A stretch of 64,000 bases of DNA, from contig NZ_AOIB01000020.1 in the NCBI RefSeq assembly GCF_000337675.1, positions 1 to 64,000 on the forward strand, written 5' to 3'. The notes below the pieces were generated by a model. It saw only the letters and a list, made by a program, of their open reading frames with translations. It had not been told where the DNA came from and ran no database searches. Position numbers and translations under genes: made by a program. Shown in pieces: positions 1 to 64,000 of this stretch. Origin of the DNA: Natronococcus amylolyticus DSM 10524. GTDB lineage: Archaea > Halobacteriota > Halobacteria > Halobacteriales > Natrialbaceae. How positions within the stretch are numbered: position 1 is the stretch's first letter; each line of letters begins with the position of its first letter.

Positions 1-257
1 CTTGAATCGTCTATCGTATATGGGTCCAGTTCGGTGGTGCCGAATCGCGGACCGATCGGGCGTCACCGAACTACCAAGGCTCACATCAGATCCCATCTGT
101 ACGGCGGACCGCAGGGGTAGGATCCTCATTTCCTTCGGACGTATTCATAAGCCTCGAGGAGTACTTAACCCCTTCGAAGCTCGAGTTGGCACGTCCAATC
201 CGACGGGCCGCCGAGCGGCGCCGTCGGGTTCTCGATTGCGTTCCATCCGAGTTCCCG

Positions 258-276
258 TATGTACTTAAGGCCGTCG
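258..276 (+). promoter_or_regulatory. Promoter-like box, copy 1
   Basis: TATGTACTTAAGGCCGTCG contains a haloarchaeal TATA-like ACTTAA. It is repeated almost exactly 197 bases downstream. Assignment rests on the repetition and the TATA-like core only. Confidence 0.3.
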
Positions 277-454
277 GATCGGCCCGTCCGGAACTTGCAT
301 CCGGAAACGGGATCGATCGTAGCCATCGAAGTCAACTACCGCACTCGTATGAGAGCGGTCGGGTTGGGATGGAGCGCCTGCCTCCGCGCCGGGATTCGGC
401 CGGAGGGAACGCGGCGGGTGCGCCACGTCGTTCGCATTACTGACGAGTGCCCGG

Positions 455-473
455 TGTGTATATAAGGCCGTCG
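455..473 (+). promoter_or_regulatory. Promoter-like box, copy 2
   Basis: TGTGTATATAAGGCCGTCG has a clear TATATAA core and matches the block at 258-276 at 16 of 19 positions. It is the better of the two promoter candidates upstream of the gene starting at 696, although it lies more than 200 bases away from it. Confidence 0.4.
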
Positions 474-695
474 TCTCGATCGGCGAGTGGTCCACGTTGA
501 TCGTTCTCGAGCAAGCGTGTAGTTCGATCGCGCTCCGGAAGGGAAGTAAGCGAAACGCGCACGAGACGGCAAGATCGACTCGAGACTTGTCCGATCCCGA
601 TCTCGAGCTGGACACCCTCCTGGTCCGAAGTCGTCCGTTCCGTCCCCCCAACGGCGATCGGTACGATTTAGCGGTAACGGGCTGTAGGGTCGCGT

Positions 696-917
696 ATGGA
701 TCGTTCGGGGTTCGTCAGACTCGCTCTCGTCGCGCTCGGACTCGTCGTCCTGAGTTTCTTCGTCCGCGGGTTCAGCCAACTTCTGTTCGGTCGTGGCGTC
801 GCGGAGGTGCTCCAGGCGCCGTTCGCCGTAGTGGGGTTCGCGTTGCTGGTCTATCTCTTCCTCAGAGCGACTCTCGACGCGACCGGAATCTGGCCGATCG
901 AACGGTCGGAGTCGTGA
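696..917 (+). CDS. Small membrane protein, unknown function
   Basis: A 73-residue protein with two hydrophobic segments, roughly residues 7-24 and 38-55, joined by a short loop, so probably a two-pass membrane protein. I do not recognise a family. It ends 38 bases upstream of hisD on the same strand, which suggests cotranscription but says nothing certain about function. The frame is open from an ATG and its amino-acid composition is that of a real membrane protein, unlike the shadow frames around it. A function in histidine synthesis should not be assumed. Confidence 0.6.
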   Translation: MDRSGFVRLALVALGLVVLSFFVRGFSQLLFGRGVAEVLQAPFAVVGFALLVYLFLRATLDATGIWPIERSES

Positions 918-955
918 TGGAAACGGTTTTTCGAACGCCGCGCAAAGAGCGGGAT

Positions 956-2248
956 ATGACAGTCGAGATGCGGGAGATCGCCGATCTCGGACCGGACGAC
1001 CGGGTCGCGTTCTTCGAGCGCGACGCCGGTATCGAGGCCGTCAGAGGCGACGTCCGGGAGATCGTCGACAGAGTACGGGAGGAGGGTGACGTCGCCGTTC
1101 GGGAGTTCACGAGCGAGTTCGACGGCGTCGAGGTCGGCAACCTCGAGATCACCGACGATTGCGAGCGCGCCCTCGAGGCGGTCGACGACGAGCTGCTCGA
1201 GGCCATCGAGACAGCCGCAGCGAACGTCCGGGAGTTCCACGAGGCCCAGCTCCCCGAGGACTGGCGCGAGGAGTTCGGCGACGGACGGGAACTGGGACGG
1301 AGATTCCGTCCGCTCGAGCGCGTCGGCGTCTACGTCCCCGGCGGCTCGGCGGCCTACCCCTCGAGTGCAATCATGGGCGTCGTTCCGGCGGTCGTCGCGG
1401 GCGTCGACCACGTCGTCGTCGTCACCCCGCCCGCGGAGGAACTCAGCCCGGCGACGCTGGCGGCGATCCACGTCGCGGGCGCGGACGAAGTGTTCAGCGT
1501 CGGCGGCGCGCAGGCCGTCGCGGGGCTGGCGTACGGAACCGAGACGATCACGAACGTCCAGAAGATCGTCGGCCCCGGAAACAAGTGGGTCACGGCGGCC
1601 AAAGCCGAGGTTCGGGGTGACGTCGAAATCGACTTCCTCGCGGGGCCGAGCGAGGTCGTCGTTATCGCCGACGGCACGGCCGACCCGGAACTCGTCGCGA
1701 GCGAGCTGGTCGCCCAGGCCGAGCACGACCCGAACGCGTCGGTCGTAGCCGTCACCGACGACGAGGCGACCGCGGCGGCCGTCGTCGACGCCGTCGACGA
1801 GCAGGCGAGCGCACGCGAGCGCGAGGACGTGATCCGAGAGACGCTCGCGAACGACGCCAGCGGCGTGCTCCTCGCTCGCTCGATGAGCGAGGCGATCCTC
1901 TTCACCGAGTCGTACGCGCCCGAACACCTCTCGATCGTCGCCGAGGACGACGAATCGATCCTCGAGCGGATCGACAGCGCGGGTAGCGTCTTCCTCGGTC
2001 CGGAGACGCCGGTCGCAGCGGGTGACTACGCGAGCGGGACGAACCACGTGCTGCCGACCAACGGGTCCGCGCGGATCACTGGGGGCCTCTCGGTCGAGAC
2101 GTTCCTGCGGTCGACGACCGTCCAGCGCCTCTCCGCCGGGGCTCTCGCCGACCTCGGGGAGACGGTGACGACCCTCGCCGACGCGGAGGGACTCGAGGCC
2201 CACGCCGAGAGCGTTCGGCGTCGACTCGACCGGAACCGGGACACGTAG
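956..2248 (+). CDS. hisD: Histidinol dehydrogenase
   Basis: Catalyses the last two oxidations of histidine synthesis, L-histidinol to L-histidine with NAD, in the cytosol. The 430-residue length is typical of the family. Visible family motifs are KIVGPGNKWV (203-212), QAEHDPNAS (254-262, with the Gln and His that bind zinc), APEHLS (321-326) and GDYASGTNHVLPT (356-368, zinc Asp), with a C-terminal His near 416. The frame stays open far upstream, but the ATG at 956 is the first that gives a normal N terminus. No other his gene is nearby, in keeping with the scattered his genes of haloarchaea. Confidence 0.96.
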   Translation: MTVEMREIADLGPDDRVAFFERDAGIEAVRGDVREIVDRVREEGDVAVREFTSEFDGVEVGNLEITDDCERALEAVDDELLEAIETAAANVREFHEAQLPEDWREEFGDGRELGRRFRPLERVGVYVPGGSAAYPSSAIMGVVPAVVAGVDHVVVVTPPAEELSPATLAAIHVAGADEVFSVGGAQAVAGLAYGTETITNVQKIVGPGNKWVTAAKAEVRGDVEIDFLAGPSEVVVIADGTADPELVASELVAQAEHDPNASVVAVTDDEATAAAVVDAVDEQASAREREDVIRETLANDASGVLLARSMSEAILFTESYAPEHLSIVAEDDESILERIDSAGSVFLGPETPVAAGDYASGTNHVLPTNGSARITGGLSVETFLRSTTVQRLSAGALADLGETVTTLADAEGLEAHAESVRRRLDRNRDT

Positions 2249-2336
2249 CCCGATCCTACGCGCGGTAGGCACTGTCGATACACATCACTAATCTGTAATT
2301 GGATTTACGTAGCTGCGGAACAGAGTACCAGAGGAA

Positions 2337-2552
2337 ATGGAGCCGTGTCAGGTCGATCCGACCGATGCACGCGTCCTCGAACGAAACTACGATTACGCAC
2401 AGAAGAACGTTCGACTGCTCTCGATGTGGTACGAGTGCGACCTCGAGCGGATAATCGAACTGCTCGCAGAGAACGACATCGAACTCTCGGCGAACGACGA
2501 ACGGCTGTTCGGGACGTACTATCGGTCGGTTCAGCAGCGCCCGCGCGTATAG
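2337..2552 (+). CDS. Small conserved-looking hypothetical protein
   Basis: A 71-residue protein rich in charged residues, with Tyr- and Leu-rich helical stretches (for example RLLSMWYECDLERIIELL at about 26-43) and no membrane segment, signal peptide or metal-binding motif. I do not recognise a family. It sits alone between hisD and the Fe-S carrier on the same strand. Codon use and acidity match real haloarchaeal genes, which is the main reason for calling it. Confidence 0.55.
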   Translation: MEPCQVDPTDARVLERNYDYAQKNVRLLSMWYECDLERIIELLAENDIELSANDERLFGTYYRSVQQRPRV

Positions 2553-2675
2553 GGCGAAAACGGGGTATCGATGGTTGACGACGGACTCGGAGCCGTGCGA
2601 ACCGCGAGTCGACCCGCTCTCGGGGGTCGGGAATTCGGCGTCAAGGTTAACACCGTTGCGCGGGAAGGGACGTAC

Positions 2676-3050
2676 ATGAGCACCGATAGCGTGGACGGCG
2701 CGAGCGCGGAGACGCGTCCAGAGATCGAGGTAACCGAGTCGGCAGCCGAGCAGGCGCTGTCCCTGCTCGACAGCGAGGGGCTCGACGCCGGGGTGGCCGG
2801 CCTTCGGCTGTTCGTCCAGCAGGGCGGCTGTGCAGGACTGTCCTACGGGATGCGGTTCGACGACGCACCCGACGAGGACGACACGATCTACGAACACCAC
2901 GAGCTACGGGTGTTCGTCGATCCGGCGAGTCTGAAGTACATCGAGGGAAGCATCCTCGACTACGAGAGCGGGCTGCAGGCCGAAGGGTTCCACGTCGAGA
3001 ACCCGAACGTCGTCAGCGAGTGTGGCTGTGGCGAGTCGTTCCGGACGTAG
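2676..3050 (+). CDS. A-type Fe-S cluster carrier (IscA/ErpA/SufA family)
   Basis: Carries and delivers Fe-S clusters to target proteins. The 124-residue protein has an acidic, probably disordered N terminus of about 25 residues, then the HesB/IscA domain. The three family cysteines are visible: one in QQGGCAGLSYGMRF and two in the C-terminal ECGCGESF. The ATG at 2676 (MSTDSVDG) is chosen; an in-frame upstream ATG at 2571 would add 35 residues without domain similarity. It ends directly at the stop of the convergent dodecin gene. Confidence 0.92.
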   Translation: MSTDSVDGASAETRPEIEVTESAAEQALSLLDSEGLDAGVAGLRLFVQQGGCAGLSYGMRFDDAPDEDDTIYEHHELRVFVDPASLKYIEGSILDYESGLQAEGFHVENPNVVSECGCGESFRT

Positions 3051-3251
3051 TTACTCCTCGAGTTCGAACGCGACCGTTACTTCGGCCTGATACTCCCGGT
3101 TCTCGGCGCTTGCGATCTCGACGCCGAGTTCGTCGACCTCGACCCAGTAGACGTTCTGAAGGGTGTTCTCCGCGCGGTCGATCGCGTCGTCCGCGGCGTC
3201 GTCGAAGCTCTCCGTACTCGTGCCGATCAGCGTGATCTTCTTGAATACCAT
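3051..3251 (-). CDS. Dodecin, flavin-binding
   Basis: A 66-residue protein beginning [20 protein letters not shown], the classic dodecin N terminus. Haloarchaeal dodecins assemble as hollow dodecamers that bind riboflavin or lumichrome between paired tryptophans; the flavin-stacking Trp is present in [14 protein letters not shown]. The sequence closely resembles my memory of Halobacterium salinarum dodecin. The start at 3251 gives the usual length. The gene is convergent with the Fe-S carrier gene, with no bases between the two stops. Confidence 0.95.
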
Positions 3252-3384
3252 CGCCCGTAATCGTACACCGCTGCGGGTATTCAATGTATGGTCGGTGATA
3301 GCAAGACGCCGGTGAACGAGACGGTCTCCGCTGCCCCACAGACGGTTCGTCAACGCTTTTGGCGTCCCCACCGCAGTACGGGAT

Positions 3385-4587
3385 ATGAACGGCTCCGACG
3401 ACTCGATCGACGTCACCGAGATCGACGAACTGACCCCACCGGACCGGACGCTGATGGGACCGGGTCCCAGCGACGTCCACCCCCGCGTGTTGCGAGCGAT
3501 GAGCACCCCGCTCGTCGGCCATCTCGACCCCTCGTTCGTCGAGATCATGAACGAGGTACAGGAGTTGCTGCGATACACGTTCCGGACCGACAACCGGTGG
3601 ACGATCCCGGTCTCGGGGACCGGCTCGGCCGCGATGGAGGCGGCGATCGGCAACGTCGTCGAACCCGGCGATACGATGCTGGTGCCGACGAACGGCTACT
3701 TCGGCGGCCGGATGGCCTCGATGGCTCGCCGCGCCGGCGGCGACGTCGTCGAGGTCGACGCGCCGTGGGGCGAACCGCTCGAGCCGGCGGCCGTCTCGGA
3801 CGCGCTGGCCGAACACGATCCCGACGTCTTCGGCTTCGTTCACGCCGAGACGAGTACGGGCGTGCTCCAGCCCGACGTTGCCGAACTCACGGCAGCGGCT
3901 CACGACCACGACGCGCTGGTGATCGCCGACACCGTCACCTCGCTGGGCGGGGTCGAACTCCGCGTCGACGAGTGGGACATCGACGTCGCCTACTCCGGCC
4001 CCCAGAAGTGTCTCTCCTGTCCGCCCGGCGCGAGCCCGCTGACGCTGTCCGAGACGGCGATGGAGAAGGTCCTCTCCCGCGAGGAAGAGCCCCGGTCGTG
4101 GTACCTCGACCTCTCCCTGCTCGAGGGCTACTGGGGCGACGAGCGCGCGTACCACCACACCGCACCCGTCACGAACGTCTACGCGCTGCGGGAGGCGCTC
4201 CGACTGGTTGCCGAGGAGGGAATCGAACACCGCTGGGAGCGCCACGAGCGTCTGGCCGGCGCGCTGAAAGCCGGCGTCGAGGGGATGGGTCTGGAGATGA
4301 ACGCCCCCGATGAGTACTGGCTCCCGAGTCTGAACGCCGTCCGAGTTCCCAACGGGGTTGACGACGGCGAGGTCTGTACCGAACTGCTCGAGCGCTACGA
4401 TCTCGAGGTCGCGAACGGACTCGGCGATCTGGAGGGTGAGATCTTCCGCGTCGGCTGTATGGGCCACTCCGCGCGACCCCAGAACGTGATCTACGCGGTG
4501 ACGGCGTTGGGTGACGTCCTCGAGTCGATGGGGGCGGACGTCGACCCGGGCGCCGGTGTAACTGCGACGCGCGGGGCGCTGGAGTAA
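3385..4587 (+). CDS. Class V aminotransferase (alanine-glyoxylate / serine-pyruvate type)
   Basis: A 400-residue PLP enzyme of the alanine-glyoxylate aminotransferase group. It begins its domain with [14 protein letters not shown] (23-36), has a substrate-loop [11 protein letters not shown] (77-87), the PLP-ring aspartate in ADTVTSLGG (D182 region) and the Schiff-base lysine in [12 protein letters not shown] (K208). These mark it as an amino-group transfer enzyme acting on small amino acids and 2-oxo acids such as glyoxylate or pyruvate; the exact substrates cannot be read from sequence. It is monocistronic and preceded by a 133-base gap facing the divergent dodecin gene. Confidence 0.88.
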
Positions 4588-4614
4588 CGTTGTTCGGAGA
4601 AGGGAACGCGGGTA

Positions 4615-4935
4615 TCAGGCGGAGACGGGCGGTCCCGACGGAACGCGTTCGACCTGATAGTCGTCGCCGTCGACGACGATGATCGCCCACTCGTAGCTCG
4701 GATCCGTGCGCTCGAGTTCGCGCTCGAGTGAGTCGGCGTCCTCCGGTCGGGCGACGAAACAGTGGAACTGTCCGGCCGCGGACGGAAGCGTTCCGGGCTC
4801 GAGGACGGGATTGACGTGGACAACCTTCCACTTTCGTTCGGCGCGAAACACGGGGCCAGTACCTTCGACGGTGTAACCCAGGTCGGCGAAAATCGACTTG
4901 GCCTGTTCGACGAGACGCATGTTAACAGGTCCCAT
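4615..4935 (-). CDS. Small haloarchaeal hypothetical protein
   Basis: A 106-residue acidic protein, about the size of a single alpha/beta domain (LVEQAKSIFADLGYTVEG then strands such as WKVVHVNP and WAIIVVDGDDYQVERV). No catalytic motif, metal site or membrane segment is visible. It resembles haloarchaea-only conserved proteins of unknown function. An alternative start at 4920 (MRLVEQAKS) would remove five residues. It is convergent with the aminotransferase, 27 bases away. Confidence 0.65.
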   Translation of the reverse strand: MGPVNMRLVEQAKSIFADLGYTVEGTGPVFRAERKWKVVHVNPVLEPGTLPSAAGQFHCFVARPEDADSLERELERTDPSYEWAIIVVDGDDYQVERVPSGPPVSA

Positions 4936-5129
4936 TCAATACAGAGTATGTGACCCACCCTCATAAATCTAGGTCTGGCACATGCATTCGGCTGGGGAGC
5001 AAAAGATCGCGAACTAATATCGGCGATCGGACAACGACTACAAGGCGACTGTCCGTCCGAACGACAGTAAGCCACGATTGTCGTCGGTAGTCGCCGAACG
5101 TGGCACGTCACCGCTCGAGTCAATTGCGG

Positions 5130-5369
5130 TTACTCGTGGGCGGCGTCCCACTCGGTCGGCTTTCGGAAGTTCCCGCATTGGTTACACTGAATACGTCCCA
5201 TCGAGTCCATCGCGTTGTCGAAGCTCTCGCAGTTGGTACAGAACCAGCCGTACCGTTGCCGTGTCTCGGGCGACTCGTAGGCGACGAGAAACGGTCCCTT
5301 GGATCCTCTGTCGCCGTCCGTTTCCGAGACGTAGACGGTGTCACCGTCGGCGGTCGACCTCGTTTCCAT
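5130..5369 (-). CDS. Small zinc-binding protein (DUF5816-like)
   Basis: A 79-residue protein with two CxxC pairs, WFCTNCESF and RIQCNQCGNF, spaced as in a zinc ribbon in the C-terminal half. The N-terminal half (VYVSETDGDRGSKGPFLVAY) is probably a small beta domain. It looks like haloarchaeal DUF5816 proteins, whose function is not known to me. Such proteins often bind nucleic acids or act as small protein partners, but that is inference. It is divergent from the UspA gene. Confidence 0.7.
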   Translation of the reverse strand: METRSTADGDTVYVSETDGDRGSKGPFLVAYESPETRQRYGWFCTNCESFDNAMDSMGRIQCNQCGNFRKPTEWDAAHE

Positions 5370-5506
5370 ACTCGCCGATAGTATCGCTCGGAGTAAAGGA
5401 CTGTCTCTCCGAACCCATGCGAGTTAGTCCCTTCCGTGTGAAAAATTGGCGTGCAGAACTGTCCCAACTGAAAGGTTTACCCGGGCGGGTACCGTCCGAC
5501 TTTGTG

Positions 5507-5920
5507 ATGACGTTGGTCGTGGTCCCCGTCCGATACCCTCTGTCGAAACACTCCAGACGAACCCTCGAGCGGGCGATCGAGGTCGCTCGCGAGCGCGACG
5601 CGGAGCTGACGATTCTGCACGTCGATCTCTACCAGAACGGGAAGAAGGTGAGCCGCATCGACCTCAAGGATGCCGTCGAATCGACGTTCGGTCGGATCGA
5701 GAACGCCCGGTACGTCGTCCGAACGGGCTTTCTCGTCGAGGAGAGCATCCTCGACGAGGTCGCCGCCGAGGAGGCCGATGCCGTCGTGATCGGAACCAAA
5801 CAGGCGAGCCGGCTGCGCCGTCTCTTTCGGCGGTTTACCGACAACCCCGACATCGACGGCTACCTGCGAACGCACCTCGACTGTGAGGTTATCACCGTCG
5901 AGGGAGCCCGCGCGAGGTAA
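5507..5920 (+). CDS. Universal stress protein UspA-type
   Basis: A 137-residue single-domain protein with the UspA fold pattern: first strand TLVVVPVRYPLS, helix with RRTLERAIEVARERDAEL, strand TILHVDLY, and a C-terminal DAVVIGTKQASRLRRL (the place of the nucleotide-binding G-x2-G-x9-G loop, here imperfect) followed by CEVITVEG. The missing canonical GS(T) at the end suggests a version that binds nucleotide weakly or not at all. The ATG at 5507 gives a normal N terminus. It ends 3 bases before the convergent MscS gene. Confidence 0.85.
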   Translation: MTLVVVPVRYPLSKHSRRTLERAIEVARERDAELTILHVDLYQNGKKVSRIDLKDAVESTFGRIENARYVVRTGFLVEESILDEVAAEEADAVVIGTKQASRLRRLFRRFTDNPDIDGYLRTHLDCEVITVEGARAR

Positions 5921-5923
5921 CGA

Positions 5924-6913
5924 TTACTTGTCGGGGTTTGCTGTGTCGCCGTCGGCGTCGACTGTGGGACCGACGTTCGGACGGGCCGTCTGGGAATCGT
6001 CGACGACCACTCTTGCGGTTCCGCTGTCTGCATCGAAGACGTGGTGGCGGTGGGGGTAGGCGAACTCGATGTCGGCGTCGGCGAAGCGTTCGCGGACCGC
6101 CGTCCGAACCGCCGATCGGGCGACCGCCTGCTTGTAGGGGTGTTGAACCCAGAAGAACAGCTCCAGCACGATGCCGTTGTCGGCGTACTCCCGGACGTTA
6201 CAGATCGGGGCGGCGGCGTAGCGTGCGCTTCCGATCCGGATGTCGGGTCCGCCGGTGATGACGACGTCGACCGACCGCGCCGCCCGCTTGGCATGGTTGC
6301 GGGCGGCCTCGAGGTCACTCTCGTAGGTGATCTCGAACTCGAGGGAGAGTCGCGTTCGCTCGTCCTCGGCCGAGTAGTTGATCACGTCCCGTTGCTGGAT
6401 CTCGGAGTTTGGAATGACGATGAAGGTGTTCTGAACGGTGAAGATCTTCGTGTACCTGATGGTGATATCCTCGACGAACCCGGTGTGGCCCTCGTCGACG
6501 ATTTCGATCATATCACCGATCTCGTACGGTCTATCCGCCAGTACGAACAGGCCGTTGACGAAGCTGCCGACGAGCGGTGCGAGCACGACTGCGACCACGG
6601 CCGAGATGACGGTCACCGAGAGGAGGATCTGCGTGTCGCCGACGCCGAGAATGCCGGCGACGACGATGAGGGTCACGAACAGAACCGAGAACCTGACCGC
6701 TCGCAGGACCGTTCGCGTCACGCTCGGTCGTTCGATGCGACGCGCGACGGTCCGACCGGTCAACCGAACGACGAGCTTCGAGAGGTACCAGCCGACGACG
6801 ATCACGACGGCCGCGAGGAGGAGCTGGCCGACGATTCCGGGAATCGCCTCGGGAAGTATCTCGTTGGTGCGCTCGAGGGCTTCCTCCTCCGGAACCTGTG
6901 CGACCTCCAGCAT
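5924..6913 (-). CDS. MscS-type small-conductance mechanosensitive channel
   Basis: A 329-residue membrane channel that opens on membrane tension and releases solutes during osmotic down-shock. An N-terminal periplasmic stretch is followed by hydrophobic segments at about 22-43 and 70-90, then the pore helix region at about 95-130 (VVAVVLAPLVGSFVNGLFVL). The MscS beta domain follows, marked by RPYEIGDMIEI and VIPNSEIQQRDVINYS. The C-terminal 30 residues are acidic and probably disordered. The ATG at 6913 (MLEVAQVP) is preferred; an open frame runs 46 codons further upstream. It is divergent from the trmB-like gene. Confidence 0.9.
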   Translation of the reverse strand: MLEVAQVPEEEALERTNEILPEAIPGIVGQLLLAAVVIVVGWYLSKLVVRLTGRTVARRIERPSVTRTVLRAVRFSVLFVTLIVVAGILGVGDTQILLSVTVISAVVAVVLAPLVGSFVNGLFVLADRPYEIGDMIEIVDEGHTGFVEDITIRYTKIFTVQNTFIVIPNSEIQQRDVINYSAEDERTRLSLEFEITYESDLEAARNHAKRAARSVDVVITGGPDIRIGSARYAAAPICNVREYADNGIVLELFFWVQHPYKQAVARSAVRTAVRERFADADIEFAYPHRHHVFDADSGTARVVVDDSQTARPNVGPTVDADGDTANPDK

Positions 6914-7008
6914 GGCAGCACACTCATGGGCGGCGTGGTTAAGGGTTCTGACCGTCATCGACGCCGAACGGTGACTCGATTTCCGAATCCGGTAGTACTC
7001 GCGTTGTA

Positions 7009-7021
7009 ATAAATCATTTAT
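7009..7021 (+). promoter_or_regulatory. Palindromic TATA element upstream of the TrmB-family gene
   Basis: ATAAATCATTTAT is a perfect 13-base palindrome centred 30 bases before the ATG at 7045, the right distance for a TATA box giving a nearly leaderless transcript. Being symmetrical, it could also serve as an operator for autoregulation by the helix-turn-helix protein it precedes; that is inference. Confidence 0.5.
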
Positions 7022-7044
7022 CCGTCCGAATCCTGCCATCGGGT

Positions 7045-8109
7045 ATGGCACCAGACGAACTTCGCTCGACCGTCGAGCGGGTCGGGGATCGGTTCAACCT
7101 CGGCGAGTACGAGATCGACGCCTACCTGACCGTCCTCGAGCAGGGACAGCTGACCGCAAGCGAGATCGCGGATCGGACCGAGATTCCCCAGCCTCGCGTC
7201 TACGACACCGTTCGCAGTCTGAGCGACCGGGGACTGGTCGAGCTGCGCGAGTCCCGACCGATGAAGGTCGTCGCGATCGATCCGGCCGACGCCTTCGACG
7301 AGGTCCAACACTCACTCGAGCAGATGATCGACGAACTCGAGGCCAGGTACACGGCGCCCGCGCGGGACACCGAGGCGGTGTCGCTCGTCAAGTCCCGTTC
7401 GACGATCCTGCGCTATCTCGAGGAGATCATCGCTGACGCCGAGTACGAGCTCTCGCTGTCGCTGACGCCCGATCTCCTCACCCGATTCGAGGACGAGCTT
7501 TCGGGGGCGCTCGACCGCGGCGTGAGCATCGATCTGATCGTGACCCCGGCCGCAGAGGCGCCCGCACCGGACGATTTCGACTACACCGCTATCGCGACGA
7601 CGACGCGTGCCCGACGCGGGATCACGACGCCGGTGCTCGCCGTCGCCGACGGTAACTACTCCATCTACGCGACACAGGACGCGCTCCGGGACGACAAGGA
7701 CCGCTACGGCGTTATCTTCAACCGCTCCGCACTCGGGTTTCTGGTGTCGGGCTTCTTCGGTACCGTGCTCTGGACGACCGCCGAGGAGACGCTCGGCGAG
7801 GACGCGGATCCTCGAAGCTACCCGCGAAAGTACGCCTCGATCCGACGCTGCGTGAAGGACGTCATCGAGGAGGGGGGAGAGTTCTACGCGACGATCGTCG
7901 GCCAGGACGTCGCCGTCGGCGGCCAGCGGGTCGTCCGCGGCCAGATCATCGACGTCTCCTTCGAGGTCAGCGAGGAGGTCGCCGCGATCACCCTCGAGAA
8001 CGAGGACGGCTCGGAGGTGACCGTCGGCGGCCGGGTCGCCGCCCTCGAGGACGTCGAGGCTCACGAGATCCACATCGGCAGACACCGACCGCCCGAACTC
8101 GAGGAGTAG
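7045..8109 (+). CDS. TrmB-family sugar-sensing transcriptional regulator
   Basis: A 354-residue regulator. The N-terminal winged helix (about residues 15-80) contains the recognition region [22 protein letters not shown]. The central and C-terminal part (about 100-350) is the TrmB effector domain, with a phospholipase-D-like half ([10 protein letters not shown]-type strands) and a C-terminal beta sandwich. Family members bind sugars and control sugar transporters and central carbon genes. Its position immediately upstream of a complete carbohydrate ABC cassette on the same strand argues that it controls that cassette. The sugar cannot be named from sequence. Confidence 0.9.
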
Positions 8110-8121
8110 TCGCTCGAGTGC

Positions 8122-8136
8122 GGAGAGTAAATCTCC
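8122..8136 (+). promoter_or_regulatory. Short inverted repeat after the TrmB-family gene
   Basis: GGAGA-GTAAA-TCTCC is a perfect inverted repeat starting 13 bases after the regulator's stop. It could be part of a terminator or an operator for the following sugar cassette. A second weaker dyad, CGTAA (8140-8144) with TTACG (8158-8162), follows directly. Confidence 0.3.
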
Positions 8137-8198
8137 GATCGTAACGGTATTCGACGATTACGCGGTCCGTTCGTGGAGATTTTCAGCACATTGTGACC

Positions 8199-8204
8199 TT
8201 TATA
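8199..8204 (+). promoter_or_regulatory. TATA box of the sugar ABC operon
   Basis: TTTATA lies about 40 bases before the ATG of the binding-protein gene at 8244, which predicts a start with a short leader of about 15 bases. The two dyads at 8122-8162 sit directly upstream, where a regulator could act. Confidence 0.5.
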
Positions 8205-8243
8205 CGCCAACGATTAAGGTTCTGAGAGTGGTCGCGAACAGGG

Positions 8244-9704
8244 ATGGTGCAAGACAGGTGTGAGCATACAACACCCACCAGCGTCTCTCGCCGATCGTTC
8301 GTCGCGGCGGCCTCGGTGGCCGGCGCCGGATCGGTCGGGATAGCGGGATGTCTCGGCCGCGGTGCGGAGGAGGGGGCTGTCGTCGTCTACGGCGACACCG
8401 ACTTCCAGAACATCATGGATCCGGCGGGGGAGTTACATCAGGCGCTCTGGGACGCGGGTCTCGACGAGGCCATCACCGTCGCGGTCCGCACCGGACCGGA
8501 CGAGACCGAGCAGCGCAGATCCGCCGCACAGTCCGCACTCCAGGCGGGGCGATCCGAGCCGGACATCTTCATGATGGACAGCGGATGGACGATCCCGTTT
8601 ATCTTGCGCGGCCAGACGGTCGACCTCGAGGATCGGCTCTCGAGTGACACCCTTGGCCTGATCGAGAGCGACTACCTCGAGGCCGCAGTCGAGACCGCTC
8701 GCCACCCCGAGAGCGGAGAACTGCACGCACTGCCACTGTTTCCCGATTTCGGGACGATGCAGTTTCGACGGGATCTCGCCGAGGATGCCGGCTACGACAC
8801 CGACGACTGGGGGACCGAGCCGATGTCCTGGCAGGAGTTCTCCGAGGTCGCGGCCGACGTTCGCGCCGACTCCGGTGTCGACTTCGGGTTCACCACGCAG
8901 GCGGCCGCCTACGAGGGGCTGGCCTGCTGTACGTTCAACGAGGTGATGAGCACCTGGGGCGGCGCGTACTTCGGCGGCCTCGACGAGCTGTTCGAGGCGG
9001 GTAACCGCGAGGTTACGGTCGACGAGGAGCCGGTCCTCGACGCCATTCGGATGATGCGGACGTTCGTTCGCGGCGCCGAGGACGAGTACGCCCTCGAGGG
9101 GTACGAGCAGATCGCCCCGACCGCGATCGCCCAGTACACCGAGGAGGACGCCCGCGGTCCCTTCGCGGCCGGCAACGTCGTGATGCATCGCAACTGGCCG
9201 TACTCGATCGCGATCGCTCACGACGACGGGATGGGCGACCAGGTCGGGATGATGCCGATGCCCTACGGCGTCGAGGAGGACGAGGCCCTCTACGACGGGG
9301 TCGGAGGGACCGCCGCTGCACTCGGTGGCTGGCACCTGACGCTGAACCCCGCAAGCGAGAATCAGGAGGAGGCGCTCCAGGTGCTGGACGCGTTCGCGAC
9401 CGAGGAGGTCATGCTCACGATCTTTGCGATCCAGGGCTGGATCCCACCGATCGTCGAGCTGCTCGAGGAGGTCGATCCCGAGGAAACCGGTCCCGTCGCG
9501 GAGTACGCCGAGACCATTCAGATTGCGGGCGAGAACGCTGTTCCCCGGCCTGTAACCGACATCTGGCCGGAGCAGTCGGCACACATCTACCAGGAGATCA
9601 ACAGGGCCTACCGGGGCGTGAAGTCACCCGAGGAGGCGATGACCGACCTGGCGGACCGACTCGAGGCCAGCGAGGCCGACGTAGGTGAGCAAGATGTCGA
9701 GTGA
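8244..9704 (+). CDS. Carbohydrate ABC transporter substrate-binding lipoprotein (family 1)
   Basis: A 486-residue extracellular solute-binding protein. It has a Tat signal with twin Arg at 16-17 (SRRSFVAAASVAG) and lipobox IAGC (33-36), so it is exported folded and lipid-anchored. The mature part is of the maltose/trehalose/glucose-binding type; FPDFGTMQFRRDLAEDAGYD and the aromatic-rich RNWPYSIAIAHDDG are typical of family 1. It heads an operon with two permeases and an ATPase; its stop overlaps the next gene. It captures a sugar or oligosaccharide outside the cell and hands it to the permeases. Confidence 0.92.
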   Translation: MVQDRCEHTTPTSVSRRSFVAAASVAGAGSVGIAGCLGRGAEEGAVVVYGDTDFQNIMDPAGELHQALWDAGLDEAITVAVRTGPDETEQRRSAAQSALQAGRSEPDIFMMDSGWTIPFILRGQTVDLEDRLSSDTLGLIESDYLEAAVETARHPESGELHALPLFPDFGTMQFRRDLAEDAGYDTDDWGTEPMSWQEFSEVAADVRADSGVDFGFTTQAAAYEGLACCTFNEVMSTWGGAYFGGLDELFEAGNREVTVDEEPVLDAIRMMRTFVRGAEDEYALEGYEQIAPTAIAQYTEEDARGPFAAGNVVMHRNWPYSIAIAHDDGMGDQVGMMPMPYGVEEDEALYDGVGGTAAALGGWHLTLNPASENQEEALQVLDAFATEEVMLTIFAIQGWIPPIVELLEEVDPEETGPVAEYAETIQIAGENAVPRPVTDIWPEQSAHIYQEINRAYRGVKSPEEAMTDLADRLEASEADVGEQDVE

Positions 9705-10716
9705 TACCGGAATCGGCAGCGAGACCCCCGAACGCGAACGAACTGGCAACGCCGTCGTCAACTGGATGGAGGGGTTGAGCGAGGCGGCCTACGCCTACCT
9801 CCTGTTGATCCCCTCGTTCCTGTTGCTCGCCTTCATCGCCTTCTACCCGCTACTCATGACGTTCGTCATGTCGCTGCGGGAGGACCGAACGCGGGGTGCG
9901 GAGACCCTGGGCGGGTTCGTCGGCGTCGAGAACTACGTCGACGTGCTCACGGGTGACGTCAGGCTGGCCCAGCAGTTTCTGGACGTGTCGCTGACGGCGT
10001 CGTTTCCCTTCGTCGACTTCGGCGTCCCGCTCCTCCAGCAGGCGCTGTTCGTCACCCTCGGCTTCGCCGTCATCAGCGTCTTCTTCGAGACGGTCTTCGG
10101 CTTCGGGCAGGCGCTGATCCTCGACCAGGAGTTCCGCGGCCGGCGCTGGGTCAGGGTCGCGATCATCCTCCCGTGGGCCGTCCCGATCGTTATTCAGGGG
10201 ATGATCTTCTTCCTGCTGTTCCAGCCGGAGGTCGGCTTCGGGACCGACCTGATGCAGTGGCTCGGCCTGTTCGGGCCGAACCCGCTCGCGGACAGCGGGG
10301 ACGCGTTCGTCATCGTCCTTGTCGCCGACATCTGGAAGTCGACGGCGTTCATGGCGCTGCTGATCCTCGCGGGGCTCCAGAGCGTCGATCGGAGTCTCTA
10401 CGACGTCGCGCGCGTCGCGGGTGCCTCCCCCTGGCAGCGGTTCAAACTGATCACGCTGCCGCTGATTCTGCCCGCCTTACTGGTCGCAATGTTGTTCCGG
10501 ACGATGGACGCGATGCGCGTGTACGGGCTGATCGAGTCGAGCGTCGGCTGTACGACGGTGCCGTCGCTGACGTGTATGGTCGTCGAGGCGATGTTCGGCG
10601 GCACGCGCATCTTCGGGACCGCGGCGGCCGTCGCGTTCATGACCGCGCTGGTGATCGGACTGTTCATCTCGGTGTACATCGCCCTGTTCCGGGATACGGA
10701 GGCGGGATTCTACTGA
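9694..10716 (+). CDS. Sugar ABC transporter permease, MalF type
   Basis: A roughly 340-residue integral membrane protein with six or more hydrophobic segments. The permease EAA loop that contacts the ATPase is visible as YDVARVAGASPWQRFKLITL. The ATG at 9694 overlaps the binding-protein stop by 11 bases; a GTG at 9685 in the same frame is an alternative start. The overlap indicates translational coupling. It pairs with the next permease to form the membrane channel. Confidence 0.92.
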   Translation: MSSDTGIGSETPERERTGNAVVNWMEGLSEAAYAYLLLIPSFLLLAFIAFYPLLMTFVMSLREDRTRGAETLGGFVGVENYVDVLTGDVRLAQQFLDVSLTASFPFVDFGVPLLQQALFVTLGFAVISVFFETVFGFGQALILDQEFRGRRWVRVAIILPWAVPIVIQGMIFFLLFQPEVGFGTDLMQWLGLFGPNPLADSGDAFVIVLVADIWKSTAFMALLILAGLQSVDRSLYDVARVAGASPWQRFKLITLPLILPALLVAMLFRTMDAMRVYGLIESSVGCTTVPSLTCMVVEAMFGGTRIFGTAAAVAFMTALVIGLFISVYIALFRDTEAGFY

Positions 10717-11801
10717 TGAGCCCAAATGACTACGACGAGACACGAGACGACGGAACCGCCTCCGAATCGAGCGACGAGAGCGCCAACGTTCGTGGAAACC
10801 GGACGGATCCGCGCCGTCATCTCCCGGACGGCGGTCGGGCTCCGAGTCGTCTCGCCGACGGTGGCGCCACACTCGGGGCCGGCGGTGACGCCGAACTCGA
10901 TCGCGGCCCGTTCTCGCGGTGGGTCGACCGATCGATCCAGAATCCCCAGCGCGTCTACCGGGCGATGTTCTACGTCGCGGCGATCTTTTTCCTGTTCACG
11001 ACGCTGTTTCCCTTCTACTGGCTGTTGATGGTCGCGCTCACGCCCGAGGGACAGCTCCGGGACATCGTCTTCACGCCGAACGGGTTCAATCCGGGCGCGT
11101 TCGTCGAGGTGTTCCAGACCCTGCCGTTTCACTGGTACATGTTCAACAGCTTCGTTATCGCGACAGCCTCGACGGTGCTGGTGCTGGTCGTCGCCAGCCT
11201 CGCGGGCTACGCGTTCGGTCGCCTCGAGTTCCCGGGGAAGACGCCGCTGATGTTGCTCGTGTTGGTCGTGTCGTTCTTCCCGCCGGCGGCGTTTTTCATC
11301 CCGCTGAACGACCTGTTCAACACCCCCGTCGAGATCCTCGAGCCGGTGATGAGCGACGGGACGCTGTACAACACGCCGGGGGCGATGGTGATGCCGATCT
11401 CGGCTATCTTCATGCCGCTGGCGATCTTCATCCTCACGACCTTCTACGCCCAGATTCCCGACGGGCTCGAGGACGCCGCTCGGGTCGAGGGAACCACCCG
11501 ATTAGGCGCGCTGTTTCGGGTCATCATCCCGCTGTCGGCGCCCGGCGTCGCGACTGCCGGCGTGTTGACGTTCATCGCGGTGTACAACGAGTTCTTCTTT
11601 TCGTTCCTGATGACCGACGGCGAGGCAGAGAACTGGGCGCCGATCCTCGATGGGATTCTGGGCTACCAGGGCCAGTACGAGATCCTGTTCAACCTGATGG
11701 CCGCTGCGAGCATCATCGGCGTGCTCCCGGTCGCGATCCTCGTGATCGTGGCCCAGGAGAAGATCGTCAGCGGGCTCACCGCGGGCGCACTCAAGGAGTA
11801 A
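10716..11801 (+). CDS. Sugar ABC transporter permease, MalG type
   Basis: A 361-residue permease that starts at an ATG overlapping the previous stop (TGATG). Its first 75 residues are hydrophilic, rich in Ser, Asp, Gly and Arg, and probably a disordered cytoplasmic tail, unusually long for MalG. Then come six hydrophobic segments, the first at about 85-108. The EAA loop is EDAARVEGTTRLGALFRVII. It forms the second half of the channel. The stop is 6 bases before the ATPase start. Confidence 0.92.
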   Translation: MSPNDYDETRDDGTASESSDESANVRGNRTDPRRHLPDGGRAPSRLADGGATLGAGGDAELDRGPFSRWVDRSIQNPQRVYRAMFYVAAIFFLFTTLFPFYWLLMVALTPEGQLRDIVFTPNGFNPGAFVEVFQTLPFHWYMFNSFVIATASTVLVLVVASLAGYAFGRLEFPGKTPLMLLVLVVSFFPPAAFFIPLNDLFNTPVEILEPVMSDGTLYNTPGAMVMPISAIFMPLAIFILTTFYAQIPDGLEDAARVEGTTRLGALFRVIIPLSAPGVATAGVLTFIAVYNEFFFSFLMTDGEAENWAPILDGILGYQGQYEILFNLMAAASIIGVLPVAILVIVAQEKIVSGLTAGALKE

Positions 11802-11807
11802 GACACT

Positions 11808-12995
11808 ATGGCACGAGTACGACTCGAACACGTTACGAAACGCTACGACGATGTCGTCGCGGTCGACGACATGAACGTCGAGATCGAGGACGGGGAGTTC
11901 GTCTGCCTCGTGGGTCCCTCCGGCTGCGGGAAGTCGACCACGATGGAGACCATCGCCGGGTTGACTCGCCCCTCGGAGGGAACGGTGTACATCGGCGACA
12001 CCGACGTCACGAACCTCGCTCCCAAGGATCGGGGCGTCGCGATGGTCTTCCAGAACATCGCGCTGTTTCCCCACATGGACGTCTTCGACAACGTCTCGTT
12101 CGGCCTCCGACTGCGGACGTTCGACGACGACGAGGTCGAACGGCGCGTCGAACAGGCCGCCGACATCGTCCAGCTCGAGGGGATGCTCGACCGGATGCCC
12201 GACGAGATGTCCGGCGGCCAGCGCCAGCGGGTCGCGATCGCCCGGGCGATCGTCCGCAACCCGGACGTATTCCTGATGGACGAGCCGCTCGCGAACCTGG
12301 ACGCCAAACTTCGGGTTCACATGCGAACCGAACTCCAGCGACTCCACCGCGAACTGGAGACGACGATCATCTACGTCACGCACGACCAGGCCGAGGCGAT
12401 GACGATGTCCGATCGGATCGCGGTCATCAACGCGGGCGAACTCCAGCAGATCGATCCGCCGCTGGTCTGTTACAACGAGCCCGCGAACCTGTTCGTCGCC
12501 GGCTTCATCGGCTCGCCGTCGATGAACTTCGTCCGGGGCGAGGTCGTCGCCGACGGCCTCGAGACGAAGAACTTCACGCTCGAGTTCGACCCCGCGGGAG
12601 CGACCGGCGTCGGCGTCGGCGACGACGTCACCCTTGGGGTCCGGCCCGAGGACGTCCACCTCTCGAGGGACGCCGACGATCTCTCCCGACCGACGAAGGG
12701 GGTCGAGGTGACGACCGACGTGCTCGAGCCGATGGGCGACGAGATCTTCGTCTACCTCGTGCTCGACGAGGGGGCCGAGCGGACGATGGAGGAGGACCCG
12801 TTGGACTCCCCGGATCAGCTCCTGATGAGCGTCTCGCCGGACACCGACATCAGCGAGGACGAGACCCTCGAGGTTGTTCTGGACGGGTCGAAGATCCACC
12901 TGTTCGACACCGCGAGCGGCGAGGCGCTCGTCCACGGAATCGCCGATCGTTCGGGGTCGGATCCGGGGACAGCGCCGACCGAAGCCGAAGACTGA
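11808..12995 (+). CDS. Sugar ABC transporter ATPase, MalK/UgpC type
   Basis: A 395-residue ATPase that powers the two permeases. Walker A is GPSGCGKST (36-44), the Q-loop FQNIALFPHM (81-90), the signature MSGGQRQRV (134-142) and Walker B VFLMDEP (154-160), followed by the H-loop in IIYVTHDQAEA. A C-terminal OB-type regulatory domain of about 150 residues, as in MalK and UgpC, follows (LGVRPEDVHLS). That domain can take part in carbon regulation in relatives. It is the last gene of the tightly packed transporter operon. Confidence 0.95.
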   Translation: MARVRLEHVTKRYDDVVAVDDMNVEIEDGEFVCLVGPSGCGKSTTMETIAGLTRPSEGTVYIGDTDVTNLAPKDRGVAMVFQNIALFPHMDVFDNVSFGLRLRTFDDDEVERRVEQAADIVQLEGMLDRMPDEMSGGQRQRVAIARAIVRNPDVFLMDEPLANLDAKLRVHMRTELQRLHRELETTIIYVTHDQAEAMTMSDRIAVINAGELQQIDPPLVCYNEPANLFVAGFIGSPSMNFVRGEVVADGLETKNFTLEFDPAGATGVGVGDDVTLGVRPEDVHLSRDADDLSRPTKGVEVTTDVLEPMGDEIFVYLVLDEGAERTMEEDPLDSPDQLLMSVSPDTDISEDETLEVVLDGSKIHLFDTASGEALVHGIADRSGSDPGTAPTEAED

Positions 12996-13224
12996 GTTTC
13001 GTTTCGTTGCCGGTTCGATAGTTTCGACCGCAACCGAACGGCGGCGGCGGGCCGATAGACTCACCTACATAGAGAATAGCTACCAGTAGACTGAGCGAAA
13101 CGCGTTCGTGCCACGGGAGGTGTCAGTGAACGAACGACGGAACAAAGGAAATCGAATACCAAGCCCCGCACGACTCCCGAATTCGAACCGCCGATCGAAC
13201 CACCACACCCCCAAGCATGACCAC

Positions 13225-14295
13225 ATGACAACAGCACGAGGCGACATCAGAACCGGTATCGTTGGACTCGGGAACATCGGTCGCTACCACGCCGAACGCC
13301 TCCTCGAGCTCGACGTTCCGCTGGTCGGCGGGATGGACGTCGCGGCTGACGCACGAACCCGTTTCGCCCGTCGATACGACGTCGACGTCTACGACGATCA
13401 CCACGAACTGTACGACGCCGTCGACGCCATCATCATTACGACGCCGAACAAGTACCACGAGGAGTACGCCGTCGGCGCCTTCGACCGGGACCTCCACGTC
13501 CTCCTCGAGAAGCCGCTCGCTCACTCCCTCGAGAGCGCCGAACGGATCGCGAGCGCTGCGGCCGACAGCGACGGCTACTGCATGGTCGGGTTCAACAATC
13601 GGTTCGCGAACACGGTCCGAATCGTCAGCGACCGGATCGAACGGGGCGAACTCGGCGATGTGTCACACATCGAGGCGAACTACGTCCGCCGACGGGGGAT
13701 TCCGGGGCGCGGGTCGTGGTTCACCCGGCGCCAGATCGCGGGCGGCGGCGCGCTGATCGATCTCGGCGTCCACGCCATCGATCTCTCGCTGTACCTGCTC
13801 GGCGACCCGCCGATCGCGGAGGTAACCGGCGTCACCCGCGGCGAGTTCGGCTCTCGAGAGGAGTACGCCTACCTGGACATGTGGGGCGACGACGCGGGGC
13901 CCGCCGGCTTCGACGTCGACGACTCCGCTAGCGCGTTCATCCGGACCGCGGACGACCGAACGATCTCGCTCGAGGTCGCCTGGGCGACCAACCGTCCGGA
14001 GAACAACGAGTTCGTCGTTCGCGGAACCGAGTCCGCCGCGGTGTTCGACCTCCTCGACGGCGATCTCTCCGTTCACTCCGCGAGCACCGCCGGCCCGGAC
14101 CACCTCGAGGATACCTCGATCGAGACCAGACAGAACGACACCCACACCGAGGAGCAGCGATCGTTCTTCGACTCGATCGCGGCCGGCGAGGTCGGCAACG
14201 AGAGCATTCAGCAGGCCCTTACCGTCCAGCGGGTGATCGACGGGATCTACCGCTCGAGCGAGACGGGTCGGACGGTCGCGATCGACGAGGAGTAG
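13225..14295 (+). CDS. Gfo/Idh/MocA-family oxidoreductase
   Basis: A 356-residue NAD(P)-dependent oxidoreductase. The dinucleotide-binding motif is GIVGLGNIGRYHAE near the N terminus, and the family motif EKPLAHS with the catalytic lysine follows at about residues 98-104. The C-terminal part is the alpha/beta domain that binds a sugar or cyclitol. The ATG at 13225 (MTTARGDI) is chosen; the upstream in-frame stretch is not conserved-looking. It lies 229 bases after the sugar ABC operon on the same strand and may oxidise the imported sugar; that link is inferred from position. Confidence 0.88.
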   Translation: MTTARGDIRTGIVGLGNIGRYHAERLLELDVPLVGGMDVAADARTRFARRYDVDVYDDHHELYDAVDAIIITTPNKYHEEYAVGAFDRDLHVLLEKPLAHSLESAERIASAAADSDGYCMVGFNNRFANTVRIVSDRIERGELGDVSHIEANYVRRRGIPGRGSWFTRRQIAGGGALIDLGVHAIDLSLYLLGDPPIAEVTGVTRGEFGSREEYAYLDMWGDDAGPAGFDVDDSASAFIRTADDRTISLEVAWATNRPENNEFVVRGTESAAVFDLLDGDLSVHSASTAGPDHLEDTSIETRQNDTHTEEQRSFFDSIAAGEVGNESIQQALTVQRVIDGIYRSSETGRTVAIDEE

Positions 14296-14302
14296 CCGGG
14301 GC

Positions 14303-14605
14303 TCACTCACGAAAGCGACCGACGGCCGTCTCTCCCGTCGACGGATCGGTCACGTCGACCCGACCGTTACCGGAGACGGTGATGTCGTATCCGGCGTACT
14401 CAAAGGAGAGTGATAGCTCGGTCGATGGATCGCTCCGAAACAGTGCGTCGAGCGCCTCGGGGTCGACGACGGCGTACAGCGGTTCGTAGGCCGGCGGCTC
14501 GATCGCCGTCACGTCGACCCCCTCGTGTTCGGCGACTGCCTCGATGATCACCCGTATCGGATACTCCGCTCCGTCGGCCGTCGACGGATCGCTCGGAGCG
14601 GTCAT
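14303..14605 (-). CDS. HalOD1-domain protein
   Basis: A 100-residue acidic protein that resembles the haloarchaeal output domain HalOD1. The pattern of a helix (YPIRVIIEAVAEHEGVDV), then EPPAYEPLYAVVDPEALDALF, then a beta hairpin (LSFEYAGYDITVSGNGRVDV) is typical. Free-standing HalOD1 proteins are common in haloarchaea and their role is unknown; fused versions sit in signalling proteins. An alternative start at 14623 adds six residues. It is convergent with the oxidoreductase, 7 bases away. Confidence 0.75.
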   Translation of the reverse strand: MTAPSDPSTADGAEYPIRVIIEAVAEHEGVDVTAIEPPAYEPLYAVVDPEALDALFRSDPSTELSLSFEYAGYDITVSGNGRVDVTDPSTGETAVGRFRE

Positions 14606-14680
14606 ACGAGCAGTACCAGACACCTACGAATAAGGGTAGTGGTCCGTGTACGTTTCTGACAACCGTCCAGTACGGTCCGC

Positions 14681-16099
14681 CTACCCCTCGTCGCGGGCGT
14701 CCTCGAACGTCGCGATCGCCTCCTCCCGTCTGTTCGCGTGGTCGACGATCGGCTCGGGGTAGTCGGGGGCGAGTTCGGCTCGCTCCTCGGTGTCGAGGTC
14801 GGGCCACTCGTGGATCCGATCAGCCGGGACGTCCTCGAGTTCGGGGACGTGTTCCCGGATGTAAGCAGCGTCGGGGTCGTACTCTCGACCCTGTTTCGTC
14901 GGATTGAACACCCGAAAGTACGGCTGGGCGTCCGCCCCGGTCGAAGCCGCCCACTGCCAGCCGGCGACGTCGCTCGAGGTCTCGTGATCAGCGAGGTAGT
15001 GCCGGTACCAGTCGTACCCCTCGCGCCAGTCGACCAGCAGATCCTTCGTCAGGAACGAGGCGACGAGCATCCGAACCCGGTTGTGGACCCATCCCTCGGA
15101 CCGAAGCTGGCGCATCCCGGCGTCGACGATCGGGTACCCGGTCTCACCAGCCCGCCAGGCTGCCAGTTCGTCCGGATCGTTTCGCCACTCGAGGTCGCTC
15201 TCGTAGCCGCTGAAATCCTCCGTGACGGTCTCGGGGTTGAACGCCAGCAGGTGAACGTAGAACTCCCGGAACGCTAGCTGCCGGCGAAACGCGACGACGC
15301 TCTCACGGGCGTCCTCGTCGGGCGCGTCCTCGAGCGCCCGTTCGGTTTCGACGTACACCTCCCGGGGGCCGATCGTTCCCCACTTGAGGTGTGTCGACAG
15401 ACGGGAGGTCGTCCCGGCCGCGGGGACGTCCCGTTCGTCCGCGTAGCGGTAGATCGCGTCCGAGCAGAACGTCTCGAGGCGCTCCCGCGCCGCGTCGCGG
15501 GTTACTGCTGGGGGGTCGGCGTCGGGCTCGTCGAATCCGAGTTCCGAGAGTGACGGGATCGGGTTGGCCTCGCTCTCGCTTGCGTCCTCGAGGTCGGCGA
15601 GCTCGTCGGTTGTCGGTGCCGGCGCGGGATCGGCTTTCTCCCGGTCGCGCCACTTCTTCCAGAAGTAGGAAAACACCGAGTAGTGGTCGCCCTCGTTCGG
15701 CGAGATCGATCCCGGCTCGTGGTGAAGGCCGTCCGTAACCGACTCGTGATCGATCCCCTCCTCCTCGAGGGCCGCCCGAACCGCCTCGTCTCGCTCGGCG
15801 GCGAGTCCGCTGTAGTCCTCGTTCCAGACCACTCGAGCGGCGTCGCGCTCGGCTGCGAGGGAGGGAATTACCTCCCTCGCGTTCCCGCGGACGACGAGGA
15901 GATCGGAGCCGCGGTCGCGGTACCATGCCCGGAGATCGGCGAGCGCCTCGAGGAGACAGGCGACGCGGACCGGCGAGGCGTACTCGAGAATCGTCGGGTC
16001 GAGAACGAACACGGGGACGAGCCGATCGGCTTGGGCAGCCCGGGCGAGGGCGCGGTTGTCGACGCCCCGCAGGTCCTTGCGGTGCCAGTGAACGATCAT
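14681..16099 (-). CDS. phr: Deoxyribodipyrimidine photolyase (cryptochrome/photolyase family)
   Basis: A 472-residue flavoprotein that uses blue light to split UV-induced pyrimidine dimers in DNA. The N-terminal antenna domain starts MIVHWHRKDLRGVDNRALA. The C-terminal FAD domain carries the conserved run of GETGYPIVDAGMRQL, WVHNRVRM and the region around DHETSSDVAGWQWAASTGAD. Length and motif order fit a class I CPD photolyase, as expected for a sun-exposed organism. It is monocistronic, 75 bases downstream of the start of the HalOD1 gene. Confidence 0.95.
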   Translation of the reverse strand: MIVHWHRKDLRGVDNRALARAAQADRLVPVFVLDPTILEYASPVRVACLLEALADLRAWYRDRGSDLLVVRGNAREVIPSLAAERDAARVVWNEDYSGLAAERDEAVRAALEEEGIDHESVTDGLHHEPGSISPNEGDHYSVFSYFWKKWRDREKADPAPAPTTDELADLEDASESEANPIPSLSELGFDEPDADPPAVTRDAARERLETFCSDAIYRYADERDVPAAGTTSRLSTHLKWGTIGPREVYVETERALEDAPDEDARESVVAFRRQLAFREFYVHLLAFNPETVTEDFSGYESDLEWRNDPDELAAWRAGETGYPIVDAGMRQLRSEGWVHNRVRMLVASFLTKDLLVDWREGYDWYRHYLADHETSSDVAGWQWAASTGADAQPYFRVFNPTKQGREYDPDAAYIREHVPELEDVPADRIHEWPDLDTEERAELAPDYPEPIVDHANRREEAIATFEDARDEG

Positions 16100-16153
16100 A
16101 TTCGGTGCGACACGGCTAGGGGGGAAAGTTTTGGACCCTTACTCGATTGGGAG

Positions 16154-17029
16154 TCACTCGCTCCCTGGCTTCCCGATCCGATCGAATCGTCTGGCGAGGT
16201 ACCGGCGACCGGTGGAGACGATCCCGTCGACGGTGTAGTTAACGCCGATGTAGACGCTGATCAGGGCGAGGACGGTCCCCGCGACGACATCCAGGAACCA
16301 GTGAATACCTAAATACATCGTCGACAGCGCGACACTGATGGCGAGAAAGCCCGACAGCGGAACCCACAGCGGGTACCGGTCGCGAGTCAGCCAGGCCAGG
16401 AAGAACACCGTCATCGATAACGACGTGTGCAGCGACGGGAAGACGTTCGTGTTCTGATTGACCTGATTGGTGAGCGTCCGCGACTGCGGGAAGGCGTCGT
16501 ACAGCAGTGGTTCGAACACCAGCGGATCGAAGTTCCGGGGACCGTAGGCGATAAAGAGCATATAACAGACCAGGCCGATCCCGTAGTTGGCCGTAAACGC
16601 GAGCAACAGCGTCGACAGCTCCTCCATCTCCTCGAGCGCGAAGTAGGCGACGATCGGGAACAGCAACAGGAACGCGTAGCCGTAGATGTAGATGAAGACG
16701 AAGAACTCGGTCAGCGCCTCGGTCTGGATCGACTGGAGGAGGACGACCGGCGTCTCGCCGAGCAGTCGCTGCTCCAGCGCGAACAGGGTGTGAGTGATGT
16801 TGTGTCCGACCACCCGACGCTCGAGACGCAGGACGACGTCCCGGGTGGACCACCGCAACGCGAGCACGACTCCGAGCGCGGCGATCGGCAGCAGGCAGGC
16901 CTCCAGTCGCCATCGATAGCCCCGAACCGCGGCGACGAGACGGCGGGGCCCGACGAACACGAGCGTCGCCGTGACGAGCATCGTCGTCACGACGAGCGCG
17001 AGTTCGAGGACGACCTGGGCGAGGGTCAT
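16154..17029 (-). CDS. PAP2-superfamily membrane phosphatase
   Basis: A membrane protein of about 291 residues with six hydrophobic segments. The PAP2 active-site motifs are FPSLHTS and STMYLGIHWFLDV, with the nucleophile-type His and the Asp; the spelling is closest to the aureobasidin-resistance/IPC-synthase branch. It probably dephosphorylates or transfers head groups on isoprenoid lipids. A TATTAA at about 17058-17063 lies 29 bases upstream of the ATG at 17029, favouring that start as leaderless; the ATG at 17056 would add nine residues. Confidence 0.83.
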   Translation of the reverse strand: MTLAQVVLELALVVTTMLVTATLVFVGPRRLVAAVRGYRWRLEACLLPIAALGVVLALRWSTRDVVLRLERRVVGHNITHTLFALEQRLLGETPVVLLQSIQTEALTEFFVFIYIYGYAFLLLFPIVAYFALEEMEELSTLLLAFTANYGIGLVCYMLFIAYGPRNFDPLVFEPLLYDAFPQSRTLTNQVNQNTNVFPSLHTSLSMTVFFLAWLTRDRYPLWVPLSGFLAISVALSTMYLGIHWFLDVVAGTVLALISVYIGVNYTVDGIVSTGRRYLARRFDRIGKPGSE

Positions 17030-17140
17030 ACGGGATACGTACGTCGCGGGAGACATTAATACGGCCCGGTCGGATCATCGCCGTCTCGTACGGGCGACTG
17101 GACATCGTCGGAGCGAGCGTGAGCCGTGCTACGGTCGCTC

Positions 17141-17190
17141 CGGGTACTCGGGACGGCAGACCGTCCGGATACTCGGGGCAACAGACGGTC
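17141..17190. repeat. Tandem 25-base direct repeat with hairpin
   Basis: Two adjoining 25-base units (17141-17165 and 17166-17190) match at 20 of 25 positions. The first includes a perfect hairpin, GGACGG-CAGA-CCGTCC (17151-17166). A larger dyad, GGAGCGA (17110-17116) with TCGCTCC (17135-17141), lies next to it. The second unit abuts the stop codon of the minus-strand binding-protein gene, so the group may end its transcript. Confidence 0.5.
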
Positions 17191-18936
17191 TCACTCGAGC
17201 AGAGCGCCGTCCTCGTACCGATAGTTTTCGGCCTCGAAGAGCGATCGTGCCTCCTCCGCGTCGACCTCGCCGTCCGAGCCCGGAAACGCGGTGAGCTCGG
17301 TCTCCTCGTCGGTCAGTTCGCTTTCGCGAACGCCGAACAGCGAACTCAGCGATCGGGCCGGCTCCGCGAATCCGTCGAGCAACTCGGCAGCGGCGTGATC
17401 CCGGTCGAGCAATCGCGAGAGAAGCCGGCGGAAGTGGGGGTTGCCGAGCTGTTCGTGGTGGCTGTTGTAGCCGATCATGTAGAACTCGTCGGTCTGTTCG
17501 GTTAGCACGGACCGACCCGGAAGGTCGCTGACTCGTCCGGTCTCGTCGGCCGGGAGCGGGGTCCCCGTGAGGTCGATCTCCTCCTCCTCGAGCAGGTCGA
17601 CGACTGCCCCCGAGTTCGGCGCGACGACGAACCTGATCCCGTCGAACTGCGGAAACTCCTCGACGACCGAGGGTCCGTCGTCCGCGTCATAGAGGGCGTG
17701 ATCGGTAAACGGAACGAGCTCCACCTCGGTGTCGTCGGTGACCGCCTCGAGTTCGAACAGTCCAGAACCGACCGGTTCCTCGTTGTCGTGAACGAGCGCC
17801 TCGGTCTGGCGTTCGCCGACGACGGTCGACCGGGGTTCCCAGACGTGAGCGGGCAACACCGGAACCTGAAACGCCCGGATCGCCGTCTCTCGGTTCGTGG
17901 TTCGAAGCGAGAACTCGACCGTTCGGGAGTCGACCGCCTCGACGCTCTCGGCGAGACTCTGCTGGCCCCGATACTGGGGTGCGGGGACGCCGCTCTCGGT
18001 CTCGCCGAGGGACGTATCCCGAAGGAATCGATGGGTGAACGCGACGTCCTCGGCATCGAGAGACTCCCCGTCGTGCCAGCGCTGGTCGTCTCGCAGGGTG
18101 ACTCTCGCCTCGAGCAGTGAGCCGCCGTCCCACTCGACGTCCTCGGCCAGCCAGGGGATCGCCCCGTCGTCAGTCCGATACACGAGCGGGTCGTAGAGCA
18201 GCGCCAACAGCGCGGGAATCTGGTTGGAGTCGACGACGATCGGATTCATTCGGCTGGTGAGCGCCTCGCCGAAGACGCCGACCTCGAGTGGGCGGTCCTG
18301 CGGCCCCTCGTCGGGGGGCTCCGAGAGAATCTCGAGGTAGTCGATCGGCTGGTACGGCGGGCCCGAAACGGTCTCCGACAGCGTCGCTCCGACGGCGCCG
18401 ATCCGGGACGGAAAGGCGACGGTCGTGTACGGGACCGTCTCGGTGAGGTGGTCGAACAGCTCCGAGAGCACCCGGTCGCGGTCCTCGTCCGCGGTGGTAA
18501 GCTGGGTCTCGAGCAGATCGTCGGCGGTAACGTCCGAGAACTGAAACGGGTTCTGCCAGCCCGCTTCGGTGGCGTACCGAGAGTGCAACAGCCCGCGAAG
18601 CGCGTCGTACTCGTCGATACCGGCGTGTCTGGCGACGAAGACGTCGTAATCGCCCTCCAGCAGAACGTTGCGGTGTAACTCCGCTTTGGCGATCGGCTCG
18701 AACGTCGCGTCGATTCCGGCGGTCTCGAAGTTCTCCCGAAGCTGGCTCGCGATCTTCGCGGCGATGATGTCGTCGTCCGCGGGGACCGCTTTGATCGTCA
18801 GCGAGACCTGGTCCGGACCGGGACTCTCGGCGCGAGACCAGAGCCTCTCGGTGCAGCCGGCGAGCGAGCCGGTGATACCGGTGGCGGTCCCCGCGAGTAC
18901 TCTCCGACGCGTCGTCGGAGAACCGACGTCCTCCAT
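17191..18936 (-). CDS. Oligopeptide/nickel-type ABC substrate-binding lipoprotein (SBP family 5)
   Basis: A 581-residue extracellular binding protein. It has a Tat lipoprotein signal with RRR at 10-12 and lipobox LAGC (25-28). The mature protein is of the DppA/OppA type; regions such as WHDGESLDAEDVAFTHRFL and HFRRLLSRLLDRDHAAAELL are characteristic. Family members bind peptides, nickel or sugars. No permease or ATPase genes for it are visible nearby, so it either works with a transporter elsewhere or has another role. A tandem repeat with a hairpin follows its stop. Confidence 0.87.
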   Translation of the reverse strand: MEDVGSPTTRRRVLAGTATGITGSLAGCTERLWSRAESPGPDQVSLTIKAVPADDDIIAAKIASQLRENFETAGIDATFEPIAKAELHRNVLLEGDYDVFVARHAGIDEYDALRGLLHSRYATEAGWQNPFQFSDVTADDLLETQLTTADEDRDRVLSELFDHLTETVPYTTVAFPSRIGAVGATLSETVSGPPYQPIDYLEILSEPPDEGPQDRPLEVGVFGEALTSRMNPIVVDSNQIPALLALLYDPLVYRTDDGAIPWLAEDVEWDGGSLLEARVTLRDDQRWHDGESLDAEDVAFTHRFLRDTSLGETESGVPAPQYRGQQSLAESVEAVDSRTVEFSLRTTNRETAIRAFQVPVLPAHVWEPRSTVVGERQTEALVHDNEEPVGSGLFELEAVTDDTEVELVPFTDHALYDADDGPSVVEEFPQFDGIRFVVAPNSGAVVDLLEEEEIDLTGTPLPADETGRVSDLPGRSVLTEQTDEFYMIGYNSHHEQLGNPHFRRLLSRLLDRDHAAAELLDGFAEPARSLSSLFGVRESELTDEETELTAFPGSDGEVDAEEARSLFEAENYRYEDGALLE

Positions 18937-19167
18937 ATACGGAACGGTATGGTACCGCGGTGTATAGGACTTACTCCCGAAGCGACAACTCGTATATCCG
19001 CCGTACGGAAGATCTACCGCGCCATATCACGACCTGGAGCTGCTCTGCTAGGCGGAGGAAACGTTAAGAGAGTTGATTGTGTACGTCAGATCCGTCTCCC
19101 GTCGCGACTCCCGGCTGGACCGATCGGTCCGCGATCGAACGCGTCGGAGGCCGACAGCGTGATCCCG

Positions 19168-20172
19168 ATGACAGACAGAAGCCTTCACCTTCCGGTCGCA
19201 GCACAGCCCTCGGTCGACTCGCTCGTCGAACTCGCGGCGCTCGGCGAGTCCCACGACTACGAGTACGCCTGGCTCCCCGAGACGTGGGGCCGGGACGCGG
19301 TCACCGTCCTGACCGCGATGGCTCGAGAGACCGACGAGATCGGGCTCGGCCCGAGCATCGTCAACGTCTACTCCCGGTCGCCGGCGTTGCTCGGCCAGAC
19401 GATGACGACACTCCAGGAAGTCGCCGACGGACGGCTTCGGGCGGGAATTGCGCCGAGCGGTCCCGCCGTTATCGAGGGCTGGCACGGGGTCGAGTTCGAC
19501 CGTCCCCTCCGGCGGACCCGCGAGTATCTCGAGATCATGCGCGCGGTGATGAGCGGAGAGACGGTCAACTACGACGGCGATATCTTCTCGCTGGCGGGGT
19601 TTCGACTGCGCTGTGAACCCCCGTCCGAACCTGTCCCGATCGACGCCGCGGGAATGGGACCGAAATCAGTCGAACTTGCCGGTCGGTTCGCCGACGGCTG
19701 GCACGCGATCGTCTTCACCCCCGACGGGCTCGCGGACCGTCTCGAGGATCTCCGGCGCGGGATGGAACTCGGTGACCGCGATTCCGACGACGTCCGCGTC
19801 ACGCTCTCGGTGACGGCGTGTGCGCTCGAGGACGGCGATCGCGCCCGCGACCTCGCGCGCCAGCACCTGGCGTTTTACGTCGGTGCGATGGGAACGTACT
19901 ATCGGGAGTCACTCGCTCGGCAGGGGTACGAGGAGGCGGCCAACGAGATCGCCGCCGCGTGGGCCAGCGGCGAACACGACCGTGCCGTCGAGCGGATTCC
20001 CGACGCACTGCTCGACGACCTCGGTGCTGCGGGAACGCCCGAACGCGCCCGCGAGGAACTCGAGAAGTTCGCGGCTATCGACGGCGTCGACGATCTCGCG
20101 ATCGGATTTCCCCGCGGCGCCGACCGGGACGAGATCGAGGCGACGATCGAAGCGCTCGCACCCGACCACTGA
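19168..20172 (+). CDS. LLM-class F420-dependent oxidoreductase
   Basis: A 334-residue luciferase-like monooxygenase-fold enzyme related to 5,10-methylenetetrahydromethanopterin reductase. Typical stretches are YEYAWLPETWGRDAVTVLTA, IVNVYSRSPALLGQTMTTL and PIDAAGMGPKSVELAGRFADG. Haloarchaea make F420, and this subgroup is expected to use it; the substrate is unknown. The ATG at 19168 (MTDRSLHLP) is preferred; a GTG at 19159 would add three residues. It is divergent from the SBP family 5 gene. Confidence 0.87.
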   Translation: MTDRSLHLPVAAQPSVDSLVELAALGESHDYEYAWLPETWGRDAVTVLTAMARETDEIGLGPSIVNVYSRSPALLGQTMTTLQEVADGRLRAGIAPSGPAVIEGWHGVEFDRPLRRTREYLEIMRAVMSGETVNYDGDIFSLAGFRLRCEPPSEPVPIDAAGMGPKSVELAGRFADGWHAIVFTPDGLADRLEDLRRGMELGDRDSDDVRVTLSVTACALEDGDRARDLARQHLAFYVGAMGTYYRESLARQGYEEAANEIAAAWASGEHDRAVERIPDALLDDLGAAGTPERAREELEKFAAIDGVDDLAIGFPRGADRDEIEATIEALAPDH

Positions 20173-20308
20173 GAGAGCGGACGAGAGCCGTCGCTACGGG
20201 GAGAGCGAGGACGGGAACGGACCCGTAGCCGACACGAGGAGCTGCAAAACGGAGCGGAAATCCCTCGGTGCAGAGGTCGATCGCTGCAAGCATCGGGCGC
20301 CGGTCCTG

Positions 20309-20638
20309 TTACCGTGACGAGATCCCGTAATCGACGTGTACTTCGGGTGTGCTCGCCGAGTCGGACATCTCGACGCCGTTCCAGTCGACAACATAAACGT
20401 TGGCCATCTGGCCCGAGAAGCGAAACCGCTGGACGCCGACCTCGATCGTTCCTTCCGCGACGCCACCCGAGACGACCGTCCCTTCCGCAACGGGATCGTC
20501 CGCGAGCATTTCGATCTCGCCGTCGACCGCGATCTCGAAGTTCGACGGCACCCCGCGGCCGACGATCGTAACCAGATTCGGAAGCCGATCGTCCCGGCTA
20601 CCGGAAGCATCGTTCTGCACCGAAGTGTCTGATGACAT
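20309..20638 (-). CDS. Small hypothetical protein
   Basis: A 109-residue acidic protein predicted to be mostly beta (NLVTIVGRGVPSNFEIAVDG, VSGGVAEGTIEVGVQRFRFSG, ANVYVVDWNGVEM). I do not recognise a family. A TTTTTAT on the minus strand at about 20681-20687 lies 46 bases before the ATG at 20638, which fits a short leader; the alternative ATG at 20665 is too close to that box. It stands alone between convergent and parallel neighbours with a strongly AT-rich upstream region. Confidence 0.6.
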   Translation of the reverse strand: MSSDTSVQNDASGSRDDRLPNLVTIVGRGVPSNFEIAVDGEIEMLADDPVAEGTVVSGGVAEGTIEVGVQRFRFSGQMANVYVVDWNGVEMSDSASTPEVHVDYGISSR

Positions 20639-20902
20639 AATTCCATAAGTTGAGCATTCCGGCATAAGCTTTCTTGTGCAATAAAAAGTAGCTCAAAATT
20701 AAATACAACGTTCCGAACGGAACGGCCCCGGAAACCACCAGTCGTGGTTACTTCGTCCGCTGGACCGTGTGTCCGCTGCTATCGAAAGAGTGTTCATCGT
20801 ACATCATAATAAGGATTTCTGATACTGTACTGCGGGTGAGGCGTCCGCGGTGTCACGTTGCCGACCGATGGTGGGTCGTCTCGAGGGGCGAACACAGCAA
20901 GC

Positions 20903-21595
20903 TCATTCGATCGGGAGCGGGGTCGTCTCGATGCTCCCTCGCCGTCCGTCTAGCACGTCGAACCGCTCCCCCCGCCGGCGCTCGAGCCAGTGCAGCAGTC
21001 GCTCGGCCCACTCGAGTTTGCGGGCTTTCGTTGGGCCGACGGACGGGTCGTCGAACGCCCAGCCGACGAACCGGAGTCGGGCGGCCCCCAGGTGATCCGC
21101 GAGAAAGGCGGCCCGATCGCCGTCGGTAAACCCCCCGAGATTTCGGACCGGACCGCGGGACGCGACCTGCGTCGTCGGCAGGACCCAGTCGTCGCGACAG
21201 CCGGGAACGACCGCCCGAAGTTGCGCCACGTTGTCGCCGTGAGCGTGAACCGCAACAGGCGTCTCCCGCTCGGTCAGTCGCCTGACGGTGTCGGGGTTCT
21301 TGTCGAGATCGGTGACCATGCAGTCGACGCCGACGCCGGCTTCGAGAAGGGTGTCGGCGGCCGTCGAGGCGGCGAAGACGACGTCGGCCTCGCGGGCATC
21401 GTCGAGTTCGTCCGACAGGTTCGGGCCGGCCCCCGCGATCGCGACGGTCGCTCCGTCGGCTGCGTCGAGCCGCTCGAGGTCGAACGGCTCCGTGAGTGAG
21501 GCCAGGACGTCCCGTGCGCGCTCGTCGCCGTCGCGGTCGTAGCCGAAATCACGGCGAATCGCCTCGTACACCGGTTCCCACTCGTCGAACTCCAT
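20903..21595 (-). CDS. mptE: 6-hydroxymethyl-7,8-dihydropterin pyrophosphokinase, archaeal MptE type
   Basis: A 230-residue enzyme of the DUF115 family that adds diphosphate to 6-hydroxymethyl-7,8-dihydropterin, a step before dihydropteroate in archaeal tetrahydromethanopterin or folate synthesis. Family motifs visible are VAIAGAGPNLSDEL, CMVTDLDKNPDTV, VHAHGDN and RFVGWAFDDPS. It lies downstream of folP on the same strand with a 335-base gap that holds a 28-base tandem repeat. The two genes supply consecutive steps, which supports both assignments. Confidence 0.92.
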   Translation of the reverse strand: MEFDEWEPVYEAIRRDFGYDRDGDERARDVLASLTEPFDLERLDAADGATVAIAGAGPNLSDELDDAREADVVFAASTAADTLLEAGVGVDCMVTDLDKNPDTVRRLTERETPVAVHAHGDNVAQLRAVVPGCRDDWVLPTTQVASRGPVRNLGGFTDGDRAAFLADHLGAARLRFVGWAFDDPSVGPTKARKLEWAERLLHWLERRRGERFDVLDGRRGSIETTPLPIE

Positions 21596-21930
21596 ACGCG
21601 TACTCTACGCTGCTGGCGTATGTGTCTGTGCGTTCCACTGATGGCGTGTGTGTCTGTGCGTTTCGCTGCCAGTATCTGTATCCGTGCGTTCGACGGAGAT
21701 CGGCGTCGTTACTGGTCGACGTAACACCACAATAATTCCGTGTTGTGGGCCGGGCGTCGCCTCCAGAGTACCCCTACCCGGGAGACCGCCCGGCGTCCAT
21801 CACGTCCTTTCGGAGCCTCCGACATAAGCTTTCTCTTGACTTACCAGTTCGATTGAACGGACTCGAGCGGACCGATACTGCCCGCTCTCCGTGTAAATGG
21901 CGTCGAGGACGCCGATCGCCGATGCGTTCC
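21596..21930. other. Intergenic region between folP and mptE
   Basis: No gene is seen in these 335 bases. The part next to mptE holds three copies of a 28-base unit (listed separately). An imperfect hairpin with CCACAA (21727-21732) and TTGTGG (21743-21748) lies in the middle, and a run of AT-richer sequence with AAGCTTTCTCTTGAC lies at about 21827-21841. The region should hold the folP terminator and the mptE promoter. Confidence 0.5.
21614..21697. repeat. Three-copy 28-base tandem repeat upstream of mptE
   Basis: Units start at 21614, 21642 and 21670, exactly 28 bases apart. The first two share TGGCGT, then TGTGTCTGTGCGTT; the third is degenerate but keeps GTGCGTTC in register. Read on the mptE strand, each unit carries a CGCACAGACACA-like core. 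The array spans positions -19 to -102 relative to the mptE start codon, a place for regulator binding. Confidence 0.7.
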
Positions 21931-22800
21931 TCAGTCGGTCCGCCCACCGAACGCGTCGGCGATCACGGCCGCGTCCTGCGTCTCCGCGACGTCGTGCGTT
22001 CGGACGACGTCCGCGCCGCGTTCGATCGCCATCGCCGTCGCCGCCAGACTCGCCGGGAGGCGGTCCTCGGTCTCCCGGCCGACGAGATCGCCGAGGAAGT
22101 TCTTCCGGTTGATCGAGACCAGCATCGGTCGCTCGAGTGATCGAAACTCCGCGAGTCGGCGGAACGTCTCCCGGTCGTCGTCGACGGTCTGGGCCTCGCT
22201 CCAGCCGCCGAAGGCGGGGTCGACGATCGTCCTGTCGGTGAGACCGTTCTGTTTCAGCGCCTCGTACACCTGATCGACGTAGTCGGCCTCGGCGGCCCAG
22301 TCCGGCGACTTCCGGGTGGCCCAGTCGGTTTCCTCGACCGCACCGGGTCGCTCGAGATCCGGCGGGCTGGCCATCTTCGCGACGACGGCGTCGTGGGCCT
22401 TACAGACAGCCGGCATCTGTGGATCCGCGAACCCGCAGATGTCGTTGACCATGTCGAACCCCCGCTCGAGGGCCGCGTCGGCGACCTCGTGGTATCGGGT
22501 TTCGATCGAGAAGACCGCCTCGCCCTCGACGCGGTCGATCGTTTCGCAGGCGACGTGGAGCCGCTCGAGTTCCTCTTCGGCCGACAGCACCTCGAAGCGC
22601 TTGTTCGCCGACTCGAGGCCGACGTCGACGATGTCGGCACCCTCGCCGATCAGGTCCTCGTCCACGTAACGGGCCGCCTCGCCGGGGTCGTCGTAGACGC
22701 TCGGATCGTACGGCGACTCCTCGCTGACGTTCAACACACCCATGATTCGGGTCGGATGCCCGTCACCGATCCCGAGTCCGGCCGCGTCGACGCTGTGCAT
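21931..22800 (-). CDS. folP: Dihydropteroate synthase
   Basis: A 289-residue enzyme that condenses the activated pterin with an aminobenzoate-type partner. The two DHPS signatures are recognisable: IMGVLNVSEESPYDPSVY near the N terminus and GADIVDVGLESANKRFEV shortly after; the later DMVNDICGFADPQM, FGGWSEAQTVDD and SINRKNFLGDL regions fit the TIM barrel. SINRKNFLG replaces the bacterial version of the SRK motif. The ATG at 22800 gives the normal N terminus. It lies 94 bases downstream of orc1 on the same strand. Confidence 0.92.
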   Translation of the reverse strand: MHSVDAAGLGIGDGHPTRIMGVLNVSEESPYDPSVYDDPGEAARYVDEDLIGEGADIVDVGLESANKRFEVLSAEEELERLHVACETIDRVEGEAVFSIETRYHEVADAALERGFDMVNDICGFADPQMPAVCKAHDAVVAKMASPPDLERPGAVEETDWATRKSPDWAAEADYVDQVYEALKQNGLTDRTIVDPAFGGWSEAQTVDDDRETFRRLAEFRSLERPMLVSINRKNFLGDLVGRETEDRLPASLAATAMAIERGADVVRTHDVAETQDAAVIADAFGGRTD

Positions 22801-22894
22801 ACCGCCACTGAGGAGGCGAGGTAAAAAGCTACCGCGGTCCCGGCGAACGGCGACGTGCAAACCGTATCGCGAACGGTCGGCAGTACTCGATCGG

Positions 22895-24124
22895 CTACGA
22901 GTCGCTCTCGAGCGGAGCCAGCCGGGAGTCCCGGAGGAGGACCTTCTTGACGATGGCGGGGTTCTCGAGCAGGCGGTGTTTCGCATGGGCGCCACGGCCC
23001 CGTCCCCGACCCTCGCGTTCGGACTGGATGACGTTCAGGAAGTTCTGCTCCTGAAGGATCTCCTGAACCCGTCGCTCGGAGAGGACGTCGAAGTCGAGCC
23101 GGCGGGCGACCTCCTTGTACTGGTTGTAGATGATCTTCGTCGGGAACTCCTTCTCGGAGCTGTTCTCGGTCAACAGCGTCAGCGAGTAGAGGATCGCCTT
23201 CGCCTGCTGGGGCGAGCCCTCGATCAGCTCGTTGAACCGGTCGGCCTCGGTCTTCTCCTTGGCGTCGCGAACGTGGTCAGCGGTGACGCGGTCGGCGTTC
23301 TGTTTTTTCGCGATGCGGCCCGCGTTCCGGAGGATGTCGATCGCCTTGCGCGCGTCGCCGTGTTCCTGGGCTGCCAGCGCGGCCGTCAGCGGGATGACGT
23401 CCCCCGAAAGCACCTCGTCGTGGAAGGCGTCGCGGCGTTTTTCCAGGATCTCGACGAGCTGGTTGGCGTCGTACGGCGAGAAGACGAGCTCGTCCCGCGA
23501 GAGGCTCGACTTGACCCGCTCCGAGAGGTGGTCAGGGAAGTCGATCTTGTTCGAGATACCGATAATACCGATGCTCGAGTCCGAGATTCGGCGGTTCTCG
23601 CCCGCTCGCGAGAGCTTTCGCAGCACCTCGTCGTTCTCGAGCATGTCGATCTCGTCTAAGATGACGATAGTGACGTCCGTACAGCGATCGACGGCCTGCC
23701 AGAGCCGCTTGTAGTAGTCACCGGTCCCCAGCCCGCGGTCGGGAACGGTGATTCCGCTCTGTTCGGGGTCGTTGACTAACTGGGCGATCGTTTTGACGAT
23801 CGACGCCTCGGTGTTCTGTTCGCCACAGTCGATGAAGGCGTAGTTGACCGTAACGTCGTCGCGCTTTGCCTCCGATATGACCCGCTTGGTCACCGACCTC
23901 GAAATCAGGGATTTGCCGGTTCCGGTCTTCCCGAAGATAAACAGGTGGTTCGGCTCACTGCCGAAGATAGCGGGGTTCAGGGCGTCCGCAACGCGTTGCA
24001 TCTGCTCGTCGCGACCGACGATCCGGTCCGGGCCGGGCAGGTGCGTGATCTCGAGCAGCCGCTCGTCGGCGAAGATCGGATCGTCGTATCGGAAGAGCGG
24101 ATCACGGTCGTCGTTCGCGGACAT
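22895..24124 (-). CDS. orc1: Origin recognition protein Orc1/Cdc6
   Basis: A 409-residue AAA+ initiator that binds origin recognition boxes and loads the MCM helicase. Walker A is GKTGTGKS (65-72), Walker B VTIVILDEID (151-160), sensor 1 is in IIGISNK, and the C-terminal winged helix with ERRVQEILQEQNFLNV and RGRGRGAHAKHR binds DNA. Its start faces a 1.1-kb non-coding region with ORB-like repeats, the usual arrangement of a haloarchaeal oriC with its own initiator gene. This looks like the main chromosomal Orc1 rather than an accessory paralogue, which is inference. Confidence 0.96.
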   Translation of the reverse strand: MSANDDRDPLFRYDDPIFADERLLEITHLPGPDRIVGRDEQMQRVADALNPAIFGSEPNHLFIFGKTGTGKSLISRSVTKRVISEAKRDDVTVNYAFIDCGEQNTEASIVKTIAQLVNDPEQSGITVPDRGLGTGDYYKRLWQAVDRCTDVTIVILDEIDMLENDEVLRKLSRAGENRRISDSSIGIIGISNKIDFPDHLSERVKSSLSRDELVFSPYDANQLVEILEKRRDAFHDEVLSGDVIPLTAALAAQEHGDARKAIDILRNAGRIAKKQNADRVTADHVRDAKEKTEADRFNELIEGSPQQAKAILYSLTLLTENSSEKEFPTKIIYNQYKEVARRLDFDVLSERRVQEILQEQNFLNVIQSEREGRGRGRGAHAKHRLLENPAIVKKVLLRDSRLAPLESDS

Positions 24125-24175
24125 TGCAGTACCCCGTCCCTTCCAACCGGACTAAAATAAAGGTATGGAGATCAG

Positions 24176-24189
24176 TCGCGGATGTAAAC
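24176..24189 (-). repeat. ORB half-site
   Basis: Reverse complement GTTTACATCCGCGA matches the first half of the boxes at 24301 and 24471 but lacks the G-string. A weak plus-strand relative, AAACGCGTGAGGGGCG, follows at 24191-24206. Confidence 0.4.
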
Positions 24190-24300
24190 CAAACGCGTGA
24201 GGGGCGCTATACCGCATCTAAAGGCCATCCACTTGGTCCGGAAGATATCGCCGGCCTCGCGCTTGTGAACGGGGCGGACGCGTGGGAACCTCCGACGGGC

Positions 24301-24320
24301 ACCCCCCTCGCGGATGTAAC
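24301..24320 (-). repeat. ORB-like box D
   Basis: On the minus strand it reads GTTACATCCGCGAGGGGGGT, with the archaeal-type G-string. The first 13 bases are identical to those of the box at 24471-24496. Confidence 0.65.
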
Positions 24321-24470
24321 GGGTTCCGAGCCCCGCTACTCTGCGGGAACCTCCGGCCACCTTCCCGACCCGGAAGGGAGGAGAGATCCGAAAAATCAGT
24401 ACTGGCCGTATGAGGAGCCGAAGGCAGCGTTGTTACCGGTTTCCGTTCGTGTCAACCGATCCGCGGGAGG

Positions 24471-24496
24471 ACACACACCTCCGTCGCGGATGTAAC
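24471..24496 (-). repeat. ORB-like box A
   Basis: On the minus strand it begins GTTACATCCGCGACGGAGGT and ends GTGTGT. It is inverted relative to the boxes at 24564 and 24620, giving the inverted arrangement seen at haloarchaeal origins. Confidence 0.7.
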
Positions 24497-24563
24497 GCCG
24501 AACGGGTGGGGGGTCTCGAGCTAAGGGCCGAAATTCGACGGTTTCTGTCGCTGAGAATATACA

Positions 24564-24590
24564 TTTACAACCGCGACGGAGGTGTGTAAC
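24564..24590 (+). repeat. ORB-like box B
   Basis: The plus strand begins TTTACAACCGCGACGGAGGT and continues GTGTAAC. It differs from box A at only two of the first 20 aligned bases, in opposite orientation. The AT-rich GAGAATATACATTTAC lies just upstream. Confidence 0.7.
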
Positions 24591-24619
24591 CGATCAGAAC
24601 CCTCCCACACCTGTACAGC

Positions 24620-24643
24620 GTTACAAACGCGAAGGGGGTGTGT
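24620..24643 (+). repeat. ORB-like box C
   Basis: The plus strand begins GTTACAAACGCGAAGGGGGT and ends GTGT. It has the strongest G-string of the set and the same orientation as box B, with starts 56 bases apart. Confidence 0.7.
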
Positions 24644-24823
24644 CCCCTCGAAACGGAACGCTCGACCCGGGTGGACCGCCTCGAGAAGGTCGAAACCGTC
24701 GAAGAAAAGAAGAAGCGAACGGACGGAGAGAGTGTTCTCACGGCCGAGAACGATCACGGACGGCGGTTGGCAGTAGATACGGGAAGTCGAACGATGCTTC
24801 GGGAGTTGGCCTCAACGTACTAC

Positions 24824-24856
24824 TACTAGACTAGTTCTTCTTACTAGACTAGTTCT
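24824..24856. repeat. 15-base direct repeat in the origin region
   Basis: TACTAGACTAGTTCT occurs at 24824-24838 and again at 24842-24856, 18 bases apart. Each contains the palindrome CTAG twice. It directly precedes the pyrimidine-rich, AT-rich tract. Confidence 0.6.
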
Positions 24857-24945
24857 CTCTTCTCCTCCACCCATCCACCTACTCCACCTATTGTACCCAT
24901 TGCATTTATTGCACCCATTAAATAACCCCTACAACTCACACCTAT
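24857..24945. other. AT/pyrimidine-rich tract, candidate unwinding element
   Basis: A stretch almost without G on the plus strand, running from CTCTCTTCTCCTCC to ATTGCACCCATTAAATAACC and containing repeated CCCATT and CACCTA units. Its strong strand bias and AT content contrast with the surrounding high-GC DNA and fit a duplex-unwinding element. Inference from composition and position. Confidence 0.45.
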
Positions 24946-25230
24946 CGATTCTATCGTAGAAATCCTGCAATTCTCTTCTCTTCACCGCTCCGATGACGTC
25001 GCTCACCGAGAGACACCTTCTCATGACGACATCGCCAGCCCGGATCACTCTCGCTACCGCTCGAGCGCTCCCCCTCGAGTCAGCTTCCGGCTCGAGACGC
25101 GTCCGGGACCAGTCGACTTTTGCGAGCGGCCTCGCTACCGACGGTATGAACCGCCGACTCCAGTCTCTCCCTCGAGTCGACGCTCGCACTCGAGTACGCC
25201 GAAACAGCTTCCGCCAGCGACGGCCGAACC

Positions 25231-26013
25231 ATGACTGAACCGACCGAACCAACCACGGACGACCCGAACACGACCGCCGCCGACCGAACGCCGCCATCGG
25301 TTGCCATCGTCGACGCGAAGACGCCGGGCAACGTCGGCACCATCGCCCGCGCGATGAAGAACTTCGGATTCGAGGACCTCCTGCTCGTCGACCCCCCCGA
25401 GCTCGACCCCGACGGCGAGGCGTACGGATTCGCCGGGCAGGCCCGAGAGGATATCCTCCCGAACGCGACCGAGCTCTCGTTCGACGAGCTCGCCGAGAGC
25501 TACCATACGATCGGCTGTACCGCGGTCACGAACGAGGACGACCGCAGCCACATGCGCTACCCATACTCGACGCCGGCCGACTTAGCCGAGCGACTGCCGA
25601 CCATCGAGGCGCCGACGGCGCTGGTCTTCGGTCGCGAACGCGTCGGGCTCACCAACGAGGAGCTCGCGCGGATCGACGAGATCTGTGCGATCCCCGCGAG
25701 CGAGGACTACCCCGTGCTGAACCTCGGTCAGGCCGCGACGGTGACGCTGTACGAACTCCGTACGCTCACGCTTCCCGCCGACGGAACGCAGCTACCCGAC
25801 CTCGAGCGCACCCGGGCACCGGAGCCGACCCTCGATCGGCTCTACGACCAGTGGGGCGCCCTGCTCGAGGAGCTCAACCATCCCGACGAGAAACGCGACA
25901 AGACGATGCGGATGCTCCGGCGGGTGTTCGGCCGCGCGGATCTGACCGAACGCGAGGCGAACACGCTGCTTGGGGTTCTCCGCAGAGCGACGGAGCGCCC
26001 CGCCGAGGACTGA
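25231..26013 (+). CDS. SPOUT-class RNA methyltransferase, TrmJ-like
   Basis: A 260-residue methyltransferase of the TrmH/SpoU group 1 type, expected to 2'-O-methylate a tRNA nucleotide (position 32 in characterised archaeal TrmJ). Motif 1 is VDAKTPGNVGTIARAMKNFG, motif 2 ALVFGRERVGLTNEEL and motif 3 YPVLNLGQAATVTLYEL, which together form the knotted S-adenosylmethionine site. A C-terminal helical extension of about 90 residues is present. It is the first gene on the right side of the putative origin and points away from it. Confidence 0.9.
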   Translation: MTEPTEPTTDDPNTTAADRTPPSVAIVDAKTPGNVGTIARAMKNFGFEDLLLVDPPELDPDGEAYGFAGQAREDILPNATELSFDELAESYHTIGCTAVTNEDDRSHMRYPYSTPADLAERLPTIEAPTALVFGRERVGLTNEELARIDEICAIPASEDYPVLNLGQAATVTLYELRTLTLPADGTQLPDLERTRAPEPTLDRLYDQWGALLEELNHPDEKRDKTMRMLRRVFGRADLTEREANTLLGVLRRATERPAED

Positions 26014-26162
26014 GATCCGTTCGGTATCCGAAGACGAACCCGTTCCCCACCGGACCGCGAACCGTTCCCTATTCGGAGACGGACCACGCACCTCTCAAAA
26101 ACGAATCGTCGAGCGTGAACGATCGACGCTTCGCAGTTCTACAAATTCGAAGTTTGGCGGCT

Positions 26163-26861
26163 CTATCGATCCGGAACCGCCTGAACGGGTTTCCGATCCG
26201 CGACGCGCTCTACCGACGTCCGCGTGTAGCCGCCGTCCTCGGCGATCGTCCCGGTCCACCCGCAGTCCGGACAGGTCACCAGCCCCTGTCCGTCGACGAG
26301 CCCTTCACCGCAGTCGGGACAGCCATCCGATCGCGGCGCCGGTGCCGTCTCGGCACCGGTGTCATCGCGCTCGAGACCGTTCGCCTCCACGTCGCTACCC
26401 TCGTCGATACCGATCGGATCCGCCGATACGAGACCCTCGCCACATCGGATGCGAGCGATCACGTCCTCGGTCGTGATCGTCTCTTCGTCCGTCGAGTGCG
26501 GGTAGGCGGCCACCAGTTCGTCGTCGGCGTAACACTCGAGACACAGCAGCGGGGTCACGAGGACCTCGCGACGCTCGTCGGTCACCTGCGAGGTCGCCGT
26601 CCGGGTTCGGAACGGCGGTTGGATCGAGACGTTTCGTCGGTCGGCCCACTGTTCGAATCGATCGTAGGTCTCGAGGACCTCCTGGTAGGGACTGTTCTCG
26701 GACAGCCGCACCTCCTTCGGCCAGCTCCGCACCAGCAGTTCGTCGATCGTTCCCTCCTCCTCGCAGGCGCGCAGGCTCTCGACCTGACTGTCGACGGGCT
26801 CGAGCAGCAACGGTGCCCGCACGTGACACACCACGGTCAGTGTTCGTGTTTGTGCGTTCAT
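26163..26861 (-). CDS. Hypothetical protein with C-terminal zinc ribbon
   Basis: A 232-residue acidic protein. The N-terminal part (TLTVVCHVRAPLLLEPVDSQ, then a helical segment with RACEEEGTIDELLVRSWP) is an alpha/beta domain I do not recognise; similar haloarchaeal proteins are sometimes described as helix-turn-helix proteins. The C-terminal 55 residues contain two CPDCG knuckles (SDGCPDCGEGL and VTCPDCGWTG), a clear zinc ribbon. A DNA- or RNA-linked role is possible but not shown. It is convergent with the methyltransferase. Confidence 0.65.
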   Translation of the reverse strand: MNAQTRTLTVVCHVRAPLLLEPVDSQVESLRACEEEGTIDELLVRSWPKEVRLSENSPYQEVLETYDRFEQWADRRNVSIQPPFRTRTATSQVTDERREVLVTPLLCLECYADDELVAAYPHSTDEETITTEDVIARIRCGEGLVSADPIGIDEGSDVEANGLERDDTGAETAPAPRSDGCPDCGEGLVDGQGLVTCPDCGWTGTIAEDGGYTRTSVERVADRKPVQAVPDR

Positions 26862-26983
26862 ACTGGATCCCCTCTGTCGTGTGAGCTAGCCAACGTTACT
26901 TTGTATAAACCTTTGTGAGGGTGCTTCCCGAGGCATTCGATACCGGTTGTCGTAAGCCGTGTCTCGTCGTCGGTGTCGAGTCC

Positions 26984-28051
26984 TCAGTCGGCGCTCGACT
27001 CCGGACTGACCGCCTCGGTATCGCGAGGGACACCGCCGTCGGTTCTGGCCTCGGCGGGAGACGAGCGGCGAGTCTCGGTCGGGTTTCGCAGCGTCCGAAT
27101 CACGGCGGTCGGGCGTCGGAGCATCTCGGGTCGACGTTCGAGGACGCGAGCAAGCCGTCGGCGCTTGATGACGGCGAAGCCGGCGAGGATCGTCACCAGA
27201 CCCAGTATCGTCAGCGAGTCGACGACGTATCCCAGTAGGACCCAGCTCACGCCGATCGCGACGGCGGGCTCGGCGTACCCCACCAGCGCGACCTGGGTCG
27301 GTCCCGATCGGTCGAGCAGCTGGAAGTACAGCAGGAAGGCGAACACGCTCGAGACGAGCGTCAGGTAGGTAAACGAGAGCAGCGCCGTCGGCGTCACGTC
27401 GATCGCGGCAACCGACTCGCCCCGGAGCGGGGCGCCGACCAGCAACACTGCCGCGCCGACGAGCATCGCCCAGGCCTGCAGCGTCTCGAGGGGAAGCCCG
27501 GCGTCGAGCGGCCGCGCGAGAACGGTCCCGACCGCGAACGCGATCGCGGCGCCGAAGACGAGCCCCGCACCCAGCAGGAGCTCGGTGTCGAGCCCCGCCG
27601 GCGAGGGACGAACGACGGCGACGACCCCGATCAGGCCGAGCACGAGCCCGACGACCCCCGCGGACGAGAGTCGCTCCCGCGGGAGGATCGCCCCGGCGAA
27701 CGCGGCGGTGAGGATCGGTGCGGTGCTGGCGACCGTCGCCGCGATCGCACCCGGAACGTACAGCTCGCCGACGTACAATAGCGCGTGGTAGAACGCGATG
27801 AGGAAGAGCCCGGCGACGCCGACCGAGAGCCACTCGGTCCGATCGACGGGTCGGAGCCGATCGGTCACGACGGCAGCGTAGCCGAAGACGATCAGTCCCG
27901 CAACCCCGTAGCGGAGCCCGGCGAACAAGAGCGGCGGCACGTACTCGAGACCGATCTCGATCGCGACGAAGGAGGTTCCCCAGCAGATTGCGAGGATCGA
28001 GAACAACACTAAATCTCCGTATCCAGACCGAAAGAGCGCGCGTCGAATCAT
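26984..28051 (-). CDS. EamA/DMT-family transporter
   Basis: A 355-residue membrane protein with ten hydrophobic segments arranged as two EamA repeats. The first repeat starts FSILAICWGTSFVAIEIGLE, a typical DMT opening, and the second covers about residues 150-290 (AIAFAVGTVLARPLD onward). The C-terminal 60 residues are a hydrophilic cytoplasmic tail. Such proteins export or import metabolites by drug/metabolite-type transport; the substrate is unknown. It is divergent from the Lrp/AsnC gene, which may control it. Confidence 0.88.
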   Translation of the reverse strand: MIRRALFRSGYGDLVLFSILAICWGTSFVAIEIGLEYVPPLLFAGLRYGVAGLIVFGYAAVVTDRLRPVDRTEWLSVGVAGLFLIAFYHALLYVGELYVPGAIAATVASTAPILTAAFAGAILPRERLSSAGVVGLVLGLIGVVAVVRPSPAGLDTELLLGAGLVFGAAIAFAVGTVLARPLDAGLPLETLQAWAMLVGAAVLLVGAPLRGESVAAIDVTPTALLSFTYLTLVSSVFAFLLYFQLLDRSGPTQVALVGYAEPAVAIGVSWVLLGYVVDSLTILGLVTILAGFAVIKRRRLARVLERRPEMLRRPTAVIRTLRNPTETRRSSPAEARTDGGVPRDTEAVSPESSAD

Positions 28052-28237
28052 AGAACGTTCGAAATCAGTCGATGCACTTAGACCCTTCTACAACAACTCT
28101 CTCGAGATCAGATGCAGAATTACACATATGATTTCGATCCGAGCCAGTCCCCGAAAAGAGGGGTTGCTATTAGAGAAAGATCCAACATCGAGCGTCCGAG
28201 TCGAAAGGCCGATCACGCCATCGCTCGAACTTGCGGT

Positions 28238-28717
28238 ATGGACGAACGCGACGTGCGCCTGCTGAAGGCGATCTCCGAGCGCGAGACGGGCAGCCCCGAA
28301 GCGCTCCACGAGGCGACGGGAATTCCAGTGTCGACGATCCACTACCGGCTCAACAACCTCCGCGAGGAGGGGATCATCGCCAACGACCGCTACGAGATCG
28401 ACCTCGAGGAGCTCGGCCTCGACGTTACGGTCATCGTCGAGATCCACGCCGACTACCGGGGTTCCTACGAGGAGTTCGCGGACCGCCTGCTGACCGTCGA
28501 GGGCGTGACGAACGTCTACTTCACGATGGGCGAGACCGACTTCATCGTCGTCGCCCGCCTCAGCGAGAGCGGGATGGTCGAACGGCTGATCGCCGAGTTC
28601 GAACAGCTCGAGGGCGTCGACCGCACCGACTCGACGTTCGTCATCTCGGCGATCGAGGAGCGGGAGGCCCTACAGAGCTACAAGCTGGAAACGCTGCTCG
28701 AGGAGCTGGTCGACTAA
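28238..28717 (+). CDS. Lrp/AsnC-family transcriptional regulator
   Basis: A 159-residue regulator. The N-terminal winged helix is MDERDVRLLKAISERETGSP with the recognition region IPVSTIHYRLNNLREEGII; the C-terminal RAM-like domain (VTVIVEIHADYRGSYEEFAD to the end) binds amino acids or other effectors and forms oligomers. The frame is open 42 codons upstream, but the ATG at 28238 gives the family N terminus. It is divergent from the DMT transporter, a common pairing of regulator and target. It is followed by a non-coding repeat element. Confidence 0.88.
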   Translation: MDERDVRLLKAISERETGSPEALHEATGIPVSTIHYRLNNLREEGIIANDRYEIDLEELGLDVTVIVEIHADYRGSYEEFADRLLTVEGVTNVYFTMGETDFIVVARLSESGMVERLIAEFEQLEGVDRTDSTFVISAIEEREALQSYKLETLLEELVD

Positions 28718-29467
28718 GCAGATCGATAGCGCCTTCGAACTTGGTCATCGTCGCCGCGGTTCCGAGGGGCCGCTATGTAGCGAGTGCGAATGGAACGTCC
28801 GGCCTCGAGTCTGCAGTGCCGATCAGCCGCCGCTGGGTGGGACTGAAAGCGGCTGGGCCGCTCGAGGAGCGAGGCGGCGCAAGCACTGGAACGAACGGAG
28901 TGAGTAAAGTCGTTCGAAAGACGCTTCGCGTCTTTCGTGAGTGAGCGAATCGAAGATTCGCGATCTCCGCGAAACCGACGGTTTCGCTTGATGACGAGAG
29001 AGCTTTGCTCTCTCGAACCACGCGTAGCGAGCCGCAGCCCTCGAGCAACGGGAGAGCTTCGCTCTCCCGAGGATCGCGGACGCGAAGCGTCCGCTCAACG
29101 CGCCAGGGGCTTTCGGGGTGATGCTGACGGATAGCAGGACCTGCTCGCACGAACACAGGGGATGCCACACCCTCCCCAACCGACTCGCTCACTCCCTTCG
29201 TTCGTCCCTCGCACAATGTCGTCGACCGTCCTCACTGACGTTCGGCCGGTCTGCTCACGGGTCACTCCTTCCCCGTTCGCTCTTTCGAGGCGTTCCCTTC
29301 GGTCGCGCCTCGCCGACAGCGCGCGCCACCGCAGGTGGAATGGTCGGACCGAGCTGAGACATCATTCACCTGTACGCAACGCGTGATTTTGCTCGAGCAT
29401 ACCCCACACACTACGCGAATCGCCGATTCCGCTGGAACTTTGACCCGGTACCGTTCCACTCTGTACC
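28718..29467. other. Non-coding interval holding repeat copy 1
   Basis: These 750 bases have no real gene. Almost all is the palindrome-rich repeat described at 28774-29360. The rest, 29361-29467, contains the MFS promoter region just before the ATG at 29468; GGTACCGTTCC is near its end, and no clear TATA box is seen. Confidence 0.6.
28774..29360 (+). repeat. Palindrome-modular non-coding repeat, copy 1
   Basis: A 587-base element shared with 38982-39576. The left end carries AGTGCGAATGGAACGT, then GGCCTCGAGTCT; the right end carries CTTTCGGGGTGATGCTGAC and finishes GGTCGGACCGAGCTGA. Between them lie perfect stem-loops: GAAAGACGC/GCGTCTTTC, CGAATC/GATTCG, GCGAAACC/GGTTTCGC, GAGAGAGC/GCTCTCTC, GGGAGAGC/GCTCTCCC and GCGGACGC/GCGTCCGC. 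No open frame is conserved between the copies. Ends match in the same orientation as copy 2, inner modules do not. It could be a non-autonomous mobile element or a structured RNA. Confidence 0.8.
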
Positions 29468-30802
29468 ATGGCACAGGAGCAAGCCGAGGTCGCCGGCCCG
29501 CTCGACGCGTTTCGGCAGTTCTTCTCGCTTCAGCGGGACGTGCTGGTGCTGTCGCTAGCGATGTTCGCGTTCAGCCTGGGCTTTCAGATGACGAACCGCT
29601 TTCTTCCGGATTACCTCGTGTACCTCGGCGCGGGCGGGTTCGTCGTCGGGCTGTTCGCCACGCTGGGCAACGTCATCGGTGCCGTCTACCCCTACTACGG
29701 CGGGGTCGTCTCCGATCGCGTCGGCTCGCGGTACGCCCTGACGGTCTTCGGCTTCCTCTCGACGTTCGGCTTCGCAATCTGGCTTGGCTCCGCCTACGTT
29801 CCCGCGATCGACCTCGGCGTCGTCGTCCTCGAGCCGTGGGTGTGGGTGTTCGTCGGGCTACTAGTAGCGCAGTGCTGGAAATCGTTCGGCATTGGCGGCC
29901 ACTACGCAATCGTCAAACAGGCGACCGAGCCGAGTCGGCTGGCCCGCGGGTTCGCCAGCACGGAGACGTTCCGTCGGACCGCGTTCCTGATCGCCCCGCT
30001 AATCGTCGCGGCCCTGGTCGCCGACGAGCTCATGCCCGGGTTCCTGTGGGTCCTCGTAATCGCGATCGTCTTCGCAGTCCTCGGGACGATCGTCCAGCAC
30101 CTGCTGTACGAGGCCGACGCCGACTCCGTCGGCAAGGAGTTCGAGGGCGTTGGCCAGATCGTCGGCGACCTGCAGGCGCTGCCCGACCCGCTGCGACCGC
30201 TGCTCGTGGCAGACACGTTCGTCCGCTTCGCCAACGGGATGGTGTACGCCTTCTTCATTCTCGTAATCACTCAGCTGCTCGAGATCGGACTGACACTCTC
30301 CTTGCCTCTCGTGGGGACGATCAACCTCTCGCCCGCGGCCTTCTTCGGCGTCCTCCTGGGCGTCGAGATGTTCGTCGCGCTGTTGACGATGGCACCGACG
30401 GCTAAGGTCGCCGAGTACGTCGGCCTCAAACCGGTCGTCGGCCTCGGGTTCTTCGTCTACGCGATCTTTCCCGTACTGCTGATCTTCGGTCCCCAGTACC
30501 TCGGCGGAATCGACGAGGCGTGGCTCCTCGTCGCGCTCTTTGCCTTCTCCGGGCTGCGGTTCGCCGGCCTCCCCGCTCACAAGGCGCTCGTCGTCGGCCC
30601 GGCCGAACAGGGGGCTGGCGGCCGCGTGACGGGTTCGTACTACCTGATTCGTGGCGCGATCGTGATTCCCAGCGGCGCGCTGGGCGGGTTCCTCTGGCAG
30701 TTCGTCAGCCCCGAACTCTCCTTTACGATCGCTACCGTCGTCGGGATGATCGGCGTCGTCTACTTCGCGCTCTTCGGCCAGGAGTTCGAGGCCTACCAGT
30801 AA
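29468..30802 (+). CDS. MFS transporter
   Basis: A 444-residue major facilitator protein with twelve hydrophobic segments and a longer central loop at about 215-235 (YEADADSVGKEFEGVGQIVG). The segment 2-3 loop has GGVVSDRVGSRYALT, the usual MFS motif A (G-x-x-x-D-R-x-G-R). No substrate-specific signature is visible, so sugar, drug or metabolite transport are all possible. It stands alone, downstream of the repeat element and convergent with gatE. Confidence 0.88.
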   Translation: MAQEQAEVAGPLDAFRQFFSLQRDVLVLSLAMFAFSLGFQMTNRFLPDYLVYLGAGGFVVGLFATLGNVIGAVYPYYGGVVSDRVGSRYALTVFGFLSTFGFAIWLGSAYVPAIDLGVVVLEPWVWVFVGLLVAQCWKSFGIGGHYAIVKQATEPSRLARGFASTETFRRTAFLIAPLIVAALVADELMPGFLWVLVIAIVFAVLGTIVQHLLYEADADSVGKEFEGVGQIVGDLQALPDPLRPLLVADTFVRFANGMVYAFFILVITQLLEIGLTLSLPLVGTINLSPAAFFGVLLGVEMFVALLTMAPTAKVAEYVGLKPVVGLGFFVYAIFPVLLIFGPQYLGGIDEAWLLVALFAFSGLRFAGLPAHKALVVGPAEQGAGGRVTGSYYLIRGAIVIPSGALGGFLWQFVSPELSFTIATVVGMIGVVYFALFGQEFEAYQ

Positions 30803-30859
30803 CGACGCTGCTCGCCCGCAACCATCACCTCGAGCTCGGAGCCGAACTCGATCTCCAAC

Positions 30860-32728
30860 TCAGGCCCGCTGCTGGATCTCCTCGCGCAGCAGCCGACTGA
30901 CGAGGTCGCCGTCGGCCTTCCCGCGAAGCGCGCCCATGCACTCGCCCATCAGGCCAGAAAAGGCCTGCATCCCTTCCTCCTCGACCTGGTCTTCGTTTCG
31001 CTCGACGACCTCGACGATAGCCTCGCGGACCTCGCTCTCGTCCGCGCCGCCGAGCCCTTCCGCCTCGGCGGCCTCCTCGGCCGTGCGATCGGGCTCCTCG
31101 GCGAGCGCCGCGAGCAGGTCACCCACACCCTCGTTGGGGAGGTCGCCGTCGTCGGCCATCTCGAGCACCGCCTCGAGGTGCTCCCGCTCGAGGTTCTCGA
31201 CGGGGACGTCGTCCCGTCGCAGCTCGGTCAGCGTCGACTCGAGAGTCGAGGCCGCGAGCGTCGGGTCGATCCCCGCTGCGGTGACGTCCTCGAACAGCGG
31301 CATCCGGCGGCCGTAGGCGACCTGCTCGGCCAGTCCCTCGCCGAGGTCGAACTCGTCTTGGTAGCGCTCGACCTTCTCGGTCAGGAGTTCGGGCTCGGGC
31401 ACCTCGCTCGGATCCGGCTCGACGGGCGGAACGTCCGTCTCGGGATACATCCGCGCCGCGCCGGGCAGCGGCCGCAGGTAGCGGGTCGTCCCGTCGTCGT
31501 TCGCGCCACGGGTCTCCTCGGGAACGCCCTCGAGGGCCGTCCGGGCGCGCTCGGCGACCGCCTCGATCGCCGACTCGGCGGTCGCGGTGTCGTCGGCGAC
31601 GATGGCGACCGCGTCCTCGGGATCGGCGCCGACGGCCTCCCGCAGGGCTGCGACCTCCTCGTCGGTGACGCCGTAGGCGGGCAGCTCGTCGGTGTGGAAG
31701 ATCCCCCCCGCACCGTGGCGCTTCGCGTGGTCCGAGAACTCGGTGCCGAGACGGCGGTCAGGGGCGATCTCGCGACCCACGAGGCCGTCGAACCCCTCGA
31801 GGAGAACTGCCATCACGGACCCACCGGAACTCAGGGCGCCGCCGATGACGCCACTGTCGGTATCCTCGAAGACGTCGCTCGCGTTCTGGATCGCGCCTAC
31901 GGACGCCTCCCGCGCCGCGAGTTCGTCGCGGATCTCGACGAGCTCGACCTGGCGGGCGACCTCGTTGCGGACGATGTCGTCGATGTCGTCGAGACTCTGG
32001 ACGCCCTTGATCTCGACGCGGGCGCCCTCGGCGATGGAGACGTTGACGTCCTGGCGGATCGTCCCTAAGCCGCGCTTTACCTTCCCCGTCGAGCGAAGCA
32101 GCATGCCGATCCGCTCGGCGGCCTCGAGGGCCTGCTCCGGCGACGAGATGTCCGGACTGGTGCCGATCTCGACCAGCGGAATCCCCAGCCGATCCAGGCT
32201 GTAGCGAACCCCATCATCGGTCTCTTCGACCCGCTGGGCGCTCTCCTCCTCGAGCAGCAGGTCCTCGATCCCGACCGCGCCTGCACTCGTCTCGATCTCG
32301 CCGCCGGTGGCGATCAGCGTCGAGCGCTGGAACCCCGACGTGTTCGAGCCGTCGACGACCAGCTTTCGCATGACGTGGGCCTGATCGACCGGGTTCATCT
32401 CCATCAGCTGGGCCACCTCGAGGGTCGTCTCGAGGGCCTCTCGATCGAGTTCGTGGGGCGGCTCGTCGTCCTCCTCGACGAGGCAGGTCGAGTCATACGC
32501 GAGGTACTCGAACTCGCGGTCGACCTTGCTCTCCTCTAAGGCGGCGTCGTCGATCTCGCCCAGCTCGCTGCGAGTGGGGTGGAGATAGCGGGTGAACCGC
32601 CGCGTCGATTCCTCGGGTTCGCGCAGTTCGGTCGGACACTGGCAGAACAGCTTCGTCGCCGTGTCGAGTTGCTGGTGGATCTCCAGCCCGGCGACGAGTC
32701 CGAGCTCGTCGTAGTCGTACTCGGTCAT
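30860..32728 (-). CDS. gatE: Glu-tRNA(Gln) amidotransferase subunit E
   Basis: A 622-residue archaeal protein that, with GatD, converts Glu-tRNA(Gln) to Gln-tRNA(Gln). The N-terminal kinase-like core starts LVAGLEIHQQLDTATKLFCQ and continues with zinc-site and cradle motifs (YDSTCLVEEDDEPPHELDRE, GIPLVEIGTSPDISSPEQA, GLGTIRQDVNVSI). An AspRS-type insertion domain (about 270-410) and the C-terminal YqeY-like helical tail follow. Length and insertion mark GatE rather than GatB. Haloarchaea usually carry both the GatCAB and GatDE systems; GatD is not in this window. Confidence 0.96.
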   Translation of the reverse strand: MTEYDYDELGLVAGLEIHQQLDTATKLFCQCPTELREPEESTRRFTRYLHPTRSELGEIDDAALEESKVDREFEYLAYDSTCLVEEDDEPPHELDREALETTLEVAQLMEMNPVDQAHVMRKLVVDGSNTSGFQRSTLIATGGEIETSAGAVGIEDLLLEEESAQRVEETDDGVRYSLDRLGIPLVEIGTSPDISSPEQALEAAERIGMLLRSTGKVKRGLGTIRQDVNVSIAEGARVEIKGVQSLDDIDDIVRNEVARQVELVEIRDELAAREASVGAIQNASDVFEDTDSGVIGGALSSGGSVMAVLLEGFDGLVGREIAPDRRLGTEFSDHAKRHGAGGIFHTDELPAYGVTDEEVAALREAVGADPEDAVAIVADDTATAESAIEAVAERARTALEGVPEETRGANDDGTTRYLRPLPGAARMYPETDVPPVEPDPSEVPEPELLTEKVERYQDEFDLGEGLAEQVAYGRRMPLFEDVTAAGIDPTLAASTLESTLTELRRDDVPVENLEREHLEAVLEMADDGDLPNEGVGDLLAALAEEPDRTAEEAAEAEGLGGADESEVREAIVEVVERNEDQVEEEGMQAFSGLMGECMGALRGKADGDLVSRLLREEIQQRA

Positions 32729-32830
32729 TGACGGCCACTCTGGGGCGCGAGGGTAAAAAACCGTTCAGTCCGGCCCGCGGACGCGAGCGGTTCGTCCGCC
32801 GACCCCGTCGGCCCGTTCGTCCTCGCGAAC

Positions 32831-34144
32831 TCAGTCGTCGTCGGCCTCGAGTTCCGTCCTCGACGGTTCCGTCCGAGTCGCCGCCTCGGCGATCGCCTCG
32901 AGGACGTCCGTGGGCGGGGTCACGACACCGCGCTGCCGGCAGCGCTCGTACAGTTCCCGCGCTCGCTCGCCCGCGTGGTTTCGCTCGGTGAACGGCCGGT
33001 CCTCGACAACCGCGATCGACTCCCTACCGGCGAGCTCCTCGAGTAACAGTTGATTCCCGGCGCCGACCTCGAGATCCGCCACGACTGTCACGCCGGCGGC
33101 CTCGATCGCTCCGCGGACCGCCGCCCGGTCGACGTCCGAGAGCGGAGCGAACGGCTCGACCGAGATCGTCTCGAACCCCTGCCCGCGGGCGAGTTCGGCG
33201 GCGGCGTCGCCGCCCGTGACCGGGCCGACCGTACACGTACAGTCGGCCGCGGCGAGTTCAGCGACGACGCTCGCGGCCGTTGAGCCGCCGCCGACGACGT
33301 GGACCCGATCGGGAACGGTCGCCTCTGCGTCGGTTGCCCGAAGCGCGCTCACCGTCGGCGTCCTCGTCACCGGGCTCTCGGTTACGACAGCGTTGGCGTC
33401 GAACGCCGCGGCGAGGACGTTCCGGTTCAGTACCGATTCCGGGGGGCCTGACTCGAGGACCGCTCCCTCCGAGAGGACGACGAGTCGGTCGCAGTACCGC
33501 GCAGCCAGATCCAGATCGTGGATCGCGGCGACGGCGGTGCGGCCCTCCGCGACGAACTCGCGAACGAGCTCGAGCGTCTCGATCTGGTGGTTGACGTCGA
33601 GACTTGCCGTCGGCTCGTCGAGCAGGAGAACGGGGGTTTGCTGGGCGATCGCCCGCGCGAGGACGACCCGCTGGCGCTCACCGCCGCTGACCTCGTCGAT
33701 CGGTCGGTCGGCGAACTGCGCCGTGCGGGTTCGCTCGAGGGCGCGATCGACCGCTTCCCGATCGGCCTCACCGGGCGGCGAAAAGCGCGATCGGTGGGGG
33801 TACCGGCCCATCTCCACGACGGTCCGGACGTCGAACGAAAAGGAGAGGCCGGTGTTCTGGGGGACGACCGCGACCAGTCGGCTCGCGCCCTTCGAGGACC
33901 GCTCGTGCAACGGCGCGCCGTCGACGTCGACGGTCCCACGGTCGGGCTCGAGCGAGCCGCTCATCGCCCGCAGCAGCGTCGTCTTTCCCGCCCCGTTGGG
34001 GCCGACGAGACCGACGAACTCGCCGGGCTCGATCGTGAGGGAGACGTCCTCGAGGACGGCCGTCTCGCCGAACGAAACCGCAACGTCCTCGACGTCGATC
34101 CGTGCCCCCTCTCTCGCGGTCGGCAGCGCGTCACCGTCGGTCAC
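32831..34144 (-). CDS. btuD: Cobalamin ABC transporter ATPase with C-terminal extension
   Basis: A 437-residue protein. The ATPase part has Walker [10 protein letters not shown] (48-56), signature SGGER (153-157) and Walker [13 protein letters not shown] (172-183), in the iron-siderophore/B12 branch. After about residue 265 comes a 170-residue extension with a glycine-rich [14 protein letters not shown] start, suggestive of a Rossmann-like fold; long BtuD proteins occur in haloarchaea. The start is GTG at 34144, overlapping the btuC stop by four bases (GTGA), so translation is probably coupled. It drives uptake of corrinoids with BtuC and BtuF. Confidence 0.88.
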
Positions 34145-35163
34145 AGTGCGTGCACCTCCCGGCTCGTCAGCAGGTAGAGGAAGAAGGGCGCGCCGACGGT
34201 CGCGGTGACGATGCCGACGGGGACGATCGGCAGCCCGAAGGCGCCGACGCGGGCGACGGTGTCGGCGATCACGAGAAAGGAGGCCCCCGCGAGTGCGCTT
34301 GTCGGCAGCAGGATCCGGTGGTCGGGGCCGACGATCAGGCGCATCATGTGGGGGACGACGAGGCCGACGAAGCCGATGACGCCGGCGACGGCGACCCCCG
34401 CGGCAGTGACGAGACTCGCCAGTGCGAGCAGGAGGAGCTTGGTTCGCTCGACGCTCACGCCGAGGTTCTGGGCGTCCTCCTCGCCGAGCAGGAGGACGTT
34501 CATCTCGCGGGTGTAGGCGCCGAGCACGAGTACGCCGACGAGCGTGACGGGGAGCGCGAAGCCGACGTCGCCCCAGCTACTGCGGTGGAGGTGACCCATC
34601 ATCCAGATGACGGCCTCCCGGAGGTTCTCGCCGCTGTGGACGACCATAAACGAGATCACCGCGCCGAGAAACGCCTGAATCGCGACGCCCGCGAGCAGCA
34701 ATGTCGCGACCGGGGTCCGCCCGCCCTCGGTCGCGATGGCGTAGACGAGGAAGGCGGTGACCAGGGCGCCGACGAACGCGGGCAGGTGGACGCTCCCGAT
34801 CGGCACCAGCGCCGGAAACGCGATGGCGGCGACGGCGCCGACCGCGGCGCCCGAGGAGACGCCGATGATCGACGGATCGGCGAGCGGGTTTCTGAAAAAG
34901 CCCTGCATGACCGTTCCCGCGGCCGCCAGCGCGAAGCCGACCGTCGCGGCCAGCAGGATGCGGGGCAGCCTGACGTCCGCAACGATCGTCCGGTGGGTCG
35001 CCGGCACCTCGTGGGCGCCGACGCCGGCGAGGTTGAGGATCACTCGCGAGACGGTCAGTGGGTCGATCCGAACCGGGCCGAGTGCCGCGCTCGCGATAAC
35101 GACGCCGACCAGCAGCGTCGAGAGCGCGACCGACCACGCGACGATACGGTTCGGAGCGGACAC
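34141..35163 (-). CDS. btuC: Cobalamin-type ABC transporter permease
   Basis: A 340-residue FecCD/BtuC-family permease with about ten membrane segments. Characteristic stretches are [40 protein letters not shown] and [18 protein letters not shown], the last being the coupling region that contacts the ATPase. The start is taken as GTG at 35163 (VSAPNRIV), which lies 30 bases from the palindromic TATA box at 35188-35197; no ATG is near and the longer open frame would run over that promoter and into btuF. Confidence 0.9.
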
Positions 35164-35187
35164 GGCTGCAAACTCGCTTGCAGTAGA

Positions 35188-35197
35188 CAAATATTTG
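35188..35197. promoter_or_regulatory. Palindromic TATA box between btuC and btuF
   Basis: CAAATATTTG is a perfect palindrome. Its centre is 29.5 bases from the btuC GTG and 30.5 bases from the btuF ATG, so one symmetrical TATA element can serve both nearly leaderless transcripts. No other TATA-like box lies in the 59-base gap. Confidence 0.65.
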
Positions 35198-35222
35198 TTG
35201 GAGTGCCTCGCAGTGTCGGCTG

Positions 35223-36359
35223 ATGCGAAATTCAGTGATCGTTTTCGTTGCGGTGCTGACGGCGCTGGCCGCGTTTGCTCCCGCCGCCGCAGCGGGAGGG
35301 GGGATGGCCGACGTCGCACAGGAGGAACCGACCTGCGAGTTTCCGTTCGAGGGGGAGGATGCCACAGGGGAGACGGTAACCGTCGATGAGGAGCCCGAGT
35401 CGGTCGTCGCCTTACAGCCCAGTGATGCACAGGTGATGCACGAGATCGGGGCCGAAGACAAGCTCTCGGGGATGCCCGTCGGCGAGTACACCGACTACCT
35501 CGAGCCAGACGAGGAGCTCGACATCACCGAGGACGACGGCGTCACGCCCGTCACCGAGGAAATTATCGACCGTGATCCCGACGTCGTCCTGGCGGCCGCC
35601 GCCCTCGAGGGCGACGACGTGATCGACCAGCTCCGGGACGCCGGACTCGACGTCTACGTCTTCCCGACCGAAGAATCGCTCGACGGCGTCGCCGAGAACG
35701 TCCGTCTGACCGGCGAAATCGTCGGCGAGTGCGATGGCGCCGAGGACGCCCTCGAGGAGTTCGAGGAGCGCCTCGAGACCATCGAGTCGACCGTCGAGGA
35801 CGAGGACCACCCGCTCGCGTACTACGAGATGGGTGACGGGTTCACCGCGGGCGAGGGTACCTTCCAGGACGAGATCATCACCACCGCCGGCGTCGAGAAC
35901 CTCGGCGCGGAGGCCGGCATCGAGGGCTGGGCCGAGATCAGCGACGAGGTCGTCGTCGAGGAGGATCCCGAGTGGATTATCTACGGCGAATCCTGGGGTG
36001 ACGAGCCTCCGGTTAGCGAGGCCGCGATGGGGACGACCGCCTACCAGGACGAGCAGTTCGTCGCGGTCGACGACCAGTTCATGAGCCAGCCCGGTCCGCT
36101 CGTCGTCGAGGCGATCGAGGAGATCGTCGCCGAGGTCCACCCCGAGGCGTACGCCGAAGCGACCGACGAAGCCGAGGACGACGCCGCGGACGAGACCGAC
36201 GATGCAGACGACGAGGCGGACGCTGACGACACGGCAGCCGACGACGCCGACGACGCCAACGACGCAGCCGAGGACGACGACTCGATCCCCGGCTTCGGCG
36301 TTCCCGCAGTCGTCGCCGCGCTGGTCGCCGTCCTCGCCGTTCTCGCTCGCCGTCGGTAG
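35223..36359 (+). CDS. btuF: Cobalamin-type ABC substrate-binding protein
   Basis: A 378-residue exported binding protein. A Sec-type signal peptide covers about residues 1-24 ([20 protein letters not shown]). The BtuF/FecB-type fold follows with [40 protein letters not shown] and [20 protein letters not shown] very acidic Asp/Ala-rich linker (about 310-345) leads to [20 protein letters not shown] and RRR, a PGF-type C-terminal sorting signal for lipid anchoring by an archaeosortase. It feeds the divergent btuC-btuD transporter. Confidence 0.9.
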
Positions 36360-36467
36360 TATCGACTCACACACCGCCGACCGACCATCCGCGCTCGAGG
36401 GACCGACTCGAGCGCGGACCCGACGCTTTTGAAAAGTGTTTACCCGGAGGCCGCTCGAGTCGGAGGT

Positions 36468-36746
36468 ATGGTCGAGAACGTCATCTGGCCCGCCTATCTC
36501 GATGCCGACCTCTCCCGGGCCGAGGGACGACGCGTCGCCGAGGAGCTGGCCGTCGAGGAGCCGACGGTCGACGAGATCGCAAAGGCCGTTCAGCAGATCG
36601 GCTACGACGCCACGATCGAGCGCGAGAAATCCTACTCCCGGGAGCACTGGGCCGATCGCGGCCGAGTCGTCGTCCGGGGGTCCGACGACTCGAAGAACGA
36701 CCTCGTCCAGGCCGTCGCGGCGTACGTCGTCGCGATGCGAGACTGA
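36468..36746 (+). CDS. srp19: Signal recognition particle protein SRP19
   Basis: A 92-residue protein that binds the SRP 7S RNA and prepares it for SRP54 binding. The N terminus, [20 protein letters not shown], and the central [20 protein letters not shown] fit the archaeal family. The ATG at 36468 gives the usual length. Its stop overlaps the gar1 start (TGATG), a common srp19-gar1 pairing in haloarchaea. Confidence 0.93.
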
Positions 36747-36988
36747 TGCGCCGGGTTGGCCAGGTCGTCCGTACCGCCCAGGGGCTCGCAATCTTGCGGG
36801 CGAACCCGGACACCGACGACGACCGCCTCCGCGAGGAGATCGGAACCATGGTGCTCGACGACTCGCTGGAGTCGGTCGGCCGGGTCGTCGACGTCTTCGG
36901 CCCCGTCGACGGTCCCTACCTGGCGGTGACGCCGGACGACGACGTCCACCTCCCGACGCTGGTCGGGTCGGCGCTGTACGCGCGCTGA
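36746..36988 (+). CDS. gar1: H/ACA ribonucleoprotein subunit Gar1
   Basis: An 80-residue small beta-barrel protein, part of the box H/ACA RNP that pseudouridylates rRNA with Cbf5, Nop10 and L7Ae. The fold signature is visible in GRVVDVFGPVDGPYLAVTP, the conserved Gar1 strand-turn-strand. It overlaps srp19 by one base, so it is probably made from the same transcript. Confidence 0.92.
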   Translation: MRRVGQVVRTAQGLAILRANPDTDDDRLREEIGTMVLDDSLESVGRVVDVFGPVDGPYLAVTPDDDVHLPTLVGSALYAR

Positions 36989-37052
36989 TCTCTGACGAGG
37001 GCTCGAGGGGGTAACGAAAAGCACCAAGAGGAGCGGGTGCGAACGCCGCGCC

Positions 37053-38126
37053 ATGGACCATCGGACCCGGGTGCTCGCGGCCGTCGGCGCGACCGTGGCG
37101 CTGTTTCTGGCCGTGCAACTCGGCGCGCTGGCGCTGATCGAGCCGTTCCACGACGCCGACCGCCAGGCCGTCGAGGACCCGGAGAACCCGACCAACAGCC
37201 TGGTCTACTTCGCGGTGATCCTCGTCGCGACCGGATTCATGCTCGCGACGTTCCGGTACGACCTCGAGTGGGTCATCAGGGCGCTGGTCATCGGCGTGAG
37301 CGTCTTCCTCGCCTGGTTCGTGCTCACCGAACTCGTTCCGCCGGTGGTTACGGCGGGGCCGGTCAACGTCGTCGCCGTCGGCGCAGCCCTGGGTGTCGGC
37401 GCCGCACTCCTGTTGTATCCGGAGTGGTACGTCATCGACCTCACCGGCGTGCTGATGGGCGCCGGCGCCGCCGCGCTGTTCGGGATCAGCTTCGGTCTCC
37501 TGCCCGCGATCCTGTTGCTCTCGGCGCTTGCGATCTACGACGCTATCAGCGTCTACCGGACCGAACACATGCTCGATCTCGCGGAGGGCGTGATGGATCT
37601 CAAGATTCCGGTCGTGCTGGTCGTTCCGACGACGCTGTCGTACTCCTACCTCGCCGACGGCTCCGAGGCGTCGCTCGAGGACGATCGAGAGGGCGGTGAG
37701 CCGGGTCCCGACGAGCGCGACTCGGGTCGGGCCAAGGAAGCCTCGGCCGACGGGACGCCGACCCCCGAAAGCGAACCCGACTCACCAACGTCACCGGAAG
37801 CCGACTCCGACGCCGAGAAGCCGGCCGACGCCGGCCGCGACGCCCTGTTCATCGGGTTGGGTGACGCCATCATCCCGACGATCCTGGTTGCCAGCGCGGC
37901 GTACTTCCTCGAGGCGGGCGCGCTCGAGGTCCCCGGCATCGCGCTGAACGTGCCCGCGCTGGGGGCGATCCTCGGAACGCTGGCCGGCCTGCTCGTGCTC
38001 ATGGGAATGGTCTTGAAGGGGCGACCCCACGCCGGGCTCCCCCTGCTCAACGGCGGCGCGATCGGGGGGTACCTGCTGGGTGCGCTCGCGAGCGGCGTCT
38101 CGATCGCGACCGCGCTCGGCCTCTAA
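37053..38126 (+). CDS. Presenilin-family intramembrane aspartyl protease
   Basis: A 357-residue membrane protein with nine predicted hydrophobic segments. The two catalytic aspartates are in IYDAISVY (D163) and FIGLGDAIIP (D271), and the PALP-type motif appears as GLPLL (about 329-332). A hydrophilic, Asp/Glu/Pro-rich loop (about 200-260) separates the two halves. It is expected to cut transmembrane helices within the membrane; its substrate in haloarchaea is unknown. It follows gar1 by 64 bases and overlaps the convergent lipoprotein gene at the stop codons. Confidence 0.87.
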   Translation: MDHRTRVLAAVGATVALFLAVQLGALALIEPFHDADRQAVEDPENPTNSLVYFAVILVATGFMLATFRYDLEWVIRALVIGVSVFLAWFVLTELVPPVVTAGPVNVVAVGAALGVGAALLLYPEWYVIDLTGVLMGAGAAALFGISFGLLPAILLLSALAIYDAISVYRTEHMLDLAEGVMDLKIPVVLVVPTTLSYSYLADGSEASLEDDREGGEPGPDERDSGRAKEASADGTPTPESEPDSPTSPEADSDAEKPADAGRDALFIGLGDAIIPTILVASAAYFLEAGALEVPGIALNVPALGAILGTLAGLLVLMGMVLKGRPHAGLPLLNGGAIGGYLLGALASGVSIATALGL

Positions 38127-38830
38127 TCGGAGAGCGGTTCTTCCTCCTCGCGGCTCTCGACGATCTCCGCGTCGACGTCGTCGTCGTGCTCGAGCCCCTG
38201 GACCATCACGTCGATCCGATCGCGCTCGGAGTCGATCGGGAAGTCCTCGAGGTCGGGGTAGACGCCGACGATCACGAGGTAGTCGTCGTCGTGCTCGAGC
38301 TGGGCGATATCGAGCAGGATGTCGATCCCGTGCTCGCCGTGTAACACCGCCTCCCCCTCGAAGGTCTCGAGCGTGATCGTCTCCTCGAGCGCGCTCACCG
38401 ACCGCTCCCCGACGGACTCCTCGATCCGCAGCTCCTCGTACTGGGTCTGGATCTCCTGAACGAGCTCCTCGTTTTCCATCTCGCCGACGGGATTGAACTC
38501 CTCGCCGGCGACGCTGACCTGCGGCGTCGAGATGACGGCGAACACGCCGGCCTCGATCTCGCCGCCGAAGATGTCGAGCGGGAGGTCGATCGGCCGGGTG
38601 TACTCGGAACCGTAGCTGGTCACTTCGATCTCCTGGCCGGCGACCGACTCGGTGGAGACGATCTCCTCGGTCCCCTGGTACTCGTAGCCGGTGTCGTCGG
38701 TCGCGCTCTCGGCGACGACCGCCGGCGTGGCCGAAAACGTCGTCGCGTCCTCGAGGAAGTCGTCGAGACAGCTGGCCGACACGCTGACTCCCCCGACCGC
38801 GCCCGCGGCGACGAACTGTCGTCGGTTCAT
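38123..38830 (-). CDS. Tat lipoprotein of unknown function (DUF6517-like)
   Basis: A 235-residue exported protein. Twin Arg at 3-4 (NRRQFVAAGAVGGVSVSASC) and Cys21 form a short Tat lipoprotein signal. The mature part is very acidic, mostly beta, with TTFSATPAVVAESATDDTGY typical of a haloarchaeal lipoprotein family that I would place with DUF6517. No enzymatic motif is seen. Its stop overlaps the presenilin-type gene's stop by four bases; the two are convergent. Confidence 0.75.
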   Translation of the reverse strand: MNRRQFVAAGAVGGVSVSASCLDDFLEDATTFSATPAVVAESATDDTGYEYQGTEEIVSTESVAGQEIEVTSYGSEYTRPIDLPLDIFGGEIEAGVFAVISTPQVSVAGEEFNPVGEMENEELVQEIQTQYEELRIEESVGERSVSALEETITLETFEGEAVLHGEHGIDILLDIAQLEHDDDYLVIVGVYPDLEDFPIDSERDRIDVMVQGLEHDDDVDAEIVESREEEEPLSD

Positions 38831-39807
38831 CTAGCCTGAAAGAACCGCTTGCCGGGCATAAGTGGCGCGGCCGACTCGAGGCGTCCGTTTCGTGATCAGC
38901 AGTTCAGCGGAAGAGTTTCGACAATCCTCCAATCAGTGACGGTTCTACCTCCCGACATGAGTAGTATGGACCGTCCGGCGTTATGTCTGCAGTGCGAATG
39001 GAACGTTTGGCCTCGAGTCTCCAGTACCGGTCAACCACTGCGGGGGTGGGACTGAAAGGGGCTGGGCGTTGAGCGGACGCAAAGCGTCCGCGATGCTCGG
39101 GAGGGCTTCGCTCTCCCGTTGCTCAAGGAGCGAGGCGAAATAAGCACCGCAGGGAGCAACGCGACCGAGGAGCATGGTTCGAGAGAGCACAGCTCTCTCG
39201 TCATCAAGCGAAACCGTCGGTTTCGCGGAGATCGCGAATCGAAGATTCGCTCACTCACGAAAGGCGCAGAGCGCCTTTCGAACGACAGCGAGCCACAGCC
39301 CTCGAGCGGGACAGGAGCTTTCGGGGTGATACTGACGAGTAGCAGTCCTGCTCGCACGAACACAGGAGATTGCTACGTCCTCCCCAGCCGATTCGCTCAC
39401 TCCCTGCGGTAGTTCGCTCATCCCTCGCGCAGTATCGTCGACCGCCCTCGCTTTCGCTCACGGTTCCCTTCGGTCACCGTTCGCTTTTCGAGGCACTCGC
39501 ATACTCGCACCTCGCGACGCTCGGTCGGTCGACAGCGCACGCCACCGCAAGAAGAACGGTCGGACCGAACTGATACGTGGTCCGCCTCTATGGAACGCAA
39601 TGTCTACGGATCAATCGGCAGACCACTTTTCGCTTGTCAATCGACACCCACCGACATTCTGCGAAACGGTCGACTTTCGATATAACAGGATGAGGTTTAC
39701 TCGACGCAGGGCGGACAGTCCGAGGACGACCGCCGATCGCACCGCTCGGAAAAATCGTCGAACGAGACGCGCGAAACCGATCCGGCCTGAGAAGAAGTCG
39801 TCGACCG
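38831..39807. other. Non-coding interval holding repeat copy 2
   Basis: These 977 bases lack a real gene. Bases 38982-39576 are repeat copy 2. The flanks 38831-38981 and 39577-39807 contain no recognisable element; the right flank has mixed composition with CGATATAACAGG near 39680. Confidence 0.55.
38982..39576 (+). repeat. Palindrome-modular non-coding repeat, copy 2
   Basis: A 595-base relative of 28774-29360. Left end (AGTGCGAATGGAACGT, GGCCTCGAGTCT) and right end (CTTTCGGGGTGATACTGAC through GGTCGGACCGAACTGATAC) run in the same direction as copy 1. The inner stem-loops come in a different order and strand: first the GCGGACGC and GGGAGGGC units (39066-39122), then an AGGAGCGAGGCG linker, then GAGAGAGC, GCGAAACC, CGAATC and GAAAGGCGC units (39176-39285), each block reversed relative to copy 1. 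The AGCGAGCC.CAGCCCTCGAG linker keeps its direction. No coding capacity is seen. Confidence 0.8.
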
Positions 39808-41310
39808 CTACTCGCCGGAGGGGAGCCGATAGCTTGCCCCCTCGTCGGTGTCCTGGACCTCGACGCCGAGCCCCTCGAGCTCGTCGCGGAGCTCGTCGGC
39901 TCGCTCGTAGTTCCCCGCCTCGCGTTCGTGCTCGCGCACGTCGAGTACGAGTTCGACGACGTCGCCGGCCAGCTCCGCGCTGCCGTCGGTCTCGCCGGTA
40001 AAGGAGAGCCCGAGTACGCTGCCGAGTTCCTCGAGGGTCTCGACGGCCTGGCGCAGTCCGCGGTAGTCGGCCTGCCCGCCCTCGCTTCCCTCGAGGTGGC
40101 GGTTGATCGCCGCCGCGATCTCGAGCAGTGCGGACTGGGCCTCGCGGGTGTTGAAGTCGTCGTTCATCGCCTCCCTAAAGGCCTCGCGGGCCTCGTCGAC
40201 CGCCTCGCGGAGTTCGCCGTCCTTGACTTTGGTGCCCGCGTTCGGGGAATCGATCGCTGCGGTCGCCGCCTCGTGGGCTCGCTCGAGGCGGTCCCACCGC
40301 TCCTCGGCTTCGGCGATCGTCTCGTCGGAGTAGAGCTGCTGGCTGTTGTACGAACCCGCGGTGAGGAACGTGCGGACGACGTTTGCCCCCCAGCGGTCGA
40401 CGGCCTCGTCGACGGTGACGAAGTTGCCGAGGCTCGAGGACATCTTTTCTTCGTCCATCTGGAACAGCTCGCAGTGGAGCCAGTAGTTTGCGAACTGCTG
40501 GTCGGTCGCCGCCTCGGACTGGGCGATCTCGTTTTCGTGGTGGGGAAAGACCAGATCGCGACCGCCGACGTGGATGTCGAGGGTGTCACCGAGGTGGGTC
40601 GTGCTCATCGCCGAGCACTCGATGTGCCAGCCGGGGCGGCCCTCGCCCCACGGCGACTCCCAGGTCAGCGCGGTCTCGCAGGCCTCCTTGGCCGGCGCGG
40701 CTCCCTCGTGGCGGTGTTCCTCGATCGCGTCGCTGTCGACGCCGTCGGCCTTCCAGAGCGCGAAGTCCGCGGGGTTTCGCTTCTCGGAGCGCTCGTCGGG
40801 GTCGCCCTGGGATTCGATCTCCTCGAGTTCCTGGTTCGAGAGCTTGCCGTACTCCTCGAAGCTGGTGACGTCGAAGTAGACCGAGCCGTTCGCCTCGTAG
40901 GCGTACCCCTTCTCCAGTAAGGTCTCGACGAGGGTGACGATCTCGGGGACGTGCTCGGAGACGCGGGGGTAGACCTCCGCCCGCAGGAGGTTCAGCGAGC
41001 GCATGTCCGCGAGGGTGCGTTCGATGTAGGTTTCGGCGACCTCGCTCTCGTCGTCGCCGAGGTCGTCCTCGCCGACGCGAGCGACGATCTTCTCGTTGAC
41101 GTCGGTGAAGTTCTCGACGTGGCGGACGCCGTAGCCGAGCTGTTCGAGCCAGCGGTGCATGACGTCGACGTGGACCCACGAGCGGGCGTGGCCCAGGTGG
41201 GGCGGGTCAGAAACCGTCAGGCCGCAGTAGTAGAGCAGAACGTCGTCGGGATCCTGCGGCTCGAACGGCTCCGTCTCGCCCGTCAACGTGTTCGTCACGT
41301 TCAGGGTCAT
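39808..41310 (-). CDS. cysS: Cysteinyl-tRNA synthetase
   Basis: A 500-residue class I synthetase that charges tRNA(Cys). The HIGH motif is HLGH (38-41), zinc-site residues are C29 (YYCGLTV), ECSAMS (231-236) and HHENE (257-261), and the KMSKS loop reads KMSSS (289-293). The C-terminal helical anticodon region carries REHEREAGNYERADELRDEL. The Ser in place of the second Lys of KMSKS is a tolerated variant in some class I enzymes. It is monocistronic and borders the repeat element on its 3' side. Confidence 0.96.
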   Translation of the reverse strand: MTLNVTNTLTGETEPFEPQDPDDVLLYYCGLTVSDPPHLGHARSWVHVDVMHRWLEQLGYGVRHVENFTDVNEKIVARVGEDDLGDDESEVAETYIERTLADMRSLNLLRAEVYPRVSEHVPEIVTLVETLLEKGYAYEANGSVYFDVTSFEEYGKLSNQELEEIESQGDPDERSEKRNPADFALWKADGVDSDAIEEHRHEGAAPAKEACETALTWESPWGEGRPGWHIECSAMSTTHLGDTLDIHVGGRDLVFPHHENEIAQSEAATDQQFANYWLHCELFQMDEEKMSSSLGNFVTVDEAVDRWGANVVRTFLTAGSYNSQQLYSDETIAEAEERWDRLERAHEAATAAIDSPNAGTKVKDGELREAVDEAREAFREAMNDDFNTREAQSALLEIAAAINRHLEGSEGGQADYRGLRQAVETLEELGSVLGLSFTGETDGSAELAGDVVELVLDVREHEREAGNYERADELRDELEGLGVEVQDTDEGASYRLPSGE

Positions 41311-41363
41311 TACAGGGGTGTATCCGCGGCCTGCAGTTAAAACGTGTCTTTACCTCCGAAGCG

Positions 41364-41867
41364 CTACTCCCGGACGGGAACGGCCTCGAGGGCGTCCTCG
41401 ACCGTCCGAAGGGCGTCGGCTCCCGCGACTCCTTCCACGACGAGCATCATCGCCCCTTCCCCGACGCCGGCTGCGGTCGGCTCGATCCCCTCGATCCCGA
41501 GTCGTTCCAGCGTCGTCCCGAGCGCGACCGTGTCGACGTCGCCCGTCGCGACGATCGCCGTCAGGTCGCCGCTGTCGGACCTGAACGACGTCCCGCCGAT
41601 CGCGAACAGCGCCGTCTCGGGCTGGGAGCCGTCGATCGAGGCTGGCGTGATTCCGCGTTCCATCCTGACCCGAACCTCTCGAGCGTCGGTCCCGTAGGCA
41701 GGAAGCTCCTCGGCGTAGCGGCGGATCGCCGTCGCGACTGCGTCGGTCTCGCCGTCGACGTCGAGATACCGGGCTGCCGCGGTGTAGTTGACGACTCCGG
41801 CCCGCAGTGCGTCGACGAGAAACGGGCTCCCGTCGACAGCTCGACGCGTTTCGCTCGCGAGCGACAT
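41364..41867 (-). CDS. Conserved-looking hypothetical protein, possible ACT-like regulator
   Basis: A 167-residue protein. The N-terminal 75 residues look like a small helical, possibly DNA-binding part (SPFLVDALRAGVVNYTAAARYL). The C-terminal half alternates strands and helices (TALFAIGGTSFRSDSGDLTA, IEPTAAGVGEGAMMLVVEGV) and could be a ligand-binding ACT-like domain. I do not recognise the family with certainty. The start at 41867 is chosen because upstream sequence in frame is not haloarchaeal in character. It is divergent from the BolA gene. Confidence 0.65.
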   Translation of the reverse strand: MSLASETRRAVDGSPFLVDALRAGVVNYTAAARYLDVDGETDAVATAIRRYAEELPAYGTDAREVRVRMERGITPASIDGSQPETALFAIGGTSFRSDSGDLTAIVATGDVDTVALGTTLERLGIEGIEPTAAGVGEGAMMLVVEGVAGADALRTVEDALEAVPVRE

Positions 41868-41961
41868 AGATGTACAGCTGTGACACACAACCGCGGAGGG
41901 ATAAGCCTCGTGGTCGGCGGCGACCGCGGTGCTTTTGCCGCGAGCGCTCCATCGATCGAGT

Positions 41962-42213
41962 ATGAAACCCGACGACGTCGAAGCCGTGATCGAGTCCGAA
42001 CTCGAGGGCGCCGAGGCAACCGTCACGCACGCACGTGACAAACACGACGACGATCACCTCGCCGCGACGGTCGTCTCGCCGACGTTCGAGGGCGAGTCGC
42101 TCGTCGGCCAACACCAGCAGGTGTACGACGCCCTCGAGGACCACATGACGACCGATATTCACGCCCTCGAGCTGTCGACGTACACGCCCGAGGAGTACGA
42201 CGACCTCGAGTAG
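41962..42213 (+). CDS. BolA/IbaG-family protein
   Basis: An 83-residue protein of the BolA family, with the canonical ending pattern: HLAATVVSPTFEGESLVGQH, then QQVYDALEDHM and THAL-type DIHALELSTYTPEEY. BolA proteins partner with monothiol glutaredoxins in Fe-S cluster handling in bacteria and eukaryotes. In archaea the partner is not established, so the role is inferred from the family. It stands alone, 92 bases before the first PH-domain gene. Confidence 0.88.
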   Translation: MKPDDVEAVIESELEGAEATVTHARDKHDDDHLAATVVSPTFEGESLVGQHQQVYDALEDHMTTDIHALELSTYTPEEYDDLE

Positions 42214-42304
42214 CCGGCGTCGGTCGGCCTGCGACCGCCTTCCGATCCGTCTCCACCGACGGTCGAACCACAGGATACTCGTGTTCGCTCGCGAGAACGT
42301 TCGT

Positions 42305-42766
42305 ATGGAGTCGCTTCACCCGCGAATCAGGCTGTTGTGGATCGCACAGACGGCGATCCTGGCGGCCGTGCTCGGTGCCGTCCTCGTCGCCGTCGACCGG
42401 TGGCTCGTCCCCGTGCCGACGGCCGGACTGGTGGGTATCGTCGCCGTCGCGGCGGTCCTCGGAATCGCCTACGCCGTCCGGCTCTACCAGATCTGGCAGT
42501 TCGAACTGCAGGGCGACGCCCTCTATCTCGAGCGCGGTGTCATCACGTTCGTCGAGACGGCCGTCCCGTTCGTTCGGGTCCAACACGTCGACACGCAGTT
42601 CGGCCCCGTCGAGCGAACGCTCGGACTCTCGAGCGTCGTCGTCTACACGGCAGGCTCGCGAAACGCCGACGTTCGGATCCCCGGACTGACGCCGGATCGC
42701 GCCCGGAAGCTACAGGATACGCTCCGAGAACTCGCCGTCGAAAGTGAGGCCGACGACGCCGTATGA
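42305..42766 (+). CDS. PH-domain membrane protein, small (YdbS-like), pair 1
   Basis: A 153-residue protein with two hydrophobic segments (about 11-30 and 37-58), followed by one bacterial PH domain: EGDALYLERGV-type start (LQGDALYLERGVITF), the VPFVRVQHVDTQFGPVERTL core and LSSVVVYTAGSRNADVRIPG. It overlaps the next gene (ATGA), so the two products are probably made together and form a membrane complex. A paralogue at 46472 has the same layout. The molecular role is unknown; related bacterial proteins help resist membrane-active compounds. Confidence 0.85.
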   Translation: MESLHPRIRLLWIAQTAILAAVLGAVLVAVDRWLVPVPTAGLVGIVAVAAVLGIAYAVRLYQIWQFELQGDALYLERGVITFVETAVPFVRVQHVDTQFGPVERTLGLSSVVVYTAGSRNADVRIPGLTPDRARKLQDTLRELAVESEADDAV

Positions 42767-44403
42767 ATCGGCTCCACCCCTTCAGCGCGGTCGTCTACGC
42801 GCTTCGGTACGGCCTGCTGTGGCTGTGGGTTCCGTTCTTCCTCGTCACCGCCCTCGCGGGGACCGTCGCGGCCGTCAGCATCGCCTGGCTGCCGGTGGTC
42901 ACGGCGCTTGGCTTCCTCTTTGGCGCCGCGTACGGTATCGTCTACTACTACCGCTTCGAATACGGAATCACGCCGGACACGTTCGACGTCGCCTCCGGGG
43001 TCGTCGCGCGTCGCTCCCGCGAGATACCCTATCGGCGGATCCAGAACGTCGACGTCCGCCAGGGCGTGTTACAGCGCGTCCTCGGGCTCGCGGTCGTCAC
43101 CGTCGAAACCGCTGGCGGCGGCAACAGCGAGGCGGCACTCCAACTCGTGAGCAAGTCGGAGGCCGATCGCCTCCAGCACCAGATCCGGCGTCGAACCGCC
43201 GGCGTCGACGCCGACGACCCCGACCGAGCCACCTCCGAGGCATCCGAGGACGGCCGACCACTCGACGATGAACCGCTCGACGAGCAGCCGTCTCGAGTCG
43301 ATAGAACTCCCGAGACGCCGCCGGCTTCCGAGACGCGACCCCGGCGCGAACCGACCGAACCGAGCCGAAAACGGCTGTTCGCCCTCGATTCTCGAGAACT
43401 GCTCCTCTACTCGCTGACGACGCTGCGGCCAGCTGCCCTCGCCGCCGTTGGATTCCTGTTTTTCTTCGCGACCGATACGATTCTCGACTTCCTCGTGACC
43501 CTCTCGCAGCCGTTCGGCGGTCCGCAGGACCTCCAGACGGGCGACACACAGAGCTACGGCGTCCTGACGGTCGTCTCGATGATAAACGGGATCGTCATTA
43601 CCTACCTCGTCAGTGTGGCCTACACCTTCGCGACGTACTACGACTTCCGGCTCGGTCGGGTCGACGAGGACTTCGTCTACGAGCGAGGGTTGCTCCAGCG
43701 CTACAGCGGCTCGATCCCCGCGGAGAAGGTACAGTCGGTGACGATCACCGACAACCCGCTCCAGCGGCTGATCGACTACGCCGGACTGTGGGTCGAGACG
43801 GCCGGCTACGGCCCCGACAGCAGCGGCGGCAGCCAGTCGGCCGTTCCCATGGCCCGCGCGGCTCACGTCCACCGGTTCGCGGAGAACCTCACGCACGTCG
43901 AAACGCCCGCGTTCGCGAGTCCGTCGCCGATCGCCCGCCGTCGATATCTCGTTCGCTACTCCCTGATCGCCGCCGTCGTCGTCGCCGCCGCCCTCGCACT
44001 CGCACAGGTGGCGCCCCTCGAGCGGTGGTATCTCGCCGCGGTCGTCTTTGCGGCGGTCCCGCCCGCGGCCCACCTGCGGTACGTCCATCTTGGCTACTAC
44101 GTCGGCGAGGACCACCTGGTGATCCGCCGTGGATTCTGGCGCCGACGGACGACCGTGATCCCCTACTTCCGGATCCAGACCGTCTCCACCCGACGATCGG
44201 TCTTCCAGCGCCGGCTCGGCATCGCCTCGCTGGTCGTCGACACCGCCAGCTCGCGGACGCTGTTCTGGGATACCCCGACGATATACGACGTCGACCTCGA
44301 GGACGCCCGTGGCGCCCACCGAACCGGCCGGAAGCGTCTGCAGTCGGCCCTGCGAGAGCGGGCTCGCGCCGACGACGCCGGCTTTTCGGTGGATTTTACC
44401 TGA
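42763..44403 (+). CDS. PH-domain membrane protein, large (YdbT-like), pair 1
   Basis: A 546-residue protein with three bacterial PH domains. Each follows a pair of hydrophobic segments: domain 1 (IPYRRIQNVDVRQGVLQRVL), domain 2 (SIPAEKVQSVTITDNPLQRL) and domain 3 (IPYFRIQTVSTRRSVFQRRL). A hydrophilic, Glu/Arg/Pro-rich linker of about 60 residues (roughly 145-205) separates domains 1 and 2. Its start overlaps the small partner's stop. The gene is followed 20 bases later by fumC on the same strand. Confidence 0.87.
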   Translation: MNRLHPFSAVVYALRYGLLWLWVPFFLVTALAGTVAAVSIAWLPVVTALGFLFGAAYGIVYYYRFEYGITPDTFDVASGVVARRSREIPYRRIQNVDVRQGVLQRVLGLAVVTVETAGGGNSEAALQLVSKSEADRLQHQIRRRTAGVDADDPDRATSEASEDGRPLDDEPLDEQPSRVDRTPETPPASETRPRREPTEPSRKRLFALDSRELLLYSLTTLRPAALAAVGFLFFFATDTILDFLVTLSQPFGGPQDLQTGDTQSYGVLTVVSMINGIVITYLVSVAYTFATYYDFRLGRVDEDFVYERGLLQRYSGSIPAEKVQSVTITDNPLQRLIDYAGLWVETAGYGPDSSGGSQSAVPMARAAHVHRFAENLTHVETPAFASPSPIARRRYLVRYSLIAAVVVAAALALAQVAPLERWYLAAVVFAAVPPAAHLRYVHLGYYVGEDHLVIRRGFWRRRTTVIPYFRIQTVSTRRSVFQRRLGIASLVVDTASSRTLFWDTPTIYDVDLEDARGAHRTGRKRLQSALRERARADDAGFSVDFT

Positions 44404-44423
44404 CCCCTCTCGAGGTGTCGGGT

Positions 44424-45839
44424 ATGACACGCGACGACGAGTTCCGCACCGAGGAGGACAGTCTCGGCGAGATGCAGGTGCCGGCCGACGCCTACTGGGG
44501 CGCCCAGACCCAGCGCGCGATCCAGAACTTCCCGATCTCGGGGATTTCGTTCAGTCGGCGGTTCGTCCGCGGGCTCGGCGTCGTCAAGAAGGCCGCCGCC
44601 CAGGCCAACCGCGACCTCGGCCTGGTCGAGGACGACGTCGCCGAGGCGATCGTCGAGGCCGCGGACGAGGTCATCGCCGGCGAGCACGACGACCAGTTCC
44701 CGGTCGACGTCTTCCAGACCGGCTCCGGGACCTCCTCGAACATGAACGCCAACGAGGTCATCGCCAACCGCGCCGCCGAGCTCATGGGAAGCGAGATCGG
44801 CGACCGCGTCGTCCACCCCAACGACCACGTCAACTACGGTCAGTCGTCCAACGACGTGATCCCGACCGCGATGCACGTCGCCTCCCTCGAGGCCGTCGAG
44901 AAGGATGTTATCCCCGCACTGGATACGCTCCGGGAGTCCCTCGAGCGCAAAGAGGAGGAGTTCGACGACGTCGTCAAGACGGGTCGAACCCACCTCCAGG
45001 ACGCGACGCCGGTGACGCTCGGCCAGGAGTTCGGCGGCTACCGCACCCAGGTCGAGAAGGGGCTCGACCGCGTCGACAAGGTTCGGAACCACCTCGCGGA
45101 GCTCGCGCTGGGCGGCACCGCGACCGGGACGGGGCTGAACACCCACGAGGAGTTCCCCGGCCGCGCGGCGGAGTACATCACGAAAGAGACCGGCGTCCAG
45201 TTCCGCGAGGCCGACAACCACTTCGAGGCCCAGGCGGCCCACGACGCGATGTCCGAAGCTCACGGCGCCCTCCGAGTCGTCGCGGGCTCGCTGAACAAGA
45301 TCGCCAACGATCTTCGGCTACTGGCCTCCGGCCCGCGAAACGGGCTGGGCGAGATCGAACAGCCCGAGAACCAGCCCGGCTCCTCGATCATGCCCGGCAA
45401 GATCAACCCCGTCGTCGCCGAGGCGGTCAACCAGGTCCACAAGCAGGTCGTCGGCAACGACGCCGCCGTCTCCGCGGGCGCCGCGGAGGGCCAGATCGAC
45501 CTCAACCTCTACAAACCCGTCCTCGCCCACAACTTCCTCGAGTCCGCGGAGCTGATCGCGAACTCGAGCCAGATCTTCGCCGAGCGGTTCGTCGACCCGC
45601 TCGAAGCCAATCGCGAACACTGCGAGGAGCGCGTCGAACAGTCGATGGCGATGGCCACCTCGCTGAACGTCCACATCGGCTACGACAAGGCCAGCGAGGT
45701 CGCCAAAACGGCGCTCAAGGAGGACAAGACGGTTCGCGAGGTCGTTCTCGAGAAGGGCTACCTCGACGAGGAGGAGGCCGACGAGGTGCTCGACCCCGAG
45801 AAGATGACCCAGCGCGGTATCCTGGGCCGCGAGGAGTGA
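44424..45839 (+). CDS. fumC: Fumarate hydratase, class II
   Basis: A 471-residue enzyme that interconverts fumarate and malate in the TCA cycle without an Fe-S cluster. The fumarase/aspartase signature is GSSIMPGKINP (319-329), and the catalytic-site segments TGSGTSSNMNANEV (99-112), HPNDHVNYGQSSND (131-144) and GRTHLQDATP (187-196) are all present. Class II length is normal. It lies between two paralogous PH-domain gene pairs but has no evident functional tie to them. A hairpin lies 73 bases after its stop. Confidence 0.97.
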   Translation: MTRDDEFRTEEDSLGEMQVPADAYWGAQTQRAIQNFPISGISFSRRFVRGLGVVKKAAAQANRDLGLVEDDVAEAIVEAADEVIAGEHDDQFPVDVFQTGSGTSSNMNANEVIANRAAELMGSEIGDRVVHPNDHVNYGQSSNDVIPTAMHVASLEAVEKDVIPALDTLRESLERKEEEFDDVVKTGRTHLQDATPVTLGQEFGGYRTQVEKGLDRVDKVRNHLAELALGGTATGTGLNTHEEFPGRAAEYITKETGVQFREADNHFEAQAAHDAMSEAHGALRVVAGSLNKIANDLRLLASGPRNGLGEIEQPENQPGSSIMPGKINPVVAEAVNQVHKQVVGNDAAVSAGAAEGQIDLNLYKPVLAHNFLESAELIANSSQIFAERFVDPLEANREHCEERVEQSMAMATSLNVHIGYDKASEVAKTALKEDKTVREVVLEKGYLDEEEADEVLDPEKMTQRGILGREE

Positions 45840-45911
45840 GCCCGGCGTTCCGAACGGACGTCTCGTAGCTCACCGCCGGATCAACTCGAGTATCGGCCCA
45901 TCCATCACAAT

Positions 45912-45930
45912 CCTGTCATAGCGTGACAGG
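45912..45930 (+). terminator. Hairpin downstream of fumC
   Basis: CCTGTCA-TAGCG-TGACAGG is a perfect 7-base stem with a five-base loop, 73 bases after the fumC stop. No T-run follows directly, so it may be a processing or regulatory structure instead of a terminator. Confidence 0.35.
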
Positions 45931-46126
45931 GGTCGGCCGCTCGAGGGTGCGTTCTCGGGAACGTCTCGCGAAACGAAGCACACGGACTCGAGTACTATCG
46001 ACTACTGATCGTTCTTTCTTGTCTGTCGGTCGAACCCAAACCAACCGAATGAGGCCGAATCAAGCGCGATCCGGGCGCAAGAAAAGAACCCAAGCAGTTT
46101 TTACGGATGCTCGCGTCAGACGAAAT

Positions 46127-46360
46127 ATGCACACCTGTCGTAACTGCAACCAGTCGTTCCAGACCGAGCTCGCCCTCGAACTCCACCGGGATACCTGTGA
46201 GAAAGCCCAACTGTTCTGTCAGGTATGCGGCGACCGATTCCGCGAGCGAGACGCGACCGAGGACGGGTGGCACTACGAGTGTCCCGCCGAGGACTGCGAC
46301 GGAGAGGGGCTCCGAGAGGATCTCTATCAGGTCGACGACGTCCGAACGGCGACACACTGA
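46127..46360 (+). CDS. Small zinc-finger protein
   Basis: A 77-residue protein with two zinc sites: an N-terminal C2H2-like finger (CRNCNQSFQTELALELHRDT, with C-x2-C and a following His and Cys) and a second knuckle pair (FCQVCGDRF and YECPAEDCDGEG). Such short proteins in haloarchaea are usually thought to bind DNA, RNA or proteins, but this one has no known function to me. An ATG at 46127 after TTTTTACGG at about 46098-46106 fits a nearly leaderless transcript. It lies between fumC and the second PH-domain pair. Confidence 0.75.
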   Translation: MHTCRNCNQSFQTELALELHRDTCEKAQLFCQVCGDRFRERDATEDGWHYECPAEDCDGEGLREDLYQVDDVRTATH

Positions 46361-46471
46361 CCGCCCCGGTTTTCCGCGCTTTCTCCCTCGATTCGGGGTT
46401 CTATCCGTTTCTGACTCCTGCCCGATTCCGAGATCCGACTTTTTATTCGCACCCCTTCCCTTCGATTCCTC

Positions 46472-46960
46472 ATGGAGCGACTCAATCCCCGGGTCCGCGT
46501 CGTCTGGCTGTTCTTGGCGGTATTCCGGGCTGGAATCGTCGGCGGATTTCTCGTCGGCGCCGCGCTGGTACTCTCAGAGACGGGGCTATGGGCGAACTCG
46601 CCGGACCTACTCGTTCCGGGTGCGATCGGTCTCGCGGTCGCCCTTGGACTCGTCCGCATCATCGTCGCCTGGCGGCGCTACGCCGTCTGGCGCTTCGAGG
46701 TGCAGGACGACGGGCTCTACATCGAGCGGGGGGTCTTCACCCGGATCAAGACCGTCGTCCCCTACGTCCGCGTCCAGCACGTCGACTCGAGGCGGTCGCC
46801 GATCGAGCGAACGACCGGGCTGGCGACGGTCGTCGTCTACACGGCGGGCTCGCGAAGCGCCGACGTCGCGATCCCCGGACTGACGCCAGAGCGAGCCGAG
46901 CAGCTCCGTGAGGACCTGCGCCGGCTCGCGATCGAGAGCGAGGGTGAGGACGCGGTATGA
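46472..46960 (+). CDS. PH-domain membrane protein, small (YdbS-like), pair 2
   Basis: A 162-residue paralogue of the gene at 42305. It has two hydrophobic segments (about 12-33 and 46-66), then one bacterial PH domain with VQDDGLYIERGVFTRIKTVV, VPYVRVQHVDSRRSPIERTT and ATVVVYTAGSRSADVAIPGL. Shared stretches with pair 1, such as YVRVQHVD/FVRVQHVD, VVVYTAGSR and IPGLTP, show a duplication, not convergence. It overlaps the next gene by four bases. Confidence 0.85.
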   Translation: MERLNPRVRVVWLFLAVFRAGIVGGFLVGAALVLSETGLWANSPDLLVPGAIGLAVALGLVRIIVAWRRYAVWRFEVQDDGLYIERGVFTRIKTVVPYVRVQHVDSRRSPIERTTGLATVVVYTAGSRSADVAIPGLTPERAEQLREDLRRLAIESEGEDAV

Positions 46961-48516
46961 GAAAACTCCACCCGCTCTCGATCGCGGTCAGATCGATCTC
47001 GCGCAGCGTCAACGTCGGGCTCCTCTTTTTCATCGCCGGCGTCTTCGCCTCGCCTGGCGGTGCCGGGGGGACACTCGTCTCCGTCGGCGGGATGGTGTTG
47101 CTCGGAATCGTCGTCGCAGTCGTCTACGAGGTCGCCTACTACGAGCGGTTCCGGTACGAACTCACGGCGGACACGTTCGACGTCGCCTCCGGGGTCCTCG
47201 CGAGGCGCGACCGGGAGGTTCCGCTGCGACGGATCCAGAACGTCGACGTCCGTCAGCCGGTTCTCAGCCGACTGTTCGGGCTCGCGGCCGTCCACATCGA
47301 GACCGCCGGCGGCGGCCAGACCGAGGTCTCCCTGCAGTACGTCGACGAGGAGGAAGCTCGACGACTCAGACGCCAGCTTCGCCGCGGCGCGCGAGCCGAA
47401 GACGACGAGGGCGAGGAGTCGGCGTCCGAGACTCGAGACTCGAGCCCGGACGACGAAGAGGAGCTTCTCTTCGAGATCGAACCCCGGGAGCTGGCGATCC
47501 TCAGCGTGTTCACGATCGACCCCGGGGCCAGCCTGCTGGGCGGAATCGCGCTGTCCTTTCTCAGCGGGTTCGACCCGTCGACGCTGATCCCGGCCGACCT
47601 GGTCGACGGCCTACCCGGCGCCGAGGGTGGGCTCGTCGCCCTCGCGTGGCTCGTCGTCCTGTTCCTGCTCGCGGCCTGGGTCGTCAGCGCCGTCCTCACC
47701 TTCAACCGCTACTACGGGTTCCGACTCACCCGCGGCGGCGACGAACTCTACTACGAGCGGGGGCTCGTCCAGCGCTACAGCGGAACGATCCCCCTCGAGA
47801 AAGTTCAGACGCTGACGATCACCGAGCGCGTGCCGTTCCGGTGGTTCGGCTACGGCGCGCTAGCGGTCGAAACCGCCGGCTACGCGCCCGGGCAGGGCTC
47901 TCGAGGGACGGAGTCGGCGATCCCGCTTGCGGGCTACGACCGCGTCGTGGGCCTGGCCCGATCGATCGAGCCCTTCGGCGAGGTCGACCTCGAGGCCCCG
48001 CCCAAGCGCGCACGGGAACGGTACGGCGTTCGGTACCTGCTGGTCGTCGGTGCGTTGGTCGGCGCCGGCTACCTGCTCACGACCGCGACGGCGCTCGAGC
48101 GGTGGTACCTCCCCGCTGCCCTGATCGTCCTCGTCCCCGCCGCGGCCCACCTGAAGTGGCGCAATCGGGGCCACCAGCTCGGTGACCGCTACGTCTTCAC
48201 CCGAACCGGGTTCTGGAACCGGACGACCAAGGTCGTCCCCTACTACCGCGTCCAGGCGGTGTTGCACACCCAGTCGATCTTCCAGCGACGGCGCCGCCTG
48301 GCGAGCGTCACCGCCGACACCGCCAGCTCGGCCTCGCTTCTCGGCCGCGCAGCGACCGCCTACGACATCGACGACGAGCGCGGGCTCGAGATGCAACTCG
48401 AGATCGAGGAGCGGTTGCAGGAACGGCTTCGGGCACGAAAGCGAGAGCGGACGGTCGGAGAGTGGTTTCAGCACGACCTTTCGAACGACGAATCGGCCGG
48501 TGACGACTCGGAATAG
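46957..48516 (+). CDS. PH-domain membrane protein, large (YdbT-like), pair 2
   Basis: A 519-residue paralogue of the gene at 42763 with three bacterial PH domains and paired membrane segments: VPLRRIQNVDVRQPVLSRLF, TIPLEKVQTLTITERVPFRW and VPYYRVQAVLHTQSIFQRRR are the domain cores. The charged linker after domain 1 (REARRLRRQ to DDEEELLFEIEPREL) is shorter than in pair 1. The C terminus is a charged tail of about 40 residues. It is the last gene before a 2-kb non-coding zone. Confidence 0.87.
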   Translation: MRKLHPLSIAVRSISRSVNVGLLFFIAGVFASPGGAGGTLVSVGGMVLLGIVVAVVYEVAYYERFRYELTADTFDVASGVLARRDREVPLRRIQNVDVRQPVLSRLFGLAAVHIETAGGGQTEVSLQYVDEEEARRLRRQLRRGARAEDDEGEESASETRDSSPDDEEELLFEIEPRELAILSVFTIDPGASLLGGIALSFLSGFDPSTLIPADLVDGLPGAEGGLVALAWLVVLFLLAAWVVSAVLTFNRYYGFRLTRGGDELYYERGLVQRYSGTIPLEKVQTLTITERVPFRWFGYGALAVETAGYAPGQGSRGTESAIPLAGYDRVVGLARSIEPFGEVDLEAPPKRARERYGVRYLLVVGALVGAGYLLTTATALERWYLPAALIVLVPAAAHLKWRNRGHQLGDRYVFTRTGFWNRTTKVVPYYRVQAVLHTQSIFQRRRRLASVTADTASSASLLGRAATAYDIDDERGLEMQLEIEERLQERLRARKRERTVGEWFQHDLSNDESAGDDSE

Positions 48517-49397
48517 CCCACGTCTGCCGTTCGCCGAACTCGGTCGTAGCGTCTCTCCGTCGAACCGCAACCGATCGAATCGATATATCGAAATAGGATT
48601 TACGAGTCCATTTTCCATCATCCGATACCCTCATACGGACCGATCATTCCAATAGACACCTCACTGTAACGATATGTTTTCATTGTGTGCTCCCGGATCG
48701 CCGGAGACGTAGCACATCACAACGAGTCGGACACGGTGAGGAGTCGGCAACGGGGCCCCTATATAGTTGGACTGGGAACGGCTGAACTCGAGTGTTGCGG
48801 ACCGAGCGAGTGTGCAAGCCGCGGTTCGTCCAGACGCCTCGGGGCCCACCCTCGTTGCTGTAGCAAGTGAGGAAACCATCGCTTCGAACCTCGTTACGCT
48901 CCGTCGCTCCTGGTACAAACGCGATCGTAGCGACCGCTGTCCCTCAACTACGCGGGCGTATCGATATCCGGTACACCCGTCGAAGTTCGGGACCAGTGTT
49001 GTAACGCCCTCACTCCCCGACCGGAGCCCTCGTGACCCTTCACAGCCACGACGGAGGTGGTACTGGGGGGTCAGGAACTCGATGCTGTTTTCGCCGCTTT
49101 CCGTTCGGATCGTCTCGACTAGAGACGCGACTCCCACCACCGGGTTCCGACGCCCGTCGGAGTCGAACCGAAACTCACTCGAGGTCACAGCGGGACGGCG
49201 CAGAAGGCTCGGCTGTAGCCGTCCGCAGAACGCGACACGTTCTGCAGCCGAGATGAACCGACGATTCGCCGACCGTCGGAGAGCGTAACACTCCAAAAGG
49301 CTTCACGAGATCGAAGATCTGCGAACGTGAGAGCAAGTACGGATGCACTCGTTGACCTCGAGTGTTACCGGAAGGGTACGTCCAACGGACCCAGAGG

Positions 49398-49480
49398 TAT
49401 AGTAGACGCTGAAACGATTGACACACTGACACTCTGTCGTACGGTGATCAGATGTACACTGACGCTCAGCGTCTACTATA
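49398..49480. mobile_element. 83-base MITE-like element
   Basis: Perfect 15-base terminal inverted repeats, TATAGTAGACGCTGA (49398-49412) and TCAGCGTCTACTATA (49466-49480), enclose 53 bases with no coding capacity. The outer TA at each end could be the target duplication left by an IS630/Tc1-type transposase. Inside, ACACTGAC occurs twice. It is likely a non-autonomous element moved by a transposase encoded elsewhere. Confidence 0.7.
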
Positions 49481-49949
49481 GCCGGTGGGACGAACTGTCT
49501 ATTCGAAATCCGGATAGACGAGTGCACTGTTCCGACTCCCGCGCCGAAGCCTTCTGAGAAGTCTCTCGATGAGAGTACCGGGAACGTAGAGCTTTCCTCA
49601 GGGGGGGTGAAGTACGGGAGTCAGCTGTCATGCCCACGAACTCACTCGTGGGGCGCCGACCGAATACGTCCCGTCCCCATAGCCGACGGTCCCGGGGAAA
49701 ACTCTCGGAACCGGAGGTCAATGGAGGAACCACTCTCGGCCACCCTGTTCGGGGGTAACCGAGAGCGACAGAAAGTGTTACCGTCCGGTGAATACTCCTG
49801 TATCGCGTCCCGTGCTATTAGCGATAACAACGACAAGGGACCTCTCGTCCAACGATAGGGGAACCAGAAGCGATTCGGTATCGAGACTCCGGGTGCGGGG
49901 GTCGTAGCGACCTTTCATCGAAGCAGGTAGTTCAGTGACATCCCTCCGG

Positions 49950-50210
49950 GTCAAGCGCTTCGAGAGAACCTCGCACTCTCGTCAGCGAGCGAAACCAACG
50001 GTTCGCGGACCTCACCGAACGGACCGAACGGTGTCACCGACACCGTCGTCATCACGAGACCGCGTTGCCGTCTCGAACGACTTCGTTCCGCTCAGTCACG
50101 AAAGACGAACTCTTCCGTACGACCCCAGGACACTCTCGCTGTACCGCTGTAGAGGGCGTCGAATTTCCCTCGAGCGCCGGTGTTCACAGGACCCTTCGGT
50201 CACTTGCGGA
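49950..50210 (+). repeat. Decayed relative of the palindrome-modular repeat
   Basis: Bases from about 49965 follow the order of copy 2's inner block: TTCGAGAGA, CTCTCGTCA, AGCGAAACC, GGTTCGCGGA, then (after extra sequence) CGCTCAGTCACGAAAG and finally CCCTCGAGCG. The individual stem-loops have lost perfect pairing. Boundaries are uncertain and neither of the two conserved element ends is clearly present. Confidence 0.5.
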
Positions 50211-50481
50211 CAGCAACTCAATAACCCGTCGACGATTTGGTTCGGTTCGCGTGTTCGACTACCGAACAGTAGCGTCGCTGACCGACCCGCGGCTGTTCGC
50301 GTCCTCCCTAGTCGTCCTCGATCGGAGCGATTCCTCTTCACAGAAGGGCCGCGATTCGCTCGCGTTCCCTTTCTCGAGGCTTCGATACATCTTGAACTTT
50401 AGTCCCATCGATTAGCTGACTGTATCCGGAACTACGGACCTAGCCCCATCTAAATACGGACTCGTGACCAAAATACACTGC

Positions 50482-50519
50482 GATAACTAAGTCACGAACT
50501 CGAGATAAGGATCGTTATC
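50482..50519. promoter_or_regulatory. Inverted repeat upstream of the recombinase pair
   Basis: GATAAC (50482-50487) and GTTATC (50514-50519) form a six-base dyad with a 26-base AT-richer centre, 47-84 bases before the ATG at 50566. It could be an operator for the ribbon-helix-helix-like protein or a recombination core site. Short dyads of this size are common by chance. Confidence 0.25.
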
Positions 50520-50565
50520 CCGAAATACAACAAGGTTGATGGTCCGCGCGTCTGAGTAGTCGTGT

Positions 50566-50955
50566 ATGGCTGACTCGACGGAGACGTCTAAATCGTCTGT
50601 CAGAACGTACGTTCCTCCCTACCAGAAAGAAGAGTGGCAATCTCACGCCGACGACCTCGGAATGAGTCAAAGCGAGTTCGTTCGGACGATGGTCCAGGCC
50701 GGACGACGCGGATTCGAGGGCGACCTCGAGGAACCCGGTTCTCCGGACGAAGACCCCAGGGGTAACGCCCTCGAAACACGTCTCCTCGAGTTACTGTCCA
50801 CTGACACCTACACGTGGGACGAACTCCTCGAGGCGGTTAGCGACGACATCGAGTCTCGCCTCGACGACACGCTCGAGGAGCTCCAGGCCGAGAACCGGGT
50901 TCGGTACAGCGGACGCCACGGCGGGTACACGATCGTGGGTGACGATGGCGAGTAG
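50566..50955 (+). CDS. DUF5805-type small DNA-binding protein
   Basis: A 129-residue protein with two parts. The N-terminal part (VRTYVPPYQKEEWQSHADDL and GMSQSEFVRTMVQAGRRGFE) is of the ribbon-helix-helix type. The C-terminal part (LETRLLELLSTDTYTWDELL to NRVRYSGRHGGYTIVGDD) looks like a winged helix. It overlaps the following recombinase gene by 11 bases, so the two are coupled; it probably controls or assists recombination. Such pairs are frequent in haloarchaeal genomes. Confidence 0.8.
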   Translation: MADSTETSKSSVRTYVPPYQKEEWQSHADDLGMSQSEFVRTMVQAGRRGFEGDLEEPGSPDEDPRGNALETRLLELLSTDTYTWDELLEAVSDDIESRLDDTLEELQAENRVRYSGRHGGYTIVGDDGE

Positions 50956-51982
50956 CGTCGACGCCCCCGACACGATCGAGGATCCGATCGCGTACTTCCT
51001 GGACGACCAGCGCTACCACGGCAAGAGCGAGCGCACCCTCGAGGCCTACCAGCGAGTGCTCCGGCAGTTCGAAGCGTTCGTTCGCGAACGCTTCGACGCC
51101 GAGGCGGTGTCGGCGGTCGGTCGACGGGAGTGTATGGCCTGGGTGCACTCGCTACGCGAGCGATTCGAATCGAGTACGATCGCGACCTACGCCTCCTATC
51201 TCAACCGCTTCTACGAGTACATGAATCGGGTCGGCGCGTTCGAGGAGAATCCGATGGTACTCGTGATGGAGGAGCTGTCCGAATCGATCGACGCGAATCC
51301 GACCCGACGGGATATCTCGGTGCCGGAGATGCGCGAGTTCGTCGGCTCGATCGCTCATCCCCTCGAGCGCGCGGTCGTCGTTACCCTGCTGAAGACGGGG
51401 ATGCGGGTGGGTGAACTCTGTAACCTCGATTTGCGGGACTGTCACCTCGCGGTTCCGGAGCTCGATCTCGAGTGGACGCCGCGGGTGGAACTCGAGCGAC
51501 GCCCGGCCTCGCTGTTCGTCGACCCCGAACTGGCACGCGGGCGGACGGTCAACGGCGAGGAGCGAACGGCCTCGAACAAACGAAAGCGGGAGACGGTGAT
51601 TCCCGTCGACGACGAACTTCGGCAAGTGCTGCTCGAGTGGCTGGCGATCCGGCCGGATCCGGTGTCGCCGGCCGACCCCCTCTTTCTCGACACCCGCGAC
51701 AGCTGGGGCGAGCGACTCGAGCCCGCGGACGTCCGGTACGTCGTCGAGAAACACGCCCGGGAACGAGGTTGGTACCGAACGGGCGGCGGGGCGACCGAGA
51801 ACGTCACCCCCCATTACTTTCGGCACTTCTTCACGACCCACCTGCGGGATCGGACGGGTGATCGGGGGATTGTCAAGTATCTCCGCGGAGACGTCGCAAG
51901 CGATATCATCGACACCTACACCCACAACTGGGGCGATCAGGTCCGGACGGTCTATGAACGGAACGTCTACTCGCTGTCCTGA
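50945..51982 (+). CDS. Tyrosine recombinase / integrase
   Basis: A 345-residue site-specific recombinase. The N-terminal SAM-like core-binding domain covers about residues 12-110. The catalytic domain has R154 (TGMRVGELCNLDLRD), a Lys in NKRKRETVIPV, H290-x-x-R293 (TPHYFRHFFTTHLRDR) and the nucleophile Tyr325 in DTYTHNW. The usual LGH histidine before the Tyr is replaced by LRGD (313-316), so one catalytic residue appears to be missing or shifted. The ATG at 50945 is chosen; a GTG at 50939 is an alternative. Confidence 0.88.
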   Translation: MASSVDAPDTIEDPIAYFLDDQRYHGKSERTLEAYQRVLRQFEAFVRERFDAEAVSAVGRRECMAWVHSLRERFESSTIATYASYLNRFYEYMNRVGAFEENPMVLVMEELSESIDANPTRRDISVPEMREFVGSIAHPLERAVVVTLLKTGMRVGELCNLDLRDCHLAVPELDLEWTPRVELERRPASLFVDPELARGRTVNGEERTASNKRKRETVIPVDDELRQVLLEWLAIRPDPVSPADPLFLDTRDSWGERLEPADVRYVVEKHARERGWYRTGGGATENVTPHYFRHFFTTHLRDRTGDRGIVKYLRGDVASDIIDTYTHNWGDQVRTVYERNVYSLS

Positions 51983-52655
51983 TCGCGTCCGGCTCGACGC
52001 TCGAGCGAGGGAACTGGGGGACTACGGGAGACGGCTCGAGAGCGGTGGCCGTCGATCGATCTCCTCGAGGTGCGCGCACTCCCGACCGCTATCTCGCTTC
52101 GGTCGCCGCCGACCCTCCGGAAGCCGAGGTAGCGGACGCGTCCGACGTGGGACCTACCGGGCTACCGTCGGTCGGTCACTATGATCAGACCGAGTTACTC
52201 CCTCGAGGGGAATCGGTGAACCGTTCGCATCGGCGGGAATTAGTGGGGTCTCGGCCTGCGGATACACAGACCGATGCGTCGCGGTCGTGGACGGTCTCGG
52301 CCTCGTGCAGGCTACGAGTCGATTCCTCACGTTCCATTGGACCGATGGTGCGTCGGAGCGCGGTCGATGCCGAAAGTTGTCGCAGTTGCCGTCACCTCGG
52401 GGAACGTCGGACGGGGAACTCGAGGGTCCGAGAGGCGTTCGTCACTCGAACTCCGTTAGGCGTCGTTCGTGTCCGACCGCCATCATGACAGCTCTCGACG
52501 AAACGGTTTCCCTCGAATCCGAGCGACTGCCCTCGGACACATAAACCACATCTCGATATAGAAAATTCCGGAATCGATTTCGACGGTCGAAGTGGGAGAT
52601 TCGGCCGGAGCAGACGCTCTCGAGCTGAGTATCGATCGTTTCGAGAACGAGAGGG
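51983..52655. other. Non-coding interval after the recombinase
   Basis: No supported gene in 673 bases. A plus-strand frame at 52045-52488 is long but basic and Ser/Arg-rich, unlike its neighbours. The right end is AT-richer (CATAAACC at about 52539 and GATATAGAAAATTCCGG at 52555-52571). No repeat, hairpin or attachment-site-like duplication was recognised by eye. Confidence 0.5.
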
Positions 52656-53585
52656 TCAGTTCGGGAGCGCGAGTTCGGTGTCGGGGGCACCGCTCGTGAG
52701 CGCCGACCGCACCGCGGCGACGGCGTCGGTCACCTCTGACCCGTTCTCGAGCAACACCGTCTCGCTGGGGAACAGCTGTTCGCCGAGTACGAGTCCGTGC
52801 TCGCGGGCGGTCGAACCGGTGACCGTCAGGTAGACGCCAAGCCCCGCGTCGGCGATCGCGGCTTCCTCCTCGCGGCCCTCTGTGGGGTAGTGAAAGTCGA
52901 CGCCGTCGAGCGTCTTCGTTCCCAGCACGGCCTGTACCAACCGTTCGTACCGGGGCTCGATACAGAGCGGTCCCTCGTAACCCTCGAGGAAGCCGCGGTC
53001 GATCGGCGCCTGCTGGGGCGCCGTCTCCGGGGTTGCCATCAGCGTGTGGTAGACGGTGTCGCCGAGTCCCGTGACGACGCGGACGTCGGTGTCGACGGGG
53101 TTGATCCGGGCGTTGACGTCGGCGATCCGGTTCAGCGGTTCGGGACGGAGTTCGACGACCTCCTCGAGCACCAGGTCGGCGCTGTCGAACCCGAGCGCGA
53201 ACTCGTGGGTCCGCAGCGCGCGGAACGGCTCCTCGCGGCCGACGAGCTGGATCTCGGTACCGTTCCCGTCCTCGAGAGGAATCGTGACGCTGTCGAAGAC
53301 GATCCGTCTGGGCTTGCCGGCCCGGTCGTCCCGCAAGAGGGTGTACTCGGGCTCGGTCGGATCGTCGACGGTGCTGTAGGTGGCGAGGCGATGGTAGACG
53401 TCCGCCTCGGCGTCGAGGCGTCCCTTGGTGAGGGCCTTTTCGTGGCGGAGCGTCGAGGTAACGTCGTCCGCGAGGATCGGCACGTCGAGGCGCGCGGCGA
53501 TGCGATCGAGCACGCACTCGAGCGGGCGACCCTTTCGCGGAACGGCAATCGGAATCGTCTCGCCCATCGACCGGTTCTCGGCCAT
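52656..53585 (-). CDS. HisG-like protein of unknown function
   Basis: A 309-residue acidic protein. The start PIAVPRKGRPLECVLDRIAA resembles the opening of ATP phosphoribosyltransferase (HisG), and the middle, VGREEPFRALRTHEFALGFD, parallels HisG's second lobe. The rest is divergent and the PRPP-binding signature of HisG is not obvious, so it may be a paralogue with another ligand on the same two-lobed fold. A start at 53567 (MGETIPIAVP) is possible. It is followed by 673 non-coding bases and is codirectional with the MBL gene. Confidence 0.6.
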   Translation of the reverse strand: MAENRSMGETIPIAVPRKGRPLECVLDRIAARLDVPILADDVTSTLRHEKALTKGRLDAEADVYHRLATYSTVDDPTEPEYTLLRDDRAGKPRRIVFDSVTIPLEDGNGTEIQLVGREEPFRALRTHEFALGFDSADLVLEEVVELRPEPLNRIADVNARINPVDTDVRVVTGLGDTVYHTLMATPETAPQQAPIDRGFLEGYEGPLCIEPRYERLVQAVLGTKTLDGVDFHYPTEGREEEAAIADAGLGVYLTVTGSTAREHGLVLGEQLFPSETVLLENGSEVTDAVAAVRSALTSGAPDTELALPN

Positions 53586-53620
53586 CGAGCGGTAAACGAG
53601 TTGCGTTTCAGGAAGGAATG

Positions 53621-54454
53621 CTACAGGTCGACACGATCGCCGATCTCGACGAGCTCGAGCCGATTCGGATACTCGAAGCTCTTGGCGTGGTGGTGGAGCA
53701 CCTTCGGGTCAGACGTCAGGCCGCGCCACATGTCCCAGTGACTGGGCAGCAGGGCCTCGAGCTCGAGGTCGGCGGCGGCCTCGACGATCTGGTTCTCGTC
53801 GTTGTACCACCGCGTCCGCTTCGGCTCGCCGGTCTCCTTGTCGGGGATCCGTCCGACGGTGCCGAACGCGAGCGCACCAAGGTCGATGTCGTACGCCGAA
53901 CCGATCCGTTCGAACTCCTCGGACGGTTTGGTGTCGCCGCCGTGGAAGAAGGTACCGGCCTCGTGTTCGACGACGTAGCTGACGGGGTGGGTCGCGTCGG
54001 GATCGTTCGCGCCCTCGACGTGGACCGTGAACTCGCCGATATCGATCGTCTCGCCCTCCGTCACCTCGACGAGCTGGTCGTCCGCGACGTCGTATTCCTC
54101 GGTCCAGGACTCGTCCTCGCGGGCGACGGTCAGGCTGTCGTCGGGCGCGTAGAACGTCGCGCCCGCGTTCTCGAGGATCGGCGCCTGGCTCGGGCCGTGG
54201 ACGTGGTCGGTGTGTTCGTGTGTCGCGAGGACGGCGTCGGCCTCGCCGATATCCTCGGGGTCGAACGGAACGGGGATCATCCGCACCGTTCGAGGCGGAT
54301 CGCCCACGCCGACGTACGGGTCGATGAAGATCGTCGTCCCGCCGGTGCCTTTGAGCACGAACCCGTTACAGCCGAGATACCAGACCGCGACGCCCTCGGG
54401 GGAGGCGTCCTCGATCTCGCGGACGAGCCAGTCGTCCCAGTCGCTGGATGTCAT
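53621..54454 (-). CDS. MBL-fold metallo-hydrolase, UlaG-like
   Basis: A 277-residue metallo-beta-lactamase-fold hydrolase. The metal motif is HEHTDH (79-84); later ligands are in FFHGGDTKPSEEF and LLPSHWDMW. The N terminus, VAVWYLGCNGFVLKGTGGTT, and the SHWDMWRG region recall L-ascorbate-6-phosphate lactonase UlaG. The actual substrate in haloarchaea is unknown. It lies 35 bases upstream of the HisG-like gene on the same strand, and the two may be cotranscribed. It is divergent from the superoxide dismutase gene. Confidence 0.87.
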   Translation of the reverse strand: MTSSDWDDWLVREIEDASPEGVAVWYLGCNGFVLKGTGGTTIFIDPYVGVGDPPRTVRMIPVPFDPEDIGEADAVLATHEHTDHVHGPSQAPILENAGATFYAPDDSLTVAREDESWTEEYDVADDQLVEVTEGETIDIGEFTVHVEGANDPDATHPVSYVVEHEAGTFFHGGDTKPSEEFERIGSAYDIDLGALAFGTVGRIPDKETGEPKRTRWYNDENQIVEAAADLELEALLPSHWDMWRGLTSDPKVLHHHAKSFEYPNRLELVEIGDRVDL

Positions 54455-54618
54455 ACTCGAGGATGTGCGAACCGGCTGGGTAAGTGTTGTGTCTCCCGAC
54501 TCGGCATCCCTTCGAGTCCCGTCGACCGACGGTTAGTTCGACTTCGAGTTATTGTTGGTTACAGACCTTCCATTGCCAGGTGAATCTTGATGCGACGCCG
54601 TACTGGTGTGACTCACAC

Positions 54619-55416
54619 ATGTCGAACGATTCCATCCTCCCGACCGGACAGCGACGCGACGTACTCCAGACCGTCGGCGGACTCGCCGGGTTCGCGCTCA
54701 TCGGCTCGACGTCGGCAGCCGGTGCCGGCGACGACGGTGACGTAGAGGGAGACGGTGCGACCGAGAACGGCCGGTACGCGCTTCCCGACCTCCCCTACGA
54801 GTACGACGCCCTCGAGCCACACATCGATGAACGGATCATGGAGCTCCACCATAGCGCCCACCACCAGGCGTACGTCGACGGCGCGAACGCCGCCCTCGAT
54901 ACGTTCGAGGAGATGCGCTCCGAGAGCGACTACGAGGATATCAAGGCCGCGAAGCGGGATTTTTCGTTCAACTTCTCGGGACACATCAACCACACCATCT
55001 TCTGGCAGAACATGAGTCCCGACGGCGGTGGCGAGCCGGACGGCGAACTCGGGGCCGCGATCGACGAGCAGTTCGGCTCGTTCGAGGCGTTCCGCGAGGA
55101 GTTCACCGCCACCGCGGAGAACGTGGAGGGCGACGGCTGGGCGATGCTGTTCTACGAACCGGTCGCGGATCTCCTGTTCATCGGACAGGTCGAATCGCAG
55201 AACGGGCTAGCCCACCAGGGCTCGATCCCGATTCTCACCCTCGACGTCTGGGAGCACGCCTACTACCTCCAGTACGAGAACGAGCGCGGGAGCTACGTCG
55301 AGGAGTGGTGGAACGTCGTCGACTGGGACGATGTCTGCGATCGTTACGAGTTCCTGACGCAGGTCGAGGCCGGAAAGGGCAAGGACGACGACCACGCCGA
55401 CGAGACGGACGAATAA
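54619..55416 (+). CDS. sod: Fe/Mn superoxide dismutase with Tat signal
   Basis: A 265-residue enzyme that converts superoxide to oxygen and hydrogen peroxide. The SOD domain starts at about residue 52 (YALPDLPYEYDALEPHIDER). Metal ligands are in MELHHSAHHQAYV, SGHINHTIFW and LDVWEHAYYLQY, the last being the family signature. Ahead of it are about 50 extra residues with GQRRDVLQTVGGLAGFALIG, a convincing Tat signal, then an acidic linker. The protein is therefore probably exported, unlike the usual cytosolic haloarchaeal enzyme. The C terminus has a short Lys/Asp/His-rich tail. Confidence 0.93.
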   Translation: MSNDSILPTGQRRDVLQTVGGLAGFALIGSTSAAGAGDDGDVEGDGATENGRYALPDLPYEYDALEPHIDERIMELHHSAHHQAYVDGANAALDTFEEMRSESDYEDIKAAKRDFSFNFSGHINHTIFWQNMSPDGGGEPDGELGAAIDEQFGSFEAFREEFTATAENVEGDGWAMLFYEPVADLLFIGQVESQNGLAHQGSIPILTLDVWEHAYYLQYENERGSYVEEWWNVVDWDDVCDRYEFLTQVEAGKGKDDDHADETDE

Positions 55417-55459
55417 TCGGCGCAACCGTCCTCGCGGCTGGACTGTGGGATTTGAGACG

Positions 55460-55987
55460 CTAAGACCGCACGTCGGCGACGATCGCGCCGAAGCCGACGA
55501 CGAGAACGGCGATATCGACGACGGGGCCGGCGACCGGGAGCAGCGACAGCGCCGAGAGGACGAGCGTTCCCGCGAGCAACGCGGCCCAGCGGTTGTCAGT
55601 CCCGAGGAGTGCGGTCCCAAAACTCACCGAGACCAGCACGGTGCCGACAATGAAGGCGACGGCCAGCGCGAACAGTCCCGGAACGACGACCAGCAGTCCG
55701 ATGACCGTAATCGCGAGCAAGAACCCGACGACGACCGTGAGAACGGTCGTGAGCAGTCCGAACGCCAGCGACTCACCGGGGTTCGATCGGATCCGTTCGA
55801 CCAGGCGAGCCGTGTAGTTCGGGGCGAACACGAAGAGAAGCGCGCCGATGGCGAGCGTCACTACGATCTCGGCGACGAGTTCCCCGGCCGGGGACGCAAG
55901 CGGATCCGCCGTCTGGGCCGCGGCAGGCCTAACGAGAAGCCAGCACGCGACGGACGCGATCACGAGGAACCGGCGCTCGAGTGACAC
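55460..55987 (-). CDS. Hypothetical membrane protein
   Basis: A 175-residue protein with an N-terminal signal-like segment (FLVIASVACWLLVRPAAAQT, about 7-26) and four further hydrophobic segments at about 39-55, 73-97, 100-125 and 133-170. A short loop with PNYTARLVERIRSNPGESLA lies between the first two. It resembles a widespread group of small haloarchaeal membrane proteins without known function. It is convergent with the superoxide dismutase gene. Confidence 0.7.
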   Translation of the reverse strand: MSLERRFLVIASVACWLLVRPAAAQTADPLASPAGELVAEIVVTLAIGALLFVFAPNYTARLVERIRSNPGESLAFGLLTTVLTVVVGFLLAITVIGLLVVVPGLFALAVAFIVGTVLVSVSFGTALLGTDNRWAALLAGTLVLSALSLLPVAGPVVDIAVLVVGFGAIVADVRS

Positions 55988-56044
55988 GCGCCGAAACAGT
56001 CACTGGACAATCATATACGCTCTAACCGAAAATGGGCAACTCGG

Positions 56045-57094
56045 TTACCAGGTGCCGTGGAACGTGTCGAACGAGAGGTTCTCGAGCGGCTCGTTGCCGA
56101 CGGCGATCTCGTACTCGCCGGGCGTGAGCATCGGCTTGTGAAACTGCGGGCCGTCGTCGGTCGTGATGCGGGGACAGCCGGTGTTGACGAACGCGTCCAT
56201 ATCGAAGTTCCGCAGGCGGTCAGGCGTCACTTCGTCCATCGTGATGAGGTAGGCGTCGTCGTTGTCCGCGAGGATCTCCTGGGCCTGGTCCCAGCGACCC
56301 TGTCCGATCTTCGTACAGAAGATGACGCCCCACTTCTGGGCGTCCATCGCCTTGTGGACCGAGGCGTAGCGCTGTTTCAGGAACTTCTCCGTGTCTGCGA
56401 CCGTGACGACGTTGTTGACGGGGTCGGCGATGACGACGTGTTTCTCGGGGTGTTCCATCGCCAGCCCGAGCGGGTGGAACTTCCCGCCGCCGACGTACAG
56501 TACCTGATCGGCGGGGACGTCCGCGCTGGCGTAGTTACAGCCGAGCACCTGCCCCTCGTGGGTGAGTCGCTCGTCGCCGCGACGACTCTGTACCTCGTAC
56601 CCTCGCTCTTCCAGGAACTCGGTCATCTCCTCGTAGCGGTTCATGTGCTGGGCGGTGGTGACGAGGCCGACGCCCTCCGTTTCGTCGGGATCCTCGAGCG
56701 TGTCGAGGGCTTCCTCCATGATCGGCTGGACCTCGACGTTCGAGAACAGCGGCACGTAGATCACCTTGTCCGTGTCCTTCATCGGCGAGTGGCCGAAATG
56801 AGCGAACACGTCGGTACGTTTCATCAGGTAGGTGTCGAGGTCGCAGGCGCCGTAGCAGGGCTGACCCGAGAGCATGAACGTCACGTCGTCGTCGGCCAGC
56901 TCCCGGAGGTCGTCGGCCACCTTCGGGCCGCGGCGTTTCAGTCCCTCGGGGAACTGCAGGCCGACGGTCTCGGCGTCTCGTTCCTCGATCGCCTCGATGA
57001 TCCGCTCGAGTTCGTAGTCCCACTCCCGGTCGTGCTTGAGGCTCATCCCCACGTTTCTGAGGTCTCCCTCACTGTACTCCGACTCCTGGCTCAT
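56045..57094 (-). CDS. dph2: Diphthamide synthesis 3-amino-3-carboxypropyl transferase, Dph2 type
   Basis: A 349-residue radical enzyme that starts diphthamide formation on a histidine of elongation factor 2, using S-adenosylmethionine and a [4Fe-4S] cluster. The three cluster cysteine regions are GQPCYGACDL (C80/C84), LGCNYASADV (C186) and VNTGCPRIT (C307), with spacing close to that of the archaeal homodimeric enzyme. VGLQFPEGLKRRGPKVADDL is the family opening. It is divergent from the DUF7139-like gene. Confidence 0.94.
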   Translation of the reverse strand: MSQESEYSEGDLRNVGMSLKHDREWDYELERIIEAIEERDAETVGLQFPEGLKRRGPKVADDLRELADDDVTFMLSGQPCYGACDLDTYLMKRTDVFAHFGHSPMKDTDKVIYVPLFSNVEVQPIMEEALDTLEDPDETEGVGLVTTAQHMNRYEEMTEFLEERGYEVQSRRGDERLTHEGQVLGCNYASADVPADQVLYVGGGKFHPLGLAMEHPEKHVVIADPVNNVVTVADTEKFLKQRYASVHKAMDAQKWGVIFCTKIGQGRWDQAQEILADNDDAYLITMDEVTPDRLRNFDMDAFVNTGCPRITTDDGPQFHKPMLTPGEYEIAVGNEPLENLSFDTFHGTW

Positions 57095-57174
57095 TGTCTC
57101 CGGTTACGGCCACGGACGTATAACGGCGGCGCTTCCCGGACGACTGCCGACTGCTCCGATGAGAGCACACTCTC

Positions 57175-57188
57175 TATTTTATATATTA
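57175..57188 (+). promoter_or_regulatory. AT-rich promoter upstream of the membrane protein gene
   Basis: TATTTTATATATTA is a strong TATA-type tract about 50 bases before the ATG at 57232. GGAGG at 57226-57230 sits only one base before the start codon, too close for a normal Shine-Dalgarno site. Confidence 0.45.
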
Positions 57189-57231
57189 CTAAACCAAAAA
57201 GTCATGGTGGTGGAGTTAAAATCAGGGAGGC

Positions 57232-58143
57232 ATGACAACGGAACAGCCCCCTGACGGCTACCTCCTCGAGCTCTACCGGCGGTACGTCGGCGAGCCCGAG
57301 GGGTACACCGACGTCTACGTCGGGTTCGGCCTCTTCTTCGGCGGAATCGGCATCGGAGCGACGGCCCTCCTGCTTTTCCTCTGGGGAAGCACTCACGAGG
57401 CACGGACCCTCGAGAGCGCCTACTACGACCTGCTCCAGCCGGCGTACGCGCTGGGGCTGCTGTCGCTGCCGGCGACGATGCTCGGCGTGGTCGTCCTGTT
57501 GCCCTCCGATCGGCGGACGCTGTACGCCGCGGCCGGCGGTGCGGCGATCACGGTCCTCGCCGCCGCCGGCTTCGTGTACGCGTACCCGTATCACTGGTAC
57601 TTCGTCGGCGACGTCGACTACACGGTAGAGATCGTCACCGCGTACGCGGTCGGTCTTACCGGGCTCGTCGCCTCGACCGGGGCCGCGCTGGTCGGCCACT
57701 ACCTCGAGCTGGCGCGCCGGGCGGAGTCGGCCAAAGCTGACGAGGACGACGAGGCCGACGACGGGCTCACGATGGCGGACATCCGCGAGGACATCGACGC
57801 GGCGATGGCCAGCGTCGACCTCTCCTGGGGCGGCGTCGAGAAGACCGACCACAAGCGCCTCGAGTTCGACGACGACGGGTTCGACGACGTCTCGATGGAT
57901 CCCGGAGAGGGGACGACGACGACCCGTTCGTCGGGAGTCGACGACGCCGTCGCGGGTCTGAAGGGACTTCAGGGCCGGGAGACGAAGACGACGGCCTCGA
58001 GTTCGACCGTCGACGACCAGACGGCGAAGCTGACCGAGCTCCGCGAGCGAAAGCGAAAGGAGCGAAACGGAGCCGATACCGGCTCGAACGGCGTCCTCGG
58101 CGGGATCGTCGCTCGCGTCCGCACGCTGCTCGAGCGATCGTAG
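57232..58143 (+). CDS. Haloarchaeal membrane protein (DUF7139-like) next to salactin
   Basis: A 303-residue protein. The first 165 residues carry four hydrophobic segments (about 28-50, 66-88, 97-117 and 131-155). The remaining 140 residues are a charged cytoplasmic tail with helical, acidic and Ser/Thr-rich stretches and a basic helix near the end (TELRERKRKERNG). I associate it with haloarchaea-only proteins of unknown function. It ends 80 bases before the salactin-type gene on the same strand; a role as membrane anchor or regulator of that filament is a guess from position. Confidence 0.7.
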   Translation: MTTEQPPDGYLLELYRRYVGEPEGYTDVYVGFGLFFGGIGIGATALLLFLWGSTHEARTLESAYYDLLQPAYALGLLSLPATMLGVVVLLPSDRRTLYAAAGGAAITVLAAAGFVYAYPYHWYFVGDVDYTVEIVTAYAVGLTGLVASTGAALVGHYLELARRAESAKADEDDEADDGLTMADIREDIDAAMASVDLSWGGVEKTDHKRLEFDDDGFDDVSMDPGEGTTTTRSSGVDDAVAGLKGLQGRETKTTASSSTVDDQTAKLTELRERKRKERNGADTGSNGVLGGIVARVRTLLERS

Positions 58144-58194
58144 GCCGCCGTTCTCTCTGCACAATTCATAAATCAATACATTCTCGCCATTAAA

Positions 58195-58202
58195 CTTATA
58201 AC
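58195..58202 (+). promoter_or_regulatory. TATA box of the salactin-type gene
   Basis: CTTATAAC is centred 26 bases before the ATG at 58224, predicting a leaderless transcript. The preceding 50 bases are AT-rich. This gives the gene its own promoter although it follows the membrane protein gene closely. Confidence 0.6.
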
Positions 58203-58223
58203 CTAATAGGTACGTTTGCCGGT

Positions 58224-59273
58224 ATGGCCAAAGGCCTAGACGTCGGCACGATGAATATCCTGTCGGCACAGCAGGACGGAAACGACACGGTGTTCGTACA
58301 GCAACGCAACTCCTTCGTGGAGATCGGCTACTCGGATATGGCCGAGCAGATGCTCGCCAGAAGCGAGGTGTTGCACATCCGCAAGGACGACAAGGTGTAC
58401 GTCGTCGGCGACGACGCCCTGAACTTCGCGAACATCTTCAACAAGGAGACCCGCCGCCCGATGAAACACGGGATCCTCTCGAACGACGAGCAGAGCGCGA
58501 TCCCGATGATGAAACTCATCATCCAGCAGGTCGTCGGCGAACCCGACCGCCCCGGCGAGAAGGTGTACTTCTCGACGCCCGCGGATCCGATCGATTCGGA
58601 GCTCTCGACGCTGTACCACCAGAAGACGATCGAGTCGTTCCTCGACGATATGGGGTACGACGCCGAACCCATCAACGAGGGGATGTCCGTCATCTACAGC
58701 GAGCTCGCGGACAACAACTTCACCGGACTGGGAATCAGCTTCGGCGCGGGGATGACGAACGTCTGTCTCGCCTACTACGCGGTACCGGTGATGAAGTTCT
58801 CGGTCGCCCGCGGGGGCGACTGGGTCGACGAGCAGGCCGCCCGCGCGACGGGGACGCCGGTCGACAAGGTCACCTCGATCAAGGAGGACGACTTCGAACT
58901 CGACTTCACGACCGACGTCGGTGGCGTGGAGGGCGCGCTGTCGATCTACTACGAGAACCTGCTCGACTACGTCATCGAGAACATCGTCAGCGAGGTCGAC
59001 GAGGAGGACATCGAGGAGGGACTCGACATCCCGGTCGTCGTTACGGGCGGAACTTCGAGCCCGCTCGGGTTCGAGAAGCTGTTCCGCGACCATCTCCGCG
59101 AGGCGAGCATCCCGTTCTCGATCAGCGGCGTCTCCCACGCCAGCGAACCGCTGTACAGCGTCGCTCGAGGGGGACTCGTCGCCGCCCGATCCGACGAGGA
59201 CGTCGATCACGAGGAGTCCGAACCCGAACCCGAACCGGAGCCGGAAGCGGAACCGGCGCCCCCGAGCGAGTGA
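58224..59273 (+). CDS. Salactin-type actin homologue
   Basis: A 349-residue actin-fold ATPase. Nucleotide-site motifs are [10 protein letters not shown] (4-13), [15 protein letters not shown] (phosphate 2) and [17 protein letters not shown] (adenosine). The sequence recalls salactin of Halobacterium salinarum, which forms polar, dynamically unstable filaments growing from the cell poles. The C-terminal 25 residues are an [17 protein letters not shown] tail, likely disordered. Haloarchaeal genomes often annotate it as an MreB/Mrl-like cell-shape protein. Role in cell division or DNA partition is from the family, not from this sequence. Confidence 0.88.
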
Positions 59274-59473
59274 GGCCCTGCGGGCTGTCTCCGCACTGAA
59301 CGTTTTCTCGAGCCGGCCCGTTCGTGCTCCGGGTCGGGTTCGACACGCCGTTTTTGCCGCCCGAGTAGCTCCGCTGTCGTCTCAGTGGCCGTTCGAAGCG
59401 TGCGGTCCCAGAAGAAGGTATTACTACTGTGCATCAGAAATGTTTTTGTATGCAGGCCATGTATGCACTCGCA

Positions 59474-59875
59474 ATGAGCACGACGTCCGGCCCCGAACTC
59501 GAGTCGCCGATCGACCGCTGTCGACCTGCAGACGTCACGCCCGTCGCGATCGAGGCGACCGCACTGGAATCGACCGCGCCGGAGTACCTCCGGGATCTCA
59601 AGCGCGACCTGCACGGCGAGGGGCTCTCGCCGACCGAACTCACCCTCGAAGCCCGTTTCGACAAGGACTGCTCGCTCGCCACCCAGGACGAAGCTGACCG
59701 CATCCGGAGCTACGTCCGCGCGGGGGCGTTCCTCGGCGTCGACGCCGTGACGGTGTCGGCCGACACCGTCGCGAACGCCGAGAAAGTCCGACCCGCGCTC
59801 GCGGCCTGCGCCGAGCGTGCGGATCGCGAGGGGATCGCGCTCGAACTCGACGCACCCATTACGCTCGAGCGCTGA
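59474..59875 (+). CDS. Small hypothetical protein upstream of the RNA methylase
   Basis: A 133-residue acidic alpha/beta protein without membrane segments. It contains CRPADVTPVAIEATALESTA, a helix with PEYLRDLKRDLHGEGL, and TELTLEARFDKDCSLATQDE. I do not recognise a family. The ATG at 59474 is preferred; ones at 59462 and 59429 are in frame. It ends 10 bases before the METTL5-type gene, so the two are probably cotranscribed. Confidence 0.65.
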   Translation: MSTTSGPELESPIDRCRPADVTPVAIEATALESTAPEYLRDLKRDLHGEGLSPTELTLEARFDKDCSLATQDEADRIRSYVRAGAFLGVDAVTVSADTVANAEKVRPALAACAERADREGIALELDAPITLER

Positions 59876-59885
59876 CGCCGGCGTA

Positions 59886-60509
59886 ATGTCCGGTCCCTCC
59901 CGGCGAACGCTCGCCCGACGGCTCGAGTCGCTAGTCGACTTCGCCGAGCCCTCAGCCTCGCTCGAGCAGTACCTGACGCCGCCGGAGATCGCCGCCCACA
60001 TCTGTCACCTCGCCGGACTCCAGAACGACCTCGAGCGGCGCGTCGTCGACCTCGGTACTGGCACCGGGATGCTCGCGGTCGGAGCCGCGCTCTCGGGGGC
60101 CGACCGCGTCGTCGGGATCGACGTCGACGCCGACGCGCTCGCGCTGGCCCGCGAGAACGCCGGGCGTGTCGGTGTCGATGACCGCGTCGACTGGCTCCGT
60201 GGCGACGCGACGCGAGTCCCACTTGCTTTCGGGGGGGCGACCGTCGTCTCGAACCCCCCATTCGGCGCCCAGCGGGGCAACCGCCACGCCGATCGGGCCT
60301 TCCTCGAGACCGCCCGGGAGATCGGGGCCGTCTCGTACACGATCCACAACGAGGGGAGCCAGTCGTTCGTCGAATCGTTCGTCGCCGACGCCGGCGGTAC
60401 CGTCACCCACGCGTTTCGCGCCGAGTTCCCGATCGAGAGGCGCTTCGACTTTCACACCGAGAGCGAGCGCACCCTCGAGGCCGAGGTCTTCCGGATCGAG
60501 TGGGATTAG
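59886..60509 (+). CDS. METTL5-type RNA/DNA adenine methylase
   Basis: A 207-residue methyltransferase. The S-adenosylmethionine loop is VVDLGTGTGMLAVGAALSGA, followed by VVGIDVDADALALA, and the catalytic motif is NPPFGAQ, typical of N6-adenine methylation. The N terminus SASLEQYLTPPEIAAHICHL also matches METTL5 proteins. Eukaryotic METTL5 makes one m6A in 18S rRNA; the archaeal protein probably modifies 16S rRNA, though that target is inferred. It overlaps the end of the convergent rhomboid gene by four bases. Confidence 0.88.
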   Translation: MSGPSRRTLARRLESLVDFAEPSASLEQYLTPPEIAAHICHLAGLQNDLERRVVDLGTGTGMLAVGAALSGADRVVGIDVDADALALARENAGRVGVDDRVDWLRGDATRVPLAFGGATVVSNPPFGAQRGNRHADRAFLETAREIGAVSYTIHNEGSQSFVESFVADAGGTVTHAFRAEFPIERRFDFHTESERTLEAEVFRIEWD

Positions 60510-62269
60510 TCGTACGTCTCCTCGGCCGCGACCGGAACCTCGGTTCCGTTCGAAACCGCGTAGATCGCCCCGTTCTCGCGTTCGAACGTGAGCCCGTCCG
60601 CGATTGTCGATTCGTTCTCATCGGGTACCGGCACGGTCGTACTCTCCTCTTCGTCTGACTCCGCTACCTCGAGCAGGAACTCGCCGTCCTCAGTCGCGAC
60701 GGTCACACTCCGGCCGTCGATCCGCGCGTCGGCGCTCGACTCGCTCGACTCGTGGGCGAGCTGGCGGTCCTCGCCGCCGCCCTCGATCCAGACCTGGTAA
60801 ACCGTCTCGTTGCCGACGGGTTCCCAGCCGGTTCGCTCGACCGTCACGCCCTCCCGCCAGCCCGGTCCGCCGACGTACACCGTCTCCTCGCCGCTGAACG
60901 CGAGCTGCTGGCTCGACACCGCGTCGAGCCAGACCTGATGGCGGTCGTTCGAGACGATCACCCCGCTCGACTCCATCGAGACGGCCTCCTCGAGCGGACC
61001 GACGGCGACGGGCGAGACGAGTTGGTTCTGAGCGCCCTCCTCGTAGGTGACGATGTAGCCCTCGATCTCGACGGCGGCGTCGGCGGTCGTCTCCCCGTCG
61101 ATCACGAGGAGGTTCGTCGGGACGGCGACCCCCGCCAGCGAGGCGGTAACGAGCAGGACGGCCAGAAACGCCGCCCGCTTGTGGTGTCGGCGTCCGGCGT
61201 TCGCTCCCCCGGCGATCGCGGTGACGCGCTCGAGGCGGTCCCCGGTTCGGTCCGCACTCTGCCGGGCGAGCTCGAGCGCGCGGTCGGCCGTCGTTCGGTC
61301 GACCGATCCCTCGCTTCGGCGGAGGCGACGCGGGAGCAACGGGGTCGCGGAGCCGGTGACCGCAACCGTGACGATGACCGCGAGGATCGCCACGACGACG
61401 ATCCCGGGGCCACGCAGCAGAACGAACGTGTTCTCGCCGCCGAACCAGTAGATCGCCCACAGCGACTTGCCGAAGCCGAACAGCAGGACGGCCAGCCAGA
61501 GATGGAGGGGGTTCGGGCGTCGGCTCCGTCGCTCGAGCACCAGCACACCGAGGACGATCCCGATGAAAAAGCCGAGGCCGTGGCCCTGGATGGCGATCGT
61601 CGCCCACGACGGCGGCTCTGGAGGGGTCGCCTCGGCGACGTGAACGGTGATCGGACTCTGAAGGGCCTGCAACACCGTCAGCAGCGCTCCCTGCAGGCCG
61701 ACCGTCCCGATCAGGGTTGCGATCGGGTAGTGGACGATCGCGAAGCCGGCGAACGCGAAGACGATCCCCGAGAAGCCGATCACCGGGCCGAGTGCGAAGA
61801 GGCTGGTCGCGAGTCCGACGGCGACGACCACGAGGGGGAACACGACCAGCGCGCGCACTCGAGGGTCGGCCAGCCGCGAGTCGCGTTCGTCGGTTTCGGG
61901 GTAGTGTCCCCAGGCGTACTCGGCGATCGGCGCGACGACCGCGGCCCCGGCCAGGTTGCCCAACAGGTGGCTCGGGCCGGCGTGAGAGAACGACGCGGTG
62001 AGCATCCCCAGCGGGGCGAAGTACGACCAAGCACGGTAGGGGATCGTGACGGGATCGGCGAAGTCGGTGATCCCGTCCTGGACGAACAGGTAGACACAGC
62101 AGACACCCGTGAGAACGATGATCGACCCCCAGGGAACGCCCCACACGAGTCGGGCCCGTGCGGCCTCGCCCCAGGGCCGCTCCGGGCGGTAGAGCCGTCT
62201 GACGACCGCCACCGAACCCAGCAGCGTCGCCAGCACGACGAGTCCGAAGCCGACCGCGATCGGATCCAT
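60506..62269 (-). CDS. Rhomboid-family intramembrane serine protease with long C-terminal domain
   Basis: A 587-residue membrane protein. Catalytic residues are Ser167 in GFSGIVFAF and His230 in [29 protein letters not shown] (96-108) is the conserved loop before the active site. After the rhomboid core (about 80-290), two more hydrophobic segments (near 300-325 and 385-405) frame a hydrophilic stretch, and the C-terminal 180 residues are acidic, beta-rich and probably outside the cell. The ATG at 62269 is chosen. It is divergent from rpoL. Confidence 0.88.
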
Positions 62270-62361
62270 ACCCAGTGGTTCGACCGAACCCGTATAGGAA
62301 TTGCTGCCGTGCGGGGGTCGAAAAGGAAAGGTACAAGCGCCCGACGGCCCCACTGGCGGGT

Positions 62362-62646
62362 ATGGAACTGCGGGTCACCGAGAGCAGTGAGAACGAACTC
62401 TCGATCGAGATCGCCGGCGAGGACCACACCTTCATGAACGTGCTGAAGGGGACGCTCCTCGAGCGCGAGGACATCGCCGCGGCGACCTACGACGTCAACC
62501 CCGAGCAGTCGGGCGGCCAGACCGAGCCGATCCTGACGATCAAGACCGAGGGCGGCGTCGACCCCCTCGAGGCGCTCGAGGCGGGCGCGACCGACGTCCG
62601 GGAGAAGACGACGGCGTTTCGCGACGCGTTCGAATCGGCCGCGTAG
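62362..62646 (+). CDS. rpoL: DNA-directed RNA polymerase subunit L
   Basis: A 94-residue subunit, homologous to eukaryotic Rpb11, that pairs with subunit D in assembling RNA polymerase. The N-terminal [20 protein letters not shown] and the conserved [20 protein letters not shown], with the family's H-T-x-x-N-x-L pattern, are clear. Length is typical. It is divergent from the rhomboid gene and convergent with the zinc-ribbon membrane protein. Confidence 0.95.
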
Positions 62647-62703
62647 ACCGGTTTTCGACTGCTCTCTTCGGTACTGCTTCCGAACGAGGAGCAACGCCTT
62701 CGA

Positions 62704-63528
62704 TCAACAGGCCGCGTAGACGACGTGGACCGTCCCGTCGACGACGTGGATGTCGAGCCCCTCACCAGGCGGCCCGGCCAGGATCGCGTCGCCGTCGTCC
62801 GCTCCCGCTAGCGCGGCCGCGACGTCGTCGGCGAGTGCGGCCTCGTCGTCGTAGTCGTCGACCGGGGACTCGAGTGCGAACTGGACGCCGACGAACTCCG
62901 CCTCGCAGTCGACCCCGAACTCCCCGGGATCGGCGGGGCTCGGCTCGGCGTCGTCGTACTCGCTCGCGACGAACGCCCGATTCTGGTACTCCGCGAACGC
63001 CGCGAGATCGTCGCCGTACGAACTCGAGCCGTCGGTTCGTTCGGCCTCGAGTCGCTCGTGGACCACGAGTTCGGTCTCCTCGAGGTCGATCCCTGCCGTC
63101 TCGGTCCCCTCGCCGGGGGCGTCGGGCGGCGATGGCGAGCCGAGTCCCGGCAGCACCGACGGCGAGATGATCCCCGTTGCAAAGAGCAGGACGACGATGC
63201 CGATCACGGCGAACACCGGCAGGTAGGGTTTCGCCACGTCGAGCCAGCCGGGGACGTCGAGATCGCGGTCGACGCCGTCGTAGCGCTGCTCGACCTTCTC
63301 GAGGTCGTGGCCGTTACAGCGCGAACACGGCGGATTGTTCTTGACGTGGTCCCGACCACAGTTCTGACAGCGCCAGACGTACGTCGTCCCGGTGTCGACG
63401 GTATCCGTCCGCGGCTCTGCCTCGTCCTCTCGGACGACCGCCTTCTCGAAGCTGTTGTGTCCGCACTCGCGACACGGGGGGTTGTTCTCGTCGTGTGGTT
63501 CCCCACACCAGGTACACCGCCACTTCAC
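62704..63528 (-). CDS. Zinc-ribbon membrane protein with extracellular CAP-like domain
   Basis: A 274-residue protein. Two zinc ribbons open it: CTWCGEPHDENNPPCRECGH and CQNCGRDHVKNNPPCSRCNG, clearly a duplicated module. A single hydrophobic segment follows (about 101-122), then a 150-residue acidic part whose VVHERLEAERTDGSSSYGDD and DLAAFAEYQNRAFVASEYDD look like a degraded CAP/SCP domain. So zinc ribbons would be cytoplasmic and the rest outside. The start is GTG at 63528. Function is unknown; the CAP assignment is tentative. Confidence 0.65.
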   Translation of the reverse strand: MKWRCTWCGEPHDENNPPCRECGHNSFEKAVVREDEAEPRTDTVDTGTTYVWRCQNCGRDHVKNNPPCSRCNGHDLEKVEQRYDGVDRDLDVPGWLDVAKPYLPVFAVIGIVVLLFATGIISPSVLPGLGSPSPPDAPGEGTETAGIDLEETELVVHERLEAERTDGSSSYGDDLAAFAEYQNRAFVASEYDDAEPSPADPGEFGVDCEAEFVGVQFALESPVDDYDDEAALADDVAAALAGADDGDAILAGPPGEGLDIHVVDGTVHVVYAAC

Positions 63529-63656
63529 TGGTAGAAGGGCACGACCGCGACGAGATAAGCGTACTGGATCGCGAGGTCTTCGCCCGGGACCGCCATCGCA
63601 TCCGTGTGCTCGCAGCGCGGGAACAGCCTTTCGGCGCTCGCCGCCGTCCTCGGCGT

Positions 63657-64000
63657 ATGCAACCGGAAGAACGGGCGTTCCTCGAGCGCGCCCGCGTCGG
63701 ACGGCTGGCGACGGTCGACGACGGGGGCCGACCCCACGCCGTCCCGATCTGTTACGCCCTCCCCGACGGATCGCGGCTCGTCTCCGCGGTCGACGAGAAG
63801 CCGAAGTCGACCCGAGAGCTCCGTCGCGTTCGAAACGTCAGGTCGAACCCGCGGGTGGCGGTGGTCGTCGACCGGTACGTCGAGGACTGGGCGCGGCTCG
63901 CGTGGGTACAGGTCCGCGGTCGGGCACGCGTCCTCGAGTCGGACGCGGCGGACCACGACGCTGCCGTTTCCGCACTCGAGACGAAGTACGACCAGTACGC
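63657..64000 (+). CDS. PPOX-class F420-dependent oxidoreductase, cut by window end
   Basis: The first 114 residues of a pyridoxamine-phosphate-oxidase-like protein. It begins MQPEERAFLERARVGRLATV, then GRPHAVPICYALPDGSRL and NPRVAVVVDRYVEDWARLAW, the split-barrel signature of the TIGR03668-type group, which use F420 rather than FMN in several relatives. The frame is open to the window edge; the last 20 or so residues are missing. It is divergent from the zinc-ribbon gene. Confidence 0.83.
   Translation, partial: MQPEERAFLERARVGRLATVDDGGRPHAVPICYALPDGSRLVSAVDEKPKSTRELRRVRNVRSNPRVAVVVDRYVEDWARLAWVQVRGRARVLESDAADHDAAVSALETKYDQY

Follow-up and report, generated by a model that had tools for sequence, protein, structure and literature searches.

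The closest described relatives of the locus analysed here are the secondary haloarchaeal origins that adjoin orc/cdc6 genes (Wu et al. 2012, PMC3528665; Wu et al. 2014, PMC4441112). The accessible text of these reports describes inverted ORBs with G-strings located directly upstream of orc, box families that are tied to Orc families, a patchy and sometimes plasmid-borne distribution, and coupled insertion and deletion as the proposed route of origin gain. These traits recur in the locus beside orc1 of Natronococcus amylolyticus DSM 10524, including the coupled insertion and deletion at its site. Compared with the origins described in that text, the locus differs in the letters of its box (TTACANNCGCGANGGNGGTG) and in its site, which lies between core genes and is kept across many genera. 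A further relative is oriC1 of Haloarcula hispanica (Wu et al. 2013, PMC3936714), which, in the part of the paper available to us, resembles our locus in having an A+T-richer gap between inverted G-string ORBs and a G-rich tract just inside an ORB, but differs in its Orc and its box letters; the G-rich repeat of H. hispanica is two-sided and enhances firing. Finally, haloarchaeal CTAG clusters upstream of orc genes have been reported (Blow et al. 2016, PMC4752239; within the accessible portion, the text gives CATG and a figure legend CTAG).

Against this background, the element described here belongs to a known kind, of which it is an exceptionally clear case. We consider it quite probable that the segment from position 24125 to about 24860 serves as a secondary Orc-ORB replication origin of the chromosome, with firing there predicted from the sequence.

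ORB boxes upstream of an intact orc1 gene

The window, that is, the whole stretch of 64 kb that was analysed, is the first part of a 112-kb contig in a draft genome of 4,416,525 bases and 44 contigs. The orc1/cdc6 initiator gene (22895..24124, minus strand) encodes an AAA+ ATPase with a Cdc6 lid and a C-terminal winged helix. As stated in the original prediction, which was made from the same DNA, the gene is intact: it has the full 409 codons, and its product matches Pfam Cdc6_lid and Cdc6_C and scores 410 bits against TIGR02928, well above the cut-off of 181. To the left of the insertion site lies a dihydropteroate synthase gene (21931..22752, minus strand; TIGR01496), and to the right, a trmJ-like RNA methyltransferase gene (25231..26013, plus strand; TIGR00050). 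The 1.1 kb in front of orc1 had been described as non-coding. The ORF list does contain ORFs of 81-138 codons that traverse the orc1-trmJ interval, but because four of five same-genus loci show no alignment to the central part of the tail (about 24690-25070), these are probably chance ORFs. Rfam and tRNA scans of the 64-kb window returned no matches.

Four boxes in this interval match TTACANNCGCGANGGNGGTG exactly. The inner inverted pair consists of B3 as the left arm (24476..24495, minus strand; inverted repeat I2, 96%) and B2 as the right arm (24565..24584, plus strand); the outer boxes are B4 on the orc1 side (24300..24319, minus strand) and B1 on the trmJ side (24621..24640, plus strand; 56 bp from B2). 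The four inverted boxes predicted at 24301, 24471, 24564 and 24620 are all within 5 bases of B4, B3, B2 and B1, respectively. Two weaker boxes had been overlooked, namely, a half-box near 24176 and a degenerate ORB (24249..24268, minus strand) that has 3 mismatches and lies 144 bp upstream of the orc1 start codon; a counterpart of the latter at about -144 is visible by eye in most orthologs. Both weaker boxes form part of the element, as does the CTAG cluster described below. B1-B4 are the only exact matches to TTACANNCGCGANGGNGGTG in the whole genome (4/4 in 4,416,525 bases), and a backward control pattern had none. When up to 3 mismatches were allowed, the window contained 6 matches against a shuffle mean of 0.61, and none of 100 shuffles reached 6. 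A literature search with four 12-mers of the box gave no match within a scope that did not extend to Additional file 4 of Wu et al. 2012, which may well list these letters.

Conserved layout of the boxes and the orc1 promoter

For comparison, we used the window and 48 named orthologous loci from many genera (n=49), drawn from one contig scan that returned 61 loci; the remaining 13 were left out because their Orc match was only 31-46%. The inverted B3/B2 pair is present in 49/49 loci, with a gap of 62-72 bp (71 bp in 27 loci, 70 in 12, 69 in 5, 68 in 2, 62 in 2 and 72 in 1). The B1-B2 spacing is similarly tight, at 52-56 bp in all 49 loci and exactly 54 bp in 40 of these. B4 is found in 48 of the 49, with the single exception of L131 (Natribaculum), and lies between 77 and 602 bp away from B3. 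Pooling of the boxes (n=195) yields the consensus TTACA(A/T)(A/C)CGCGANGGNGGTGTGT, which is partly circular, the boxes having been picked by pattern.

The central gap of the inverted pair (24496..24564, 69 bp) is the presumed unwinding region. Its A+T content is 43% in the window locus, and the mean over the 49 loci is 44%, compared with 35% for the whole window (G+C 65%); the thirds of the gap have A+T fractions of 0.51, 0.52 and 0.31, and the gap is richer in A+T towards B2. The A+T content of the gap is no more than moderate, which counts against a secondary origin. A G-rich tract (24504..24513, plus strand) adjoins B3. At least 7 C per 10-mer on the orc1-sense strand are found beside B3 in 45/49 loci, and an inverted partner beside B2 in 1/49, so that the tract is one-sided, in contrast to the two-sided G-rich inverted repeat of H. 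hispanica oriC1 (PMC3936714, accessible part).

In front of orc1, we read from the sequence a TATA box (TTTATTTTA, 24153-24161, minus strand) and a BRE-like element (CTCCATACC, 24162-24170, minus strand); the naming of CTCCATACC-TTTATTTTA as BRE/TATA is our assumption. TTTAT is present at -45..-25 in 47/49 orthologs. Adjoining BRE/TATA, 63 bp upstream of the orc1 start codon, is a half ORB without the G-string (TTTACATCCGCGA, 24176..24188, minus strand). The strict half-box is found in 46/49 loci; among the others, L090 is one letter off, and in L132 and L133 the half-box is displaced by the start codon used. By analogy with DnaA, a natural guess is that Orc may control its own promoter via this half-box. 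In H. hispanica, loss of the cdc6 promoter reportedly breaks ARS activity (PMC4441112, accessible part).

Because the boxes are unique in the genome, the layout is kept in 49/49 loci and the half-box abuts the TATA/BRE of orc1, we regard the element as a real Orc-ORB replicator. The conserved promoter half-box also fits a different reading, which we consider rather unlikely, namely, that the origin is dormant, the array being kept mainly for the control of orc1 expression or for Orc1 titration while oriC1 and other origins copy the chromosome. Fixation of the half-box near -63 beside TATA in 46/49 loci speaks for such a role. However, the inner pair and the 62-72 bp gap are kept as strictly as the half-box, and a pure autoregulator needs neither.

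The window locus and oriC1

The original prediction was that of a probable oriC beside orc1. An Orc-ORB origin with its own initiator gene is well supported, but the locus is not the established haloarchaeal oriC1. It is true that orc1 is adjacent and the G-string boxes are inverted, and some closed genomes (G112, G128 and G071) are numbered from near the window-type orc1; nevertheless, we consider it extremely improbable that the window locus is the main ancestral origin, oriC1. Among the matches listed in a search of 41 genomes, the best hits of the window Orc beyond its own family are 40-51% identical, except for family f17 (74%), whereas another Orc of the same genome, that on contig C15 (552 codons), is present in 40/41 genomes at E <= 1e-120, with 70-97% identity over the matched part. 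The C15 locus (L017:1936-3100) contains classical ORBs inverted around an A+T-rich stretch with six CTAG sites, and is the oriC1 of this genome. The letters that we take to be classical, CCAGTTGAAAC followed by a long G-string, together with the inverse, are present on C15 and absent from the window boxes.

The distribution of the window Orc agrees with this distinction: its family is found in 117/392 genomes of the order (E <= 1e-150) rather than in all haloarchaea. The window-type origin and oriC1 are separated by 39-42% of the chromosome in five closed chromosomes that have the origin at the site, and by 49% and 30% in two that have the Orc elsewhere. The window origin was very probably acquired later than the ancestral oriC1.

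Plasmid tests, GC skew and a possible mode of initiation

Some experimental evidence comes from plasmid tests in Natrinema sp. J7 (Wang et al. 2017, PMC5350488), of which the accessible part is cited here. In Natrinema gari L115, the PARS-5 primers have sites with 0 mismatches at 4008 and 6310, and orc1 and all the boxes lie between these sites; because both primers match exactly, we take the insert of pFJ5 to be the ortholog of the window locus. pFJ5, carrying ARS-5, replicated in strain J7-F at <10 cfu per microgram, and pFJ1, pFJ4 and pFJ6 yielded about 2 x 10^3 cfu per microgram (PMC5350488). For the same locus, named 'oriC9' in J7, Ori-Finder 2 reported 1 ORB, whereas the N. gari ortholog has four boxes, three of which are exact and one has two mismatches. 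The forward primer of pFJ2 matches near the oriC1 of the genome, with 3/29 mismatches, and pFJ2 gave no transformants (PMC5350488). With pFJ5 weak and pFJ2 without transformants, the plasmid tests rank neither fragment high, and they say little about the chromosome.

We further analysed GC skew in a closed congener (G152), using 76 segments, each of 20 kb, which together cover 1.52 of its 4.01 Mb. The lack of a skew switch, together with the lack of a replication peak, had been proposed in advance as grounds for rejecting an origin at this locus. Right minus left skew within 150 kb of the locus is -0.0100 +- 0.0057, with no origin-like switch; but a clear switch is absent at oriC1 as well, so that GC skew cannot decide origin status. 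Both the weak ARS activity of the Natrinema ortholog and the lack of a skew switch at the locus in G152 fit a dormant origin. Under the preferred interpretation, that of a secondary origin, the window origin is probably weak or conditional and not the main start site. Orc1 would bind to B3 and B2, the two arms of the inverted pair, and to the outer boxes, melt the half of the 69-bp gap that is richer in A+T and load MCM there, and Orc1 bound to the half-box at TATA/BRE would limit its own transcription.

Gene replacement and plasmid-borne relatives

The window Orc family is patchy and includes plasmid-borne copies. Exact or near boxes are found upstream of Orc on plasmids of Natrononativus, Natronosalvus, Haladaptatus, Haloferax and Haloprofundus; these relatives keep the same kind of boxes, with looser geometry in the distant ones. 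Thus, the letters of the ORB are linked to the Orc family, one box family accompanying one Orc family in the genome, in the orthologs and on the plasmids. On a 48-kb plasmid of Haloprofundus salinisoli, the Orc of the window family is the only annotated initiator gene, which argues against an array kept mainly for autoregulation or titration.

The order trmJ - origin - orc1 - dihydropteroate synthase is present in 15/41 genomes. A different set of 16 genomes encodes a 183-codon gene (L348-L363, L305) that has no Pfam match. This gene lies directly before trmJ in 15/16 of these genomes, with dihydropteroate synthase within about 2.3 kb on its other side in 11/16. It is absent from 15/15 genomes with the origin at the site and present in three genomes (G106, G161 and G017) in which the window-family Orc sits elsewhere. 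The order dihydropteroate synthase - 183-codon gene - trmJ is taken as the ancestral one. Because both the gene and an origin at the site are missing from 10/41 genomes, absence of the gene alone proves nothing. The site is occupied in 44 of the 48 named loci (43 by rule and L136 by eye, with trmJ 3.1 kb away), and the 183-codon gene is found within 0/48. At the level of sequence, these comparisons demonstrate that the origin was inserted between the dihydropteroate synthase gene and trmJ, replacing the 183-codon gene there. When 33 Orcs were placed in a tree, the 16 from the site fell together on one side of a single branch (SH-aLRT 98), nested within displaced and plasmid-borne relatives. 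This topology, obtained by a quick method with sparse sampling, may reflect a transfer into the site. The locus documents the fixation of a second chromosomal origin through gene replacement.

A CTAG cluster beyond the outer box

Beyond the boxes, four CTAG sites lie within the repeated TACTAGACTAGTTCT (24826..24852), as identified by CTAG counting and a repeat search. In the window as a whole, CTAG occurs 22 times against 60 expected from trinucleotides. The 44 at-site intergenic stretches contain 294 CTAG in 49,215 bp (5.97 per kb), compared with 108 in 417,712 bp (0.26 per kb) elsewhere in the same 44 loci; at least two sites are present in 43/44 stretches, L111 having none. With the window added, no other of the 16 palindromic tetramers is as over-represented in the at-site stretches as CTAG (1.71 of expectation), and outside of them CTAG ranks lowest of all 16 (0.36 of expectation). 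Most of the sites (244/298) are located past the outer ORB at a distance of 80-320 bp (median 182), in poorly conserved sequence. The cluster resembles those of the orphan m4C methyltransferase of Blow et al. 2016 (PMC4752239) in being non-coding and upstream of orc, and differs from them, as described in the accessible part of that report, in its position at a distance past the outer ORB and in poorly conserved sequence; the same part contains no mention of the window locus. The CTAG cluster adds a strong new case to a principle that is already known.

The position of the boxes and of CTAG between trmJ and dihydropteroate synthase is compatible with regulatory sites of either gene, replication not being involved. 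We hold this to be hardly credible, given that 6/6 origin-less loci have 0 CTAG within 1,500 bp upstream of trmJ and that the boxes accompany Orc onto plasmids. The cluster, some 180 bp past the outer box, would likewise be superfluous for a pure autoregulator, as postulated for a dormant origin.

The CTAG mark is not universal. Among ten displaced or plasmid copies, about half have a tight cluster (L132, L133, L134, L394 and L398), L396 has a looser one, and L131, L392, L393 and L395 show no such cluster. Within 1.5 kb upstream of the 15 Orc loci of the genome, at least 4 CTAG are found in 4/15 and at most 1 in 9/15, the latter including C15, where the stretch is incomplete (oriC1 has 6 CTAG). 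Low G+C content contributes to the clustering but does not explain it, since only 16/351 low-G+C 1-kb windows of the congener reach at least 4 CTAG. A separate array of a 24-bp repeat with one CTAG per copy is found on contig C1 of the congener G152 (L277:17492-17756).

Under the secondary-origin interpretation, CTAG methylation would mark newly copied origins. A candidate orphan CTAG enzyme is a putative 352-codon N4/N6 DNA methyltransferase on contig C40 (L411:457-1515), with SPPY near the N-terminus. H. volcanii can grow without origins and is therefore a poor test of the role of CTAG. A link between CTAG and origins has been doubted for this species, in which one origin is enriched (PMC5867850), and published work treats what CTAG methylation does in haloarchaea as an open question (PMC6471742, PMC10609329), all according to the accessible parts of these sources.

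Taken further, the observations permit a scenario that we put forward only tentatively, as one possibility. A plasmid-type replicator would have been domesticated once, replacing a core-neighbourhood gene in an ancestor of most Natrialbaceae, and would combine three layers of control in one kilobase: a fixed-geometry ORB machine, orc1 autorepression by a G-string-less half-ORB on TATA/BRE, and a CTAG methylation lock that acts after replication, with its cluster at a set distance. The arrangement would be an archaeal counterpart of DnaA autoregulation combined with Dam/SeqA. Two features merit testing, the half-box in the promoter and the CTAG tail with its set distance. The element is small and has strict geometry, a fast-evolving CTAG-rich tail, natural empty sites and plasmid relatives, and its family includes Natrinema J7, which is transformable, so that autoregulation through the half-box and the proposed role of CTAG can both be put to a direct test.

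Other ORB-like sites and Orc genes

Elsewhere in the window, the region 48700-51982 has lower G+C and contains two loose ORB-like sites (48913 and 49040), with no orc seen near either, and a 347-codon ORF that we take to resemble a tyrosine recombinase. A single ORB-like site on contig C21 (10008-10027; L022:1501-1520) is repeated in several genera; it was considered as a titration site and dropped, because it lies inside a reading frame and its conservation is likely that of the protein. Altogether, the genome encodes 15 Orc genes over the family cut-off, of which the copy on contig C30 has an in-frame TAG in its matched part.

Follow-up and report, generated by a model that had tools for sequence, protein, structure and literature searches.

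Repeats E1 and E2 and their modules

The window, i.e., the whole 64,000-nucleotide stretch of Natronococcus amylolyticus DSM 10524 analysed here, contains two repeats of about 590 bp, E1 and E2. Their features are presented in Table 1. A repeat search of the window returned the ends of E1 and E2 as direct pairs (28771-28837 / 38979-39045 and 29099-29137 / 39307-39345) at a constant spacing of 10208. Two inner modules were returned as inverted pairs: M1 (28909-29023 / 39172-39286, 115 nt, 92% complementary) and M2 (29039-29101 / 39066-39128, 63 nt, 86%), the latter lying on the opposite side in the second copy. The linkers keep their order and direction in both copies, AGGAGCGAGGCG preceding M1 and GCAGCCCTCGAG / ACAGCCCTCGAG following it. 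The pieces yielded BLAST E-values of 1.3e-47, 2.8e-38 and 1.8e-17, which excludes chance similarity. This arrangement agrees with the original prediction, in which two repeats with conserved ends in the same direction, reverse-complemented M1 and M2, M2 on the other side of M1, and linkers of constant direction were described. The same prediction described two copies and gave limits for the element, and both have to be revised: the homology goes on past both limits into eroded terminal repeats, and the organism's own genome contains 69 matching pieces, which correspond to about 18 full or partial elements. Multiple copies, one of the checks proposed along with the prediction, are hence present.

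Table 1. Coordinates of the features of E1 and E2 in the window.
Feature	Position	Strand
E1: probable decayed terminal inverted repeat (TIR) cassette core, E1-type non-coding interior; outer 31-bp TIRs eroded	28771..29387	+
E1 subterminal blocks retained: GCTATGTAGCGAG left, CACCTGTACGCAACGCG right	within 28771..29387	+
E1 left conserved block A (GTGCGAATGGAACG...GGGTGGGACTGAAAG) with CCRCC/GGTGG hairpin	28784..28849	+
M0 left arm in E1 (linker AGGAGCGAGGCG)	28859..28909	+
M1 in E1: 111 bp, four hairpins, ends TCGTTCGA / TCGAACCA, within M0, no target duplication	28910..29020	+
M0 right arm in E1 (linker GCAGCCCTCGAG)	29021..29046	+
M2 in E1, two-hairpin form	29047..29099	+
E1 right conserved block B and start of D (GGGGCTTTCGGGGTGAT...GGGGATGCCACACCCTCCCC...)	29100..29251	+
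Extra optional module in D-hairpin loop of E1 (element positions 479-540)	29252..29313	+
E2: second probable decayed cassette, of E1's family	38979..39605	+
M2 in E2, inverted, left of M0	39068..39124	-
M0 left arm in E2	39125..39174	+
M1 in E2, inverted	39175..39285	-
M0 right arm in E2	39286..39312	+

Side-by-side comparison of the copies yielded a base element (E1 positions 1-80, 329-478 and 541-587) that can host optional units: M0, with M1 nested in it; M2, which adjoins the M0 base on the left or the right; and inserts in the right half. The optional module in the D-hairpin loop is missing from most copies. The two linkers are the arms of M0 and lie at the stem tip (GACTGAAAGGGGC...GCCAGGGGCTTTC). 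M0 is found without M1 in L032, L035, L036, L040 and L041, and the empty forms are supplied by the copies that lack M1 or M2. M1 is forward in E1, L031 and (shortened) L038, and inverted in E2 and L084, four bases away; M2 has two hairpins in E1 and four in the orthologue L084. A simple inversion of the whole centre was ruled out, given that M1 and M2 are each flipped on their own and the M0 arms are not flipped at all. Of the claim that the modules are inverted and moved, the inversion is borne out, but what looked like movement is better understood as nesting of separate modules (M1 in M0, M2 at the M0 base). The description of the element as modular, invertible, hairpin-built and non-coding was upheld, and so was its separation from CRISPR, which was ruled out because the repeat search found no short direct repeats at regular intervals in this element.

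Copies were found in 42 of the 61 related genomes. Among named records, the conserved core was found in Natronococcus, and additionally in Natrinema zhouii and one Natrialbaceae MAG. The window also contains two paralogous regions (42609-43751 and 46803-47825), about 4.2 kb apart with blocks that are 73-76% identical, which represent a gene duplication unrelated to the repeat.

Ends, target duplications and cargo

The true ends are resolved in N. pandeyae and other Natronococcus as a 31-bp TIR of the CAGTAGTTGGTAATACGGTTTCTTTATTCAG type (left CAGTAGTTGGTARTACGGTTTCTTTATTCAG, right CAGTAGATAGTAGCACGGTTTCTTTATTCAG), inside which lies a second, subterminal inverted block around GTTACGTA. Both 31-bp TIRs are kept by E1-type copies of N. 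pandeyae (L114, L163). Considering all fetched loci, 24 of the 39 unique TIR pairs present an exact 4-bp target duplication, mostly NTAN, in comparison with a mean of 1.75 and a maximum of 8 when partners are shuffled. In E1-type copies with both TIRs, the duplications are mostly near matches (CTAG/CTAA, GTAC/GTAG). According to flank constructs, related species have contiguous empty sites for the L164 and L171 insertions, and more diverged ones for L160. Given the TIRs, the 4-bp duplication and the empty sites, the host element is read as a transposase-less TIR element, with the TIR pairs and duplications that characterise MITEs and other non-autonomous TIR elements.

In E1 and E2 proper, the subterminal blocks alone are still recognisable, with no recognisable outer TIR or target duplication, so both copies are old. 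Their apparent membership in the family rests on common interior and subterminal blocks.

With up to two mismatches allowed, the TIR was detected in 121 of 394 Halobacteria genomes, representing 42 of 86 genera; a reversed control pattern gave zero hits. It is also found on plasmids of Halobacterium, Halorussus, Haloarcula, Halorubrum and others. Stop-codon targeting was discarded, as just 4 of the 24 cassettes with a target duplication coincide exactly with the stop codon of a long ORF. Enterobacterial plasmids match 29 nt of the right-end consensus at 93-97% (H110-H113, H118-H120; E ~1e-3 to 1e-2), probably by chance.

The same ends enclose unrelated contents, either single genes or hairpin-rich non-coding DNA. 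Cargo confirmed by Pfam comprises a methyltransferase, an EamA transporter, a Cys/Met metabolism enzyme with a MOSC protein, UspA, a PIN toxin with a MazE-like antitoxin (a VapBC-like pair), a hexapeptide acetyltransferase, an alpha/beta hydrolase, an AsnC-type regulator, a PAS-GAF histidine kinase and DUF7344 proteins; several cargo lipoproteins and membrane proteins belong to no Pfam family. Among the non-coding contents, the E1 type occurs in L163 and L114, and other hairpin-rich interiors occur in L160, L164, L167, L168, L171, L174 and L201, several of them with a GAACTTTTTCCGC... core. None of the 20 scanned cargo proteins is transposase-like, and no transposase able to act as mobiliser was found in the interiors read. 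The cassette with the PIN toxin and MazE-like antitoxin (L207:3445-4439) is flanked by an exact duplication of TTTC; few other duplications likewise lack a central TA.

Interiors at orthologous loci

The contents of a site differ from species to species. One site is occupied by L164, with the second non-coding type of interior, and in another species by L099, with the E1 type, GTAG flanks being common to both; at a second site, two species hold the different interiors of L168 and L090, in the opposite species order. The E2 locus presents three different module sets in three species, and the E1 site of another species (L240) is merely a short intergenic stretch. In L084, the orthologue of E1, M1 and the neighbouring CGCG are together an exact inversion of the E1 arrangement.

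At six orthologous loci, the flanks are 85-97% identical and the orthologue interiors 79-91% where alignable, while the interior bit score was every time higher with a copy from another locus, with one near tie. Given that bit scores favour copies with the same modules, single comparisons are weaker than the whole set. The pattern is plainest in two cases: the interior of L036 is 93% identical over 451 bp to its paralogue L032 vs 86% over 257 bp to its orthologue L098, and that of L044 is 94% identical over 370 bp to the non-orthologous L087 vs 84% over 217 bp to L088. For the E1 interior, it is the orthologue that is more identical where aligned (91% over 245 bp vs 85% over 440).

Haloarchaea are described as polyploid, with efficient gene conversion, in PMC8223754 and PMC11276520. 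Non-allelic gene conversion would be the simplest reading of the interior exchange; repeated loss and reinsertion at one site could, strictly speaking, leave the same pattern.

Proposed reading, alternatives and known systems

We consider it likely that E1 and E2 are TIR cassettes, decayed and devoid of a transposase, that contain nested palindromic modules and whose interiors were shuffled by ectopic recombination. Direct support comes from the ends, the target duplications, the empty sites, the diversity of cargo, the in-place change of interiors and the covariation of M1. In this scheme, the family would be defined by its ends, i.e., the 31-bp TIR with the subterminal inverted GTTACGTA-type block, and by the 4-bp NTAN target duplication, and the ends may be recognised by a transposase working in trans. 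The interior would be exchangeable cargo: some copies hold single genes, others hairpin-rich non-coding DNA. In the E1-type interior, M0, the 111-bp M1, M2 and the loop inserts would be nested in hairpin loops or at stem bases, with hairpins as the presumable targets of M1, which would enter either way round and without target duplication, like the SMR-A of Haloquadratum. Resident copies would swap interiors through non-allelic gene conversion or double crossover between common ends and blocks, so that flanks stay constant while the module set differs from species to species. Together with independent insertion or flipping of M1, such swapping would produce the inverted-and-moved pattern of E1 and E2. 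Both would be old members of a Halobacteria-wide non-autonomous TIR family and are probably no longer mobile. A broader reading is put forward tentatively, as a possibility that falls short of an even chance: a class-wide cassette system in which one end pair, served by an enzyme in trans, inserts arbitrary genes or structured units at NTAN and has its content exchanged via the ends, as a gene-sharing device.

In one alternative, the host element would be no more than a MITE derived from some known haloarchaeal IS, unrecognised here, and its coding cargo would be incidental. TIR, target duplication and small size are all MITE-like, and the ISH3 family likewise has a terminal CAGT and duplicates 4-5 bp (PMC2266710). 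The ends are nevertheless unlike ISH3 past CAGTA, the only common sequence (ISH3B starts with CAGTACCTCACAAAGC, and the ISH3 copies of the genus end with TCAGTACCTCACAAAGC), and ISH3 elements duplicate 5 bp (PMC10264941), hence ISH3 was rejected as parent. IS701 was rejected as well: its 4-bp duplication is compatible, but the IS701 loci of the relatives lack such a TIR. Inside or beside cassettes lie an ISH8 (in L202) and an IS110 (in L188). They are read as later insertions and not as mobilisers, since ISH8 comes with ends and a 10-bp duplication of its own, and no such TIR is made by IS110-type elements. No autonomous IS sharing these ends was found, with IS701 and ISH3 tested, and the cargo consists of unrelated genes without transposase remnants, so we regard descent from a known IS as rather unlikely. 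An origin as a decayed copy of a known IS had been named as a refuting finding with the original prediction, and the two families tested gave no such parent. The prediction's claim that the element does not fit a standard MITE has to be given up, in view of the TIRs, the 4-bp target duplication in better-preserved relatives and the empty sites in related species.

Other alternatives concern M1. Its stand-alone copies from many genomes align as a four-hairpin unit with conserved linkers, two of which are connected by one three-pair helix. Of its 38 consensus pairs, 18 are changed on both sides; two-sided changes amount to 57 cells vs 16.5 expected from shuffles, which ignore relatedness, and pairing is kept in 96.3% of cells vs at most 46% with partners slid. 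Compensatory changes, another check proposed with the original prediction, are therefore present and strong for M1. Along with the conservation of unpaired linkers (TGASTGA, TTGATGA) and an E1/E2 interior better preserved than the E1/E2 TIRs, these values could indicate selection on the fold of an ncRNA gene, formed by the E1-type cassette or by M1 alone, with the mobile ends just spreading it. Yet the covariation fits RNA and hairpin DNA alike, and template switching or gene conversion can keep hairpin DNA perfect without RNA function. Moreover, Rfam has no match at gathering score within the window, M1 is present in either orientation and missing from many copies, and the module content at one locus varies among species. 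A functional structured RNA is hence improbable. The exact inversion of M1 at the orthologous E1 locus would also be expected of a site-specific DNA switch, with a recombinase flipping M1 in place, as in phase variation. We find this highly improbable: inverted repeats outside M1 are absent, no recombinase was seen beside M1, and there are many stand-alone copies with their own ends, which explains both orientations by independent insertion.

As TIR cassettes with nested modules, E1 and E2 are a composite of known kinds, namely a transposase-less TIR cassette and nested short palindromic repeats. The BOX, ERIC and REP/BIME repeats of bacteria are also mosaics of palindromic intergenic modules, but lack a long cassette with TIRs, target duplication and exchangeable cargo. 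A class-wide single end set around varying cargo, with in-place exchange of interiors, looks new with respect to the literature searched, and the TIR was not found described as a haloarchaeal repeat in the open literature searched. If the cassette reading is right, a good share of haloarchaeal "orphan" small genes and intergenic hairpin DNA would constitute one mobile system with searchable ends, and gene gain, in-place cargo replacement and non-allelic gene conversion would be measurable class-wide. M1, whose stems co-change despite both orientations, would provide a test bed for the upkeep of perfect palindromic DNA.

The mobile insertion cassettes (MICs) of Bacillus cereus, Aeromonas and Proteeae plasmids also carry a passenger gene between TIRs, with a target duplication; they have no transposase and are presumed to be mobilised in trans (PMC3913671, PMC5444012). 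Coding members of the present family likewise have a passenger gene, no transposase and IS-type ends, whereas E1-type cargo is non-coding. Unlike MICs, the family has one long two-block end set, class-wide in Archaea, which holds many unrelated genes or non-coding hairpin arrays; its interiors change in place and no parent IS is known. MITEs such as MITEHsal1/2 of Halobacterium are similarly short, non-coding and moved without an enzyme of their own (PMC10264941), but many members of the present family have coding cargo, and interiors are swapped; the duplication of MITEHsal2 is 6-8 bp (PMC10264941) vs the 4-bp NTAN found here. Palindrome-associated transposable elements (PATEs) are short, transposase-free, palindromic and often targeted by small repeats (PMC3119063). 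However, PATEs and other IS200-IS605 derivatives are recognised by subterminal palindromes without TIRs and target duplications, and the present family has both.

M1 resembles the Haloquadratum SMR-A (HqIRS42/43/55), which are ~110 bp long, have TIRs and no target duplication, and are nested in the palindromes of other elements; Haloquadratum "SwitchRepeats" are in opposite orientation at an identical position (PMC3119063). With 111 bp and the ends TCGTTCGA/TCGAACCA, M1 has the size and type of ends of SMR-A, and M0 copies without M1 join without duplication. M1 differs in being a four-hairpin unit with covarying stems, likened to HqIRS42/43/55 by description, and in having as host a TIR element instead of an IS605-type PATE. 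As raw occurrences, it was observed within the M0 hairpin and within other palindromes in L102, L103, L105, L108 and L049. In a further locus (L107:1492-1640), a copy of M1 adjoins the apparent 3' end of a tRNA gene.
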